This document shows, piece by piece, positions 1 through 64,000 of a stretch of DNA of 64,000 bases. A model generated the notes under the pieces. It was not told the origin of the DNA. It did no database searches and saw nothing but the letters and a program-made list of their open reading frames with translations. Within the stretch, counting starts at the first letter, position 1. The number at the start of each line of letters is the position of its first letter. Source of the DNA: Chloroflexota bacterium (lineage in GTDB: Bacteria > Chloroflexota > Dehalococcoidia > Lucifugimonadales > UBA3495); the NCBI GenBank assembly GCA_002721995.1, contig PBMF01000025.1, forward strand, positions 1-64,000. Reading direction: 5' to 3'. The translations under genes were made by a program, and so were the position numbers.

Positions 1-694
1 GATACTGGCCGCCCTCTTGAACGCCCTCAGCCTCTGGCTCATAGCCGCCTGGATATTCTTTGAAGCTTCCCGGCGTTTCGACGAGGTCCCGGATGTGGAC
101 GGCGGTTTGGTGCTGGCCGTCGGCGCCGTTGGTCTTCTGGTCAATGCCGTTGCCGCCCTGGTCTTAAAACGCCCGGCCGGGGAGAGTCTGAACGTGGAAG
201 GGGCCTTCCTTCATGTGATGGCAGACCTGTTGGGATCGGTGGCTGTGGTCTCAGCCGGTATCCTGGTCATAGCCCTGGGTTGGGACGTTGCCGACCCCAT
301 CTTCGGAATCGTGATTGGCGTCTTGATTCTGGCCAGTTCCTTCCGGTTGCTTTGGAAGGTGTTGCATGTTCTCATGGAGGGGACACCGGCCCACTTGGAC
401 CTGCACCTGCTCTGCCACCGGTTGGAAGAGCTGGAAGGAGTCACCGGAGTACACGACATAAACGCCTGGTCCATCACCATCGGCTATGATGCCCTGAGCG
501 CCCACGTCACCGCCGACGCCGCGGTCATGGGAGACCCCAACCCGGTGCTGCAGCGTCTGCGGGACATCGCCTGCACCGAGTTTGGCATTGGACACGTGAC
601 TTTCCAATTGGAAGATTCCATGGACGGATGCGAAGAAGACCACCATATCGACCACCCGGAGATTTACTCCTCGGCCCACCGGCGGGACGGGTAA
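1..694 (+). CDS. Cation diffusion facilitator (CDF) family transporter, 5' end outside window
   Basis: Multi-TM protein with EGAFLHVMADLLGSV (CDF TM5 HxxxD-type motif) and cytoplasmic C-terminal domain; reading frame appears to enter from before the window. Confidence 0.8.
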   Translation, partial: ILAALLNALSLWLIAAWIFFEASRRFDEVPDVDGGLVLAVGAVGLLVNAVAALVLKRPAGESLNVEGAFLHVMADLLGSVAVVSAGILVIALGWDVADPIFGIVIGVLILASSFRLLWKVLHVLMEGTPAHLDLHLLCHRLEELEGVTGVHDINAWSITIGYDALSAHVTADAAVMGDPNPVLQRLRDIACTEFGIGHVTFQLEDSMDGCEEDHHIDHPEIYSSAHRRDG

Positions 695-766
695 ACTCCC
701 CAGTGTATTTGAATCCTTAGTACGCCCGTCGGCGTATAGAGACGGGCCCCACCCGAGATAACACCA

Positions 767-1321
767 ATGGCCATCACCAACCGAACTAGAAACTTGCTGC
801 TAACGGCCCTATGCGGCCTGCTGGCTATCACTGTTTTGACGCCCCTTGTTTCCGCCCAAGAGCGGGAGTCGTTCACCGTAACCGCCGGCCCCCATGAGGT
901 GCGGGTCGTCCCCACCAACACCAACCTGGCCGCCGGGTTTTTCCAGTTGGCCTTGTTCGTTACCAACTCGGATACGGGTGAGGTGGTCTCCGACGCCCGG
1001 GTGGCCCTGGTCGCCAAAAACGAAGAGGACGACTACGAGGGCTGGGCCACGGCCCAAAACTCCCCGGCCCGCCCCGACCGTTACGACGCCCGGATGAACC
1101 TGGGCTCCACTGGCCATTGGGTGATTGGTGTCGATGTGACCAGTCCCCTCGGCACGGGCGGGGCCGACGTCATGACCTTCGACGTACCGGCCTTGAACCG
1201 CTATACCAGTGGGAGTCTGGTCTTCTTCGGGATATTTGCCGCCCTGATGCTTGGCATCGTCTATCTTTTCTGGAGCGTCAAGCGCCAGAACAGGCGCCGT
1301 CGTGAGGCGGCCGAAGGCTAA
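767..1321 (+). CDS. Exported/membrane-anchored protein, YtkA-like beta-sandwich candidate
   Basis: N-terminal signal peptide, extracytoplasmic domain, single C-terminal TM with basic tail; sits directly upstream of a CtaG-like gene. Confidence 0.5.
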   Translation: MAITNRTRNLLLTALCGLLAITVLTPLVSAQERESFTVTAGPHEVRVVPTNTNLAAGFFQLALFVTNSDTGEVVSDARVALVAKNEEDDYEGWATAQNSPARPDRYDARMNLGSTGHWVIGVDVTSPLGTGGADVMTFDVPALNRYTSGSLVFFGIFAALMLGIVYLFWSVKRQNRRRREAAEG

Positions 1322-1328
1322 CTGCACC

Positions 1329-2261
1329 ATGAGAATCGGCCGCGCACCGTGGCTTGTCATACCCATATTGGCCCTGCTCCAGATACTGTGGTTCGCCCCG
1401 GCCGTCCACGCCCACGGCGGTATCGAGTCTGGGCAGAACGTCTTCGCTGCCTGGAACTGGAATCCCTTGCCAACCGTCCTTGTATTGCTGGCGGCGTATC
1501 TTTACATCAATGGCCTGAACAATTGGCCCCGCCCCAGTCATCACATCAGCCGCTGGCAGAAGGCGTCCTTCTTCACAGGTCTATTCCTCATCTTCATTGC
1601 CCTGCAGTCGCCTCTGGACAACCTGTCGGAGCACATGTTGTCCTTCCACCAGTTGCAGCACTTCCTGTTGCGGATGTTGGCGCCGCTGCTCATTCTGCTG
1701 GGCGCCCCCCTTACCCCCATGCTGCGGGGACTGCCGCCCTGGGCCTTGCGGGGGATAGTCCGGCCCACGGTGCGTAACCCTTGGGCCCGTGCCCTCTACG
1801 AAAAATTGATCAACCCGGTGGTCTCCGTCTTTATATTCATGGGGGTGCTGTACCTGTGGCAACTGCCCGGTGGGTTCAACCTGGCCATCCGCAACGAGTT
1901 CGTCCACGCCCTCATGCATGCGACCATGATGTCTTCGGGGTTCATTTTCTACTGGGCGGTGATTGATCCAAAGCCCCGCCGCTCCCGCATCCACTATGGG
2001 ATCCGGGTCCTCTATCTTGGGTTGATCGTGCTGCCCAACACCATCCTGGGGGCCGTGATCACTTTCTCCAAGAGCATCGTCTACAGCGAGTACGAAAAGG
2101 TACGCCAACCCTTCGACGTTTCCCTGCTGACCGACCAGCAGCTGGGCGGACTGCTGCTCTGGGTCCCGGGAGACATGATGAGCATCCTGGTCGCGGGGAT
2201 AGTGATGGTTATGTGGTACGAACGGGAAGAAGCCGCCCACAGAGAGAAACAGACTGCTTAG
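1329..2261 (+). CDS. Cytochrome c oxidase assembly factor CtaG (caa3_CtaG) family membrane protein
   Basis: SPLDNLSEHMLSFHQLQHFLLRMLAPLLILLGAP and HALMHATMMSSGFIFYW His-rich TM motifs; ATG at 1329 preferred over the track start 1251. Confidence 0.8.
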   Translation: MRIGRAPWLVIPILALLQILWFAPAVHAHGGIESGQNVFAAWNWNPLPTVLVLLAAYLYINGLNNWPRPSHHISRWQKASFFTGLFLIFIALQSPLDNLSEHMLSFHQLQHFLLRMLAPLLILLGAPLTPMLRGLPPWALRGIVRPTVRNPWARALYEKLINPVVSVFIFMGVLYLWQLPGGFNLAIRNEFVHALMHATMMSSGFIFYWAVIDPKPRRSRIHYGIRVLYLGLIVLPNTILGAVITFSKSIVYSEYEKVRQPFDVSLLTDQQLGGLLLWVPGDMMSILVAGIVMVMWYEREEAAHREKQTA

Positions 2262-2387
2262 AAGCGCCTGTGGTCGACCTATCCGTTTTGGTCTAGCTGA
2301 GTTTGCCGGGACCCAGCGTTCCCTACCCTTGACCGGTCTGAAGGCCGCGCCTACGATGTCCCTGACTACATTTCCACGGAGGAAATC

Positions 2388-3488
2388 GTGACCAACGGAT
2401 ACGGCAGCACGGAGTTCAGCTGGTTCATCCCCATCGATGGTGACGGGACCCGGGCCGGGACCTCCAGGGCAGAGCGCCCCCCTGATTTCGACTATCTCCG
2501 GAAAGTCGTTCAGATTGCCGAAGACGAAGGCTACTACTCTCTGTTGATACCGACGCGGTTCGCCAACGGCCTCTTCGCCGAGGACGCCCCCCTGGCCGAG
2601 ACCTGGACCACCGCCACCGCCCTGGCCGCTGTAACCGAACGCATCCGCTTCCTCATCGCCGTCCGCCCCGGTTTTGTCGCCCTGGGCCTGTTCGCCCAGA
2701 TGGCCGCCGCCCTGCACCAGATATCCAAGGGCCGCATCGACATAAATATCGTCCCGGGCGGGATCCAGAACGACTTTGAACGCGTCGGTGAGGTGAGCGA
2801 CCAGAGCACCCGGTACGAGCGGGCCGAGGAATTCATCGCCGCCTGCCGCAAATTGTGGTCGGTGCCGGGCCCGGTGGAGTTCAATGGCGATTTCTACAAG
2901 CTGAGAGACGCCTTCTGCTCCCCCATACCGGAAGGACAGCCGCCCAGGTTCTATCTGGGCGGGGCCTCGCCCAGGGCCAACGCCCTCTCCGGCCGACAAG
3001 CGGACGTCCACCTCAACTGGATCGAACCCATCGAGGACTCCAGCGCCCGATTCGACGCCGTCCGGGCCGAGTTTGAGAAATCGGGCCGGACTCCCCACCT
3101 CGGCATCCGCACCCATCTGGTGGTCCGCGACCGGGAAGAAGATGCCTGGAGGGCGGCCAACGAACTTATCGACCATGCCGACCCGGCGGTTAAGGCCCAG
3201 CGCAAAGCTTCGGTTGCTGGCACTCCCATGGTTGGGGCTGCGGCCCAGGTCGAGGAGGCCCCGAACCATATCGTTGCCCCCAATCTTTGGAACGGCCTCT
3301 CAGAGGTCCGGGTGAACTGCGGCACCGCCATCGTCGGCACTCCAGAACAGGTAACCGACATTCTTATGGACTACTGGAAGCTGGGTGTTGAGCAGTTCAT
3401 CCTCTCCGGCTTCCCCCACGTGGAAGAATGCCAGCGGGTCGCCACCGACGTGCTGCCCCTCCTCCGTGAGAAGATGGCCGCCTCGTAG
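2388..3488 (+). CDS. LLM class flavin-dependent oxidoreductase (alkanesulfonate monooxygenase-like)
   Basis: Luciferase-like fold sequence: NIVPGG.., YERAEEFIAACRKLWS, FYLGGASPRA; GTG start. Confidence 0.85.
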   Translation: MTNGYGSTEFSWFIPIDGDGTRAGTSRAERPPDFDYLRKVVQIAEDEGYYSLLIPTRFANGLFAEDAPLAETWTTATALAAVTERIRFLIAVRPGFVALGLFAQMAAALHQISKGRIDINIVPGGIQNDFERVGEVSDQSTRYERAEEFIAACRKLWSVPGPVEFNGDFYKLRDAFCSPIPEGQPPRFYLGGASPRANALSGRQADVHLNWIEPIEDSSARFDAVRAEFEKSGRTPHLGIRTHLVVRDREEDAWRAANELIDHADPAVKAQRKASVAGTPMVGAAAQVEEAPNHIVAPNLWNGLSEVRVNCGTAIVGTPEQVTDILMDYWKLGVEQFILSGFPHVEECQRVATDVLPLLREKMAAS

Positions 3489-3489
3489 G

Positions 3490-3598
3490 GGAAATCCCCC
3501 CAACCCCCCCTTTGCAAAGGGGGCTGGTACACCATTTCAGTCACGACATACCTTCAGGCCACATCCCCCCTTTCGTAAAGGGGGCTAGGGGGATTTCA
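3490..3598. repeat. MITE-like element: two inverted GC-rich hairpin units
   Basis: GAAATCCCCCCAACCCCCCCTTTGCAAAGGGGGCT on the left; the right end reverse complement is GAAATCCCCCTAGCCCCCTTTACGAAAGGGGGG; begins just after the stop of the upstream CDS. Confidence 0.8.
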
Positions 3599-3625
3599 AC
3601 CCCGCCCCAAACCAACCTTACCCAG

Positions 3626-5041
3626 CTAAGAAACCCCCGGCTTCACCCCGTCCCACGGCTGTGCCTGTTCAAAGGCCGCGGCCGCCTGCAGCACCTTGGC
3701 CTCCGAGCCCCTGGGCCCAATGATGTGCAGGCCGATGGGCATGCCGTCCTCCGAGTACCCGCAGGGCACGCTGGCCGCCGTCTGCCCGCTCATGTTGATG
3801 GGATAGGTGAAGGGCAAGAACCCCCAGAACGGCTCAACCGTCTTCCCGCCGATGATGCTGGGCCGCTGGTCGATGGGGAAAGCCGAGACCGCCATGGTGG
3901 GAGTGAGCAGCAGGTCAAAGTTGTCGAAGAAGTCCTCCAACTGCCGTCCCACCTGGTCCACCCGGTGGATGGCCCGAGACATGTCCGCCCCAGAGGTTGA
4001 AGCCCCGTGTTCGATGGACTTTAGGCCATACTCCGAAAAATCGTTCCGGTGCTCCTCCAGCAGGTGCCCGTAGGATGTGTAGGCCGCTGTGGCGAACACG
4101 TCCCAGAAGGCGTCAAAGGGGTCTTCCATGGTCAGATTGGCGTCTTCCACCGAAGCTCCCAGGCCCGTGAAGACCTTGGCCGCCCGCTCCGTCACCTGGG
4201 CCACCACCGGGTCCACAGCCGCGTAGCCATAATCGGGGCTCCAGGCCAGGCGCATCCCGCTGACTCCGGCATTTAGATTGGAACTGAAATCCGGAGGGGC
4301 GCTCCGCATTGATGTGACATCTCTGGAGTCGGGCCCGGCCAGCACCTGGAGTAGAAGGGCTGAATCCGCGACGGTCCGGGTGATGGGGCCGGACTGGGAG
4401 AAATGGTTGGCCGACGGCCTACCGTAACCGCCGAACCGGGGCACCCGTCCTTGGGTGGGCTTGACACCGAACACGCCGCTGAAACTGGCTGGGATGCGGA
4501 TGGACCCGCCGCCGTCTGTGCCCACGGATAGGGTGCAGAGACCCGCCGCCAGGGCCGCCGCCGCTCCGCCGCTGGAACCTCCCGGAGTGCGGGTCGTATT
4601 CCACGGGTTGCGGCAGGGTTCGCCCAGCATATTCTCGGTGGTGCCAGACTGGCCAAACTCCGGGGTGTTGGTCTTCCCCAGAATAACGGCCCCGGAAGCT
4701 TTCACCCGTTCCACCACGATGGAGTCGATTTCCGCCACCCGGTCCCGGAAGAGGGCAGAACCCATGGTGGTGGTCACGCCCTTGGTCATCTCCAGGTCTT
4801 TGATGGAGATGGGCACACCGTGCAGCGGCCCCAGATCAGCCCCTTGCTGTACGGCCTCATCGGCGGCCCGGGCGTCCGCCAATGCCTGGTCCCGGCACAG
4901 GGTCAGGTACGAGTTCAACTGGGAGTCCAGCCGGTCGATGCGCTGGAAGAAATTCTCTGTGGCCTGAAAGGAAGAGACCTTTTTATCGCGTATCGCCTGG
5001 GCCAATTCAACGGCCGGCATAAAGGCCAGTTCTGCGCTCAT
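3626..5041 (-). CDS. Amidase (amidase signature family)
   Basis: GGSSGGAAAALAAGLCTLSVGTDGGGSIRIPASF amidase signature; start MSAELAFMPAVELAQAIRDKK at 5041. Confidence 0.92.
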   Translation of the reverse strand: MSAELAFMPAVELAQAIRDKKVSSFQATENFFQRIDRLDSQLNSYLTLCRDQALADARAADEAVQQGADLGPLHGVPISIKDLEMTKGVTTTMGSALFRDRVAEIDSIVVERVKASGAVILGKTNTPEFGQSGTTENMLGEPCRNPWNTTRTPGGSSGGAAAALAAGLCTLSVGTDGGGSIRIPASFSGVFGVKPTQGRVPRFGGYGRPSANHFSQSGPITRTVADSALLLQVLAGPDSRDVTSMRSAPPDFSSNLNAGVSGMRLAWSPDYGYAAVDPVVAQVTERAAKVFTGLGASVEDANLTMEDPFDAFWDVFATAAYTSYGHLLEEHRNDFSEYGLKSIEHGASTSGADMSRAIHRVDQVGRQLEDFFDNFDLLLTPTMAVSAFPIDQRPSIIGGKTVEPFWGFLPFTYPINMSGQTAASVPCGYSEDGMPIGLHIIGPRGSEAKVLQAAAAFEQAQPWDGVKPGVS

Positions 5042-5170
5042 TTCAGTCCTCCCAGTGCTATAATCGGGCCTGCCCGCCCGTAGGCAGGCAGCAGCAGTAA
5101 ATATCGGCGCAATTATAGCCCCGGGCCGGGCAGCCCACCACCTTTTGTCCAGCCGCACCAGGAGTTAGAT

Positions 5171-6181
5171 TTGGCTCTGATTGGGATAATCGCCAACCCC
5201 GCCGCCAGCAAGGATATTCGCCGTTTGGTCGCCCAAGGCCGGGTGGTCCCAGACTGGGAAAAGGTGAACATCGTCCGCCGGGTGATGCTCGGCGCCCAGT
5301 CGGTGGGTGTGACCGGCGTGGTGGCCATGCCCGACAGTTCCAATCTGGTACGCCGGGCCGCCGACGACCCTGCACTGTCCATTGACCTGGAGTTTCTGGA
5401 CATGCCCTCTCTGTATTCCGAGGGCGATACCGTGAAGGCCGCCGGTTACATGGCCGAACGGGGTGTGGACTGCCTGGTGACGCTTGGCGGTGACGGCACA
5501 AACCGGGCCGTGGTGGCGGGTTGCCGTACCATGCCATTGGTGGCCATCTCCACCGGCACCAACAACGTGTTCCCCACCATGGTGGAGGGTACGCTCGCCG
5601 GCCTGGCCGCGGGACTGGTGGCGAACGGCAGTCTGGAACTGTCCGAGGTCGCCATGGCCAGCAAGACCATGAACGTCTACGTTGACGGCCAACTGCGCGA
5701 CATCGCCCTCATAGACGTGGCCCTGTCCAAAGAGAGGTTCGTCTCCACCAAGGCCATATGGGACATCGATACCCTCTTTGAGGTCTTCCTGACCAGGGCC
5801 GAGCCCGCTTCCCTGGGCCTGTCCTCCATCGGTGGCCGTCTCGAGGCGGTGACACTGGCCGACGAGGGGGGGGTTCAGTACAGCATCGCCGACCCGGGCA
5901 CGGAAACCAACGGAGGCGATACCGTCCTGGCCCCCATCGCTCCTGGAATGGTGCCGTCAGTCCCCATTTCGTCATGGCGGAAGATGGCGGACGGCGAGAA
6001 ATTGGCCGTGGAGAAACGCCACTGCACCGTGGCCCTGGACGGTGAGCGGGCCTTTTCCGTCAACGATTCTCAGCAGCTTGAAATGGTGGTCCGCCGCGAC
6101 GGCCCGCCAGTGATTGACGTTGAGTTGGCCCTCAAAGTCGCCGCCGGCAAAGGATTGTTCAGTCTGGGCCAGGGAACCTAA
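5171..6181 (+). CDS. ATP-NAD kinase / AcoX-like family protein
   Basis: LVTLGGDGTNRAV GGDG motif and ISTGTNNVFP; TTG start. Confidence 0.8.
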   Translation: MALIGIIANPAASKDIRRLVAQGRVVPDWEKVNIVRRVMLGAQSVGVTGVVAMPDSSNLVRRAADDPALSIDLEFLDMPSLYSEGDTVKAAGYMAERGVDCLVTLGGDGTNRAVVAGCRTMPLVAISTGTNNVFPTMVEGTLAGLAAGLVANGSLELSEVAMASKTMNVYVDGQLRDIALIDVALSKERFVSTKAIWDIDTLFEVFLTRAEPASLGLSSIGGRLEAVTLADEGGVQYSIADPGTETNGGDTVLAPIAPGMVPSVPISSWRKMADGEKLAVEKRHCTVALDGERAFSVNDSQQLEMVVRRDGPPVIDVELALKVAAGKGLFSLGQGT

Positions 6182-6189
6182 GTCCAGCT

Positions 6190-6930
6190 TTGCTCACCGG
6201 CCTGGAACTTTTCTTCGGCATCCTGATAATCGCCGCCGCCTCCACAGTCATAGGCACCGTCGGCTTCGGGTTCGGTCTGGTGGCCGCCCCGGTGCTGCTG
6301 CTCTATCTGGAACCCCAGCAGGCCGTGGTGGTGATGAACTGCCTCACCGCCGTCTTGCTGGCCATGGTGCTGACCAAGAACTGGCAACACATAGACCTAC
6401 GCGCCAGCGCGGGCTTGGTGATCGGTGGTGTGGTGGCCACTCCCATCGGCGTGCTGGCCCTGAATTCCGCCAGCCCCAGCGTCCTCCGCATCACCATTGC
6501 CGTTGTAATCATCTCCTTGGGCCTGTTCAGTTTGACCAGCGTCCAGTTGCCCTTCGCCGAGCGTCGGATGGCAGGCCCCAGTTTTGGCTTCTTGACCTCC
6601 CTGGGGGTTACCACAATAGGCATTGGCGGTCCCTTGGGCGCCATCTACGCCATAGCACAACGGTGGAAACCGGAGGTGGTCAGGGCGGCGTTGGCCCTCT
6701 TCTTCTTTGCGTCGGACTCGGTGGCCTTCGTCCTCTACGTCGCCACGGGTCTGGTTGGCCGGGACACCCTGGCCAACATCGGGGTCCTGATTCCGGGCCT
6801 GATCATTGGCTTCGGCATGGCCGCGATTCTGGTCAACCGCATAAACGACCGTGTTTTTCGCTATGCCGTGGTCGCGGTCATCATTATCGCTGGCAGTGTC
6901 ATGCTTGTTCGGGAATTCACGGGTGTGTAA
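6190..6930 (+). CDS. TauE/SafE family sulfite-exporter-like permease
   Basis: Polytopic, GTVGFGFGLVAAPVLLLYLEPQQAVVVMNC typical of TauE/SafE. Confidence 0.85.
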   Translation: MLTGLELFFGILIIAAASTVIGTVGFGFGLVAAPVLLLYLEPQQAVVVMNCLTAVLLAMVLTKNWQHIDLRASAGLVIGGVVATPIGVLALNSASPSVLRITIAVVIISLGLFSLTSVQLPFAERRMAGPSFGFLTSLGVTTIGIGGPLGAIYAIAQRWKPEVVRAALALFFFASDSVAFVLYVATGLVGRDTLANIGVLIPGLIIGFGMAAILVNRINDRVFRYAVVAVIIIAGSVMLVREFTGV

Positions 6931-7146
6931 TCTCTCCGCTCCGCCATGGGCCTTGGTATAGACCCCGGTCCACCCACCCTTTGGGCAAAAGTTATCATCA
7001 TCCCCGCACCGGGTCATTCATCCTCCGTGGTAAAGTGGCCCACGTCCCGGCGCTAATCCGCAGGCGGGTGTCACTGAAAAACCGTGTGGGATGCGCCGCC
7101 AAGCCCCACCAATCTCAAGGATCCATGCGACGGATGGCATGACCCA

Positions 7147-9507
7147 ATGGCGTTCCTCGGAATAGACATCGATACCGACGGACAATCCCCGGCAAGGCTG
7201 GTGAAGCCGATCGTGATCGGCGCTCTCTTGGGCGCGGTCGGTTTCAACCTGTGGCACCTCTTTCCAGAAACCACGGGCGGCGCCTTGGCCGTAAACGACA
7301 GCCTGTTTCATTTGTTACTGGCCGAGTCCGCAGTTGATGCTATCTCCCACGGCAGGGATTTGACAGATCCTTGGCACGGCAGGATGAGCCTGGGGTTCCC
7401 AGTCTTCCACCACTACCAACACCTCCCGCACGTGTCCTTGGCCCTGCTAAATTTCCTGACTTTCAAGGTCTTCCCGCTGATCGACCTCATGCGGTGGGCG
7501 ACTTACCTGCTCATCAGTCTGTTCCCCCTGTCCATATTCTGGTCGTTGCGCCGGTTCAAGTTCGACCCGATCACCTGTGCCATGGGGGCCGTTGTCGCCT
7601 CATTGATCGGAAACGACTTCCAGCTGTTTGGCGGTTTCGGTTATGAGAACTACACGTTCGATGGGAGGGGACTCTATACCCAACTATGGGGGATGTTCCT
7701 ACTGCCGGTCTCCCTGGCGATGGGATACCGGACTATCCGCACAGGCCAGGGGTATCTCTGGGCGGTCCTCCTACTTTCGGCCACTCTGTTGGCCCATTTG
7801 GTTTACGGGTACATGGCGTTTCTGACCCTTGGATTCCTCGCCTTTATCCCTCCCGCCCAATGGACGGGAAGCAGATTGTTGGCGCTGGCGGTTCTGGCCC
7901 ATTGGAAGCGGCTGGCAATCCTCCTTGTTTGCGTCCTTTTGGCAACCATGTATTTCACCGTGCCCCTTTCCCTGGACAACGAGTATTTCAGCGGCGTGGA
8001 GGGTGTGGACCAGGTGGTCCTCGATTCCTTCGGGCACCAGGTGGTACTTGAAACGCTGGCAAAGGGGGACCTATTCGACCTGGGGAGGTTCCCTTCCCTA
8101 AGCATCCTCGCCGCCTTTGGCGTAGCCGGTTGTCTGTTCTTCCGCTCCAGCATCAGATACATGGTCCCCCTGGTCCTGTTTTTCGCCTGGTTGCTGCTCT
8201 TCTTTGGCAGGTCCACCTGGGGACCGGTGATGGACCTGCTGCCGCTGAGCCAGGATGTCTACATGCACCGGTTCATCGGCGGAGTCCACCTCGGCGGGAT
8301 TTTCCTGGCGGCGGTCGCACTGGCATTGCCTTGGCGCTGGGCCGTGTCACGAGGGAACAACGGACTTTACGTGGCGGGGGCTCTGGTACTGACCCTGCTT
8401 GTCTTATCGCCGGTCTACATCGAAAGAAGGTCGTACCTGGCCGATAAGGCGGTGGAAAAACAGGAGAACCAAATGGTCCAGCAAGCCGAGCAGGCCGATA
8501 TCGATGAAATCATTGACACCCTGAAAAGCCTTCCGCCGGGTAGGGTCTTTGCCGGTCTGACACCTGAGTCCGGAGACAGGTGGGGGCTCCGGTATCAGAT
8601 CGGGGGTACGCCCGTCGCCCAACTGCTGGGGGCCGCCGGTCTGGATGTTTTCTCAACGACACTGCATACCTATTCGTTGCCCAGTAATGTGGTCGTTTCA
8701 TTCGACGAGACCAGCGCCGGTCAATACGACCTCTTCAACATCAGATATGTGGTCGTGCCGGCGAACTCCCAAATGCCCGGTTTCATGACGCCGCTCAAGA
8801 AGATTGGCCGCCATCGGTTGTACCAAGTCCAAACCACGGGTTATTTCGACCTGGTCGGCTCCGGATTATCCTTTGACGGTGGGAAATCGGATTATTCCTC
8901 CGCCGCCAATTCGTGGTTGGCAGGCGGGCTGTTGGGAGCGAAACTTCACCCACAAGTTTCGATAGACGGATCACCTGGACCCCAAAAGGGAGTAACGCGG
9001 CCGAGTACCGTGGCTTCGGCCCCTGGAGACCTGGCAGATCTGACTCAATTCTCCGGCGGTGATCTGGACCGATACGCCGCCGGGGCCTCAGTTGGACCGC
9101 CGCGCGGCTTGATCGTCTCAGAAGCGGTTGGGACGGACTATTACTCCGCTGAGGTTGATGTCCAGCGGGATAGTATGCTGCTGTTGAAGGCTACCTTTCA
9201 TCCCAACTGGCGAGCCACCGTCAATGGCGAGACGGCGGAAACGCTGATGCTGATGCCCGGGTTCTTGGGAGTTCAGTTGGAGTCGGGCCAACATGAGGTG
9301 CTGGTCGAGTACAGGCCGGGTGCACAGCGGAAGGTCCTATTGGTCCTGGGATTACTGTCGTTTCTGTTGATTCCGATCTGGGAGAAACGAGGCGCTACGA
9401 TTTGGGCTTGGTTGGGCCAATGGGTGCCGGCGGCGGGTATCGGCAAAACCATTGAGGGCCGGTCCAGCCGGGCTGGAAGAAGGCGGCGGACCCGCCGAAG
9501 TCGCTGA
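7147..9507 (+). CDS. Large polytopic membrane protein, 6-pyruvoyl-tetrahydropterin synthase-related membrane domain / GT-C-like
   Basis: NDSLFHLLLAESAVDAISHGRDLTDPWHGRMSLGFPVFHHYQHLPH followed by many TMs; the track start is GTG at 7084, ATG 7147 is more plausible. Confidence 0.65.
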   Translation: MAFLGIDIDTDGQSPARLVKPIVIGALLGAVGFNLWHLFPETTGGALAVNDSLFHLLLAESAVDAISHGRDLTDPWHGRMSLGFPVFHHYQHLPHVSLALLNFLTFKVFPLIDLMRWATYLLISLFPLSIFWSLRRFKFDPITCAMGAVVASLIGNDFQLFGGFGYENYTFDGRGLYTQLWGMFLLPVSLAMGYRTIRTGQGYLWAVLLLSATLLAHLVYGYMAFLTLGFLAFIPPAQWTGSRLLALAVLAHWKRLAILLVCVLLATMYFTVPLSLDNEYFSGVEGVDQVVLDSFGHQVVLETLAKGDLFDLGRFPSLSILAAFGVAGCLFFRSSIRYMVPLVLFFAWLLLFFGRSTWGPVMDLLPLSQDVYMHRFIGGVHLGGIFLAAVALALPWRWAVSRGNNGLYVAGALVLTLLVLSPVYIERRSYLADKAVEKQENQMVQQAEQADIDEIIDTLKSLPPGRVFAGLTPESGDRWGLRYQIGGTPVAQLLGAAGLDVFSTTLHTYSLPSNVVVSFDETSAGQYDLFNIRYVVVPANSQMPGFMTPLKKIGRHRLYQVQTTGYFDLVGSGLSFDGGKSDYSSAANSWLAGGLLGAKLHPQVSIDGSPGPQKGVTRPSTVASAPGDLADLTQFSGGDLDRYAAGASVGPPRGLIVSEAVGTDYYSAEVDVQRDSMLLLKATFHPNWRATVNGETAETLMLMPGFLGVQLESGQHEVLVEYRPGAQRKVLLVLGLLSFLLIPIWEKRGATIWAWLGQWVPAAGIGKTIEGRSSRAGRRRRTRRSR

Positions 9508-9558
9508 CGAGTGGTCCGGGGTTGGAACCAAGGTTTTTTGGGCTAATTCCGAGTTACA

Positions 9559-9596
9559 AAAACGGCCCCGCCTGGTACGCCAGGCGGGGCCGTTTT
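9559..9596. terminator. Bidirectional Rho-independent terminator between convergent genes
   Basis: AAAACGGCCCCGCCTG-GTACGC-CAGGCGGGGCCGTTTT perfect inverted repeat with A/T flanks. Confidence 0.9.
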
Positions 9597-9619
9597 AATC
9601 TCTCGAGTGTATTAAAGGA

Positions 9620-10540
9620 CTAGGTGCTTAAGTCGTGGAAGGCTGCCAAGGCCGCGGTAATGCCGTCTCCCACGGCGGCGCCCAACTGGCGGGTCGACTC
9701 GGCCCGCGCGTCGCCACAGGCGTAGACACCGGGGATCTTGGTCCTCATGTTGATGTCGGTACAGACGTGTCCTCCCGCATCCAGTTCCAACAATCCCTGC
9801 AGGTACTCGGTGTTGGGGTGAAAGCCCACGTAGATGAAGGCGGCGGCCATGGGATACTCGTAGGTCTTATCAGTTTTTAGGTCTTTGACCAACGCCCGGT
9901 CCAGGGCCTGGTCGCCCCGGAACTCCTCCACCACATGGCTCCAGAGGAATTTGACCTTTTCATTGGCGAAGGCCCTTTCCTGGACGATCTTGGCGGCCCG
10001 CAGTTCGTCCCGACGGTGGATGATGGTGACCGAGTTCACGATGCCGGAAAGGTAGTGGCCTTCGTCCAGTGCGGCATCGCCGCCGCCGACAACCACCACG
10101 TCCTGTCCGCGGAAGAAGTTCCCGTCGCAGACCGCGCAATAGGAAACGCCCCGTCCGGCCAGCGCGTCTTCACCTTCCACATCCAGCTTGTTGTGGGAGC
10201 CTCCCGTGGCAATGATAATCGCCCTGGCGGTGAAGTCCCGGTCGTCGGTTTTGACAACCTTGATCGGCTGGTCTATGTCCTCGATGGTGATTACTTCCGT
10301 GTAATCGATCTTCGCGCCGAATTTGGTGGTCTGTGCTTCCATCCGTATGGCCAGTTCTTGGCCCTTGATGCCATCGGGAAATCCGGGGTAGTTCTCGATT
10401 TCATCGGTGATCAGCAGTTGGCCGCCCGGGCCTAATTGCTCCAGAATGATGGTCTTCAGCATCGCTCTGGTTGTGTAGAGACCGGCCGCCAGTCCGCCGG
10501 CGCCGGCCCCAAGGATTACTACATCGTAGTCTGTTTCCAT
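9620..10540 (-). CDS. trxB: Thioredoxin-disulfide reductase
   Basis: FAD-binding GAGAGGLAAGLY, redox CAVC (SYCAVCDGNFFRG), C-terminal GVYACGDA. Confidence 0.92.
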   Translation of the reverse strand: METDYDVVILGAGAGGLAAGLYTTRAMLKTIILEQLGPGGQLLITDEIENYPGFPDGIKGQELAIRMEAQTTKFGAKIDYTEVITIEDIDQPIKVVKTDDRDFTARAIIIATGGSHNKLDVEGEDALAGRGVSYCAVCDGNFFRGQDVVVVGGGDAALDEGHYLSGIVNSVTIIHRRDELRAAKIVQERAFANEKVKFLWSHVVEEFRGDQALDRALVKDLKTDKTYEYPMAAAFIYVGFHPNTEYLQGLLELDAGGHVCTDINMRTKIPGVYACGDARAESTRQLGAAVGDGITAALAAFHDLST

Positions 10541-10588
10541 ATGTGCCGTGTTTTCTCCTGTGTCTGTCTTCGGTGCCTGCCGGCCAGC

Positions 10589-11551
10589 CTAGCCGGCCGT
10601 CGGCACTCCTCCGGAGGAATTCATTGATTCTCGAAAGTGGTCCACGGTTCTCTGGAGCCCCTCTTCCAGGCTTATCTTGGGCGCCCAATCCAGTTCCAAT
10701 GCGGCCCGCGACCAGTCTAGGGCAATCTTATACACCTCGCCAGCCCTTTGCGGTGCGTGAAGCGCTTCCCACTTATAACCTGTGATGTTTCTGAGGATGT
10801 CGAAGATTCGGTTGATGCTGGTGGCTTCTCCGGTGGCGATGTTCATGCACAGTCCGTCACCCCGGTCGATGGCCTCCAAGTTGGCGTCCACCACGTCGAA
10901 CACCGAAACGAAGTCCCGTTCCTGAGTGCCGTCACCATAGATCGACGGCTGTTGGCCCTCCAACATGGAGCGGCTGAAGATGGCGACCACGCCGGCCTCG
11001 CCGTGGGGGTCCTGCCTCGGCCCGTATACATTACCATACCGCAGCGATGTGTAGTTTAGCCGGTACTGGCGGTAATAAAAGTCCATGTATTGTTCGGCGA
11101 TCCATTTGGACATCCCGTAGGGTGAAACTGGCCTGATAGGGGCGTCGTCGGTGCAGGGGATGGTGTCCGGATCACCGTAGAGCGCGCCGCCGGTGCAGGA
11201 GTAGATGATCTTTTCCACGCCCACACGCCTCGAGGCTTCGAGGACCCGCAGTGTGCCCACCACGTTGGCATTGGTGTCGTCGATGGGGTTCTTAGTGGAC
11301 GCAGTCACGCTGGTCTGGGCTGCCATGTGGAACACCAGATCGGGCTGTTCGCGCTGGATGATTTCCATCATGGGCCGTTTGGTGATGTCGGTGTGATGGA
11401 AGACCGCGCCAGAGTTCAGGTTCTTGATCTTTCCCGTGCTCAGGTCGTCCATCACGACGACCTTGTAGTCCAGTTCCAAGAGCCGGTCCACCATATGGGA
11501 GCCGATGAACCCGGCGCCGCCGGTGACCAAGGCTTTTTTGCCGTCTGCCAT
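10589..11551 (-). CDS. NAD-dependent epimerase/dehydratase (UDP-glucose 4-epimerase-like SDR)
   Basis: ALVTGGAGFIGSHMVDRLL Rossmann motif, SPYGMSKWIAEQY (YxxxK); SD-like AGAGG before ATG 11551. Confidence 0.88.
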   Translation of the reverse strand: MADGKKALVTGGAGFIGSHMVDRLLELDYKVVVMDDLSTGKIKNLNSGAVFHHTDITKRPMMEIIQREQPDLVFHMAAQTSVTASTKNPIDDTNANVVGTLRVLEASRRVGVEKIIYSCTGGALYGDPDTIPCTDDAPIRPVSPYGMSKWIAEQYMDFYYRQYRLNYTSLRYGNVYGPRQDPHGEAGVVAIFSRSMLEGQQPSIYGDGTQERDFVSVFDVVDANLEAIDRGDGLCMNIATGEATSINRIFDILRNITGYKWEALHAPQRAGEVYKIALDWSRAALELDWAPKISLEEGLQRTVDHFRESMNSSGGVPTAG

Positions 11552-11789
11552 CCGCACCTCTTCGTGCCACTTTACGTGGGCCTGGGGAGACGAAATCCGT
11601 CAACCAAATAATGATAAACCCATCGGCCTACCAGTACAACGGCGAATCAACGGGATTGAAGCTACCGGACCCTTACCTGTCCCAGGCCTGGTCTAATGGA
11701 GAGGCACACTAATCTGTGTTACAGTTTTGGCCGGTGCCTAGGCACCCAAATCACGAACAACAAACAGACCGTTTTGAGGGGGTAGCTAC

Positions 11790-12686
11790 ATGGCAGAGCA
11801 GATAGGATTTATTGGACTGGGGATAATGGGTAAGCCCATGGCCCGTAACCTGCTCAAAGCGGGGTATTCGGTAACCGCCTATGACATCGTCGGGGCCAAC
11901 CTGGAAGAGGTTGTCACAGACGGCGCCAAGGGCGCTTCGTCCAGCAAAGAGGTTGCGTCGGTCAGCGACACCATCATTACCATGCTCCCCGACTCCGCCG
12001 ACTCGGAGAAGGTCATTCTCGGGCCCGATGGCGTGCTGGAAGGCGCCAAGCCCGGCTCCATCATCATCGACATGAGTTCAATCACTCCCCTGGTCTCCCA
12101 GCGGATCGCGGCGGCCTGCGCCGAAAAGGGAGTGGAGATGCTGGACGCCCCCGTCAGCGGCGGCGAACCAGGGGCCGTGGCGGGTACTCTGGCCGTCATG
12201 GTGGGCGGCAAACAGGAGGTGTTTGATAAGAGTGAAGCCCTGATGAAGGTCATGGGCGCCAACGTGGTGCTCACCGGGGACATCGGAGCGGGCGGGGTTA
12301 CCAAGCTTGCCAACCAGATCATCGTAGCCGCCAATATCGAGGCGTTGAGCGAAGCCTTGGTGCTGTCGCAAAAGGCGGGCGTGGACCCGGAGAAGGTCTT
12401 CAACGCCATCCGCGGCGGGCTGGCCGGCAGCGCCGTAATGGAAGCCAAAGCTCCCATGATGCTGAGCCGAAACTTCCAAGCCGGGTTCCGCATACGGCTC
12501 CATCAGAAGGACCTTCGGAACGTGCTCCAGACCGCCCAGGAACTGAACATCCCCCTGCCGGTCACCTCTCTGCTGCAGCAGATACTGGGTGCATTGGTCA
12601 ACGAGGGTGAACAGGAATCAGACCACTCGGCCATCCTCAAGTTTGTTGAGGACCTGGCCAAGGTGGAAGTGAAATCCGGCAGTTAA
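11790..12686 (+). CDS. NAD(P)-dependent beta-hydroxyacid dehydrogenase (2-hydroxy-3-oxopropionate reductase-like)
   Basis: IGFIGLGIMGKPMARNLLKAGY, DAPVSGGEPGAVAGTLAVMVGG signatures. Confidence 0.9.
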   Translation: MAEQIGFIGLGIMGKPMARNLLKAGYSVTAYDIVGANLEEVVTDGAKGASSSKEVASVSDTIITMLPDSADSEKVILGPDGVLEGAKPGSIIIDMSSITPLVSQRIAAACAEKGVEMLDAPVSGGEPGAVAGTLAVMVGGKQEVFDKSEALMKVMGANVVLTGDIGAGGVTKLANQIIVAANIEALSEALVLSQKAGVDPEKVFNAIRGGLAGSAVMEAKAPMMLSRNFQAGFRIRLHQKDLRNVLQTAQELNIPLPVTSLLQQILGALVNEGEQESDHSAILKFVEDLAKVEVKSGS

Positions 12687-12695
12687 TTCCGGAAG

Positions 12696-13520
12696 CTAGT
12701 CCAGCTCTTTGAACCGGGCGTCCCGCCAGTCCAGGGCCGCCCGGAGACCCTTCTCCGCGCTGATGGCGTTGAACTCTTCCTGCTCCGGGCTGGTGCTGGT
12801 ATCGAAGAGGGTCATCAGCTCCAGGTTGTGACGCACGGCGTTCAGGTAGCCCATCTCTTCCATCGCCCGGTTGACCGACGCCTTGTTCAGCTTCACGCCC
12901 AACTGGGGCAGCAGGCACACCTTTTTGGCCATCTTTTCACATTCGGCCATCAGTTGATCGTGGGGCACCACCCGGTTGACCAGCCCTATGCGCGCCGCTT
13001 CCTGGGCATCCACCACGTCTCCCGTGAGCAGCATCTCTTTGGCGGTGGCCAGGTTGACGCTATATGGGGTGATAAGCAAAGGTGGTCCGAATCCGGCCCT
13101 GATCTCCGGCTCACCCATGATTGCGTGTTCCGAAGCGATCTTGATGTCGCAGACCTGAACCATTTCGCAGGCCCCGCCCAGGGCGTAACCATTAACGGCG
13201 GCAATGACCGGCTTAGAACAGTTCCAGACAGTCATGAAGGTCTTGACCAGGCCCTGCAAACGGGTTCGCCAGGCGTCCACTGATCCACTGGCGGGGTCCA
13301 TAGAGTGGCCGTTCCGCTGGATGTCAAAGCCACTGGAAAATGCCCTTCCAGCTCCCGTGATAATCAGTGCCCGTATCTCATCGTCCGCTTCCACCACCCT
13401 CATCGCATCCTGGAACTCCGACATCAGTTCGGCGTTCAAAGCGTTGAGTTTCTTCGGCCGGTTCAGGGTCATATATGCGATGGGACCCTTCCGCTCGAAG
13501 ATTATGTTTTCGAAGGACAA
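12696..13520 (-). CDS. Enoyl-CoA hydratase/isomerase family protein
   Basis: Crotonase fold: MTLNRPKKLNALNAELMSEF, GAGRAFSSGFD, AAVNGYALGGACEM. Confidence 0.92.
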   Translation of the reverse strand: MSFENIIFERKGPIAYMTLNRPKKLNALNAELMSEFQDAMRVVEADDEIRALIITGAGRAFSSGFDIQRNGHSMDPASGSVDAWRTRLQGLVKTFMTVWNCSKPVIAAVNGYALGGACEMVQVCDIKIASEHAIMGEPEIRAGFGPPLLITPYSVNLATAKEMLLTGDVVDAQEAARIGLVNRVVPHDQLMAECEKMAKKVCLLPQLGVKLNKASVNRAMEEMGYLNAVRHNLELMTLFDTSTSPEQEEFNAISAEKGLRAALDWRDARFKELD

Positions 13521-13599
13521 CGAGGTATCTCCGTGGGCGCGTGGGAATAGCCGGTGAGGCGGGGACGCGCGGTGGAATCTATTGAATACTGATCGGGGT

Positions 13600-14289
13600 C
13601 TAGGGGAGTATGGCGATATCTATCCCCTGGATGATGACTGGCGTGGTAGGTCGGTCCTGGGCTCCCGTGGGAGTCAGAGAAATGGCGTTGGCAACCTCTT
13701 GGCCCTCTCTCACCTGTCCGAAGATGGTATGGTTCCCGTCTAGGTGGGGAGTGGGCACAGTGGTTACGAAGAACTGGCTGCCGTTGGTGCCTGGTCCGGC
13801 GTTGGCCATGGCCAGCCTGCCCGGCTGGTCAAAGCTGAGTCCGGCCACGATCTCGTCTTGGAATTGGTAGCCGGGGCCGCCGCCTCCGGTTCCCGTCGGG
13901 TCCCCGCCCTGGATCATGAAGGACGGAATCACGCGGTGGAATGTCACCCCGTCGTAATACCCGTCGTTGGCCAGGAAAATGAAGTTGTTGACGGTGAGGG
14001 GCGCCTGGTCCGCGAACAGATCAATGACCATGTTCCCATTGTTGGTCATGATGGTGGCCGCGTATTGGGCCGTGGTGTCGATGGTTATCGGCGGTATGTT
14101 GCTGTATTGGGGAATGGTGATTCCATTGAAATCAACCAGTTGTTTCAGAGGGCTGCCGTCGGCTGCCGGCGTGGCATCGGTCGGATCAGATGCCGGGACC
14201 GGTGTGATTGTGGGCTCCGGAGTTTCCAGAACACAGGCGGTCAACATGAGCATGACCGCGAAGATCGCGAGAAGAAATTTCAGTTTCAT
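13600..14289 (-). CDS. Cyclophilin-type peptidyl-prolyl cis-trans isomerase lipoprotein
   Basis: Lipobox LTAC; GVTFHRVIPSFMIQGGDPTGTGGGGPGYQF...GSQFFVTTVPTPHLDGNHTIFGQV. Confidence 0.92.
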   Translation of the reverse strand: MKLKFLLAIFAVMLMLTACVLETPEPTITPVPASDPTDATPAADGSPLKQLVDFNGITIPQYSNIPPITIDTTAQYAATIMTNNGNMVIDLFADQAPLTVNNFIFLANDGYYDGVTFHRVIPSFMIQGGDPTGTGGGGPGYQFQDEIVAGLSFDQPGRLAMANAGPGTNGSQFFVTTVPTPHLDGNHTIFGQVREGQEVANAISLTPTGAQDRPTTPVIIQGIDIAILP

Positions 14290-14351
14290 GTCCAAAAGCA
14301 TAACATAGCCCAAACCGCTAAATCACGTCTGGCCGCAGCCTCAAGCCCTAG

Positions 14352-15707
14352 CTAGCGGGAAAATGGCCGGCTGTCGTCGTCATCGTTCCAGAATGACCCG
14401 TCATCGTAGTCATCATCCAGCAGGTCAGGGTCCTCCCACGGTTGCAGCCCCTCCTGGGGGGCTCCGGCTGGCCGAATCCTCCGGGCCCCTTTCTGTACGG
14501 AAACGGCCACCAACACCAAGACTGCCAATCCGCCCAGAAGCCAGGCGTCAAGGAACAGAAATGGCGAAGGCTGGTTGTTTCCCGGGGGTGCCGGAGGTGG
14601 CGCGGGCTGTCCCGGGGCCTCGCCCGCCCACCGCACATCCAGCCCATCAATATCAAAGCCGTAGACCGTCGTCAGCGCCTCATCAACGGTGTCTCCCTTG
14701 CTGAGCCGGTCCAAAAAGGTCTGGAAATTGGCCTCGCCCAAGTCGTCGATCAAGAACGCCACGACGCTCAGGGATTTTTGGTAAAAGGTGTTGATGGATG
14801 TGGGAGTGCCGGACAGCGTGCTCATGGACCGCAGCGGGTTTGAGCGGGAACTGAGACTGTCTCCGCTGTAAACCGTGGCGAAGGGATCTGCGTAGCTGGC
14901 AAATCCCTCGTTCAGCCAAGAAGGGGTGGGCAGGGCGTCTCTACCCATGACCTGTCCGAACATCAGGTGAGCGGCTTCGTGGATGATCAGCCCACGGTCC
15001 AACCCCAGTCCCAGGAAAAGGCCCTGCTCGGGAAAGGCGAACCCCTGGAAGGTGTGCTGTTCCGTGGTGGTGCGGCTCTGCTGGGGGAACGCCGCCAGGG
15101 TGTCATCTCTCGTGCTGTAGATAACCCCTTTGATTTCATCCGGGGAGTCCAACTGCAGGAGCCGGCCCAGGCGTTCCATGTCTGCTTCCAACCGCTCGGC
15201 AAGTCTTTGAACCCTGGAGTCGGACTGGTCGTAATACATCAGGGTTAACGGGCCGACCTTGGTCTCCTGCCAGTCAAACCGCGTGTCCGAGTACACCAAC
15301 ATGCGAGCGTCGGTGCGCAGCACATTGCCCAGGGAGTCGGTAATCTCGTAGTAGTATTCCAGTTCCGTTCCAGGGGGCAGGTAGGTGGGGACTTCACCGG
15401 TGAGGTTCAAGCTGGCCGTGATACGGCTGGCGGGGTCAAAATCCGGATAAGCATAGGCCCAAAACGGGCTGCCGGAAGTCCGGAAGAACAACCGGACCTC
15501 CACTATTTCAGCGTCGCCCTCAGCTGTGAGAGACAGGTCAACATTTCCGGGGAAGTCCACTTCTTCCGCGGTCTCCACCACCTGGATGTTCCCACCTGCC
15601 GCCGAGACAACGCCGGGCATGAGGTGGACAATCACGGAGAGCCCGGCCAACAAAATGAGGACGGCCAGTCTGGCGGAAAGGAGTGGTTGGGAGAATGGGA
15701 CGGCCAA
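14352..15707 (-). CDS. Peptidase MA-like family exported protein with C-terminal TM
   Basis: Signal peptide, IIHEAAHLMFGQVM...PSWLNEGFASY zinc-metallopeptidase HExxH-like gluzincin motif, C-terminal TM helix. Confidence 0.78.
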   Translation of the reverse strand: MAVPFSQPLLSARLAVLILLAGLSVIVHLMPGVVSAAGGNIQVVETAEEVDFPGNVDLSLTAEGDAEIVEVRLFFRTSGSPFWAYAYPDFDPASRITASLNLTGEVPTYLPPGTELEYYYEITDSLGNVLRTDARMLVYSDTRFDWQETKVGPLTLMYYDQSDSRVQRLAERLEADMERLGRLLQLDSPDEIKGVIYSTRDDTLAAFPQQSRTTTEQHTFQGFAFPEQGLFLGLGLDRGLIIHEAAHLMFGQVMGRDALPTPSWLNEGFASYADPFATVYSGDSLSSRSNPLRSMSTLSGTPTSINTFYQKSLSVVAFLIDDLGEANFQTFLDRLSKGDTVDEALTTVYGFDIDGLDVRWAGEAPGQPAPPPAPPGNNQPSPFLFLDAWLLGGLAVLVLVAVSVQKGARRIRPAGAPQEGLQPWEDPDLLDDDYDDGSFWNDDDDSRPFSR

Positions 15708-15792
15708 ATCTGCCTGCCTGTCACGGGAAGAATATGGACTGGGTCACCAGTAAATTATACGTTGATTCCTCGTTGGTGGCTCTCCACCGCGG

Positions 15793-16860
15793 CTAGTCCG
15801 AGGCCTGTTCCATCTCCAGAAGAGACTTCTTTCGCTCCAGTCCCCAGCGGTAGCCACCCAGTCCACCGTCTTTCCGCAGTACCCGGTGGCAGGGGACAAC
15901 CAGGGCCACTGGATTGGCGCCGCAAGCTGTGCCCACCGCCCTGACGGCGTTGTCCTTACCCAGGGCCCGCGCAACCTCCTGATAGGTGCGGGTCTCACCG
16001 TAGGGAATGGTGCGCAGCATCTGCCAGACCTGCTGTTGAAAAGCCGTGGCCCGGATGTCCAGAGGCAAGTCCAGTCCGGTCCGCTCGCCGTCCAGGTAGG
16101 ACAGTATCTCCGCGACCCAGACCTTCAAGAGTCCCCCGTCCGGACTGTGCTTGGCGGAGGGATATTCCGCCCGCAGTATCTCTTCCAACTCCCGGTCGGA
16201 CGCTCCCAATGTCACCGAGCAGATGCCCTGGTCCGTGGCGGCCACCAAAAGCCGGCCCAAAGGACACGCCACCACTGTGTGATAGATGCTCATGCCCAAG
16301 CCTCCCCTCTTGTACGCGCCGGGGCTCATCCCCAATTGCTTGCTTGACGACTCATAGAGCCTGCTGGACGAGCCGAACCCCACCTCGTAGAGTGCTGCTG
16401 AAATACTTTGACCGCCCCTTATCAATGCCGTGAACCGGTCCAGCCGCCAGGCCGCCGCATACTGCTTCAGCGTGACGCCTGTGGCCTCTTTGAACACCCG
16501 TTGCAGGTGGGAGGCGCTGCTGCCGACAAGGCGGCTGATGTCGGCCAGGGTCGGCACTAGGTCGGAATTTTCCTGAATGTACTCGCAGGCCCTGCGCACC
16601 AGACCTGCACTGGGGGACTCTTGGTCCGGCAGGCAGCGTTTGCAGGCCCTGAACCCCGCTGACTCTGGTTCACTGGGCCCGACAAAGAACGACACTCGGT
16701 GCGGGGCAGGCAGGCGGCTGGGGCATGAGGGCCGGCAGTAGATTCCGGTGGAGCGAACCCCGGATACAAACTGCCCGTCAGTGGCTGCGTCCCGTTGTCT
16801 AACAGCGTTCCACTTGACCGCGTCGGCATGTCCTGAGGTATTTGGCCTGGCGGCAACCAT
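15793..16860 (-). CDS. ada: Bifunctional AraC-type regulator / methylated-DNA-[protein]-cysteine S-methyltransferase (Ada)
   Basis: TGIYCRPSCPSRLP Ada Zn site, AraC HTH, VVPCHRVLRKDGGLGGYRWGLERK catalytic PCHRV. Confidence 0.92.
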   Translation of the reverse strand: MVAARPNTSGHADAVKWNAVRQRDAATDGQFVSGVRSTGIYCRPSCPSRLPAPHRVSFFVGPSEPESAGFRACKRCLPDQESPSAGLVRRACEYIQENSDLVPTLADISRLVGSSASHLQRVFKEATGVTLKQYAAAWRLDRFTALIRGGQSISAALYEVGFGSSSRLYESSSKQLGMSPGAYKRGGLGMSIYHTVVACPLGRLLVAATDQGICSVTLGASDRELEEILRAEYPSAKHSPDGGLLKVWVAEILSYLDGERTGLDLPLDIRATAFQQQVWQMLRTIPYGETRTYQEVARALGKDNAVRAVGTACGANPVALVVPCHRVLRKDGGLGGYRWGLERKKSLLEMEQASD

Positions 16861-16940
16861 ATTCTTTACCTGGCGCCTTTCCCGAGTTAGGCGCCGTCAG
16901 AATATCCTAATTCACTGGTGGGTTCTATCCGGTTCTGACC

Positions 16941-16990
16941 TTCAAATTAAAAACAGGGCCGAGTTCCCACGGCCCTGTTTTTAATTTGAA
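16941..16990. terminator. Strong bidirectional terminator
   Basis: TTCAAATTAAAAACAGGGCCG ... CGGCCCTGTTTTTAATTTGAA, 21-bp perfect inverted repeat. Confidence 0.9.
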
Positions 16991-17005
16991 GCTGGGTTTC
17001 GGGTA

Positions 17006-18589
17006 CTACTGGACTTCGGCTGCGAAGACGTGGGCCGCTCCGGTGTCCGTCCCTTTCTGGAAGTCGCCGGGAGACCCTGCCACCAGGTAATTTCCGCTGA
17101 CCGAGACGGATGTCCCAGTTTTATGGTTGATGGCCGCGCCTGTGGCCGTGAGGTTGGCTTCTTGGGCCCAGACGCTGCCGGTCCGTTTGTAGACGTATAC
17201 GGAACCGGAGTCGGGCCCCTTGGCGGTGTCATTCAGGGCCCCGGCAACCACCGTATCGCCGCTTACCGAGACCGACCAGCCAAAGTTATCGGCGGCCGCG
17301 GCGTCGCTGGCGGTAAGCCTGCCCTGTTCCGTCCAGGTACCGTCGCTGCGGAAGAACACGTAGACTGCCCCGGTGTCGGCGCCCTTGTCTTTGACGCCTG
17401 CTGCTCCCACAACCACCGTGTCTCCGGATATGGCGACTGAACGACCGAATTTATGGTCCAACGCCCCGTCACTGGCGGTGAGCTTGGCTTGCTCCGTCCA
17501 AGTGCCATCGGCGCGGGTGAACACGTAGGCCGCCCCAGAATTGGTCGCCTTGGTCGTATCGTTCAACGCTCCCACCACAGCCGTATCACCGTCGATGGCC
17601 ACCGACCAGCCGAACATGTGGTTGAAGGCCTGGCCGCTGCCCGTGAGCTTGGCCTGCTGAGTCCAGGTCCCATCAGCGCGGGTGAACACGTAGGCTGTTC
17701 CGGAATCGGTCCCTGTGGGTGTTTCCGAGGGAGTACCGATGACTATGGAATCTCCGCTGACGGCCACCGACGACCCGAACTTGTCTCCCGGCCCCGCGTC
17801 GTCAGCAATGAGTTTGGCCTGTTGCGTCCAGACGCCCTTGCCACGGGCAAACGCATAGGCAGCGCCCGAGTCTGTACCCACGGGTGTATCGCCGATTGCT
17901 CCCAGCACCACCGTATCCCCGCTGATCGCCACCGCTTGTCCAAGCAAGTCGCCGTTGCTGGTGTCTTCTCCAATCAACTTGGCCTGCTCGGTCCAAACCC
18001 CGTCTGTCCGGGCGAACACCACGGCAGCACCGGAGTCGGTGCCTTTGGCGAAGTCCGCATGGGCGCCCACAATGACGGTATCTCCGTAGATGGCAACGGA
18101 GTTTCCAAGTTTCTTACCCTGGGCAGAGTCGCTGGCGGACAGCTTCGTAGATGCCGATCCGGTGACGAACCCGTAAACGGGCGCTGGAGTGGCCGTGGGC
18201 ATGGGAAGCGGAGTTGCAGTCGGTTCTGGCTCGGGTGTTGCCGTTGGCTCAATGGTCGCCGTCGGCTCCGGAGTGGCCGTTGGCCGTGGGGTGGATGTGG
18301 GTCTGGGCGTGGGTCTTGGGGTCGCTGTGGCCTCCTGGACCGGGGTCGGCTCAGGGGGCTTCGTCGCGGTTGGTTCTTCAGTGGGAGCAGCCGTCGGCTC
18401 CGGTGTCGCCGAGACCGCGGGCGTCGGGGTGACGGTGGGAGTCGGCTCCAGTTGCGTCTCATCTGTCGCCGAGACCGCGGGCGTCGGGGTGACGGTGGGA
18501 GTCGGCTCCAGTTGCGTCTCATCATCGCCGGCGCAGGCCGTGAAGATTAACAGACCCACGAGAGGTATGAGAGTCATCAAACATTTCAT
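17006..18589 (-). CDS. FG-GAP repeat (beta-propeller) lipoprotein with Pro/Thr-rich stalk
   Basis: Lipobox FTACAG; PTPTVTPTP stalk; repeating GDTVVVGA..GAAYVFTRADGTWTEQAKLTASD blades. Confidence 0.85.
   Translation of the reverse strand: MKCLMTLIPLVGLLIFTACAGDDETQLEPTPTVTPTPAVSATDETQLEPTPTVTPTPAVSATPEPTAAPTEEPTATKPPEPTPVQEATATPRPTPRPTSTPRPTATPEPTATIEPTATPEPEPTATPLPMPTATPAPVYGFVTGSASTKLSASDSAQGKKLGNSVAIYGDTVIVGAHADFAKGTDSGAAVVFARTDGVWTEQAKLIGEDTSNGDLLGQAVAISGDTVVLGAIGDTPVGTDSGAAYAFARGKGVWTQQAKLIADDAGPGDKFGSSVAVSGDSIVIGTPSETPTGTDSGTAYVFTRADGTWTQQAKLTGSGQAFNHMFGWSVAIDGDTAVVGALNDTTKATNSGAAYVFTRADGTWTEQAKLTASDGALDHKFGRSVAISGDTVVVGAAGVKDKGADTGAVYVFFRSDGTWTEQGRLTASDAAAADNFGWSVSVSGDTVVAGALNDTAKGPDSGSVYVYKRTGSVWAQEANLTATGAAINHKTGTSVSVSGNYLVAGSPGDFQKGTDTGAAHVFAAEVQ
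18404..18523 (-). repeat. Perfect 60-bp tandem duplication (2 copies) inside the stalk of the FG-GAP lipoprotein
   Basis: Copies 18404-18463 and 18464-18523 identical; encodes DETQLEPTPTVTPTPAVSAT twice. Confidence 0.95.
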
Positions 18590-18890
18590 GTGGTTCCTTG
18601 GACGGAGATATCCCATTGCTCTTGGTCGGGACGCTGTGGATATCCGCCTATTAAAAAATTATAAATAGCCAGCCTCTTATTTCAAGGATTTTGAGGCTCT
18701 TGACTGACCGGATTGGAGATCCCACAGGGCCGGAAAATGGCCCCACAGATGCACCCGCGCCTTGGCCTTTTGGGTGCTGACCTGGGGCCGTTGTTATGTC
18801 GCACAAACGTTCTATATAATCCGTTGCCACCGGCCAAATAGCCTTAAATCAAGGCCAAAACCAGACTCAAGATTAGAACGCACAAAGCCA

Positions 18891-20090
18891 ATGACAGACC
18901 GTTCCATAGCCTGCATTTTAGTCACCCACCTTCCGGTAAAAGCCGAGGTGCGGCGTTACCCCCAGTTGCGGGGAAAGCCGGTGATAATCACCGAGAGTTA
19001 CGGCTCCAAAGACCTGGTGCTGGACAGCTCACCGGAAGCCAAGGGCGTGACCGCTGGCATGCCCCTGGCCGAGGCCATGGCCCGGTGCAAAGACGCGTCC
19101 CTATTGCAGGCCGACGCGCCCCACTACAACCAGACCTTCAACAAGCTGGTCCAAGCCCTGGAACTGCGCAGTCCCGTGGTGGAAAGGGCCGGACTGGGCT
19201 GCGTCTACGTGGGGCTGGACGGCTTGGACCTGATGTACGGGGGAGAAGCCCGGGTCGTGGCATCCCTGGTCCAGGCGGCGCCCCAGGAGTTCAACCCCAG
19301 GGTCGGCGTGGCCACTGGTAAGTTCCCAGCCTACGTGGCCGCTGTCACCACCGAGGGTGGACGCGCCACCAGGGTGCCCAAAGACCCGGCTGGCCTGGCG
19401 GGATTTCTGAGCAGATTGTCCATCGGGCTGCTGCCTCTGTCCAGGGCCAGTAAGACCCGCATGCATCGCTTCGGCATTCACACCATGGGGCAGTTGGCGG
19501 CCCTGCCTGTGGGGGCGGTCCAGGCCCAATTGGGGAACGACGGCCGACTCGCTTGGGACCTGGCCAACGGACTGGACAGCAGCCCCCTTGTGCCCCACCG
19601 GGTGCAACAGGAGGTGGCGGAGTCCATCACCTTCCCGTCGCCCACCATCACCTGGGCTCCCATACTGACCGCCCTGAGCACGCTGCTGGGCCGTGCCTTT
19701 GCCCGTCCTGAGGTCGGCGGCCGCTACGTTCGCACCGCCACCATCGAAAGCCATGTGTACCGGCTGCCGCCCTGGGTGAAGCGGTTCGGGTTCAAAGAGG
19801 CCCTGGGTAGCAGGGACCGGGCCCTCTTCGCCCTGAAAAGCCGGCTGGGCAGCGTGACTCTGCCCGGCCCCCTGGAGGACATGAAGCTCACCCTCACCGG
19901 GTTCACCGGCGAGTCCGGCATCCAGACCAACCTCTTCTCCGACGTTCGCAAACAGGAGCAGCTAAAGGAGATGATGCGCCAGTTGGAGGCCCTTTTGGGC
20001 GGCAAACCGCCGATCTACCAGATGAAGGATATAGAACCGTGGTCCCGCATACCAGAAAGACGCCAGGCCCTGGTCCCCTTTGACCCCTAA
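18891..20090 (+). CDS. Y-family DNA polymerase-like protein, ImuB-like (mutagenesis accessory factor)
   Basis: Y-family architecture with RFGIHTMGQLAALPVGAVQAQLG HhH region; canonical catalytic acidic motifs not evident (ILVTHLPVKAEVRRYPQLRGKPV; VYVGLDGLDLMYGG); adjacent to DnaE2. Confidence 0.82.
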   Translation: MTDRSIACILVTHLPVKAEVRRYPQLRGKPVIITESYGSKDLVLDSSPEAKGVTAGMPLAEAMARCKDASLLQADAPHYNQTFNKLVQALELRSPVVERAGLGCVYVGLDGLDLMYGGEARVVASLVQAAPQEFNPRVGVATGKFPAYVAAVTTEGGRATRVPKDPAGLAGFLSRLSIGLLPLSRASKTRMHRFGIHTMGQLAALPVGAVQAQLGNDGRLAWDLANGLDSSPLVPHRVQQEVAESITFPSPTITWAPILTALSTLLGRAFARPEVGGRYVRTATIESHVYRLPPWVKRFGFKEALGSRDRALFALKSRLGSVTLPGPLEDMKLTLTGFTGESGIQTNLFSDVRKQEQLKEMMRQLEALLGGKPPIYQMKDIEPWSRIPERRQALVPFDP

Positions 20091-20092
20091 AG

Positions 20093-20461
20093 ATGAGAGC
20101 TGGAAAGATAAAAACCCCACGGGCCAAAATCCGTGCCCCGCAGCAGGTTCAGGACCTGGAGTTCCGTTCCCTGAACCTGCCGGTCCCCATCCAGGTGGCC
20201 AGCGACAAGACGGGCATGCCCGCCGCCGTGGCCCTGCCCCACGCCCGCTCCCGCCGCCCTCGCCCCGCCCCAAAAAGCCAATACCTGAGAATCACCGCCA
20301 TCAATGACCTGTGGCAGGTGGACGACGAATGGTGGCGAAAACACCCCATCGCCCGACGCTATTACCAGATCACCATCCAAGACGACAGACGCCTAACCAT
20401 CTACCAAGACCGAGCCAACGACCAATGGTACTGGCAGAGAGGGGGTGAAGCTGACAGCTAA
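20093..20461 (+). CDS. Small basic protein (DUF6504-like candidate) between imuB-like gene and dnaE2
   Basis: LWQVDDEWWRKHPIARRYYQITIQDDRRLTIYQDRANDQWYWQRG; begins 2 nt after the imuB-like stop. Confidence 0.65.
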   Translation: MRAGKIKTPRAKIRAPQQVQDLEFRSLNLPVPIQVASDKTGMPAAVALPHARSRRPRPAPKSQYLRITAINDLWQVDDEWWRKHPIARRYYQITIQDDRRLTIYQDRANDQWYWQRGGEADS

Positions 20462-20503
20462 CAGCCATTAGCTGTCAGTCGTCAGCTATGAATACTACAC
20501 ATC

Positions 20504-20541
20504 TGTCATTCTGAGCCAGCCGCAGCGGCGAAGAATCTGCC
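20504..20541 (+). repeat. REP-like palindromic unit, left copy
   Basis: TGTCATTCTGAGCCAGCCGCAGCGGCGAAGAATCTGCC; internal stem ATTCT/AGAAT. Confidence 0.75.
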
Positions 20542-20560
20542 AACTTTCAAGGACAAAAGG

Positions 20561-20884
20561 ATGAACCGGTACTACGTGTACATCACGTCCAGCTACCAAG
20601 GAACTCTGTATGTAGGAATGACCAACGACCTATATCGCAGAGCCTACGAACGTCGTCACAAGTTGGTACCTGGATTCACCCGGAGATACAACGCGACTAA
20701 ATTGGTGTACTACGAAGAGACGCCCAGTGTGGAGTCTGCCATTGCCCGCGAAAAACAGACCAAAGGGTGGCGGAGAAGCAAGAAGGCCTCTCTGGTGGCA
20801 TTGTCTAACCTGCGCTGGGTAGACCTAGCAGAAGGACGGTATGAAGACCGAAGCTTGGCAGACCCTTCGCTTCACTCAGGGTGA
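20561..20884 (+). CDS. GIY-YIG nuclease superfamily protein
   Basis: YYVYITSSYQGTLYVGMTNDLYRRAYERRHK (YVY..YVG, R, with downstream E in YYEETPSVESAIAREKQTKGWRRSKK). Confidence 0.9.
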   Translation: MNRYYVYITSSYQGTLYVGMTNDLYRRAYERRHKLVPGFTRRYNATKLVYYEETPSVESAIAREKQTKGWRRSKKASLVALSNLRWVDLAEGRYEDRSLADPSLHSG

Positions 20885-20886
20885 CA
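20857..20886 (-). repeat. REP-like palindromic unit, right copy in inverted orientation
   Basis: Reverse complement TGTCACCCTGAGTGAAGCGAAGGGTCTGCC matches the left copy; internal stem ACCCT/AGGGT. Confidence 0.75.
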
Positions 20887-20931
20887 GTGTCGAAGCGAAG
20901 GAATGATTTGCAGCCTGACTCAGATAGACAA

Positions 20932-20968
20932 GAATCCCCCCTTCGTAAAGGGGACTATGGGGATTTCC
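20932..20968. repeat. Partial copy of the 3490..3598 GC-rich hairpin repeat
   Basis: AATCCCCCCTTCGTAAAGGGGACTATGGGGATTTC vs CCCCCCTTTCGTAAAGGGGGCTAGGGGGATTTC. Confidence 0.75.
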
Positions 20969-21000
20969 GCTACTCCCCCAGCCGAGCGCCAACAACTTCT

Positions 21001-24000
21001 ATGTACGCCGAACTTCACTGCCACAGCAACTACTCCTTCCAGGAGGGCGCATCCTCCGTGGAAGAACTATTGGTGCGCGCCCGCGACCTGGGACTCCGGG
21101 CCCTGGCGCTCACCGACCACGACAACCTTTGCGGGGCCATGCACTTCGCCCAGGTGGCCAAGACCCTGGACATCCAGGCCATCACTGGATCCGAACTGAC
21201 CATAAAGGACGGCAAAGACGGTCAGGCCAACTCCCACCTCACATTCCTGGCCGAGACCCAAGACGGTTACAGCCAGCTCTCCAACCTGCTGTCCTACTCC
21301 TACGTGGCCGGCGACCGGAGGAACCCAGCCCTGGACCTGAAATGCCTGCCCGAGCGCGTGGGCGGTCTGATCCTGCTCACCGGCTGCCGCAACGGACGGG
21401 TGCCCGCCCTTCTGACCCAGGGCCGCTACGTCGAGGCCGAGACCCAACTGCGCCGGTACCTGGACTGGTTCGGCACTGACAATGTGTTCGTGGAATTGCA
21501 GCAGAACCTGGTGCAGGGCGACACCCGGCGCAACCGGCGGCTCATCGACCTGGCCCGCAAGCTGGGCGTGCCCACCGTGGCCACCAACAACGTCCACTAT
21601 CACGTACCGGAACGACACCGGCTGCAGGACGCTCTGGTCGCCATCAAACACAACCTCAGCCTGGAGGAGACCCACAAAGAGCGCCGGGCCAACAACCAGT
21701 TCCACCTCAAGTCTCCGGCCGAGATGGCCGCCCTGTTCACCCGCTGCCCCGAGGCCATCAGGAACACCCTCCACATCGCCGAGCGCTGCTCCTTCGACGT
21801 GACCAAGAATCTGGCCTACCGCTTCCCCGACTACCCGGTCCCCGACGGAGAGACCGCCCAGAGCCACTTCGAGGACCTGTGCCGCAAGGCCGCCGAGCGC
21901 CACTACGGCAGAATCGATGAGAAGGTCAAAGCCCGTCTGGAAGAGGAGTTCCGGCTCATCCGCAAGCACAACCTGGCCGGCTTCTTCCTGATCTATTACG
22001 AGATCATCCAGATGGCCCGCCAGATCATGATCGAGCTGGGCTTAAGCGACGCCGAGATCCCCCTGGAAGAGCGCCCGCCGGGCCGGGGCCGGGGCTCGTC
22101 GGTGGCCATGCTGGTGGGCTATCTCATCGGCCTCTCCCACATCGACCCCCTGAAGTACAACCTGTCCCTGGACCGGTTCCTGTCCGACGACCTGGGCTCG
22201 GTGCCCGACATAGACCTGGACTTCCCCCGCAACATCCGCGAGGAGCTGATCAAACGGGTGCACCAGAAGTGGGGCTGGGACCGGGCCGCCCTGACCGGCA
22301 TGATCAACACCTACCGTATGAAGGGCGCCGTCCGCGACCTGGGCAAGGCGCTGGGTCTCCCGGCCCAGGGCGTGGACAAACTGGCCAAACGGGTCGACTC
22401 CCACGACGCCAGGGAACTGGAGCTGGAGATGCTCCAACTGACCGAGTTCCGGGACAATGTGGACGCCCCCGGCTGGCAGGACCTCATCGACATGGCGGCC
22501 CAACTGAACGGCTTCCCCAAGTATCTGGCCCAGCATCCGGGCGGCATGGTCATCAGCTCATCGCCCCTCATCAACACCGTGCCGGTCCAGCAGGGAGCCA
22601 TCGACGACCGCTACATCTGCCACTGGGACAAAGACAGCATCGACCAGGCCGGCTTCGTGAAGATCGACTTCCTGGCCCTGGGCGCCCTCTCCCAGATGCA
22701 GGAATGCCTGCTGATGATCGAAGAACGGACCGGCCAGTACATCGACCTGAGCCGCATCGACTTCGACGACAAGGCCGTCTACGAGACCATGCACCAGGCC
22801 GACACCATCGGGGTCTTCCAGGTGGAGTCCGCCGCCCAGATGCAGACGGTGCACCGCCTGAAACCCTGGAACCTGACCGACATGGCCTTCGAGGTGGGGG
22901 CGGTGCGCCCCGGCGTGGGCGTGAACGACGGCGTGACCCAGTTCATCCAGCGCCGCTCCGAAGGCGTCCCCTGGGACTACGACCACCCCCTGGAAAAGCG
23001 GGCCCTGGAACGCACCCTGGGCATCATCCTGTTCCAAGACCAGGTGAACCACGTGGCCATGGACGTGGCCGGCTTCAGCGGGTTGGAGGCGGACCAACTA
23101 CGCCGGGCCTTTGGGCGGAGAAACAACGAGACCCTGATACAGCACTACCGGGAGAAGTTCCTTGCCGGGGCCGCTGAGCGGGGAGTCTCAGAAGATGTGG
23201 CCGAACGGATCTTCAACAAGTTCAACGGCCACTACATGTTCCCCGAGTCCCACGCCTTCGCCTTTGGCGCCACCGCCTACCACATGGCCTGGCTCAAGTA
23301 TTACTACCCGCTGGAGTTCTTCGTCACCATCTTCAACCAGCAGCCCATGGGTTTCTACAACACCGAGACCCTGAAGGAGGACGCCAAGCGCCACGGCATC
23401 ACCGTCTTGAACCCGGACATCAACCACAGCCGGGAGCAGTGCACCATCAAGGACGAATGTCTCCTCCTGGGGCTGCGCTACGTGCGGGGCATGGGCGAGG
23501 CCGCTGCCAACCAGGCCGTGGCCGCCAGGGACCGGGGCGGCCCCTTTAAGAGTCTGGCCGACGTCATGGAGCGGACCGGACTGCTGCGGGAGAACATCGA
23601 GAACCTGGTGGGCGCCGGGGCCTTTGACTCATTCTCGCCGGGTGGGTCCAGTGGAACGGGACGCCGCCAGACCCTGTGGGAGGTGGGCCTGCGCTACCGG
23701 CCCATCAACTCCCAGCAGCCCCTGCTCCTGCCCGTGGAACAGGACATGGCGGAGCTGCCCGAACAGAGCCAGTGGGAGACCATGGGCGAGGAGTACCGCA
23801 TCATGGGCCTCTACCCCGAAGGCCACCTGATGGCCCTGGCCCGGCCTCACCTGCGGCCGGGTATCCTGTCCAGCCGCGACATCGAATCCAGGGCCGACGG
23901 TGAGACGGTCACCGTGGCCGGGCTGGTGATACGCCGTCAGCGCCCCCTGGCCAAGGCCGTATTTCTCACCCTGGAGGACGAATTCGGCCACATTCCGCTG

Positions 24001-24168
24001 GTGGTGTGGCCCGATGAATTCGCCAGATACCGCCACACCATCCGCGAGCCCCTGTTGGTCATCCAGGGCCAGGTGTCCCGCCGGGACGGCACCATGAACA
24101 TCGTCGCCCAGCATGTGGAACCCATGCCCGCCATGGACAACCTGCCCAAGGCCAAAAGCTGGCAGTAA
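21001..24168 (+). CDS. dnaE2: Error-prone DNA polymerase III alpha subunit
   Basis: PHP domain ELHCHSNYSFQEGASSVEELL, PDIDLDFPRNIREELI, catalytic core GVFQVESAAQMQ; ATG 21001 (the track start 20881 lies in repeat sequence). Confidence 0.92.
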   Translation: MYAELHCHSNYSFQEGASSVEELLVRARDLGLRALALTDHDNLCGAMHFAQVAKTLDIQAITGSELTIKDGKDGQANSHLTFLAETQDGYSQLSNLLSYSYVAGDRRNPALDLKCLPERVGGLILLTGCRNGRVPALLTQGRYVEAETQLRRYLDWFGTDNVFVELQQNLVQGDTRRNRRLIDLARKLGVPTVATNNVHYHVPERHRLQDALVAIKHNLSLEETHKERRANNQFHLKSPAEMAALFTRCPEAIRNTLHIAERCSFDVTKNLAYRFPDYPVPDGETAQSHFEDLCRKAAERHYGRIDEKVKARLEEEFRLIRKHNLAGFFLIYYEIIQMARQIMIELGLSDAEIPLEERPPGRGRGSSVAMLVGYLIGLSHIDPLKYNLSLDRFLSDDLGSVPDIDLDFPRNIREELIKRVHQKWGWDRAALTGMINTYRMKGAVRDLGKALGLPAQGVDKLAKRVDSHDARELELEMLQLTEFRDNVDAPGWQDLIDMAAQLNGFPKYLAQHPGGMVISSSPLINTVPVQQGAIDDRYICHWDKDSIDQAGFVKIDFLALGALSQMQECLLMIEERTGQYIDLSRIDFDDKAVYETMHQADTIGVFQVESAAQMQTVHRLKPWNLTDMAFEVGAVRPGVGVNDGVTQFIQRRSEGVPWDYDHPLEKRALERTLGIILFQDQVNHVAMDVAGFSGLEADQLRRAFGRRNNETLIQHYREKFLAGAAERGVSEDVAERIFNKFNGHYMFPESHAFAFGATAYHMAWLKYYYPLEFFVTIFNQQPMGFYNTETLKEDAKRHGITVLNPDINHSREQCTIKDECLLLGLRYVRGMGEAAANQAVAARDRGGPFKSLADVMERTGLLRENIENLVGAGAFDSFSPGGSSGTGRRQTLWEVGLRYRPINSQQPLLLPVEQDMAELPEQSQWETMGEEYRIMGLYPEGHLMALARPHLRPGILSSRDIESRADGETVTVAGLVIRRQRPLAKAVFLTLEDEFGHIPLVVWPDEFARYRHTIREPLLVIQGQVSRRDGTMNIVAQHVEPMPAMDNLPKAKSWQ

Positions 24169-24268
24169 AGTGGCTGTCACAGGTGCGCTCCGGTGCTAGA
24201 ATGTCCGCGTCTTGAAATAGGCACATGACAGACCTCGCACTATTCACCATCAGCCAAGGAGCCGCGCC

Positions 24269-25720
24269 ATGATTGATACAGTGATTAAAGGCGGCACAGC
24301 CGTCACACCCGCCGGAGTGGGAGACTGGGACATCGGCCTTGAAGGCGAAAAGATAGCCGTTGTCGCTCTGCCTGGAGTGCTGTCCACCGAGGGCGTCCGG
24401 GTGATTGACGCCATCGGCAAGATCGTGGTGCCCGGCGGAGTTGAGGCCCACGCCCACGCCGCCGCCAACGTCCAAGAGGGCCTGCGGGAACTGGTCCCGG
24501 GCACTCCCAACGCCGGTCCGGCCGTCCACTCCCTGGGAGCCATATGGGGCGGCACCACCACCGTGGTGGACTTCACCCCCGTGAACAACGAGGGCGACTT
24601 GGCCGAGGGTGTCCACGATTTCATGGGAGTCTGGAAGGGCAACGCCTACACCGACTACACCACCCACGTCATCTACCGCAACTCAAACACCCCCGACTCC
24701 ATCGCCCGATTCGGCGAGCTGGTCTCGGCCGGCTTCCCCAGCGTCAAGATCTTCACCACTGACATCCGTCCCCCCGGCACCGAGGGCCGCACCCTGACCC
24801 CCGGCGGCCGCCTCGAGACCGGCCGGCTCTACGACCTCATGGAACAGGTATCCCGCCACAACGGCATCCTGGCCGTCCACGGCGAGGACGACGAGCTGGT
24901 GATGTACAACTACCTGATGGCCCAGCAGCGTGACCAGTGGAGTTGGCACAACATGCACCTGGTCCACTCCAAGGCCGTTGAAGACCTGGCCTTCCGCCAC
25001 GTCACCCGCATGGCCGAGCGCACCGGGGCCGGCATGTACTTTGTCCACGTCACCGCCAAGGACGGTGTGGACGTCATAGCTGAGGCCCGCAGCAACGGCC
25101 AGCCGGTCTACGGTGAGGTGCTGACCCTGGCGCTGTCCTTTGATTGCAGCCAGTACCGGGCCGACGACGGCATGAAGTACCACACCTATCCGTCCCTGAA
25201 GTACGAAGAGGACCAAGACAGCCTGTGGGACGGCATCATGGGCAGCGACCTGGCCTTCACCGCTACCGACAGCAGCTTCACAACCTACATGGACAAGATA
25301 GCCGGCAAGAACGTGGAGACGGTCCGCGGCGGCAACATCGGCATCGAGATACGCATGGGCGTCAACTACACCGACGCCGTGGTGAAACGTGGCATGTCCC
25401 TGGAGCGCTACGTGGACGTCACCTCGGCCAACGCCGCCAAGCTATTGGGTCTATACCCTAGGAAAGGCGCCATCGCCGTGGGCAGCGACGCCGACTTCGC
25501 CTTCATCGACCCGTCGGTGAAGAAGACCCTGTCCATGGCCGACCTGCACGTCCGCGACTACAGCCCCTGGGAGGGTTGGGACATCCAGGGCTGGCCCACC
25601 ACCGTCATGCTGCGGGGAAAGATCATGGTGGATAACGGCCAGCTGTTGGGCGATGCTAACGACGGCCAACTGATACTCCGCAAGATAGACCAGAGCGTAC
25701 TGCAACGACCCGGGGTCTAA
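24269..25720 (+). CDS. Dihydropyrimidinase/hydantoinase-family amidohydrolase
   Basis: VVPGGVEAHAHA metal site, GGTTTVVDFTP, VHGEDDELV, NAAKLLGLYPRKGAIAVGSDAD. Confidence 0.88.
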   Translation: MIDTVIKGGTAVTPAGVGDWDIGLEGEKIAVVALPGVLSTEGVRVIDAIGKIVVPGGVEAHAHAAANVQEGLRELVPGTPNAGPAVHSLGAIWGGTTTVVDFTPVNNEGDLAEGVHDFMGVWKGNAYTDYTTHVIYRNSNTPDSIARFGELVSAGFPSVKIFTTDIRPPGTEGRTLTPGGRLETGRLYDLMEQVSRHNGILAVHGEDDELVMYNYLMAQQRDQWSWHNMHLVHSKAVEDLAFRHVTRMAERTGAGMYFVHVTAKDGVDVIAEARSNGQPVYGEVLTLALSFDCSQYRADDGMKYHTYPSLKYEEDQDSLWDGIMGSDLAFTATDSSFTTYMDKIAGKNVETVRGGNIGIEIRMGVNYTDAVVKRGMSLERYVDVTSANAAKLLGLYPRKGAIAVGSDADFAFIDPSVKKTLSMADLHVRDYSPWEGWDIQGWPTTVMLRGKIMVDNGQLLGDANDGQLILRKIDQSVLQRPGV

Positions 25721-25723
25721 AGC

Positions 25724-26580
25724 CTAGACCCCACTCTCTCCGTGGGGCAGCGGCCTGGACACCAGCTCCTCGATCCGGGCCCGGATATCGCTCTGGTCAT
25801 AGCCCCGGAGCAGGTTGATCCGGTTCCGGTTGGGGTCGCCGCCGTGCCAGTACTCGTAGACTTCCTGGCGCATGCCCGAGGAGGAAACCGCCAAGTCGTG
25901 GGCCAACCGGTAGAGGCGGGACTTGTATTCGGCGTCCACCGACTTACCCCGCATGTACCGGTCCAGGTAGGGTCGAAGTTCGGGGTTGGCCAGGTCGTTC
26001 TCGCTGGGCTGCATGATCAGACCCGAGCCGGACACCTCCCGCAGTAATTGCACCATGCGGGCCGAGGTCTGGGCGAAGTAGATGTTCATGCCCGCCATGG
26101 AACCCAGGGCCATCACTCCGCCCTCTCCCATGTGGGCGCCGTGCTCCACGCCCTCCATGGCGTGGTGCCACATCTGGGTGTACATGGTCATCTCGCCCAC
26201 CTTGGCGGCTACCTCCCGGTACTCCAGCACTCCGATGGCCTCGGCGATCATGGTCGCCACCGCCGTCATCAGCTTCATGCGCTCGTGGATGCGGCACAGG
26301 TTTGCCCATTCGGTGAAGTTGATACCGGCGGCGAAATCCCGCAGAAGCGGCCCAGATTCGTAGAGCATGAACACCCGGTCCCAGGGAACCAGCACGTTGT
26401 CGAAGAAAAGCATGCTGTCCTGTTCGTCGTAGGGCACGCCCAGGGGGTGACTGTAGCTGCCGTTCCAGACGGAGACCGGCTCCCGGCAGAGTATCTTCAT
26501 GCCCTTGCTGTTGGTGGGGATGGAGAAGGCCAGTATGAACCGGGGATCGGCCCGGTTGGCGAAGGTGGCCGACAGCGGGA
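25724..26580 (-). pseudogene. 4-hydroxyphenylacetate 3-hydroxylase (HpaB) family, N-terminally truncated
   Basis: HpaB-like from [32 protein letters not shown] to the C-terminus; upstream ~100 aa of the track ORF are antisense of a kinase fragment, so the N-terminal half is missing. Confidence 0.75.
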
Positions 26581-26801
26581 CGGGAATCTCTTCCGAGGAC
26601 TTACTACGCGTCTTCGACCGGTTCTTCAGGGCCGACGCGTCACGCTCCCGGGCCACCGGCGGCGTGGGACTGGGACTGACCATCGCCAAACAGTTGGTGG
26701 AAGCCCACGGCGGTTCCATCCACGTGGAAAGCGTGGTTCCCAACGGCGCCAGGTTCGCCTTTGAGATACCCATCGCCGGGCCGGGCGAGCAAGGGCAGTG
26801 A
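26565..26801 (+). pseudogene. C-terminal fragment of a sensor histidine kinase (HATPase_c)
   Basis: [57 protein letters not shown]1/F/G2 boxes present, no upstream DHp or N box. Confidence 0.8.
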
Positions 26802-26819
26802 CCGGGGCCGCAGATTGGG

Positions 26820-27947
26820 CTAAAGCTGGTCGATAAAGGCGGAAAACCGGTCCGTGCCATCCCAGGCGATGACCGCCCCGGGGCCAAGGCCGTTGCTCCA
26901 GATGCCGCCCTTGGCTGGGTCGGTGGTGATGGTCACATCCCCCGATTCCAGCATCAGCTCGATGTGACTCATGATCTCAGAGTAGGCCAGGAAGAAGTTG
27001 TGCTCCTCCAATTCCCGGTTGGAGAAGTACTTGGTGGTGATGGAGACCAGGTCTTGGGGGCCAGGCTTCATGACCTCGGTGATCTCGTAGCAGCGGCGCC
27101 GGTGGTGCTCCACGATCTCGGTGGCACGCTCCAGACCGATGGGGTTGAACTGCCCCCGGTGAAAGGCCCGGTGGGCCGGCAGCACGGTTATGTCACCGTC
27201 CAGCAGAGCCATTCGCTTGAGTGAGCTCAAAAGCGCCTTCAGCCCATAGATCTCGTTGCCGTTCTTGTAGGCCGTGGGCAGGGCCGGCTGGAAAGTGTCG
27301 TAGCTCATGGCCACTGACGGATGGGGCGTGATGAGCGGAAGTATGTGGTCCCCGGAAAAGAGGAATTGGTCAAAGAGGATGCACAGTTCATCCGGCGAAT
27401 GACCGGGGGTGTAATAGAAGGTGAAACCGTCCGCCTGCAACCCTTCAGTCACCGGGCGGTCCAGGACCAAGTTGCGGTTCAGTTCACGGTGCTCGTTGGC
27501 CCGCCGCATGGTGTCCGATTTGGCGAAGGCCTCGAACCCCTTCACCTCGTTGCGCCAGGCGAGTTCCAGGTCCCGGCGGTCGGTCTTCTGCATGGAGCCC
27601 CAAATCTCGTGGGCCCACAGTTCAGCGCCGCTCTTTTGGATGACCGGCGGGCAGCTGCCGTCGTGGTCCATGTGCCCGTGGCTCACCACCACGCGGTCCA
27701 CGGCGGTTAGGGAATGCCCCAATTCTTCCAGGCCCTGTTCCAGATAGCTGACCGACCCGTGGCAACCGGGGTCGACCAGTGTTAGGTCGTTGCCCTCCAC
27801 CACGTAGCACCAGGTCGGCCCCAGCGGTGTGTCCCACGATTGGGGCACGCCTATGGCTTTGACCACGGCCCCGGTGGGAGAGGTGTATTTCAGTAGGGTC
27901 CCGTTTCCCGAATCATCGCCCCGTTTGATCGTTTCTGCGTGTAGCAT
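26820..27947 (-). CDS. MBL-fold metallo-hydrolase
   Basis: VVSHGHMDHDGSCP, TPGHSPDELCILFDQFLFSGDHIL. Confidence 0.9.
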   Translation of the reverse strand: MLHAETIKRGDDSGNGTLLKYTSPTGAVVKAIGVPQSWDTPLGPTWCYVVEGNDLTLVDPGCHGSVSYLEQGLEELGHSLTAVDRVVVSHGHMDHDGSCPPVIQKSGAELWAHEIWGSMQKTDRRDLELAWRNEVKGFEAFAKSDTMRRANEHRELNRNLVLDRPVTEGLQADGFTFYYTPGHSPDELCILFDQFLFSGDHILPLITPHPSVAMSYDTFQPALPTAYKNGNEIYGLKALLSSLKRMALLDGDITVLPAHRAFHRGQFNPIGLERATEIVEHHRRRCYEITEVMKPGPQDLVSITTKYFSNRELEEHNFFLAYSEIMSHIELMLESGDVTITTDPAKGGIWSNGLGPGAVIAWDGTDRFSAFIDQL

Positions 27948-28085
27948 TTGCCCCTGTGTCTCGGTTCATAGCCCGTCAGACCACGCCTCCTGAAGAGTCA
28001 GGCGCAACGTCGGGGCCCCAGGAATGTTACCATCTTGTCTGTGAGATAAAAAGCTGATGGCCTCACCAGGCAAGGAGATGACGCC

Positions 28086-28889
28086 ATGGCCCAGTCCATA
28101 GGAATTGTCGGTTGCGGAGCGATTGGACAAGCCTTTCTGCGGTCCGCTGATTCGGGCGAATTGGGGGTGCCTGTGGCCGGAGTGACGAGCCGGGACGAGC
28201 ACCGGGCCCATGAATTCCTGGGCACTCTGAATTCTCCCCCTCCCTATCTGGAGAGGAAGGAGCTTATCGATGTCTCCGACCTGTTGGTGGAGACCGCCGG
28301 TGGACATGTTGTAGCCGAACTGGCCGAGGAAGTGTTCTCCGCGGGCAAAGACCTGATGGTCATCAGCATCGGCGCCCTGCTGGAGAATCCCAGCATCATC
28401 CAGCGGTCCCGGGACACGGGCTGCCGCCTTCTGGCCCCTTCCGGGGCCATCGCCGGTCTGGACGGGATAAAGTCCGCCTGCGCCAGCGGGGTCGACCGGG
28501 TGACCATGGTCTCCCGCAAACCGCCGGTTGGTCTGGAGGGCGCCCCCCATATCGTGGAGAACGGCATCAACTTGGATGGCCTGGAAGAGGAGACGGAGGT
28601 TTTTTCGGGGACCGCCCGGGAGGCCGTGAAGGGTTTTCCGGCCAACCTGAATGTGTCCGCTGCCGTGAGTCTAGCCGGAGTCGGCCCGGACCGTACCTTC
28701 GTGAAGATGCTGGCGGTGCCCGGCCTGGAACGCAACTGCCATGACATCGAAGTGGAAGGCGAGTTCGGGTATCTGACGGTCCACATTGAGAATGTGCCTT
28801 CGGAAAACCCCAAGACCGGCCGCCTCACCGCCATGTCCATCATCCGTTCCGTACAAGATGCCATGGACCCCTTCCGTATCGGCACCTGA
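28086..28889 (+). CDS. nadX: L-aspartate dehydrogenase-like protein
   Basis: IGIVGCGAIGQAFLR, LLVETAGGHVVAELAEEVFSAGKDLMVISIGALL, LNVSAAVSLAGVGPDRTFVKMLAVPG. Confidence 0.85.
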   Translation: MAQSIGIVGCGAIGQAFLRSADSGELGVPVAGVTSRDEHRAHEFLGTLNSPPPYLERKELIDVSDLLVETAGGHVVAELAEEVFSAGKDLMVISIGALLENPSIIQRSRDTGCRLLAPSGAIAGLDGIKSACASGVDRVTMVSRKPPVGLEGAPHIVENGINLDGLEEETEVFSGTAREAVKGFPANLNVSAAVSLAGVGPDRTFVKMLAVPGLERNCHDIEVEGEFGYLTVHIENVPSENPKTGRLTAMSIIRSVQDAMDPFRIGT

Positions 28890-28912
28890 TCCGTTTCCAT
28901 GGCAAGCAAATG

Positions 28913-28943
28913 AAAAGGGCCGCTCATTGAGAGCGGCCCTTTT
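28913..28943. terminator. Bidirectional terminator between convergent genes
   Basis: AAAAGGGCCGCTC-ATTGA-GAGCGGCCCTTTTT. Confidence 0.9.
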
Positions 28944-28973
28944 TGTTGCTCCAATCACCTGCCGAGGTACCGG

Positions 28974-29978
28974 TTATTTGCCGGTGGCGGCTCCGCAGAC
29001 GGTGTCCAGAATCAACTGGGTTACCAGGTAGGGGTCGCAGTTGGCGTTGGGCCGGCGGTCCTCGATGTAACCCTTCCGGTCCCGGGCCACCTGCCAGGGA
29101 ATCCTGATGGAAGCGCCCCGGTCGGACACGCCGTACCGGAACTCCTTGTAGGAGCAGGTCTCGTGCTCGCCGGTCAACCGCTCTTCGATCCGGTCGCCGT
29201 AGTTGGCGATGTGCAACTCGGCCCGGGTGCCCAGCGCCTCGGCGGCGGCCACGCAGGCGTCATAGTCGTTCCGCATGGTCACGGTGGAGAAGTTGGTGTG
29301 GGCGCCCGCCCCGTTCCAGTCGCCCCTGATGGGCTTGGGGTCCAGGGTGGCGCTGACGTTGTATTCCTCGCCTATGCGGTAGAGCAGCCAGCGGGCGACC
29401 CAGAGCTGGTCGGCCACGGCGGGGGCGCCGAGGGGGCCGATCTGGAATTCCCACTGTCCGGGCATGACCTCGCCGTTGATTCCTGAGATACCCAGACCGG
29501 CCTCCAGGCAGGCATCCAGGTGGGCTTCCACGATGGGGCGTCCGAACACCTCGTCGGAGCCGACGCCGCAGTAATAGCCGCCCTGGGGCGCGGGGAAGCC
29601 GTTGTCCGGCCAGCCCAGGGGCTTTATACCATCAAAATAGGTGTACTCCTGTTCGATCCCGAACCACATGTCCAACTCGGCGTACTTCTCGGCCGAGGCG
29701 GCGCAGGCGGCGCGCTTGTTGGAGGGGTGGGGGGTCATGTCGGTGAGGAGGACCTCACACATGACCAGCTTGTTGTTGCCGCCCCGGAGGGGGTCCGGGC
29801 AGACGAAGACCGGGTTCAAGACACAGTCCGAGTTTTCACCGGGGGCCTGGTTGGTGCTGGAACCGTCAAATCCCCAAATCGGAGGCTCTTCGCCATCGGC
29901 GATAACCTTTCCCTTGGAGCGCAATTTGGCCGTGGGCTGCTGACCATCAACCCAGATGTACTCAGCTTTGTAACTCAT
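28974..29978 (-). CDS. Type II (eukaryotic-like) glutamine synthetase
   Basis: EYIWVDGQ...WGFDGSSTNQAPGENSDCVLNP, MPGQWEFQIGP, NGAGAHTNFSTVTMRN; 334 aa GSII length. Confidence 0.88.
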   Translation of the reverse strand: MSYKAEYIWVDGQQPTAKLRSKGKVIADGEEPPIWGFDGSSTNQAPGENSDCVLNPVFVCPDPLRGGNNKLVMCEVLLTDMTPHPSNKRAACAASAEKYAELDMWFGIEQEYTYFDGIKPLGWPDNGFPAPQGGYYCGVGSDEVFGRPIVEAHLDACLEAGLGISGINGEVMPGQWEFQIGPLGAPAVADQLWVARWLLYRIGEEYNVSATLDPKPIRGDWNGAGAHTNFSTVTMRNDYDACVAAAEALGTRAELHIANYGDRIEERLTGEHETCSYKEFRYGVSDRGASIRIPWQVARDRKGYIEDRRPNANCDPYLVTQLILDTVCGAATGK

Positions 29979-30318
29979 AATTCTCCGTCCTCTTCTCGTT
30001 GGCCCCTGCGGAGGCCAGCAATTATATGTTTTTCGGAATGCTAGGCAGTCCCGGCACCCATTTTGTGGGCAAACTATAGCGAGAATCCGCAGGCTTGGTC
30101 AAATTGCGCGTCGCCTTCATCCCAGAAGAACGCCGCAACGCCAAATATTCCCGCTGACCCGTGCCTGAATCCGGCACCAAATGTTGTAATCCAAGGGCCG
30201 CTCAACTAGAGTAGCACCTGTTTGTTTCAAGTATGTAAACTCGCCGGGGAAACTCAAATATTCGGTACCCGGAGAGCGGACCAAACACCAATCGAGAGAA
30301 TTATCGGAGGAATTTCAG

Positions 30319-31977
30319 ATGAGCATCGACGTGGGGACAGGACTGGCGCGAATCTTGAAGCAGGAAGGGGTTGAGTGGGTCTCCACATTCCCGGTCTGTA
30401 AGGTGAACAACGCCCTGGGCCGGGAGAACATGCCCATGATCATGATGCGCGACGACCGCTACGCCGTGGCCGTCGCCGACGCCTTTTCCCGTATTTCAGC
30501 AGGTGAGAAAATCGGTGTCTGCACCTTCCAGGGCGGGGTGAACGCCGCAGGACTGCAGGTGGCCTTCGCCGGCATGGCCCAGGCCTTCGAGGACGGCTCA
30601 CCCGTGCTGTGCATCACCGACGGCATCGGCATCGGCGAGACTCAGAACAGCCAGTTCGACGTGACCTCCGCCCTGAAGTCCGTGACCAAGTGGTACGGGC
30701 ACTTGGACCGGCCCGAGCGTCTGCCCGAGTTCATGCGCCGCGCCTTCACCATGCTGCGCAGCGGCCGCCCCGGCCCGGTGGTCATCGCCATCCCCAACGC
30801 CGACGCCCAATACGACGAGACCGCCGACCCTTACGTTCCCGTGAAGGCCTCCAAGTACGCTCCCGACCCCACCGATGTATCCGGGGCTATCGACCTGCTA
30901 CTCAAGGCCCAGGACCCCATCATCTACGCCGGTGAGGGAGTCATCTACGCCGGGGCCTCGGCCGAGCTCAAGGAATTCGCCGAGTTGGCCAACACGCCGG
31001 TCATCACCACCCTCAAGGCCAAGGGCGCCTTCCCCGAGGACAATCCCCTGTTTGTGGGGGTGAGAGGCGACCAGGTGGACCACTACCTAAACAAATGCGA
31101 CATGGTCTTCGCCGTCGGCTCCAGCCTGTCGCCCGGCCGGTTCAGCCACGGCATACCCAACGCGGTGGGCAAGACAATAGTCCACTGCACCATAGATGAA
31201 CTACACGTTAACAAGGTCTACCCCACGGCCCAGGCCGTCATCGGCGACGCCCGCTTCGCGTTGCAGGCCTTGACCGCCGACCTTTCCGCCAAGACCACCG
31301 GAAATGGCCGTCCTGCGGGCAAGGTGGTAGCGGAAGTGAAGGAGGCTCGGGATTCGGCCCTGGCCCAATACCGCGAGGCCATGTCCTCCACCGACAAGCC
31401 CATCAACCCCTACAAGGTCTACGCCGGGCTCATGGAGGCGCTGGACCCCCACAAGTCCTTCGTCACCCACGAGTCGGGCAACACCCGTGACCAACTGAGT
31501 ACCGTTTACGACACCCTGATCCCCCGGGGGTTCCTGGGCTGGGGCAACGTGTCGTCATTGGGCTTCAGCTTCGCCGCCACCGTTGCCGCCAAGCAGGCCT
31601 TCCCCGACAAGTTCTGTGTCGCCGTCACCGGCGAGGCCGGCTTGGGCTACATGCTGGGCCAATTGGAGGTCGCCCTTCGCCACCAGTTGGGCATCACCGT
31701 GGTGCACGTCAGCAACGGCGGCTTCTCCGGTTACGGCCCCGGCTTCTGGGGCGACGGCCACGACCCCTTCACCCACAAGGTGCTGGGCAACGATGAAGTG
31801 GACATGTCCAAAGTCATCGGCGAGCTGGGCTACCACACCGAGCGTGTCACTGAGCCGTCTGAGGTCGTCCTGGCGCTGAAACGGGCCCAATCGGCCAACG
31901 AGTCCGGGCAACCGGCCTACATCGAGTTCATCTGCAGCCAGTTCCCGGTCTATGGACGCTGGGTCAGCAAGTCCTAG
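30319..31977 (+). CDS. Thiamine-pyrophosphate-dependent enzyme (acetolactate synthase-like)
   Basis: TPP-enzyme domain order; GEAGLGYMLGQLEVALRHQLGITVVHVSNGGFSGYG TPP-binding motif. Confidence 0.85.
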   Translation: MSIDVGTGLARILKQEGVEWVSTFPVCKVNNALGRENMPMIMMRDDRYAVAVADAFSRISAGEKIGVCTFQGGVNAAGLQVAFAGMAQAFEDGSPVLCITDGIGIGETQNSQFDVTSALKSVTKWYGHLDRPERLPEFMRRAFTMLRSGRPGPVVIAIPNADAQYDETADPYVPVKASKYAPDPTDVSGAIDLLLKAQDPIIYAGEGVIYAGASAELKEFAELANTPVITTLKAKGAFPEDNPLFVGVRGDQVDHYLNKCDMVFAVGSSLSPGRFSHGIPNAVGKTIVHCTIDELHVNKVYPTAQAVIGDARFALQALTADLSAKTTGNGRPAGKVVAEVKEARDSALAQYREAMSSTDKPINPYKVYAGLMEALDPHKSFVTHESGNTRDQLSTVYDTLIPRGFLGWGNVSSLGFSFAATVAAKQAFPDKFCVAVTGEAGLGYMLGQLEVALRHQLGITVVHVSNGGFSGYGPGFWGDGHDPFTHKVLGNDEVDMSKVIGELGYHTERVTEPSEVVLALKRAQSANESGQPAYIEFICSQFPVYGRWVSKS

Positions 31978-31998
31978 ACTCCGGTAGAGTAACCGATC

Positions 31999-32028
31999 AA
32001 AAAGAGCCGCCCGCGGGCGGTTTTTTTT
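31999..32028 (+). terminator. Rho-independent terminator
   Basis: CCGCCCGCGGGCGG followed by TTTTTTTT. Confidence 0.85.
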
Positions 32029-32088
32029 GATAGTCTGGGAAGATGCGGTCCCTGAGAATAAGCGAACCCACGGATTTGGAATCAAAGT

Positions 32089-33414
32089 TTGTCCAGCGAC
32101 CCCAGTCAACCAACCTCTGAACAGGCGGCCCCCAAGACCACCGGCATCTTCTACGGTTGGTGGATGCTGGGGCTCATCAGCGTCATGGCCGCCATGAACA
32201 ACGCCTTTTTCGACAAGGGCCCCACCCTGTTCCTCATACCCGTGGGCGCCGCTTTGGGGCTGAACCGGGCCACTGTGTCTCTGATCTTCTCGCTGGGGCG
32301 GTCTGAGGGGGCGCTTAACGGCCCGGTGGTGGGCTACCTGGTTGACCGGTTCGGCGCCCGCCGCATCATGGTCATCGGCACGGTCTTGGCGGGCATGGGG
32401 TTCGCCCTCTTCTCCGCCGCGCCCAACCTGTGGGTCTTCGCCCTGGCATATCTAGGGTTCGTCGCCCTGGGCGCGACCATGGCCTTCCAGGACTCGGCGA
32501 CTTCCATGGTCAACATGTGGTTCAGCCGCTACCGGGTCAGGGCCATGTCCATCCGCGAGGCCTCGGGCAACCTTGGCTCCACCGTACTGATTCCCCTCAT
32601 GACCCTGGTGATTGCCATCTACGATTGGCGGGTGGCCGCCCTGATGGGAGCCGGGGCCTATCTGCTGCTGATACTCCCGCTGATCTCCTTCTTGAAAGAG
32701 TCGCCCGAGAGCATGGGCCTGCTCCCCGACGGGGCGGACCGTGACCTGGTGCGGCGTTCTGAAACGTCCCAAACCAGCCCCGCAGAGGTGCAGCGCATAC
32801 GCAGTTTCTACGACCGGGTGGACTTCACGGTCAAAGAGGCCATGCGCACTTCTTCCTTCTGGTATCTGCTCACCGGCACAGTGCTCCGCCAAGTCTCCCG
32901 GGTGGCAATCGACCTCCACTACGTGGCCATCCTCCAGTGGAAGGACCTGGATGTGGGCGTCGCCTCCTTGATCTTCACCCTGCGTTTGGGCATGAACGTG
33001 CCCTCCAAACTTGTGGTGGGTTACTTTGGTGACCGCGTGTCCAAGCCGGCCATCCTGACCGGCGGCATGGTGCTCTACACCATGGGTATGGGGCTGCTGT
33101 TGGGCAGCGACCTGGTCTGGGTGCTGGTCATCTCGGCTGTCATCAGCGGCATGGCCGAGGGAATCACCCCCGTGAACTGGGGGGCCATCGGCGATTACTT
33201 TGGCCGCCGCCACTACGCCACGCTGCGCGGCATCATCAACCTGAGTTACAGTTGGGCCCTCCTGTCCGTGCCCTGGGCCGCCGGCTGGTGGTTCGACAAC
33301 CATGAAAGCTACACCGTCCCCATACTCGTCTCCGGGATAGCCGGCGCCATATCCGCAGTGATCTACGCCCTCATGCGCCAGCCCCAGTCACCTAGCAGAG
33401 CGACAGCCGGGTAA
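32089..33414 (+). CDS. MFS transporter
   Basis: 12-TM-like profile, GYLVDRFGARRIMVIG MFS loop motif. Confidence 0.85.
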   Translation: MSSDPSQPTSEQAAPKTTGIFYGWWMLGLISVMAAMNNAFFDKGPTLFLIPVGAALGLNRATVSLIFSLGRSEGALNGPVVGYLVDRFGARRIMVIGTVLAGMGFALFSAAPNLWVFALAYLGFVALGATMAFQDSATSMVNMWFSRYRVRAMSIREASGNLGSTVLIPLMTLVIAIYDWRVAALMGAGAYLLLILPLISFLKESPESMGLLPDGADRDLVRRSETSQTSPAEVQRIRSFYDRVDFTVKEAMRTSSFWYLLTGTVLRQVSRVAIDLHYVAILQWKDLDVGVASLIFTLRLGMNVPSKLVVGYFGDRVSKPAILTGGMVLYTMGMGLLLGSDLVWVLVISAVISGMAEGITPVNWGAIGDYFGRRHYATLRGIINLSYSWALLSVPWAAGWWFDNHESYTVPILVSGIAGAISAVIYALMRQPQSPSRATAG

Positions 33415-33477
33415 CCGCCAGCCCTGCCGATTGGGTATACTGCCCTAGGTAAACCGAAGCCAAGTGGAGTGCCAAGA

Positions 33478-34377
33478 ATGACCACCTCGCCCAATACCAA
33501 GTTCGTTGAAACGCCCGTCCTGAAAATCGGTTACGAAGAGCACGGTGAGAGTTCCGGATTCCCGGCGGTCCTCCTCCACGGCTTCCCCTACGACGTGCGC
33601 TCCTTCGACGGAGTGGTGGGGCCGCTGGTCGAAGCCGGAGTGCGGGTGCTTGTGCCCCATCTGCGGGGCTACGGCCACACCAGTTTCCTGGACGCCGATG
33701 CTCCCCGTATGGCCGAACAGGCGGCCATCGCCCAGGACGTGGTCGACTTCGCCAACGCCCTGGGCATTAGCCAGTTCGCCACCGCGGGATACGATTGGGG
33801 CAACCGCGCCGCCTGCATCACCTCCATCCTCCACCCGGAGATGGTCAAAGGTCAGGTGGCCATCGGCGGCTATTCGGTCCAGGACACCGTTAACCGGGAG
33901 AACCCGGCCCGGGCCCTGTCCGAGGCTCAGCGCTGGTACCAGTGGTATTTCAACACCGAGCAGGGACGGGTCGGACTGCAGGAAAACCGCCATGACATCG
34001 TCCGATACCTGTGGGAGACATGGGCTCCCAAATGGGAATACACCGATGAGGCGTACAGTCGTTCCGCACCTGCCTTCGACAATCTCGACTTCGTGGAGAT
34101 CGTCGTTCACTCCTACCGCCACCGGCACCGGAACGCGCCGGGAGAAGAGCGTTTTCTGGAGGTGGAGCGGCAATTGGCGGAACTACCCAGGATCACCGTG
34201 CCGTCAATAGTCCTGCGCCCGGGCGACAGCGGCCTCAACATCCCGTCCGAGGACCCTTCGGAAGACGAAGATAGGTTCCCGGGGATGGTGGCGCGGCGCA
34301 TAGTGCCGGGGGCAGGCCACGACCTTCCCGTCCAGCGGCCCGACGCCGTAGCGGAAGCTATCTTGGAACTGTTGTAG
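33478..34377 (+). CDS. Alpha/beta hydrolase
   Basis: AVLLHGFPYDVRSFD, GYDWGNRAACI nucleophile-elbow region, terminal AGHDLPVQRPDAVAEAI; ATG 33478. Confidence 0.85.
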   Translation: MTTSPNTKFVETPVLKIGYEEHGESSGFPAVLLHGFPYDVRSFDGVVGPLVEAGVRVLVPHLRGYGHTSFLDADAPRMAEQAAIAQDVVDFANALGISQFATAGYDWGNRAACITSILHPEMVKGQVAIGGYSVQDTVNRENPARALSEAQRWYQWYFNTEQGRVGLQENRHDIVRYLWETWAPKWEYTDEAYSRSAPAFDNLDFVEIVVHSYRHRHRNAPGEERFLEVERQLAELPRITVPSIVLRPGDSGLNIPSEDPSEDEDRFPGMVARRIVPGAGHDLPVQRPDAVAEAILELL

Positions 34378-34417
34378 GATAGGTAAAAGTTACGCGCCCA
34401 ACGAGTGAGTCAAGAAC

Positions 34418-34981
34418 ATGAAGATAGGCGTCATATCCGATACCCATAACCCCAGCGTTGGGGATGAGCCGCCGCCGGAGGTGGCCGTCGCCTTCGAGGG
34501 CGTGGACGTGATCATCCACGCCGGCGACATCTACCAGCCGGCCTGTCTGGACTGGTTGGAGAAGATCGCGCCGGTGTACGCCGTTGAGCTGGGGGCAGGC
34601 GCCCATTTCAGTGATGACCCGCGGGTGGTGGACATGGCCAGGGTTATTGACCTTGAAGGACATACCATCGGAATAACCCACGACCTGCTGGTCCCGGGGA
34701 TGGCCCAGGAAGTTACCGAGTTCACTCCCCTGGCCAAGCACTTCCCAGCCGACGCCAGCCTATCCGAAGCCATGGAAAAGGTCTTTGACGCCCAGGTGGG
34801 CGTGGTGGTCTTCGGCCACACCCACTACCCGGTGGTGGAGGAGTTCCAGGGCATCTTGATGGTGAACCCCGGCAGCCCCAGTCTCCCCAAGCAGATACGC
34901 CGGCTGGGCCAGGTGGCGTTGCTGGAACTAGGCCCGGACCACAAGAGCGCCCAGATACTGGACCTTTCCAGTTTCAGCTAA
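34418..34981 (+). CDS. YfcE-type metallophosphoesterase
   Basis: MKIGVISDTHN, DVIIHAGDI, VVVFGHTHYPVV, VNPGSPS. Confidence 0.9.
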   Translation: MKIGVISDTHNPSVGDEPPPEVAVAFEGVDVIIHAGDIYQPACLDWLEKIAPVYAVELGAGAHFSDDPRVVDMARVIDLEGHTIGITHDLLVPGMAQEVTEFTPLAKHFPADASLSEAMEKVFDAQVGVVVFGHTHYPVVEEFQGILMVNPGSPSLPKQIRRLGQVALLELGPDHKSAQILDLSSFS

Positions 34982-36168
34982 CTGCCGATCACCCCGCGCT
35001 CTTTGAATTCGGCGATTTTGTCCGCCGAATACCCGGCCGTCTCCAGTATCTCCTCGTTGTGCTGACCCAAGGACGGCGGCGGCCGCCGTATGGAAGAGGG
35101 CGAGTCGGACAGCTTCAACGGAGAGTTGGGCACCTTAAGGTCCGGCACCTTGGGGTGGTTGATCTCCGCCACCATGTCCCGGGCCAGGACCTGGGGATTG
35201 GCCACAACGTCCGAGACGGTATTGATGGGACCGCAGGGCACACCTGCTTCAACGATCGCCGACACCCAGTGCTCGGTGGTGTTGTCCTTGAAGATGTCGT
35301 TCAGCTCCGCTACACATTCCGCCCGGTGGGCGACGCGGTCCGTGTTGGTGGTGTAGCGGGGGTCGTCCAGCAGCTCGGGATGGCCGATGGCCGGGCACAA
35401 CCGGTTCCACAGCCCCTCGTTGGCGCAGCCGATGATGAAATGGCCGTCGGCAGAGGTGAAGCTCTGGTAGGGCACCAAGCTGGGGTGTCCCGAACCCATC
35501 CGCGTGGGCTCCACACCCGTTCCGATGAACCCGGTGGCGTGGTAACTCAAGGCCGCCACCTGTCCGTCCAGCAACGATGCCTCCACCAGCTGTCCCTTGC
35601 CCGTCTGGTGGCGTTGGTTCAGGGCGGTCATTATCGTCCCGTAGGCCATCATTCCCGCGAAGAGGTCCACCAGGGAGAACCCAACGCGCAGCGGGAGACC
35701 GTCGGGGTCGCCGGTCAGGCTCATCAGACCGCTGTAGGCCTGAATCAGCAGGTCGTAGCCCGGCATGTTGGCCATGGGGCCGGTGCGTCCGTAGCCTGAG
35801 ATGGAACAGTAAACGATGCCGGGGTTGCTGGCGCTGATCTTCTCGTAGCCCAGACCCAGCCGCTCCAGGGTCCCGGCCCGGAAACTCTCGATCATCACAT
35901 CGGCGTCCGCCGCCATGTCCTGGACGATCTTCACGCCCTCGGGCTCCTTCAGGTTCACCGACAGGCTCCGCTTGTTGCGGTTGAAGGTGAGGAACTGGGT
36001 GCTTTCGCCGTTCCAGAAGGGCGTCCAGCTGCGGGTCTCGTCGCCATGGTTCGGCTCTTCGATCTTGACCACATCGGCTCCCATGTCGCCCATGAGCATG
36101 GTACAGAACGGCCCAGCCAGAGTACGGGTCAGGTCAACAACCTTTATCTTGTCCAGAGCAGCAGCCAT
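34978..36168 (-). CDS. CaiB/BaiF CoA-transferase family protein
   Basis: VVDLTRTLAGPFCTMLMGDMGADVVKIEEPNHGDETR, YCSISGYGRTGP; start MAAALDKIKV at 36168. Confidence 0.92.
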   Translation of the reverse strand: MAAALDKIKVVDLTRTLAGPFCTMLMGDMGADVVKIEEPNHGDETRSWTPFWNGESTQFLTFNRNKRSLSVNLKEPEGVKIVQDMAADADVMIESFRAGTLERLGLGYEKISASNPGIVYCSISGYGRTGPMANMPGYDLLIQAYSGLMSLTGDPDGLPLRVGFSLVDLFAGMMAYGTIMTALNQRHQTGKGQLVEASLLDGQVAALSYHATGFIGTGVEPTRMGSGHPSLVPYQSFTSADGHFIIGCANEGLWNRLCPAIGHPELLDDPRYTTNTDRVAHRAECVAELNDIFKDNTTEHWVSAIVEAGVPCGPINTVSDVVANPQVLARDMVAEINHPKVPDLKVPNSPLKLSDSPSSIRRPPPSLGQHNEEILETAGYSADKIAEFKERGVIGS

Positions 36169-36417
36169 TGTTACCCCTCGGGAATTCAAATTTCCCTGTG
36201 TGTTTTTAGTCGTGAATCGAGCGTCCGTAGATTCGGGTGGGATTATAGCATGGGGGCGCCAGCACCATTCCATATGTCCGCAGAGCCCCAATATGGCCTA
36301 CCCCGCCTTTTGACATATTCCCCAAATGTGAATATTGTTTACCCGTTGGAATCATTCACAAACTTTTACGCTTGGTAAGCTCACGCGACGAAGCGGAATG
36401 CCGAGAAGGTGGGAATA

Positions 36418-36828
36418 ATGGTAAAGCAGGGTGTTGTACCCGATGAGTTGACCCAGGGATTCTGGGACGCCGCCAATGAAGGCAGGCTGGTGATGCAGAA
36501 CTGCAGTGCTTGCTCGCGTCTCCAAAATCCTCCAACCCCGACCTGCGCCCAGTGCAAGTCTGCGGACAACCTGGAATGGAAAGAGATGAGCGGCAAGGGC
36601 AAGATCTACAACTACGGTGTAGTCTACGACTGTCCGGTCCGCCTTTTGCAGGAAGACCAGCCCTTCAACCTGGCCGTCATCATGCTGGATGACGACCCGG
36701 CGATTCAGATGTATTCCCACCTGCCGGGCACTAAGCCCGACGAGGTACCCGTGGGCGGCGCCGTCGAAGTGATCTTCGAGGCTACCGCCAACGGCCAGAT
36801 GGTCCCAGAGTGGCGGGTTGTCAGCTAA
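36418..36828 (+). CDS. Zn-ribbon OB-fold (DUF35-type) protein
   Basis: LVMQNCSACSRLQNPPTPTCAQCKS zinc ribbon; GKGKIYNYGVVYDCP OB fold; adjacent to thiolase. Confidence 0.88.
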   Translation: MVKQGVVPDELTQGFWDAANEGRLVMQNCSACSRLQNPPTPTCAQCKSADNLEWKEMSGKGKIYNYGVVYDCPVRLLQEDQPFNLAVIMLDDDPAIQMYSHLPGTKPDEVPVGGAVEVIFEATANGQMVPEWRVVS

Positions 36829-36879
36829 CCGGGCCACCATTTTAATCAATATTCAAGAGTCCTCTTCAAGGAGATAGTC

Positions 36880-38211
36880 ATGACCACCCAAAACGCCCCG
36901 GCTTCCATGTACCGGGCCACAGAGGGATTGGGAGTCTGGGAACATAAAGGTAAGGTGGCGGCCGTTGGCATCGGCCACCCCCCCACCACCCGCCGCTGGG
37001 ACGGCACCGCGGAGAACACCATGGGCGCCAATAGTATCCTGGCCCTGCGCAGGGCCATCGAGGACGCCGGCGTCAACCCCGCCGATATCGACGGCCTGGT
37101 GTTGGACCCGGTCACCACCACCGGCGCCCACTGGCCGGAGGGCCAGCCCATCCCCATGGATGTGGTAAACGCCTATAACACCACCGATGATTCCTTGGAC
37201 GGCATCGCCAAGCTCAGCGCCGAGTGGATCCTGAAGAACATGCCGGAGCTGACCAACGTCAAGTTCACCATGTACGGCACCGGCTGTATGTCCCATGCCA
37301 TCGTCGTCGCCGCCCAGGCCGTGGGCGAGGGACGCACCCACACCTGCCTGGTGCTCAAGAGCTGGCACAATCTGGAAGGCCGCTACAACCAGTCGGGCAT
37401 CAGTGCCCAGGACTCTGTCCCTGGCACCTTCGCCATGACCCCCGGCCGCACCCTCTGGGGCGCCCCCGGTTCCTACGGCACCGCCCTCCAGTTCGCCGAG
37501 TACTGCCGCAAGTACGGCAAGTCCCACGACATGATGGCGCCCTTCATGGAGAACTCACGCCGCAACGGCCTGCTGTTCCCCGAGGGCTATTGGGCCCAGC
37601 ACCGGCCCGAACAGCTTACCCCCGAGGACTATCTGAACTCCCGGTGGATCGCCAAGCCGGCCTGTCTCTTCGACAATGACATTCCCATCATGGTGTCGGG
37701 GGCCTACCTCTTCACCACCGCCGAGCGGGCCCAAGACATGAAACAGAAGCCCGTTTACATCCTGAACCACGCCTCCAGCCGGGGCACTCCGCGCAGCATC
37801 CTGCCCACTCTGGATGAGGTGGAAGCTGAGACCGCCGCCACGGGCCGCAAGATCTACGAGGGCGCCGGCATCACCGCCGATGACCTCTCCTTCGAGAATA
37901 TGTACGACGGCTTTTCGCTGTTCCATCAGTTCCACATCGAGGGTCTGCGCTACCGGGGCATGCAGAACGGCGACGCCTTGGACTTCTACCAGACCGACAT
38001 CAGCATCGAGGGCCCCAACCCCATCCTGCCCAGCGGCGGCAACATCGGCAGCGGCCGCAGCCGCTTTTGGATGCACACCGACTGCATCCAGCAGATCCAG
38101 GGCCGGGCAGGGGCCAGGGCGGTCATCGGAGTGAAGCCGGAGATCGCCGTGTCCGGAGGACCCATGCCCATGGGCGGCAACTTCACCGTTTGGAGCGCCA
38201 CGCCCGACTAG
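36880..38211 (+). CDS. Thiolase-family (SCP-x/acetyl-CoA acetyltransferase-like) protein
   Basis: AVGIGHPPTTRRWDG..ALRRAIEDAGVNPADIDGLV; thiolase-like fold ending with GARAVIGVKPEIAVSGGPMPMGG. Confidence 0.82.
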   Translation: MTTQNAPASMYRATEGLGVWEHKGKVAAVGIGHPPTTRRWDGTAENTMGANSILALRRAIEDAGVNPADIDGLVLDPVTTTGAHWPEGQPIPMDVVNAYNTTDDSLDGIAKLSAEWILKNMPELTNVKFTMYGTGCMSHAIVVAAQAVGEGRTHTCLVLKSWHNLEGRYNQSGISAQDSVPGTFAMTPGRTLWGAPGSYGTALQFAEYCRKYGKSHDMMAPFMENSRRNGLLFPEGYWAQHRPEQLTPEDYLNSRWIAKPACLFDNDIPIMVSGAYLFTTAERAQDMKQKPVYILNHASSRGTPRSILPTLDEVEAETAATGRKIYEGAGITADDLSFENMYDGFSLFHQFHIEGLRYRGMQNGDALDFYQTDISIEGPNPILPSGGNIGSGRSRFWMHTDCIQQIQGRAGARAVIGVKPEIAVSGGPMPMGGNFTVWSATPD

Positions 38212-38262
38212 TCCGGTACACATCCAGACCAACGGAAATACCAGGAGGGATTTACCCACTTT

Positions 38263-38628
38263 ATGATTCTCATCAGCTTCGACATAGACGGCACTCTGGA
38301 AATGGGTGATCCCCCTGGTGTATTGACCCTGGACCTGGTGAGAAAGACCCAGGGACACGGCATCCTGATTGGCAGCTGCTCCGACCGGCCCATCAGCACC
38401 CAGCGGAACATGTGGGAACAGGCCCAGATTCCCGTGGACTTCGCCGTGTCCAAACACCAACTGCCCGATGTGAAAGAAAGGTTCGAAGCCGACATCTACT
38501 ACCACATAGGTGACCGGGAAGACCTGGACCGTCAGTACGCTCTGGCCGCCGGCTTCGAGTTCCTCTGGCCCGATGAGGCGGTCTCGGAGCCCTGGTTGAG
38601 CCGGGACGGCTTCGCTCCCCAAAGCTAA
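38263..38628 (+). CDS. HAD-like hydrolase, small
   Basis: ISFDIDGTLEMGD motif I; IYYHIGDREDLDRQYA. Confidence 0.65.
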   Translation: MILISFDIDGTLEMGDPPGVLTLDLVRKTQGHGILIGSCSDRPISTQRNMWEQAQIPVDFAVSKHQLPDVKERFEADIYYHIGDREDLDRQYALAAGFEFLWPDEAVSEPWLSRDGFAPQS

Positions 38629-38667
38629 AAAAGCCGGAAATAATTCAAAAAGAAGCAGGTTGACCAA

Positions 38668-40029
38668 ATGCAGATTCCAAAACGCCGCAAGGACCGGCCA
38701 CTGGAGGGAGTCCGCGTCGTCGACTTCACCTGGGTCCGCGCCGGACCCTGGGCCGCCCGCTGGCTGGCCACCCTTGGTGCTGAGGTCATAAAGGTGGAAT
38801 GGCCGGAGAACATGGATATGCTCCGGCAGAACCGCTTCACCGTGCCGCCCGGCGTGGAACCCGGCCCCAACTCCACAGGCCAGTTCGCCGATACTAACGC
38901 CGGCAAGCTGGGTCTCTCCATCAATACCCGCCACCCCAAGGGACTGGAGGCCATCAAGAAGTTGATCTCCGTGTCCGATGTGGTCATCGAGAATTTCAGT
39001 TCCCGTATCATGACCCGCTGGGGTCTGGGGTACGACGAGCTGAGAAAACTCCGGCCTGACGTTGTCTACGTCTCCATGGCGGGCTTTGGTCAGACCGGAC
39101 GCCAGCACTACTTCGGCACCATGGGCCCCGCCGCCCAGGCACTTTCAGGACTCACGCACCAATCGGGGTTGCCCGGCAAACAGCCCGCCGGTTGGGGCTG
39201 GTCCTACCTGGACGACACCGGCGGTATGTATGGGGCCATCTGCGCTCTGACCGCCCTGAGACACCGCAACCAAACGGGCCAGGGGCAGCACGTTGACCTT
39301 TCCCAGATGATCACCGGTATCACCCTCACGGGTACGGCGTTCTTGGACAAGAGCATCAACAGCCGTGAGGCCCGGCGGGAAGGCTATCCCCCGGGCAACC
39401 GCACCGTCTGGCCCGGCGCTCAGGTGATGAACAACTACCGTGGTCCCATCGCCGCGCCCCACAACGCCTACCGCACCAAGAACGGCGGCTACAACGATTG
39501 GTGCGTGATCACCTGCTTGACGGACGAAGAGTGGCAGAACCTGGTCGGTCTCATGGGTAGTTCCGGCTGGGCTGCCGACGAGAAATTCTCCACCCTGGAA
39601 GGCCGTCTGGCCCACCAGGAAGAGATGGACCAGGGTATCGAGGAGTGGACCAAGACCCTGGGCAAGTACAAACTGGCCGAGGTCTGCCAGGCCGCGGGCG
39701 TGCGTGCCATGCCGGTCCAGAGTTCCGAGGACCGGGTGGAGAACGACCCCCAGCTCAGGCACAGGGGCATGTTCACCGAGGTCAAACACCCCATGTTGGG
39801 ACCCTGGAAATTCCAGGGCGCTCCCTTCCGTCTGGACGGCAACAAGGTGGCGGTGAAAGGTCCGCCCCCCATGATCGGCCAACACACAACCAAGATTCTG
39901 GGCGACCTGCTGGGCTACACCAGCGAGGAACTTATTGCCGGCTACGAAGAGGGCGTTCTCTGGCCCGAATCGACGCCCAAGTTCCCCTACGTACAGCAGG
40001 CTATCGAAGAGGAAGAGGCCAAACGATGA
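38668..40029 (+). CDS. CaiB/BaiF CoA-transferase, subunit 1 of a tandem pair
   Basis: GVRVVDFTWVRAGPWAARWLATLGAEVIKVEWPE...; stop overlaps the next start (ATGA). Confidence 0.92.
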   Translation: MQIPKRRKDRPLEGVRVVDFTWVRAGPWAARWLATLGAEVIKVEWPENMDMLRQNRFTVPPGVEPGPNSTGQFADTNAGKLGLSINTRHPKGLEAIKKLISVSDVVIENFSSRIMTRWGLGYDELRKLRPDVVYVSMAGFGQTGRQHYFGTMGPAAQALSGLTHQSGLPGKQPAGWGWSYLDDTGGMYGAICALTALRHRNQTGQGQHVDLSQMITGITLTGTAFLDKSINSREARREGYPPGNRTVWPGAQVMNNYRGPIAAPHNAYRTKNGGYNDWCVITCLTDEEWQNLVGLMGSSGWAADEKFSTLEGRLAHQEEMDQGIEEWTKTLGKYKLAEVCQAAGVRAMPVQSSEDRVENDPQLRHRGMFTEVKHPMLGPWKFQGAPFRLDGNKVAVKGPPPMIGQHTTKILGDLLGYTSEELIAGYEEGVLWPESTPKFPYVQQAIEEEEAKR

Positions 40030-41288
40030 CCACCGCCGGACAGGGCCCCGGCCCCTTGGCCGGTCTTAGAGTACTGGAGATAACCAATGAGCATGCCCAG
40101 TTCTGCGGCAAGCTCATGGCTGATCTGGGCGCGGACGTGATTAAGATCGAACCCCCCGGCGGCCAGTATACCCGCAACGTCGGGCCTTATCTGGACGACG
40201 AGGAACACCCGGAGCGCAGTCTCTATTTCTGGCACTACAACACGTCCAAGCGGGGCATAACCCTGGACATCACCAAGCCAGAAGGTCAGGAGGTCTTCCG
40301 CAAACTGACCGCCACCGCCGGGCTGGTGCTTGAAAGCCACCCCGCCGGTTACCTTCCCGGATTGGGCCTGGGCTACGACGATCTGTCCAAGCAGAACCCC
40401 GAACTCATCATGTGTTCGGTTACCCCCTTTGGCCAGGACGGGCCCTGGCGCGACTACCAGACTTCTGACCTGCTCCATCTGGCTGCCGGCGGGCAGATGG
40501 CCTCTTCGGGCTACGACCCTGAGGACGTGCCCGATGCTCCGCCCATAGCACCCGGTGGGGGCAACGCTTGGCACATCGCCAGCCACTACGCCTACATCGG
40601 CATCATGGGCGCCTTGTACCACCGGGACTTAACCGGAGAAGGGCAGTACATCGATGTCTCGGTCCATGAGGCCTGCTCCCTGACAACGGAGGGAGCCATT
40701 GCCATCTACCTCTCCACGGGAGAGGTGGTGCGCCGCCATACCGGCCGCCACGCATCCCCGGACCAGTCGCCGGGCATCCAGCACGCCACCAGGGACGGCG
40801 GCCACATCAACACCACCCGGTCGGGTAGCAACCTCACTCCCGCCCGTATCAGAGTCCTGGGTGAGTGGATGGACGAGTACGGTCTGGCAGACGACCTGCT
40901 GGACGACAAATACCAAGACCCATCCGTGGTGGAGCAAAGCGGTCAGCACTTCGCCGACGTTCTGAGAAACTTCTTCGCCAATATGCCCCTGGTCGAGGCT
41001 TATGAAGGCGGCCAAGAGCGGAACTTCCCCTGGGGCGCCATCCGTACCATGAATGAGATCATGGGCGACCCCCACCTGGAGGACCGGGACTTCTTCGTGC
41101 CCGTGGAACATCCCGAACTGGGACGCGAGTTCACCTACCCCGGCGCTGCCGCCATCTACAACGCCTCACCCTGGCGCATCTACCGCCGCGCCCCGCTGAT
41201 CGGCGAGCACAACGAAGAGATACTGGGCGCGGAGATAGGGCTATCCGAAGGTGAACTGCAAAGCCTGAGGAATTCCGGGGTTATCTAG
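40026..41288 (+). CDS. CaiB/BaiF CoA-transferase, subunit 2 of a tandem pair
   Basis: LAGLRVLEITNEHAQFCGKLMADLGADVIKIEPPGG; ATG 40026 preferred over the track start 39645. Confidence 0.92.
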   Translation: MTTAGQGPGPLAGLRVLEITNEHAQFCGKLMADLGADVIKIEPPGGQYTRNVGPYLDDEEHPERSLYFWHYNTSKRGITLDITKPEGQEVFRKLTATAGLVLESHPAGYLPGLGLGYDDLSKQNPELIMCSVTPFGQDGPWRDYQTSDLLHLAAGGQMASSGYDPEDVPDAPPIAPGGGNAWHIASHYAYIGIMGALYHRDLTGEGQYIDVSVHEACSLTTEGAIAIYLSTGEVVRRHTGRHASPDQSPGIQHATRDGGHINTTRSGSNLTPARIRVLGEWMDEYGLADDLLDDKYQDPSVVEQSGQHFADVLRNFFANMPLVEAYEGGQERNFPWGAIRTMNEIMGDPHLEDRDFFVPVEHPELGREFTYPGAAAIYNASPWRIYRRAPLIGEHNEEILGAEIGLSEGELQSLRNSGVI

Positions 41289-41311
41289 AAGGAAGAGGTC
41301 TGAAAGGGGAG

Positions 41312-41388
41312 TGGCGACCCGGACGGGATTTGAACCCGTGATCTTCGGCGTGACAGGCCGATATGTTAAACCGCTACACCACCGGGCC
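41312..41388 (-). tRNA. tRNA-Asp (GTC)
   Basis: GGCCCGGTGGTGTAGCGGTTTAACATATCGGCCTGTCACGCCGAAGATCACGGGTTCAAATCCCGTCCGGGTCGCCA; cloverleaf folds, CCA encoded. Confidence 0.95.
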
Positions 41389-41491
41389 ACACGATACGCC
41401 GGACTGTGAAAGTCCGGCAATCCGAGTGTATGTCTTTAGATTTTCAGTGTCAAGATAATCTGCGCAGTACACTTGCCCAGTCACGGCAAAT

Positions 41492-41523
41492 AAAAAGCCC
41501 AGGACTATGTCCTGGGCTTTTTG
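41492..41523. terminator. Rho-independent terminator
   Basis: AAAAAGCCCAGGAC-TAT-GTCCTGGGCTTTTT. Confidence 0.9.
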
Positions 41524-41540
41524 CTTCACGCCGGCCGGCC

Positions 41541-42077
41541 CTACTCCAGGGACAGGGCCAGGACTGTCGCGCCGCCCTTCTCCCAGGTGCCGGTCTCACC
41601 CGTCTCCTCGCCGTTCACCCTGAAGATTATGGTCCTGCCGACAAAGGAGTCGGTGCCGTGCTGGTGGGCCAACACAGAGTAGTTTCCGCCGTCTGTGAAA
41701 GACGTTCCAATGGGCCGGTTGAACTCTGCGACCCAAACTGTGACCTCGGTCCCGTCCGAGGCTACCAGCCCGTTCACTGTGACGGCGCCTACGAACACAT
41801 GGGGCGGGTCGTCGTTGTTCCGTTCCGGCAGCGCCACGGCGAGAGGCGTGGCCGTGGGAGTGGGCGTTGGTTCCGGAGTGGCGGTAGGCGTGGGTGTCGG
41901 GACTGCCGTCGGCGTTAACGTGGCTGTGGGCGTCGGCTCGGGCGTCGGCTCGGGCGTTGCCGTCGCGGTCGGCAGCGGCGTGGGAGTGAAGTTCTCCTCC
42001 CGCTCCACCTTTGAAGCACAGGCGGACACCGCCAACAGCAGCGCAAAGATCGCCAGTATTACCCCGGTCTTTTTCAT
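41541..42077 (-). CDS. Lipoprotein with Pro/Thr stalk and C-terminal beta-rich domain
   Basis: Lipobox SACAS, PTPTATPEPTP stalk, conserved-looking C-terminal GAVTVNGLVASDGTEVTVWV domain; start abuts the upstream kinase stop. Confidence 0.75.
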   Translation of the reverse strand: MKKTGVILAIFALLLAVSACASKVEREENFTPTPLPTATATPEPTPEPTPTATLTPTAVPTPTPTATPEPTPTPTATPLAVALPERNNDDPPHVFVGAVTVNGLVASDGTEVTVWVAEFNRPIGTSFTDGGNYSVLAHQHGTDSFVGRTIIFRVNGEETGETGTWEKGGATVLALSLE

Positions 42078-43064
42078 CTAGCGGACTCCATTGGTCTGGG
42101 CGTTCCGGTTCAAGGGCAGGCTCAGCAGAAAAGCCGTATGGTGGTGGCCGTCAGGACGGTCATCACTTTCGACCGTTACTTCACCGCCGCCCTGCCTGGC
42201 CAGGCTGCGGGCGATGAATAGGCCCAGGCCCGAGCTGGATTTCTCCTCCCTTTTCACAACCTCGGGAGTCCAGCCACGGTCGAAAAGATGCTGGAAATAT
42301 TGTTGCCCAATCCCCGGCCCGTCGTCCCATACACGGACGAAGAAATGGCTGGGGTTGTTGCTAAGTTTAACCTCAACGTGGGTGGTGGCGAACCGCACGG
42401 CGTTGTCGACCAGGTTGGTGACGATGTGCTCGATGCCATTGGGGTCGGCGTAGACCAGGCCGAACTCGGCCGGTTCCGACCACCAGCTGATCTCCTTGCC
42501 TGCCTCCGACGCCACCGGGGTGTACCGGTCTGCGATGCGCCTCACGACCTCCGCCGGTTCCACCGGCTGATTGTGGACCTCCACGTCCGGTGATTCCAGC
42601 TGAATCAGAACTTGGATATTGGACATCATCAACCGGAAGTTGGGAGTCTGCCGTTCTATCTCATCAAGCAGGTCTTTGACCCCGGTGTCCACCACTCCGG
42701 GAGACGCTTCCATCACGGCCCTCAGTTCCCGCTCCTTACCGGCGATCCGCCGCAGGGGACGGCCCAGGTCATGGTCGAAGAGCTGGAAGTACTGGAGTGT
42801 GGTCTCGCTCCAGCTATGCTCGGGATGGTCTCCATTGAGGCTGAAGCCCGACCGCCGTCGGGATACCTCAGACCACAGATACGTTGCAGTGGCCATGCCC
42901 AGCCCGCCGATGATGAGCATCAAGCCGATATAAGACAGGGGCTCAACGCCCCAGAGGAAGTTGAAAACGCTCCCCCCAATGAATGCCGCCAAAATGACGC
43001 ATATCACCCCGCCCAGGGCGATAACTCCGCCGGTGATCTTTATCGGTGTGGCCAATTTGGTCAT
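42078..43064 (-). CDS. Two-component sensor histidine kinase
   Basis: Two N-terminal TMs; NLVDNAVRFA N box, VWDDGPGIGQQYFQHLFDRGW, SSGLGLFIARSLARQGGGEV. Confidence 0.85.
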   Translation of the reverse strand: MTKLATPIKITGGVIALGGVICVILAAFIGGSVFNFLWGVEPLSYIGLMLIIGGLGMATATYLWSEVSRRRSGFSLNGDHPEHSWSETTLQYFQLFDHDLGRPLRRIAGKERELRAVMEASPGVVDTGVKDLLDEIERQTPNFRLMMSNIQVLIQLESPDVEVHNQPVEPAEVVRRIADRYTPVASEAGKEISWWSEPAEFGLVYADPNGIEHIVTNLVDNAVRFATTHVEVKLSNNPSHFFVRVWDDGPGIGQQYFQHLFDRGWTPEVVKREEKSSSGLGLFIARSLARQGGGEVTVESDDRPDGHHHTAFLLSLPLNRNAQTNGVR

Positions 43065-43849
43065 GATTTGGGTGGTACCAGTCTGTAGCCCTGGTCTCTG
43101 ACGTTCAGGATCAACTCCGCCGGGCCGAACCGGGTGTCCAGAGCTTTGCCGATGGCGTCTTTGATCTCGCGGATGCGTACCCGCAGGGAGGCGCGCGGGT
43201 CTTCCCCCTCAGAGTAACATTCCAGGCGCGAGAAAGGCACCAATTCGCCGGGACTGCGGTACCAGGCTGCCGCCAACTCTCGGAATATCTCGAACTTCAT
43301 GCCCTGCACGTCCAGGACCGGTGCGCGGTCTCCCTCGTCCCCCACGTACAACAGGCTTGTGCTCACATCCACCAGTATCTGGTTGCCGATGGGAATGGAC
43401 TCTGGCGAAGTCCCGATGAGCCGCCTTAGGCGTAGAATCACCTCATCCGGGCTGGCCAGCTTGTCTATGAAATCAACCGGTGCGTCCCATTTGAGGGAGC
43501 CTCGCACCGCGGTCTCCCGGTCTGGCCCCTGGGCATACTGGGTGAACATCAGGATGGGCAGTTTGGGCCAGCGCTCGACGACCTCGCCCAAGATACTCAG
43601 TCCCCGGAACTGGTCGTCTCGGTGCTCGCCAAAGCGCACATCCAACAACACGGCGTCGGGGTGGTTATCCTCTATGGACCAGAGGGCGGCGGCCTCGTAT
43701 TCCTCACCGATGGAGTGACCAGCCTCGGGGACCACCACCAGGGTCTGCCAGCCCTCTTCATCCAGACGTCGGCGGACGGCCCGAAGAATCGCCGATTCGG
43801 ATTCGTCGTCCACGATCAGTATCTTGCGTGCCGTGCTTATTCTAGCCAC
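43061..43849 (-). CDS. Response regulator with C-terminal winged-helix-like domain
   Basis: KILIVDDESES, DAVLLDVRFG, DFIDKLASPDEV receiver residues; YRLVPP wing; overlaps the kinase start by 4 nt. Confidence 0.82.
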   Translation of the reverse strand: MARISTARKILIVDDESESAILRAVRRRLDEEGWQTLVVVPEAGHSIGEEYEAAALWSIEDNHPDAVLLDVRFGEHRDDQFRGLSILGEVVERWPKLPILMFTQYAQGPDRETAVRGSLKWDAPVDFIDKLASPDEVILRLRRLIGTSPESIPIGNQILVDVSTSLLYVGDEGDRAPVLDVQGMKFEIFRELAAAWYRSPGELVPFSRLECYSEGEDPRASLRVRIREIKDAIGKALDTRFGPAELILNVRDQGYRLVPPKS

Positions 43850-44032
43850 AGTTTTCGGTTATCGGACGTTTCCCATTTTGCGGTCGGAATTGCGCCTGAC
43901 GACATAACGCACAAGACGCTGCTTAGATTCTATCAAATATCAGCCCCCGAACTTAGGTGACTTTCGTGTGAGTAAATCCGGTTGTTGGAGCGGCGGGACC
44001 GCTCCAACCGAAGTCCGCTAATTCGCCTCTGG

Positions 44033-44060
44033 TTGACATTCAAACACGCCTGATTAGAAT
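44033..44060 (+). promoter_or_regulatory. Sigma70-like promoter candidate
   Basis: TTGACA - 16 nt - TAGAAT, ~40 nt upstream of the CDS at 44102. Confidence 0.5.
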
Positions 44061-44101
44061 AGGCGGCAATACCCCCGAATCAGACTCCAAAGGAGCGTTC
44101 A

Positions 44102-45268
44102 ATGATCACCAAGTTTGGCAGTTTGTTCGCCGGCCACGTAGATTTTGAGGACATGGGTTTCGACGCCACTCCGGTCAACGACCGCTGGCTCTCCGACGAG
44201 AGGTTGGCGGGGGTATTCGACAAGTCCGGGGCCATAGTCCTCAAGATGGAGGAACTGGGCTACGACACCTTCTGGTCCGCCGAGCACCACTTCCAGAGGG
44301 AGGGTTACGAGTGCATCCCCAACCTGCTGCTCCTGTACGTGCACCTGGCCCACCTGACCAAGAACCTGAAATTCGGCTGCGGCTTCAACGTGAACCCCAT
44401 GTGGCATCCCCTGCGGCTGGCCAAGGACTACGCCACCGCCGATATCCTGACCGGTGGCAGGGTGATTTTCGGCGTTGGCCGCGGCTATCACTCAAGGGAA
44501 GTGGATACCTTCGGCGTCCCCAGTACCCTCACCGATAACGACGCCAACCGTGAGGTCTTCGAAGAGCAGGTTGAAATCATGATGAAGTCCTTTAACGAAG
44601 AGAGTTTCTCCTACGAGGGTAAGTACTATGAGATTCCGCCGGAAGTCCCCTACCGGGGCTATACCCTAAAGGAGATTACGTTGGTTCCCCGTCCGCGGAC
44701 TCTTCCGGTGGAAACATGGCAGCCCATCGTGAGCGCCAGCCAGCATGCCATGGACTTCATGGTGAAGCACAACATCAAGGGAATCATCGGCGGCGCCGCC
44801 GCTGCCGGCGGTGCTGCCGATCAGGTCATCCGGCAGTGGCAGGAGACCCTGGCCAAGAGCGGCCGCGAGACCGAACTGGGAGCCGACCTGTGCATCGGCT
44901 ACACCGTGCACATCGCCGACACCGAGGAGAAGGCCATCAGCGAGGCCATACAGTACTTTGAGGAGAACATGAAGATGTTTGCGCCGCTGGGCTTCTCCCG
45001 CGGCCTCTCCGATGCCCAGATCACGGCCTTGGGTCAGGGCTCCCAGGCTAGGACCGCCAATCTGCCTACCCTGGAGGATGGCATCAAAGCCGGGTCCTGC
45101 TTGTGTAGCCCGCCCGAACTGGTGGCGGAGAAGATAGATGACCTGCAGAAGCGCTACCCTGGGCTGGAACAGATCAACGCCGGTTGTGTCATCGGCACAC
45201 CCCAGAATGTGATACTGGAACAGTTGGAGCGCTTCGGCAAAGAGGTCATGCCCAACTTCAAGAAGTAA
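44102..45268 (+). CDS. LLM class flavin-dependent oxidoreductase
   Basis: DTFWSAEHHFQREGY, GGRVIFGVGRGYHSREVDTFG, QPIVSASQHAMDF. Confidence 0.88.
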   Translation: MITKFGSLFAGHVDFEDMGFDATPVNDRWLSDERLAGVFDKSGAIVLKMEELGYDTFWSAEHHFQREGYECIPNLLLLYVHLAHLTKNLKFGCGFNVNPMWHPLRLAKDYATADILTGGRVIFGVGRGYHSREVDTFGVPSTLTDNDANREVFEEQVEIMMKSFNEESFSYEGKYYEIPPEVPYRGYTLKEITLVPRPRTLPVETWQPIVSASQHAMDFMVKHNIKGIIGGAAAAGGAADQVIRQWQETLAKSGRETELGADLCIGYTVHIADTEEKAISEAIQYFEENMKMFAPLGFSRGLSDAQITALGQGSQARTANLPTLEDGIKAGSCLCSPPELVAEKIDDLQKRYPGLEQINAGCVIGTPQNVILEQLERFGKEVMPNFKK

Positions 45269-45302
45269 CCCAGACCCACACTCGTACATCGGAGGCGGCC
45301 CG

Positions 45303-46607
45303 TTGACTCAGAATTTTAACGAACAGGAATTGCTGGAGCTGGCCCGCAAATACAGCTTCCGCAGTCGTATCGACACCAACGCGGTCGCCGGCCCCATCAT
45401 GGTCTGGGGCCGGGGGTCAGTGGTCCGGGATGTGAACGGCAAGGAATACCTGGACTTCAACTCCGGCCAGATGTGCGGGGCCCTGGGACACAACCATCCC
45501 CGCATCGTCCAGGCCCTGATGGAAAGCTGTGAGACACTGATCCACAGCCACATGAGCATGTTCAACGACCGGGAGATCGTCCTGGCCGCCCGCCTGGCCG
45601 AGATTACCCCTGAGGGCATGGACCGCTCCATGTTCCTGACATCGGGAAGCGACTCCAATGAGGCCGCCATGGCCATCGCCAAACGCTTCACCGGCGGCTA
45701 CGAGTTTGCCAGTCCCGCCGTCAGTTTCCACGGCATGAACGACTCCACCCGGGCGGTAACCTTCTCCGGATGGCACGAGGGTTACGGCCCCTATGCTCCG
45801 GGCCACTACCCCATCATGGCGCCCTACGAATACCGCTGCACCTTCTGCAAGGACAAGGGCGGCTGTGATTACTCCTGCCTCAACACCAGCTTTGAACTGC
45901 TGGACGCCCAGGCCGACGGCCCCCTGGCCGGCGTCATCACCGAGCCTCTCTTCAGCGCGGGCGGGGTCATCGACCTGCCCCAGGGCTGGCTCAAGGAACT
46001 AAAGCGCAAGTGCGAGGAGCGGGGAACTCTCCTGATAGTGGACGAAGCCCAGACCGGTCTGGCCAAACTGGGTTCCATGTGGGGCTTCGACAACGAAGGA
46101 GTGGTGCCTGACATCTTCACCATCTCCAAGCATTTTGGCGGTGGGGTGGCCATCAGCGCGGCCATAACCACCGATGAGATAGAAGAGAAGGCTTCCCAGT
46201 CGGGGCTCGTCGTCGGCCACTCTCATTCCAACGACCCCATGCCCTGCAACGCCGCCATTGCCAGCCTGGACATCATCCTGGAAGAGGCCCTGACCGACGT
46301 TGCCCAGCGCATCGGCGCCTACTGGCGCTCCCATCTGGAAAGGCTGGCGGCCAAGCACGAGATCATCGGCGACATCCGGGGACGAGGACTACTCCAGGGC
46401 ATCGAGCTGGTAACCGACCGTGGCACCAGGGAACCGGCCTATGACCGGGGGCGGGCCATCGGACGGATGTGCCTGGAGAACGGGCTTATCATGAGCCTGC
46501 GCCGCCGCGGTTCCGTCTTCCGCTTTGTGCCGCCCTTCACCACCACCGAAGACCAACTGGACCAGGCCGCGGAGATATTGGACCACGCCATCACCAACGC
46601 CGTTTAA
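45303..46607 (+). CDS. Class-III PLP-dependent aminotransferase
   Basis: YLDFNSGQMCGALGHNHPRIVQA, LLIVDEAQTGLAKLGSMWGFDNEGVVPDIFTISKHFGGG (Lys); TTG start. Confidence 0.9.
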   Translation: MTQNFNEQELLELARKYSFRSRIDTNAVAGPIMVWGRGSVVRDVNGKEYLDFNSGQMCGALGHNHPRIVQALMESCETLIHSHMSMFNDREIVLAARLAEITPEGMDRSMFLTSGSDSNEAAMAIAKRFTGGYEFASPAVSFHGMNDSTRAVTFSGWHEGYGPYAPGHYPIMAPYEYRCTFCKDKGGCDYSCLNTSFELLDAQADGPLAGVITEPLFSAGGVIDLPQGWLKELKRKCEERGTLLIVDEAQTGLAKLGSMWGFDNEGVVPDIFTISKHFGGGVAISAAITTDEIEEKASQSGLVVGHSHSNDPMPCNAAIASLDIILEEALTDVAQRIGAYWRSHLERLAAKHEIIGDIRGRGLLQGIELVTDRGTREPAYDRGRAIGRMCLENGLIMSLRRRGSVFRFVPPFTTTEDQLDQAAEILDHAITNAV

Positions 46608-46643
46608 TCCTCTAACCGGACGCGTCTACGCAGGAGGTCAGCA

Positions 46644-47435
46644 ATGGTCAGATTGGGAGGAGTTGCCTCGGTCTCTCACATGGAGGTATTCCAGGGCCTG
46701 GAGACCCTTTTCCGCCGCCAGGGCATCGACCTGAAATGGGTCCTCTATTCGGACTATGACAGCATGGTCAACGCCTTCGTCTCCGGCGAGATCGACCTGG
46801 CGTGGAACGGCCCCCTGAGTTACGTAAAGATCAAGCAACAGGCGGCGGACGCCTGCCACGTCATAGCCATGCGCGACGTTGACGTGGACTTCACCACCCA
46901 TTTCATCACGGGCGCGGACTCGGGAATACTGACCGTGGAAGACCTCAAGGACAAGAGATTCGCCTTCGGCAGACGGTCTTCGGTACAGACGGGACTCTTG
47001 GCCTATTCCTTCTTGAAGGAGTCGGGGATCGACCCCAGGAAAGACCTGTCAGCCAACAGCTTTTACGACGACCGGAATTCTCAGACCAAGTCCGACGAAA
47101 GGGACGTGGTGGAGCGCGTGGCCTCGGGGGAGTTCGATGTCGGCGCCGTGAGCAAAAGGACTATGGAAGTGATGGCCCGGGAAGGGACCCTGCCCCAAGA
47201 CGGACTGCGGGTTTTCTGGTCCAGCCCCGGTTATAGTCACTGCTGTTTCACGGCCCAGACCGATATGGATCCTGCACTGGCCGCCGAGATAGAGATAGCC
47301 TTTCTCTCTGTTGATAGCGAAGACCCAGTGGGGAAGCAGGTGTTGGACGGCGAGGCCTGTGATTACTTCGTTCCAGGCCAGGAGACCGGCTGGGAACTGA
47401 TCGAGACCGCCGCCCGGGCCGAGGGCCTTATCTGA
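46644..47435 (+). CDS. PhnD-like (phosphate/phosphonate-type) solute-binding-fold protein lacking a signal peptide
   Basis: VLYSDYDSMVNAFVSGEIDLAWNGPLSYVKI, LKDKRFAFGRRSSVQTGLLAYSFLKESGIDP; no hydrophobic N-terminus. Confidence 0.78.
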   Translation: MVRLGGVASVSHMEVFQGLETLFRRQGIDLKWVLYSDYDSMVNAFVSGEIDLAWNGPLSYVKIKQQAADACHVIAMRDVDVDFTTHFITGADSGILTVEDLKDKRFAFGRRSSVQTGLLAYSFLKESGIDPRKDLSANSFYDDRNSQTKSDERDVVERVASGEFDVGAVSKRTMEVMAREGTLPQDGLRVFWSSPGYSHCCFTAQTDMDPALAAEIEIAFLSVDSEDPVGKQVLDGEACDYFVPGQETGWELIETAARAEGLI

Positions 47436-47452
47436 GGGACCTTCGTTAGCAG

Positions 47453-48403
47453 CTAGGATTCTTCCGGTTGGTCGGGGGCGTTGCGCAGGATGTCTTCCAG
47501 GGTGCGGTCCAGCGCCGGGTCCAGGGAAACTGCGGTCTCGAACGGCACGTAGTTGAAGTCGGTCTTGGCCCTTTCGATCAGGTCCTTTGCCGTGGGGTTG
47601 GTCGAGGAGATCTTCTCCAGCGTATCAACCAACTCCTGGGATTCGGCCTCCCCCAGGGACAAAAGCTCGGACAGGTCCACGTCCAGTTCAAACATGGACT
47701 TCAGCCGCCGCATGATGTCGTAGAACGACCGGTGGTCCCGGTTTATGCCCACCGGGTCGTTATTGGCCGTTAAGAAGGGAAACATGGGGGCCATGGCGCC
47801 CATGCGGAGCATTTCCAGGTCCGGGTGCTCGTAGTGGGCAATGGTCACCAGGGCCATGGCGATGGTCGGCCCGTTGCGGCTCTGGGAGCCGTAGTTGGAG
47901 TAGCGCAGCCCGAACTGGTCCAGCTTTTCCTTCATGTCGGCCCGGCTGTAGATGCAGCTGACGCTCCGTTCGATGTCCGGCGGCGCGGCCCCGTTATATC
48001 CTTCCACCGCGACAATGCTGGGAGAACCCAGCTCTTTGACGGCCTGGAAGAATGCTTCGGCATATACATCGATGCGGAACCAAGGCTCTTGGCCCAGGAA
48101 GATGATTAGTCCGCTGCCGGCATCATAGAACTGGTTGCGGCGGGTCATGGGTTGGCTGGGGAGACCTTCATTGTAGGCGACCCTGGGGCGGTAGGTGTCG
48201 TGGGTGCCAGGCACCTGGAACGGGTAGCAGAGCTTGGAGACTTCCGGCCCCATTTCACCGATCTGAGTGGCGCCGAGTTTGTTGATCAGGTAACGGGGCA
48301 GACCGCCGGAAATCTCGCCGCCGTCTGACCACTGCCTGCGCCAGCCCGCGATGAGCTGTTTTGCCGGCGGTTTGGACTCAAAGTTAAGTAGCTCGTCTGC
48401 CAT
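47453..48403 (-). CDS. PAC2 (proteasome-assembly-chaperone-like) family protein
   Basis: SGLIIFLGQEPWFRIDVYAEAFFQAVKELGSPSIVAVEGYNG; YSNYGSQSRNGPTIAMALVTIAHYE layout. Confidence 0.65.
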   Translation of the reverse strand: MADELLNFESKPPAKQLIAGWRRQWSDGGEISGGLPRYLINKLGATQIGEMGPEVSKLCYPFQVPGTHDTYRPRVAYNEGLPSQPMTRRNQFYDAGSGLIIFLGQEPWFRIDVYAEAFFQAVKELGSPSIVAVEGYNGAAPPDIERSVSCIYSRADMKEKLDQFGLRYSNYGSQSRNGPTIAMALVTIAHYEHPDLEMLRMGAMAPMFPFLTANNDPVGINRDHRSFYDIMRRLKSMFELDVDLSELLSLGEAESQELVDTLEKISSTNPTAKDLIERAKTDFNYVPFETAVSLDPALDRTLEDILRNAPDQPEES

Positions 48404-48673
48404 TTCCCTTCACTCCCCTGCCGGCGGGAACCAAGTTTCCCAGCGCCACCAGCACAGGTATACCCACATATATGCTTCGATGCTTTACAGTGCCTGTAGG
48501 GTTGTATTTTGACAGAGCGTTGGGGCAATCGCAATCTGAGTTTGGGGCGGGTTACCGGACATAATCGCGGGTGTTCGGGGGAGGTCCCAGTTGCCTTGAC
48601 ACCCTTCTTGGGCCGTTCGTAAGATAACTTGAGGCTGGCTTCAAACCGAAAGCTCCAGAATCACTCCCCACGC

Positions 48674-48749
48674 GTCCCAGTAGCTCAGGGGACAGAGCGG
48701 CTGCCTTCTAAGCAGCGGGTCGGAGGTTCGAATCCTCCCTGGGACGCCA
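48674..48749 (+). tRNA. tRNA-Arg (TCT)
   Basis: GTCCCAGTAGCTCAGGGGACAGAGCGGCTGCCTTCTAAGCAGCGGGTCGGAGGTTCGAATCCTCCCTGGGACGCCA; cloverleaf with encoded CCA. Confidence 0.95.
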
Positions 48750-48781
48750 CCTTTTTCCTTTCCGGACTGCGCTTGAAAAAC

Positions 48782-48822
48782 CAAAGTGCCCTGATGTCGC
48801 TAAGAGATCAGGGCACTTTTTT
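48782..48822 (+). terminator. Terminator downstream of tRNA-Arg
   Basis: AAAGTGCCCTGAT ... ATCAGGGCACTTTTTT. Confidence 0.8.
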
Positions 48823-48892
48823 ATGTCGGGATGGTGGGAGAGAACCAAAGCTCCCTTGCCGGCCAAAAACCAAGTTAACCGTGAACAGTTGG

Positions 48893-50467
48893 TTAAGCCG
48901 GAGCCACGAACTCCACGGCCCGCTCCGCCATCATGAGAACGGTGGCGTGGCTGCCGCCGGACCTGGTTATGCGGGGCTTGATGGACGCGTCCACCACCGA
49001 AAGTCCCTGCACTCCCTTGACGTTGCAATATTGGTCGACCACCGCCATGGGGTCCGAGTCAGGGCCCATCTTGCATGTTCCCGAGACGTGCCTGGCGGTC
49101 CCGACGGTCTGACGGATGTAGATGTCCAAGGCATCGTCGTCGGCCAGGATCTCATCGGTGGGATGCAAACGCCGGTCGCACACATCTTTGTACGCATCGG
49201 ACTCCAGGAAATCGGCCGCCTTGCGGATGCCGTCCCGCACCCGCCGCTTGTCGTTGGGGTGCTGGAGATAACGGTAGTTGAATTCAGGCTGGACCGTCGG
49301 GTCGGCGGACGCCAACTTGACGTATCCCGCCCCGTCGGGCAACCCGAGGGTAACGGAGAGCCGTGCGACCCGGTCGGTGGGAACGTCGTCGTTCAGGAAT
49401 TTGGTCCGCAGACCGGGATTGCGCTCCGGACGCTCGTCCACCATGGGGGTGGTGCGGAGCAGCATGTCGTTTACCTCGTCGGACCCATCGGCGGTGTAAT
49501 GCAAGCCAAAGTGCACCGCCTCCTGGTCTCCATGAAGGGACTTCCCATCTTTGACCTTGAAGGTGACCTGGGCGCTCAAGTGGTTCCAAAGATTCTGGCC
49601 AACGCCGGGGAGTTCTGACAGCACGGGGATTCCGAACTGCTCCAGCTGGTCCTTGGGACCGATGCCGGAGAGCATGAGCAGTTGGGGGGATTTGATGGCC
49701 CCGGCGCTCAGCACCACGCGTTCGGCTTCAACGGTGAATATCTCCCCGCCGCTTTCCACTTCCACGCCGACGGCTTTGGTGCCCTCGAACAACACCCTTC
49801 GGGCGAAGACATTTCCCTTCACCGTCAGGTTGAGACGGTGGCGCATGGGGTTCAGGTGGGTGATGGCAGCGCTCATCCGCCATCCATCCAGGTTGTTGGA
49901 CGGCCAGACGCCGACGCCGGCTGGATTGGCCCCGTTGGTGTCCTCTACCACTGGGTAGCCTTCGTTCAAACAGGCATCATGGAACGCCTGCTGGATATCC
50001 GGCCACACGCCGGCCTGGCGCCGCCGGACGGGTATCGGCCCGTCGGTGCCGTGGAAATCGTCCCGGATGTCCATGTCGTGTTCGGACTTTCTGAAATATG
50101 GCAAGACCTTGGCATAGGACCATTGGTCGTTGCCCATGGCGGCCCAGGAGTCGAAGTCCTCGGGCAGCCCCCGTTGCATGGCGGCGCCGTTGATGGATGA
50201 CCCACCTCCGATGACTTTGCCCTGGGCGACGTGAATCTCACCCTGTTCTTCGGTGATGGTGCCCCGCAGGGCCCAGTTGTGTTCCGACTCAGGGGATTCC
50301 GCGTAACTTGTCGTGGCGTACTTGACCTCGTCCGGAAGCACGTCCACGTTGGGGTAGTCCGTTCCGGCTTCCAGGAGCAGTACCGAGGTATTCGCGTTTT
50401 CGGCCAGCCTGGCTGCCAGCACCGACCCAGCTGCACCCCCGCCTACGATAACAACGTCATATTTCAT
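48893..50467 (-). CDS. GMC family oxidoreductase
   Basis: DVVIVGGGAAGSVLAARLAEN, GKVIGGGSSINGAAMQRG, C-terminal GTCKMGPDSDPMAVVDQYCNVKGVQGLSVVDASI. Confidence 0.93.
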   Translation of the reverse strand: MKYDVVIVGGGAAGSVLAARLAENANTSVLLLEAGTDYPNVDVLPDEVKYATTSYAESPESEHNWALRGTITEEQGEIHVAQGKVIGGGSSINGAAMQRGLPEDFDSWAAMGNDQWSYAKVLPYFRKSEHDMDIRDDFHGTDGPIPVRRRQAGVWPDIQQAFHDACLNEGYPVVEDTNGANPAGVGVWPSNNLDGWRMSAAITHLNPMRHRLNLTVKGNVFARRVLFEGTKAVGVEVESGGEIFTVEAERVVLSAGAIKSPQLLMLSGIGPKDQLEQFGIPVLSELPGVGQNLWNHLSAQVTFKVKDGKSLHGDQEAVHFGLHYTADGSDEVNDMLLRTTPMVDERPERNPGLRTKFLNDDVPTDRVARLSVTLGLPDGAGYVKLASADPTVQPEFNYRYLQHPNDKRRVRDGIRKAADFLESDAYKDVCDRRLHPTDEILADDDALDIYIRQTVGTARHVSGTCKMGPDSDPMAVVDQYCNVKGVQGLSVVDASIKPRITRSGGSHATVLMMAERAVEFVAPA

Positions 50468-50625
50468 GGGTATTCCCTCATCGATTGGTCTTCTCGCCTG
50501 GGTATTCCAGTCCTAATGACCCGCCCCGAGGGCGGAGGACTCAGTGATACTACATCGGCGCCAGATATCGGGCAACAGATAAGACCGGATGAGCCCGAAA
50601 TTCGGTGGGCTGCCAGGCCGAATCA

Positions 50626-51018
50626 TTATTCGATGACTTGGAGGTACATGAAGGCGCCGCTGAGAAGGGTGGCGTCTTCGCAGTGGCCGCCGATCATCTC
50701 ACCCGACGGCTTGGCCGCGGCGACGTGGATGTGCACCCGAAGTTCGCCGTCCGGTAGGGGCTGGACATATCCTTCCGCGCTGACCAGTTCCAGGGATTCG
50801 GTGATGACCTCTCTCTGGAATTCAGGGGTCCCCTCTTCCCAAGCGCACAGGTTGCGCAGTTTCAGTTCCCTCAAGCTGCCGATGCAAGAGGTGATGATGG
50901 CCTCCTTGATCCCGTTGGCCTTCGCCAAATCCTCAAGGCCGCCGACCAGCGATTCGCCTGCCTGGAATTTCCTGTAGATAACGCCCGATGTCTTGGTCTC
51001 CCAATCTTGTACTGCCAT
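50626..51018 (-). CDS. PPC/DUF296-type DNA-binding-fold protein
   Basis: YRKFQAGESLVGGLEDLAKANGIKEAIITSCIGSLRELKLR; HIHVAAAKPSGEMIGGHC. Confidence 0.8.
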   Translation of the reverse strand: MAVQDWETKTSGVIYRKFQAGESLVGGLEDLAKANGIKEAIITSCIGSLRELKLRNLCAWEEGTPEFQREVITESLELVSAEGYVQPLPDGELRVHIHVAAAKPSGEMIGGHCEDATLLSGAFMYLQVIE

Positions 51019-51054
51019 TCCTTCTCCTTAAGTGCTTGTTAAATTCTGTGCCAC

Positions 51055-52518
51055 TCAAGAACCGGCGGTGGTCTTTTTCCGTTCATCGTGCCGGTCCCGC
51101 ATGGCTATGGGGACAAAGCTCCGGGTCAAGCGGCCGATCAGACCCTCTTGGTACGCCAGGGCCGTCTCCCGAAGCAGTTCTCTACTGATTCCTGGTTTGT
51201 GAACAACGCCCTCCCCGATTGCCGCCGCGGTGCCCGGGAGGAGGGCCAGCCGGGAATCAATGTCATCATCATCCAAAACGTGGGCCATGAGGACGAGCAT
51301 GTCGGCGCTGAGAAGCCTTTCACGGACTTGATAGATAACGCCCCCTGCGGCCGTTTCCAGGAAGAACCACTCTTCCAGCGCCTCCGGGTCTGGAAACCCG
51401 GCGCCGGGTTTGGAGATCGCCGCTTCGCTGTAGAAAGCCCTCACGTCGGCGGTCAAAAGGCGCAGCAACTCGGGCATCGATTGGGCATAGCCGTCCGGTA
51501 CGGCCATGCTGCCATCCATGGCGAATCTCACCAGGATATCCACCATCTCTTCGATGGAGTCCACTCCCTTCCCACTTATCCCGACAGTGGTGCGGCCGCG
51601 GGTGCGCAGTCCTTCGTCGAACCACGGCCTGAGAAGCTGGGCCTCCGTCCGCAATTGGGCCGCCGCGGCTTCCGCTCCGGTTGTCGGTTCGGCGGAGGGG
51701 AAGGTAACCGGGCAAGACCATCCCTCTTCCGGAGGCGTGTCGTCCACGAGGGTGTCGGGATAGTCTTCCAGCACGGGTCCCGCCGTTTTGTTGACCAGCC
51801 CCAAGGTCCGGCGCAACACATCCAACTGTACATCCGGACGGTTGGGAGGTCCCAGCGGGCGGCCGAGGGGGAACGGGACCCAAAGGGCGCGCGGTGGTTT
51901 TACGGTCTCGCTCACCGGTCTGATCAGACTGACCTGGACGGTAGCTATGCCGGCGCCGCCTTCTTCCACGGGCTTTTCGATGTACTGGGAGAGTACGCCC
52001 ACGGCGTAGGTGCAATTGGGTCAAACCGGTATGAGCAGCACCAGGTCTACGTTGTCGCCGGTCAGGAATTTTGAGACCTCCCTTGCCGCGGGTTCCATAC
52101 GCTCTGGGGCCGTCGATCCCATGAAGGAATAATGCCAGTCTGCCACGGAGCCGATCTCTCCGGCCTCCGCCAAGGTCCTCAAATGTTCCAAAGGAAAGCA
52201 GACATTCACATCCTGCTGGAAGGCGCTGCGGTCGAAATTAGTGCTGGAGTGGGTCATCGCCAGGTCGTCATAGGCAATCTCACCCGGGATGACCCGATAG
52301 TCCCCTTCGTGGCCCGTGAAGGGGCGGTCATCGGACCGGTGCAGGGCAGCTGTGGTGACGATGGCGACCCGGGCATCGCTTAGATTCGGGGCTTGGGCCC
52401 AGGGCGTTTGTTCAAAGGGCGGGGCGTATCTTCCCTTCAATCGCTCCATCAAAGTCACCTGTTCATTTGGATGTATGTCTTCCCAACGGACCACAGGTAA
52501 TACCCCTCGGTTTAGCAA
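51055..52518 (-). CDS. Glycine/sarcosine/betaine reductase selenoprotein B-like protein, Sec at UGA 52021-52023 (487 aa)
   Basis: The track ORFs 52021..52518 and 51055..52002 are in the same frame separated only by one TGA; joined sequence ...VDLVLLIPV-U-PNCTYAVGVLSQYIEKPVEEGGAGIATVQVSLIRPVSETVKPPRALWVPFPLGRPLGPPN. Confidence 0.88.
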
Positions 52519-52782
52519 TGATCAGAAAGAACGGGTTTATCAGCCGTCTGCTCCGGACATTCTATAACCAAAGGCGGGGCATTTCCTCATCACCTGCCGG
52601 GACCTCTTCCGGAAATGCCGCCCATCCTCATTGGGATAGGCCATATGGATCGATTTCAGCGGCTGAGAACTGGGGTGTGACTGGCGTCACAGACCAGAGG
52701 GCCATACCGCAATAACATGACCCGTGTCGGTCGAACAAATCAGTGGCAGACCACAAATCTCTCGGGCCGGCAGGAGAATGTA

Positions 52783-53352
52783 ATGGCTCAGACTTTAGCT
52801 ACAGCGAAATTGGCTTTCACGGGGCGCTCGCGTGTCACCGCGCTGGCCCTGTTTTCCCTGGGAATCGCCCTGCTCTTCATGTGGACGGCGTCAGTATCCA
52901 GCGTGTCCGCGGACGGGCACGAAGGCATGAACCCCGCCACCGAGCAGTGCATCATGGACACACTGGGTTACATGCCCTCCAGCCCCGACGAGCTGACCCA
53001 AGAAGAGATGGACCTCATCGGCGCGGCCTGCTTCGGTGACCATGGGACCAGTGGCAGTTCCAGCGAACACGATGCCGCCATCGACCAGTGCATCATCGAC
53101 GTTCTCGGTTATCTGCCTTCCAGCCCCGACGAACTCTTCGACGTGGAAGTGAACCTGGTGGCAGAGACCTGCTTCGGTGGTGCAGGAGTAAATGAAGACC
53201 CGAACCACCTGGACGAAGCTACCCAGCAGTGCATCATCGACGTACTCGGGTTCCTGCCTGAGAGTTCTGAAGAGCTCACTGAAGAGCAAATGGTCCTGGT
53301 TGGCGAGACCTGCTTCCCGGACGAATTCGCCTCCGAGCCGGAACTGGTCTAA
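52783..53352 (+). CDS. Exported protein with three 47-aa Cys-containing repeats
   Basis: Signal-like TM then ATEQCIMDTLGYMPSSPDEL..LIGAACFGD / AIDQCIIDVLGYLPSSPDEL..LVAETCFGG / ATQQCIIDVLGFLPESSEEL..LVGETCFPD; SD AGGAGAAT before ATG 52783. Confidence 0.8.
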   Translation: MAQTLATAKLAFTGRSRVTALALFSLGIALLFMWTASVSSVSADGHEGMNPATEQCIMDTLGYMPSSPDELTQEEMDLIGAACFGDHGTSGSSSEHDAAIDQCIIDVLGYLPSSPDELFDVEVNLVAETCFGGAGVNEDPNHLDEATQQCIIDVLGFLPESSEELTEEQMVLVGETCFPDEFASEPELV

Positions 53353-53394
53353 TCAACGAATCATGGTAGGCCCATCCGGGTCGGACAAATCATT

Positions 53395-53426
53395 CGAGGG
53401 GCGACCTAAATCCGGGTCGCCCCTCG
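53395..53426. terminator. Hairpin terminator candidate
   Basis: CGAGGGGCGACC ... GGTCGCCCCTCG, 12-bp perfect stem. Confidence 0.7.
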
Positions 53427-53517
53427 TCATGTTTGCCGCCCTGGCACTCTTCTCTTTTGTGCCTTTCCATCCGCGTGGCCCTGCTGAGTATGCTTCTTTC
53501 CGGCTGACCAAAACCGA

Positions 53518-53676
53518 CTACGAACGTTTGACGGTGACGGCGGCAACTGTCAGCAAAGCGGCGGCGAACCCGGCCAGCACTCCCAATTCGGAAGCAACTT
53601 CAAAGAGCGACGCGCCGTGCAGCATGATCTCTCTCAGGGCTTCCACCGCATAGGTCAGCGGGAGAAACTTGGCGGT
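53518..53676 (-). pseudogene. C-terminal remnant of an ABC-2-type transport permease
   Basis: Minus-strand translation AKFLPLTYAVEALREIMLHGASLFEVASELGVLAGFAAALLTVAAVTVKRS*, with an in-frame stop a few codons upstream and no start. Confidence 0.6.
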
Positions 53677-53840
53677 TCCTTCGTTTCACCCCCGGTGAAC
53701 AGTCGCGTTCACCGGTACTTCATCCCCACCCCTGGCATTCTCCACCTTCCGGTCTTAAACTCTCGGTAATATCTGGGGGTTGCGTCCTGTTGCGCCATGT
53801 TATGGGTGCGCTGGCAGGCCTCCGAGGGAAGGGGAAGAGA

Positions 53841-54023
53841 ATGTCAATTTCCAACGAAACGCTGCAGGCGATGATTCGGGACTACCAGGGTCTGGAATTG
53901 TCGGACGAAGAACTGGAGTTGGTCCGGCCCGAGTTGGAGAATTACTTTTCCGAACTCAAGAAGCTGGAGGACCTGGACCTTTCGAACGTCTTTTCAGGCC
54001 GCCTCATGGACCTTGTGGAATAG
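53841..54023 (+). CDS. Small AtzG/GatC-like amidase partner protein
   Basis: 60-aa helical acidic protein immediately upstream of an amidase; LSDEELELVRPELENYFSELKKLEDLDLSNV. Confidence 0.6.
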   Translation: MSISNETLQAMIRDYQGLELSDEELELVRPELENYFSELKKLEDLDLSNVFSGRLMDLVE

Positions 54024-54083
54024 CCACCGTTCGGTCCGGTCCTCTCGGCCGCTAAGTCCCGTTCCAAGAATTTCTCAGGAGGC

Positions 54084-55523
54084 GTGAACATGTCCAACGC
54101 TGATCTGCTCAAGATGACCATCTCCGAGTTGGCGCCCAAGATCAAAAACAAAGAAGTTTCGCCGGTGGAGTTGACCGAAGCGGCTTTGGCCGAAGCTGAC
54201 CGTCTGCAACCCGAGCTGAATTCATTCATAACCATCCTGCATGACCGGGCCATGGACCAGGCCCGGGAATCTGAAGCCGCCATTTCCCGCGGCGATTACC
54301 GGGGCCCGCTTCACGGAATCCCCATGGGGCTGAAGGACAACCTTGCCACCGCCGGAATCACCACCACCGTAGGTTCGAAAGTGCTGGCCAGCCATGTGCC
54401 CGAGGAAGACGCTGAGGTGGTCGTACGCTGCCGGGACGCCGGAGCGATCTTCCTTGGCAAGGAGAATCTGGAGGAATTCGCCGCCGGGGCCACGTCCAAC
54501 AATCCCCACTACGGGGCCGTCCACAACCCCTGGGGACTCGACCACATTCCAGGAGGGTCCAGTGGGGGAGGCGGCGCCAACGTAGCTGCCGGGGTAACCT
54601 TCGCGTCACTTGGCACCGACCTGGGAGGGTCGGTACGTCTGCCGGGCACCTTCTGCGGCGTTGTTGGACTCAAGCAGACCTACGGGCGGGTTAGTCAGCG
54701 CGGGCTGATGGTTACCAGCTTTAACGGAGACCACATCGGCCCCATGACCCGGTCGGTGCCCGACAGTGCCCTGGTGCTCCAAGTCCTCGCCGGCAACGAC
54801 CCGCTGGACCCCAGCACGGTGCCCGTGCCCGTCCCCGACTACAGCGCCCTGCTGGGGCAGGGGCTGAAGGGCCTGAAGATGGGTGTTCCCTCCAATCATT
54901 ACTTCGACGTCCTGGACTCGGAGGTGGAAAGGGCGGTGCGTGGGAGCATCGCCGCCCTGGAGGAACTGGGCGCCGAACTTCAAGAGGTCAGCTTGCCCGC
55001 CATGGAATACGTCGGTGCGCTTCGTATCGCAGCTATGGCTGACGGCGTCGTTACCCACGAACCCTTCCTCAAATCAAACCGGGAAGACTACGGGCCCGAT
55101 GTCCTATACCGCACCATTCCCGGACAGTTCGTTTTAGGAAAGGACTACTCCAAGTCATTGAAGGTCCAGCGACTGATCCAGGAGGAATACGCCCGGGTCA
55201 TGCAGCAGGTTGACTTCTTGGTCACCCCAACGGCCCCGGTGCCGGCGCCTAGGATCGATGCCGAGTACATAAATATCAACGGCGAAGACCACCGGGTCAG
55301 GGGCCCCGGTTCCGGAATCATATCCCGCAATACCAGTCCCATGAACTCCGTCGGTCTTCCTGCCATAACCGTGCCCTGTGGAGCAAGTGAGGGCGGACTG
55401 CCCATCGGGGTACAGTTCATAACCGGCCCCTTCGAAGAGGGATTGTTGTTCCGGGTGGCGGACAGCTATGAGAAAGCTTCTCCGAGCCAGGGTCTCAGGC
55501 CTGCGGTTGCCGTTGGGGTCTAA
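54084..55523 (+). CDS. Amidase (GatA-like amidase signature family)
   Basis: GIPMGLKDNLATAGITTTVGSK, GGSSGGGGANVAAGVTFASLGTDLGGSVRLPGTFCGVVGLKQTYGRVS. Confidence 0.93.
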   Translation: MNMSNADLLKMTISELAPKIKNKEVSPVELTEAALAEADRLQPELNSFITILHDRAMDQARESEAAISRGDYRGPLHGIPMGLKDNLATAGITTTVGSKVLASHVPEEDAEVVVRCRDAGAIFLGKENLEEFAAGATSNNPHYGAVHNPWGLDHIPGGSSGGGGANVAAGVTFASLGTDLGGSVRLPGTFCGVVGLKQTYGRVSQRGLMVTSFNGDHIGPMTRSVPDSALVLQVLAGNDPLDPSTVPVPVPDYSALLGQGLKGLKMGVPSNHYFDVLDSEVERAVRGSIAALEELGAELQEVSLPAMEYVGALRIAAMADGVVTHEPFLKSNREDYGPDVLYRTIPGQFVLGKDYSKSLKVQRLIQEEYARVMQQVDFLVTPTAPVPAPRIDAEYININGEDHRVRGPGSGIISRNTSPMNSVGLPAITVPCGASEGGLPIGVQFITGPFEEGLLFRVADSYEKASPSQGLRPAVAVGV

Positions 55524-55576
55524 GCCTTTTTCCTCGATTGCCGCCATGCGGCATGAATCCTGAACCAGGAGTAAAG

Positions 55577-56620
55577 ATGTCCATCGGCTGGGCAATCCTA
55601 AGCTGCGGCGACTATGCCGATTCCAGGGGAGCTCCCGGCGTCAACCAGGCCGAGGGTGCGGAGTTGGTGGCTGTGCACAGCCGTGATCGCGGCCGGAGCA
55701 AAGCATTCGCCGAGAAACACGGCGTCAAGACCTGCTATACCACGGTGGAGGAGGTGCTCGGCGATTCCAGGATAGACGCCGTCTATATCACTTCGCCCAA
55801 CCACCTGCATGCCCAGTACACCAAGATGGCAGCCGAGGCAGGCAAGCACGTGCTGGTGGAGAAACCCCTGTCTCTGAACATGGACGACGGCCTGGAGATG
55901 CTCCAGGTCTGCCGCGCCCGGGGCGTTAAACTGGGCGTGGGACTGCACCTTAGGCATCATCCGGGACACATCGAGACCCGCCGGTTGGTGGCCGACGGCG
56001 CCCTGGGCACAGTTGCCCTGGCCCAGTCCCAGTTGGGCCAGGGGGAGAGGGGCAACGTCCACTCCATACCCAGGGCCGGACTGCGCGATTGGTGGACCCA
56101 CCCGGAGTTGGTCGGCGGCGCCTTTGCCATGTTGACAATCGGCGTCCATGCCATCGACGACCTGCAATTCCTCCTGGATCAGCAGGTGGTGGAGATTGCC
56201 GCCATCACCGACGGGCAGACCGCCGAACGGCCCCTGGAAGACCTGGCCACCATGTGCCTGCGCTTCGACGGCGGCACGATTGGTACCATGTGCTGCGGGA
56301 TGCGCCTGCCCGAGTTCCAGAACGACGTCGCCCTCTACGGCAGCGAAGGAAAGGTTGTGCTGGTCGACGCCTCATGGCCCCGGCTGCAGGGAGAGCTGCG
56401 GGTGTCCAGCGAGACCGTGAACACCACCGTGGCCTACGAACCAGACTTCGTCTACCTGGTCACTAGGAATATCGAAGACTTCCAGCGGGCGATGGCCGAA
56501 GACCGGGAACCGACCGCCTCCGGCATCGACGGACTCAAGCTGGTGCAGGTGACCGGGGCTATGGTGGAATCCGCCAAGACCGGCCGTACGGTGAAGCTGG
56601 AGCCTTTGACCTTTCCCTGA
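55577..56620 (+). CDS. Gfo/Idh/MocA family oxidoreductase
   Basis: DAVYITSPNHLHAQYTKMAAEAGKHVLVEKPLSLNMDDG. Confidence 0.92.
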   Translation: MSIGWAILSCGDYADSRGAPGVNQAEGAELVAVHSRDRGRSKAFAEKHGVKTCYTTVEEVLGDSRIDAVYITSPNHLHAQYTKMAAEAGKHVLVEKPLSLNMDDGLEMLQVCRARGVKLGVGLHLRHHPGHIETRRLVADGALGTVALAQSQLGQGERGNVHSIPRAGLRDWWTHPELVGGAFAMLTIGVHAIDDLQFLLDQQVVEIAAITDGQTAERPLEDLATMCLRFDGGTIGTMCCGMRLPEFQNDVALYGSEGKVVLVDASWPRLQGELRVSSETVNTTVAYEPDFVYLVTRNIEDFQRAMAEDREPTASGIDGLKLVQVTGAMVESAKTGRTVKLEPLTFP

Positions 56621-56658
56621 GACCCAAGGTAATTCCACGGATAACCTAATCAATAACT

Positions 56659-58788
56659 ATGGAGCCAAAATTGACTACCTGGACCGATGATCAACTAGCC
56701 TCAATCCACAACATGCTCAACCCGCGTTCCATCGCTGTGGTTGGGGCCACCCCCCGGATGCAGTACGGTGGACGGATGCTCGCCGCCGCTCTTAAGGCCG
56801 CAGACCGGGTGAACATCTACCCGGTCAACCCCCGTTACGAGGAGGTCATGGGAGTCAAGTCATATCCCAGCGTTAGCGACCTTCCGGAAACTCCCGACGT
56901 CGTTGGGGTCGTTGTTTCCTCCGGACAAGTGATGAACGTGCTGGAGGAGATTCACGAGAAAGGCACCAGGGCCGCAATAGTGATATCGGCCGGCTTCTCA
57001 GAACGGGGCACCCAGGAGGGCCGGGACCGGCAGGCACAGGTGGGCGCCTTCGCCAGGGAGTCGGGACTGCGCATCAGCGGCCCCAACTGCCTAGGACTGG
57101 CCAACGTCAAGGACAACATCTGGGTCACCTCCTCATCCAGGGGAGCCGAGGGAATGGGAGGTCCGGTGGGCCTGGTCTGTCAGAGCGGGGCCTCGGCCTT
57201 CGGTCCATTCTTGAACCGGGCACTGGACAGCCGCATCGGCCTCAGCTACATCATCTCCACCGGCAACGAGGCGGACCTGGACTTCTCGGACTTCGTGCGC
57301 TACCTGATCGATGACGACGATACCAAGGTCATCGCCGGGTTCGTCGAAGGTTTCAAAGACGCCGGCAAGTTCATTGAGGTGGCGAAACTGGCGGCCGAAA
57401 GGGGCAAACCCATAGTGCTGATCAAGATTGGCCGGTCGGACCTGGGCGCCAAGGCGGCCCAGTCTCACACCGCCGCTCTGACCGGTCTGGATGCCCTCTA
57501 CGACGATGCGCTGGCCCAGTACGGGGTGATACGTGTCGCCGACTACGATGAGCTGCTGGAGGTTTCCAACCTCCTGGCCAACTCGCCGCCGCCCCCGGCC
57601 AAAGGCCTGGCGGTGGTATCCCACTCCGGAGGCATCAGCTCCCTCACCGCCGACATGTGCGGTCAGGCGGGTCTGGACCTCCCCGAGCTGAGTGACGCCG
57701 CCCGTGATGGTATCAACGACGTCCTCAAGGGCTTCGGCTGGGCCTCCAACCCCTCGGATGTCACCGGGTTCGCCAACAGTGACTCCTTCCCTGACATCAT
57801 GCAGTTCATGGCCAACGACCCGGCCATGGGCACCCTGGTAGTGGCCAGCGCCGGCGGTGATGCCCAGGCCGAGCAGGTGATTGCCCAGCGGGACCTGGAC
57901 AAGGAGAAGGCCCTGGCCTTCCTCTGGACTGGCAGCCGGGGAGAAACGGCGGGTCTGGGAATGCTGAAAGAGGCCAGAGTCCCGGTCTTCTACACCCCCA
58001 ACCGCCTGGCGACCGGGCTGCGCAGTCTCCTTGATTACCACGCCTGGCAGGGGCACCGGGGTAAGGCCGGCTTCCCCGCCGTCGGAGCCATAAACGGTGA
58101 GCAACAGGCCGCGGCCGACCGCCTTGCCGCCACGGGCGGGGTTGCCCATTCTGAACACCAGAGCAAAGGCCTGCTGGCGGAGTGGGGAATTCCCATAACC
58201 CAGGAGTCCCTGGTCCAGACCGCCGCCGACGCCGCCGCGGCGGCGAAGGAGATCGGGTTCCCGGTCGCCCTGAAAGCCGACGTGACCGGCATGCCCCACA
58301 AGACCGAGGCGGGCCTGGTCAAACTGGGGCTGAGCAGCGAGGCGGAGGTCAGGTCGGCCTTTGATGAGATAACGTCCAATTCGTCTGGGATGGAAACGAA
58401 CGGCATCTCGGTTCAGGAGATGGTCCAGGACGCCGTGGAGGTCATCGTGGGTCTGAGCTACGATTCCCAATTGGGCGCCACCCTGTTGTTCGGGTCGGGC
58501 GGGGTGATGGTCGAGGTCTACAACGATGTTGCCCTCCGGCTCTGCCCCATCGATGAAACCGACGCCAGAGAGATGATTGCCCAGGTCAAGGGGGCCCGGC
58601 TGCTGGAAGGATTCCGGGGCCGTCCCGCCGCGGATGTCGATGCCCTGGTCGATACCCTGATCAAGGTCTCCCAGATGGGCGCCCAACTGGAGGGTAGCCT
58701 GGCCGAGCTGGATATAAACCCGCTGATGGTCCTACCCGGGGGCCAGGGTGTGAAAGCCGCCGACGCGGTGGCCATCTTCGGCCAGTAG
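56659..58788 (+). CDS. Acetate-CoA ligase (ADP-forming)-like acyl-CoA synthetase
   Basis: CoA-binding RSIAVVGATPRMQYGGRML, GPNCLGLAN, His-loop SHTAALTG, C-terminal ATP-grasp GFPVALKADVTGMPHKTEAGLVKLGL. Confidence 0.9.
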   Translation: MEPKLTTWTDDQLASIHNMLNPRSIAVVGATPRMQYGGRMLAAALKAADRVNIYPVNPRYEEVMGVKSYPSVSDLPETPDVVGVVVSSGQVMNVLEEIHEKGTRAAIVISAGFSERGTQEGRDRQAQVGAFARESGLRISGPNCLGLANVKDNIWVTSSSRGAEGMGGPVGLVCQSGASAFGPFLNRALDSRIGLSYIISTGNEADLDFSDFVRYLIDDDDTKVIAGFVEGFKDAGKFIEVAKLAAERGKPIVLIKIGRSDLGAKAAQSHTAALTGLDALYDDALAQYGVIRVADYDELLEVSNLLANSPPPPAKGLAVVSHSGGISSLTADMCGQAGLDLPELSDAARDGINDVLKGFGWASNPSDVTGFANSDSFPDIMQFMANDPAMGTLVVASAGGDAQAEQVIAQRDLDKEKALAFLWTGSRGETAGLGMLKEARVPVFYTPNRLATGLRSLLDYHAWQGHRGKAGFPAVGAINGEQQAAADRLAATGGVAHSEHQSKGLLAEWGIPITQESLVQTAADAAAAAKEIGFPVALKADVTGMPHKTEAGLVKLGLSSEAEVRSAFDEITSNSSGMETNGISVQEMVQDAVEVIVGLSYDSQLGATLLFGSGGVMVEVYNDVALRLCPIDETDAREMIAQVKGARLLEGFRGRPAADVDALVDTLIKVSQMGAQLEGSLAELDINPLMVLPGGQGVKAADAVAIFGQ

Positions 58789-58800
58789 CCCGCCCGGGGG

Positions 58801-60033
58801 CTAGAGTCTTCTCAACTTGGGCGCCAGCAGGGCCAGAAGGAGCACCAGGACGATGCCCATCGTCCCAACGATGGTTGCCGCGTGGGGCGCGCTCCAGAGT
58901 CCGGCCATGGCGCCCGAGGACATGCTGCCCAGGGCGAAGGCGTAGATGGCCAAGGAACGCAGGCTCATCACCCGGCCCCGGTATTCCGCCAGGGTGTTGC
59001 CCAGCAACGCCGATAGGATGAAGAACTGGGTCGACGCGAAGCCAGCGCCGGTTATGGTGAGAATCGCCATGGACTGGTAGAAGGAAGGAGTGGCGGAAAA
59101 CAGCAGGATGCTGGCGTGCCACACCACCACAGACCCGATCATCAATTTACCCACATGGCGCATGCTGCCAATCATGGCCCAACCCAGCGCCGCCGTCACC
59201 GCACCGATACCGAAGGCGAACAGCAGCCAGCCCAAGCCGGCGGAATCGACCCCCAATTCATCCCGGGCGAATATGGGCATCAATGTCGTGTGGAAGGTCC
59301 ATCCCGAGGACTCGATGATCAGGGCCAATACCAGCGTCCCCCAAAGCACCTGTTGACCTTTGACGTACTTCAGTCCGCCTATCATGGTCCTGAGGACCGG
59401 TTCCGGGTCCCGGTGGCTGATGCTGCCCGACAGTCTTATATAGAGGGCCACCCAGCCGCTCAGGAAATACAGGGCCGCTACGGCGGCAAAAGCACCCTCT
59501 GGGCCGAAATCCTTGAAAAGGATCCCGCCCAAAAGCGGCCCGGCCAGCATGGCGATATTCCTGCCCAGTGTGTTGAACGCGGCGCCGTTGGCCAGGCGTT
59601 CGGGCGGCAGGGTGTCGGCCACCAGGGACTGGGCGGCAGGCATCTGGAACACACGTACCATCCCGGCGATCACCGCCACCCCGAATACGTGCCACGTCTC
59701 CAATAGACCGCTGAGGATCAGGGCCAGCATCACCAGGGAGAAGGCGGTCATAGAAAACTCCACGCCTGCCAGAAGACGGTGACGGGGGACGCGGTCGGCC
59801 ACGGCGCCGGCGAATAGGGCCAGCACGTTCAGGGCCATCCGGGCCGCCGAAATCGCCCCCACCAGGAAAGGCGAGTCGGTCAGCGTGAGTACGAACCAGC
59901 CCAGGACCACCGCCTCCATCTGCGTGCCCATGGTCACCAGGGTGGTGGAACTCCAGACAAAGGAGAAATCTCGGTACCGGAAGACCGATAGCGGATACCC
60001 CGCCCGGACCGCGTTTGCGGTGAACTTCGACAA
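58801..60033 (-). CDS. MFS transporter (Bcr/EnfB-like)
   Basis: FRYRDFSFVWSSTTLVTMGTQMEAVVLGWFVLTLTDSPFLVGAISAARM, GAVADRVPRHRLL. Confidence 0.88.
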   Translation of the reverse strand: MSKFTANAVRAGYPLSVFRYRDFSFVWSSTTLVTMGTQMEAVVLGWFVLTLTDSPFLVGAISAARMALNVLALFAGAVADRVPRHRLLAGVEFSMTAFSLVMLALILSGLLETWHVFGVAVIAGMVRVFQMPAAQSLVADTLPPERLANGAAFNTLGRNIAMLAGPLLGGILFKDFGPEGAFAAVAALYFLSGWVALYIRLSGSISHRDPEPVLRTMIGGLKYVKGQQVLWGTLVLALIIESSGWTFHTTLMPIFARDELGVDSAGLGWLLFAFGIGAVTAALGWAMIGSMRHVGKLMIGSVVVWHASILLFSATPSFYQSMAILTITGAGFASTQFFILSALLGNTLAEYRGRVMSLRSLAIYAFALGSMSSGAMAGLWSAPHAATIVGTMGIVLVLLLALLAPKLRRL

Positions 60034-60082
60034 TTGACTCCAGCCAAGGGCCCGAAATAACCAGGGTCGCGAGGATTATGGG

Positions 60083-61807
60083 CTAAACGTCTTCCACAGG
60101 GGACGTGGCTATGCCGTAGGTCCCGTAGAAAAAGTTGGCGTAGTGGGTCGATCCGCCGGTGACAAAGAGCAGGAACTGCTCGGGGCTCTCCAACGCTGGG
60201 ATGGTGGCATCCGGGTCGTCCGCCAGGTGCTGCAGCTCTGGGTGGTGTAGCCAATTGCCGTCGGCGTCGGTGGGCATGCCGCCTACTCCCAGGGCAGACT
60301 GCAACGAGACCCGGCTGTTCTGGTGCAGCCACTCCTGGGCATCCTGCTTGCTCATGCCGGCTTCCGCCATGATGACGGCCCGCGATGGGCTGAGGAGAAT
60401 GGGGTGGTACGGCCCCTGGTAGGGGACCCGCTTATTGGTGTGGCCCACCTGGGCGGACTGCCAGCCCTTGATCCAAGAGCCTCCCCCGGAGTTGGGATAG
60501 AACATCATCGAGGCGATGTTGTTCAGCGTGTCTTCGTGGGTTTTGGACCGGGGGTCGATGATGGTGGTCGGGCCGGTGACTGTCACCACCGTCACCGCGC
60601 TCTCGTCGGCCTTGAAACCCCTGTCCACGTGGTAGGGCTGCCACGGGGAGACTTCCTCATTCTCGGCGATGCACATCCCGAACTTGGTGGGCAGACCGAT
60701 GAAGTTGGGGTCTCCGGCGCCGGCGTTGCAGTAGCCGATGTTGATCAGGCATAGACGCAGGGCCCGGCCAATGGCGGTGTTGGCGCTGTTCACGACGCCG
60801 GGCCCCATGGCCGTGGTGCCGAAGTTTATACCGGCCTTCTTGGCCACGGGTCCGTTCACCAGAATTATGGGCGCTTCGGTATGGCCGGAGACCTGCATAT
60901 CCCGGTGGTTCATCTCCGGTTTTGCCAGGCAGTCTATGGCGGCAAGCAGCACCGGGAACTGCTCCGGCCGGCAGCCGGCCATGACGGCGTTGATGGCGAT
61001 CTTTTCCACGGTGGCCAACCCGAATCCCGGCTCCATCACCATGAGCACATCCTGGGGAGCCCGTTTGGTGCCCTTCAGCATCTGCTCCACGGCGGCGGGA
61101 GTGGGCGGAATGACCGGTATGCCGTCGCTCCAGTCGCGCTCGGTGAGGAACCGGTTCACGGCGTCCATCCCAGCAGGCGTCTCGTCCATGTCTACGGTGA
61201 AAGTCTCGGTCGCTTGACCTGCCGCCCTGGGACCCCTCTTGGCACCTGAGGACGCCGGGATGGTGGTCAGGGCTTGGATGATGCCGTCTATCTGCTCGTC
61301 CACCATCCGGTGGATGAAGTCGGCCTGCTGCCCTGTGGTGGCGTGGGGGATGGTCACGAACTGGGCGTTCGGCTGACCCCAGCCATCCACGCAGGACTGC
61401 CAGGCCCTGGCGAAACTCCTGGCGGCGATGCCCACGGCGGGGACGCCGGCCCGTTCGATGGCCACCATGTCATGGGCAAGCCACGACGTGCAGCCCCCTC
61501 AATGGGCGGTGGCGCCAATCATGGCGTCAACCTCGGTCGCGATTCGGGCTGCCTCTTCTTCGTCTATGTGGGTGCCACGGCTGAGGGCGGGGCGTCCTGA
61601 CCGGAGCTCGCCGCCGTATCTTTCAAACTTCACGCCGGAGAAGCGTTTGGCGATGTGTTCGGCCGCACGGTCCACCGCGATATCCGCTCCGCCGGTCATG
61701 TTGTTGTAGAGCCCAATGGTCTTGCCTTCGAGGCTGGACAGGCGAGGGGCGGGCGGGACCTTGAAATCGACTCTGTCCGCGGCGGGGGACATGATCTGTA
61801 ACTTCAT
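60083..61807 (-). CDS. UGSC-type selenoprotein, Sec at UGA 61499-61501 (574 aa)
   Basis: Track ORFs 61499..61894 and 60083..61468 share a frame with only TGA between; joined ...DAMIGATAH-U-GGCTSWLAHDMVAIERAGVPAVGIA; SD GAGGAG upstream of ATG 61807. Confidence 0.88.
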
Positions 61808-62002
61808 ATTCTGTTGCTCCTCGCTGTTCATGGAAGGCTTGGCTGGCTGTACGTATGGGAGCGTAGTCCGCGCGGAAAGTATCGTCAAGCGCACTTACTT
61901 GGCCGAACCCAACTCCCAATTGACGCCCCTGCCCGCCATGGGTATATTCGTGCTCAAAGACGCGGCCTCGGTTTCCGGCGGCGGGAAACCAGGGAGGGAA
62001 TA

Positions 62003-64000
62003 TTGGCCCCGAACCAAGAACAATTCACGGCGACCCCCGGTTCGTTGGAAGGCGTCCGGGTTTTGGATTTCACCTGGGTGAGGGCGGGTCCCTGGGCCAC
62101 CCGCTGGCTCGGAGCCCTGGGAGCCGAGGTGATCAAGGTGGAATGGCCGCTGAACGAAAGGGGCCGGACCACCGGATTCTCGCCTCCGGGCATGGAGCCC
62201 AATCTCAACACCGCCACCAACTTCAACGACACCAACGCCAACAAGAAGGGCATCACCGTGAATCTCCGCTCGGAGAGGGGCCTGGAGATAATCAAAAAGT
62301 TGGTGGCCGTCTCCGACGTGGTCGTCGAAAACTTCAGCGCCAGAGCCCTCCAGAGTTGGGGCCTGGGCTATGACGAGTTGAAGAAGATCAAGCCGGACAT
62401 CGTCTACGTCTCCCAGTCCGGGTTCGGGCACACCGGCCGGCACCGAGAGTACCTGACCATGGGCCCCATCGCCCAGGCTTTCTCCGGATTGACATTCCTG
62501 TCCGGCTTGCCGGGCGAGCAGCCCGCGGGTTGGGGATGGTCCTACCTGGATGACACCGGCGGTATGTACATCGCCTTCTCCACCATGACCTCCCTATACC
62601 GCCGGAACATGACCGGCCTGGGCCAGCACGTTGACCTCTCCCAGATGATTGTCGGCGTGACCCTGAACGGGTCTGCCCTGCTGGACGCCACCGTGAATGG
62701 CCGCTCCTCACGGAGGGAGGGATATCCCCCCGGCAACCGCGCCTATTGGCCCGGCACACCGGTACTCAACAACTACCGGGGGCCGACAACGGCCCCCCAC
62801 AATGCCTACCGGACCAAGGGCGGCGGCTACAACGACTGGTGTGCCATTGCCTGTTTCTCCGATGAGGATTGGCGGCGTTTGGTCGGAGTCATGGGCTCTC
62901 CCGCATGGGCGGTTGCCGCCAAGTTCAACACCCTGAGCGGCCGGCTCCAGCATCAAGAGGAGATGGACCAGGGCATCCAGGAGTGGGCCCAGGGTCTGGA
63001 AAAATACGAACTGATGGAGCTGTGCCAGAAGTCGGGCGTGCCCGCCATGCCGGTACAGAGCACTGGAAACAGGGTAGACGACGACCCCCAGCTGAGGCAT
63101 CGGGGACTGTATTCCGAGCTCGACCATCCGGTGGTGGGCAGTTGGAAATTCCAGAACGCCTCCTTCAAACTCTCTGAGACCCCGGCCTTCAACCACCTGC
63201 CGGCGCCGTTAATCGGCCAGCACAACCAGGAGATTTTCGAGGGTATGTTGGGCCTCAGCCACGAGGAGTTTGTTTCCGGCTATGAGGACAACACCTTTTG
63301 GCCCGCGACCCTGGATCGCTATCCCTACATGGACGAGATGATAGAGGGAGACCCTCTGCCCTTCACCGGACCGGGTACTGGCCGGAACAACGGGAAGGTA
63401 ATCTCGGCCGGCCAGGAAGACCGGCAACAGGGCCCGCTCTCCGGTTTGCGGGTCTTGGAGTTGGCCGATGAGAAGGGCCAATACTGCGGGAAACTGATGG
63501 CCGACCTGGGCGCCGAGGTCATCAAGATAGAACCAACCGCCGGAGAGAACGCCAGGTCTGTGGGCCCTTTCTTGGACGACCTGCCCCACCGGGAACGCAG
63601 CCTTTATTTCTGGCACTACAACACCTCTAAACGGGGCATCACCCTGAACCTGGAGACCGAGGACGGGCGCGACCTATTCAAGAGGCTGGCGGCTACCGCC
63701 GACGTAGTTCTGGAGACCTTCGACGCCGGGTATCTGCCATCCCTAGGCCTGGGATATGAGGAACTGAAAAAGTCCAACCCCAAACTCATCATGTGCTCCC
63801 TGACATCCTTCGGACAGACCGGCCCCTGGCGGGACTTCCGGGCCGGAGACCTGCTCCACTTGGCCGCTGGCGGACAGATGGGCTGCTGCGGGTACGACAG
63901 TGAACACGTCTCAGGGGACATCCCCATAGCGCCGGGCGGCGGCAACGCCTGGCACATCGGCAGCCATTACGCCTACATGGCCATCGTCGCCGCGCTGATG
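62003..64000 (+). CDS. Fused double-domain CaiB/BaiF CoA-transferase, 3' end outside window
   Basis: TTG 62003 preceded by GGGAGGG; one open frame through domain 1 (GVRVLDFTWVRAGPWATRWLGALGAEVIKVEWP) and domain 2 (LSGLRVLELADEKGQYCGKLMADLGAEVIKIEP); absent from the ORF track because no stop falls in the window. Confidence 0.9.
   Translation, partial: MAPNQEQFTATPGSLEGVRVLDFTWVRAGPWATRWLGALGAEVIKVEWPLNERGRTTGFSPPGMEPNLNTATNFNDTNANKKGITVNLRSERGLEIIKKLVAVSDVVVENFSARALQSWGLGYDELKKIKPDIVYVSQSGFGHTGRHREYLTMGPIAQAFSGLTFLSGLPGEQPAGWGWSYLDDTGGMYIAFSTMTSLYRRNMTGLGQHVDLSQMIVGVTLNGSALLDATVNGRSSRREGYPPGNRAYWPGTPVLNNYRGPTTAPHNAYRTKGGGYNDWCAIACFSDEDWRRLVGVMGSPAWAVAAKFNTLSGRLQHQEEMDQGIQEWAQGLEKYELMELCQKSGVPAMPVQSTGNRVDDDPQLRHRGLYSELDHPVVGSWKFQNASFKLSETPAFNHLPAPLIGQHNQEIFEGMLGLSHEEFVSGYEDNTFWPATLDRYPYMDEMIEGDPLPFTGPGTGRNNGKVISAGQEDRQQGPLSGLRVLELADEKGQYCGKLMADLGAEVIKIEPTAGENARSVGPFLDDLPHRERSLYFWHYNTSKRGITLNLETEDGRDLFKRLAATADVVLETFDAGYLPSLGLGYEELKKSNPKLIMCSLTSFGQTGPWRDFRAGDLLHLAAGGQMGCCGYDSEHVSGDIPIAPGGGNAWHIGSHYAYMAIVAALM

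Follow-up and report, generated by a model that had tools for sequence, protein, structure and literature searches.

A GIY-YIG nuclease gene between inverted TGTC-tagged palindromes: a probable REP-type mobile cassette in the imuB–dnaE2 spacer of a Chloroflexota genome

What is a minimal GIY-YIG nuclease gene, framed by two inverted palindromes, doing inside a mutasome operon? The question is raised by a stretch of 64,000 nucleotides of a Chloroflexota genome (the window), for which a sequence-only reading had put forward a small mobile unit consisting of a nuclease and its palindromes. The order of the elements in the block, read from the sequence, is a left-end (LE) palindrome, 24 bp, the GIY-YIG ORF and an inverted right-end (RE) palindrome (Table 1), the limits given by that reading being right to the base. 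The LE is followed by a CTGCC tail reaching position 20541, and the minus strand of the RE reads TGTC ACCCT..AGGGT and then CTGCC, as does the plus strand of the LE with TGTC ATTCT..AGAAT CTGCC; as originally remarked, the differences between the two paired stems are compensatory and the right unit encodes the last residues of the nuclease (ADPSLHSG) together with its TGA stop. The block indeed lies between the imuB-like and dnaE2-like genes, although it is not alone in separating them, for a conserved 122-aa ORF also intervenes. The product of this ORF has no match in Pfam, NCBIfam or PADLOC; it is kept between imuB and dnaE2 in SAR202-type relatives and is a candidate mutasome component. The start of dnaE2 is very probably the ATG at 21001 rather than the GTG at 20881, and directly downstream of the cassette, at 20930-20965, there is another palindromic stretch, AATCCCCCCTTCGTAAAGGGG..GGGGATT.

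Table 1. Position of the cassette, its parts and the neighbouring genes in the window
Feature	Coordinates	Strand	Remarks
Whole cassette, tag to tag	20504..20886	+	383 bp
LE (left-end) palindrome	20504..20536	+	TGTC tag 20504-20507, stem ATTCT/AGAAT, inner hairpin
RE (right-end) palindrome, inverted	20862..20886	-	TGTC tag reads 20886-20883, stem ACCCT/AGGGT
GIY-YIG nuclease ORF	20561..20884	+	107 aa, minimal single domain
imuB-like Y-family polymerase gene	18762..20090	+	PF00817, upstream context
Conserved 122-aa ORF, family unknown	20093..20461	+	between imuB and cassette
dnaE2-like polymerase III alpha gene	21001..24168	+	downstream context

The palindromes are not confined to this block. 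There are 28 copies of the unit TGTCAYYCTGAG in the genome of 2.57 Mb, as against a single copy of its reversed control, and 24 of these 28 units are arranged as 12 inverted pairs with the tags facing outward, an ATTCT unit being paired with an AYCCT unit in each case. The same LE/RE heterodimeric constitution was found in all 21 distinct elements in a sample of loci from the genus itself and from near relatives. The heterodimers fall mostly into three size groups (75-89 bp, 119-127 bp and 383-395 bp), the last of which comprises the elements containing the gene or its remains. Two elements (L087 and L088) are internal-deletion derivatives retaining both ends and little of the gene, the former corresponding to cassette positions 1-94 plus 335-381 and the latter to positions 1-70 plus 312-383. 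As to the premise that each unit is itself a hairpin, the paired stems are there, but the folding of a single unit as DNA is not above that of shuffled sequences (z -0.8 and -0.5). As single-stranded DNA a short LE-RE pair, on the other hand, folds far better than its shuffles (z -5.3), the excess being weaker for a 127-bp pair (z -2.1).

Tag, beginning of the stem and dimeric organisation are the reasons for placing these units in the CGTC-tagged REP superfamily described by Di Nocera et al. in 2013, which includes the dRS3 repeats of Neisseria and RPE-4 and RPE-6 of Rickettsia (PMC3733652). In this superfamily the tag is CGTC, or TGTC/CCTC, followed by a stem beginning with AT; the LE conforms (TGTC-ATTCT) and the RE (TGTC-ACCCT) has C as the second stem base with pairing retained. 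Like the published repeats, the units have a CGTC/TGTC tag, a stem starting with AT (or AC) and a short tail, are intergenic and occur as interspersed copies that are mostly inverted dimers, often heterodimers. They depart from the published stem, an uninterrupted helix of 8-9 bp closed by a loop of 4-5 nt, in that 5 bp of stem are followed, in the units of the window, by G.A mismatches and an inner hairpin, the interruption by two G.A mismatches being shared by many units of the present collection; a further difference is that here a GIY-YIG gene lies between two units. Judged by their sequence, the palindromes of the window are a TGTC-tagged variant of the superfamily, outside its four published families.

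The product of the ORF matches the GIY-YIG domain PF01541 (Pfam E=1e-12), and residues Y7, Y17, R27, E64 and N83 are invariant among its relatives. The AlphaFold model (pLDDT 85, pTM 0.77) has as its best PDB match the UPF0213 protein BH0048 (E=1e-4), Slx1 structures being matched weakly, so that the Tyr, Tyr, Arg, Glu core, the domain match and the fold match all place the protein in the GIY-YIG superfamily. The dN/dS ratio of the gene is 0.06-0.11 with dS near 1, and the ORF is under purifying selection. Prokaryotic Slx1-like/UPF0213 proteins (PDB 1zg2, 1ywl), with which the nuclease shares a minimal stand-alone GIY-YIG domain besides the best sequence and fold match, are predicted repair enzymes of mostly vertical descent (PMC1564403); unlike these proteins in general, the clade of the window is mobile and REP-linked. 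Eukaryotic Slx1 is a structure-specific nuclease (PMC1564403), and specificity of this type would, by analogy, fit a hairpin substrate for the nuclease of the window.

Is the proximity of gene and palindromes more than an accident of this locus? Homologs were sought by protein only in 400 Chloroflexota genomes and in a genome collection; around 91 of them, with flanking sequence, tagged palindromes in outward orientation were looked for within 250 bp, the controls being 731 windows of the same size elsewhere in the same loci. Palindromes lie on both sides of 39 of the 91 homologs as compared to 4 of the 731 control windows, and on at least one side of 71 homologs as compared to 61 controls; at the remaining 20 loci no palindrome was detected by a finder that demands a CGTC/TGTC tag and misses others such as CCTC. 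At the level of whole genomes, palindromes are present in 38 of the 59 Chloroflexota that have the gene versus 22 of the 341 that lack it (p=8e-23), and the co-occurrence holds upon stratification by family (OR 9.8, p=6e-7). Cases were found in Chloroflexota, Gammaproteobacteria, deltaproteobacterial MAGs, Patescibacteria, Omnitrophota, Acidobacteria and Bacteroidota and, among the records of a plasmid collection, in Planktothrix, Rhizobium, Azospirillum, Shinella, Spirosoma and Neisseria. In a Sinorhizobium record the flanking palindromes, spotted by eye, carry a different tag; those surrounding the GIY-YIG gene (L171 1080-1960, L178 551-1300) have a CCTC-like tag, CTCATCCCTGTG..CACAGGGAT, and are tandemly duplicated in one strain.

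The palindromes are also widespread without the gene, a situation that the sequence-only reading had named as speaking against it. At least 12 Chloroflexota genomes contain 14-459 palindromes yet lack a small GIY-YIG gene of the family, having only UvrC-type GIY-YIG proteins or none, and no other small gene was seen between palindromes in the limited stretches of these genomes that were examined. Most copies are nevertheless either paired LE and RE units or derivatives of the cassette that arose by deletion, which is what REP-type elements are expected to leave behind. Among the genomes without the small gene, G116, G353 and G061 have 459, 249 and 179 TGTC-tagged palindromes of the type searched for, respectively.

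Two classes of palindromes can be distinguished, with the stem either interrupted by G.A mismatches or perfect, and the class follows the nuclease, perfect-stem palindromes going with a nuclease clade other than that of the window. On the nuclease tree, which is short and weakly resolved, the class changes 3 times as against 15.3 changes expected from shuffled labels (0 of 500 shuffles), and in 61 of 66 comparisons the class is shared with the nearest nuclease of another genome, permutations giving 40 on average and 53 at most. The host background does not explain this matching, because each of five genomes, including that of the window (window versus L010), has two paralogs of different class. 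The motif WxRxWK is found in 13 of 17 perfect-stem but in 1 of 49 interrupted-stem cases (p=1.5e-9) and WxRxKK marks the interrupted class; the rule was picked after looking at the data, so that its sole independent test is provided by seven loci outside the sample, all of which agree, with W and a perfect stem in Neisseria, Rhizobium CIAT894, Azospirillum, Sinorhizobium and Shinella and K and an interrupted stem in Planktothrix and Spirosoma. A narrower marker, WNRxWK, was discarded as too narrow. Since the type of palindrome tracks the type of nuclease across several phyla, the nuclease is the prime suspect for the spreading of the palindromes.

If the block moves, relatives should be found with and without it. 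Within the genus, the imuB-dnaE2 spacer carries the cassette in the genome of the window (G000) and in G400, G401 and G409 (383 bp also in the last two, but 385 bp with a frameshifted ORF in G400), an internally deleted remnant in G410, palindromes only in G403, and neither cassette nor palindromes in G402, G404, G406, G407 and G408. The prospect of finding no empty site among the relatives is thereby dispelled, neighbouring SAR202 species being devoid of the block at this spacer. The carriers are scattered on the dnaE2 tree, on which supported branches force 4 changes, and the cassette must therefore have been gained or lost repeatedly; frequent losses instead of gains could account for its patchy distribution at this spacer. 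The LE is 95-97% identical in G400, G401 and G409, as against 10-65% over the 20 bp outside the tag; between carriers LE and RE are 87-97% identical and the 20 bp adjoining the tags on the outside mostly 10-45%. Nor is the cassette restricted to the mutasome operon, for suf and other loci harbour copies as well. In Azospirillum lipoferum 4B a unit lies between sufB and sufC and is absent from A. ramasamyi, A. oryzae and strain B510, the flanks being 95-96% identical; in Shinella a site filled in WSC3-e is empty in three relatives. Thus, occupied and empty sites, as expected of a mobile element, are found among relatives in the SAR202 genus, in Azospirillum and in Shinella. No CGTC/TGTC REP was detected in the empty spacers shown for the Azospirillum and Shinella relatives, so that REPs and gene seemingly arrived together. 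One genome (G194) has two copies in unrelated contexts, 81% identical, with a homology that is confined to the element and stops no more than 3 and 20 bp away from the tags; this level of identity may reflect either an old event or the separate acquisition of the two copies. At the sites compared, whose spacers are too diverged, neither a target-site duplication nor a nucleotide-precise empty junction was found.

Two further signs of insertion were considered and discarded. Homology ending exactly at the tags in two pairs of loci (L034/L041 and L033/L037) is due to spacer divergence, because the flanking genes are orthologous. The flanks of the elements share their base composition, C-rich on the left and G-rich on the right; insertion in the middle of a palindromic target was dropped as its explanation, complementarity within elements being not above that of permuted pairs.

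We consider it rather likely, on the strength of these comparisons, that the block represents an autonomous mobile cassette of the REP type whose own GIY-YIG nuclease recognises and cuts its hairpin ends and whose spread is completed by the host. The minimal Slx1-like nuclease would recognise its own terminal TGTC-tagged hairpins, most likely in the single-stranded, folded state that may be offered by replication, repair or DNA uptake, and would make its cut at the tags or close to them. A point against this mechanism is that GIY-YIG nucleases are not known to form a covalent intermediate; the joining would have to be supplied by the host, through whose repair or ligation the complete element, or a derivative of LE and RE without the gene, would be copied or moved to other spacers between genes. 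Modular build, matched nuclease and palindrome classes, LE/RE asymmetry, non-autonomous derivatives, presence or absence at one site and purifying selection are read from the DNA; recognition of the hairpins, their cleavage, the single-strand substrate and the driving of spread by cleavage are what we infer from them, so that of the original proposal the unit that comes and goes is borne out, mobilisation by the nuclease being its conjectural part.

The same observations may be read differently. That a host repair nuclease had REPs land beside it by chance would be in keeping with the preference of REPs for intergenic spacers (PMC3733652) and with the predicted repair role of prokaryotic Slx1-like genes (PMC1564403), but this explanation is very improbable and already disfavoured by the frequency of two-sided flanking relative to the controls, by the class matching and by the joint patchiness of gene and palindromes. 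The nuclease could instead be a resident regulator acting on hundreds of genomic REPs and modulating DNA uptake or recombination, in the manner reported for Ssn and its NTS repeat in Neisseria, the repeats spreading by other means; the strong purifying selection, the persistence of palindromes without the gene and the gonococcal homolog described below would suit such a role, which we nonetheless deem improbable for a gene enclosed in an LE-RE element that comes and goes leaving deletion derivatives. Somewhat less improbable, though still unlikely, is a homing-like cassette borne by recombination, in which nuclease breaks at REP hairpins, repaired from a REP-flanked copy, would fill pre-existing REP sites with no transposition proper. 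REPs without the gene at or beside the imuB-dnaE2 spacer in G403 and G414, the internally deleted copy of G410, the extra REP-like units at this spacer in G401 and G409 and the tandem REP arrays around several copies are what such a process could produce; the empty spacers of Azospirillum and Shinella, in which no REP was detected, speak against it, as does the fact that homing enzymes cut uninterrupted alleles rather than their own ends (PMC1564403). Indeed, the likeness to homing endonucleases drawn in the sequence-only reading fits less well, as these enzymes do not recognise their own element and here the repeat class follows the nuclease. There is no intron or intein, and the cassette sits in spacers between terminal palindromes.

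The other likeness drawn there, to RAYT/REP systems, holds in its logic of a nuclease with palindromes and gene-less derivatives. An enzyme gene flanked by REPs and gene-less inverted pairs are likewise features of the RAYT/TnpA-REP REPtrons and REPINs (PMC2817692, PMC3116915, PMC8266576), and groups of TnpA-REP enzymes co-evolve with interrupted versus perfect palindromes (PMC8266576). The REPtron differs in having an HUH tyrosine transposase of the IS200/IS605 type in place of a GIY-YIG ORF and a GTAG tag in place of CGTC/TGTC (TGTC in the window), and no evidence of tnpA-REP's own mobility is reported, whereas the cassette is there or missing as a whole. The CGTC REPs were left in 2013 apparently without a dedicated transposase, their mobilisation being an open matter (PMC3733652). 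We tentatively extend the cassette reading, at somewhat less than even chances, to the notion that the mobility enzymes lacking so far for the CGTC/TGTC REP superfamily as a whole may be GIY-YIG nucleases of the Slx1-like clade; this would constitute a second REP transposition system evolved independently of RAYT, operating on folded single-stranded hairpins through no covalent intermediate and having two clades specialised on interrupted and perfect palindromes, as the TnpA-REP groups are. Were this true, the combination of an enzyme, hairpin ends and gene-less inverted pairs would have evolved again with a different enzyme fold and many GIY-YIG genes annotated without function would be relabelled as parts of mobile elements; a consistent nuclease partner and a one-residue class rule make the mobilisation of CGTC REPs testable at the bench.

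A homolog 52% identical to the nuclease is found in N. gonorrhoeae amid more than 100 CGTC-1 palindromes. It lies at 1489-1776 of L167 (NZ_CP119142.1), a record that carries no annotation for it and that PLSDB lists as a plasmid yet is chromosome-sized. A family of GIY-YIG nucleases called Ssn, which act site-specifically on single strands, is reportedly the subject of a 2025 study in Nature Communications, together with the NTS repeat of Neisseria; Ssn is said to modulate transformation and to have been offered also as a tool enzyme. That system reportedly resembles ours in combining a small GIY-YIG protein with hundreds of cognate repeats and, because of the palindromes surrounding the gonococcal homolog, we presume that the pairing seen in the window probably belongs to the Ssn family. 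In the literature collection searched, no paper was found that pairs GIY-YIG genes with REP, REPIN or CGTC repeats. What is new is the anatomy of a mobile cassette with its derivatives and empty sites, the connection with CGTC REPs and the rule that predicts specificity; if the family of the window is Ssn, the pairing itself is known and the CGTC REP identity, the anatomy of the cassette and the specificity rule are what is added.

The imuB-dnaE2 spacer is a hotspot for small cassettes. Species without the GIY-YIG cassette have in it an intact or decayed ORF for a DUF559 (VSR-like) endonuclease (G402, G406, G408, G412, G415 and G423; loci L063, L065, L067 and L070), and that of G404 contains a fragment resembling a four-helix-bundle (S23-like) ORF. 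A parallel unit made of DUF559 and CCCCCTTT..AAAGGGGG was rejected, flanking on both sides occurring in only 1 of 25 cases. A second nuclease-palindrome pairing is possible; CCCCCTTT..AAAGGGG palindromes lie close to some DUF559 genes (L195, L197, L200 and L204), with 6 in 14 kb near these genes versus 0 in 62 kb far from them.
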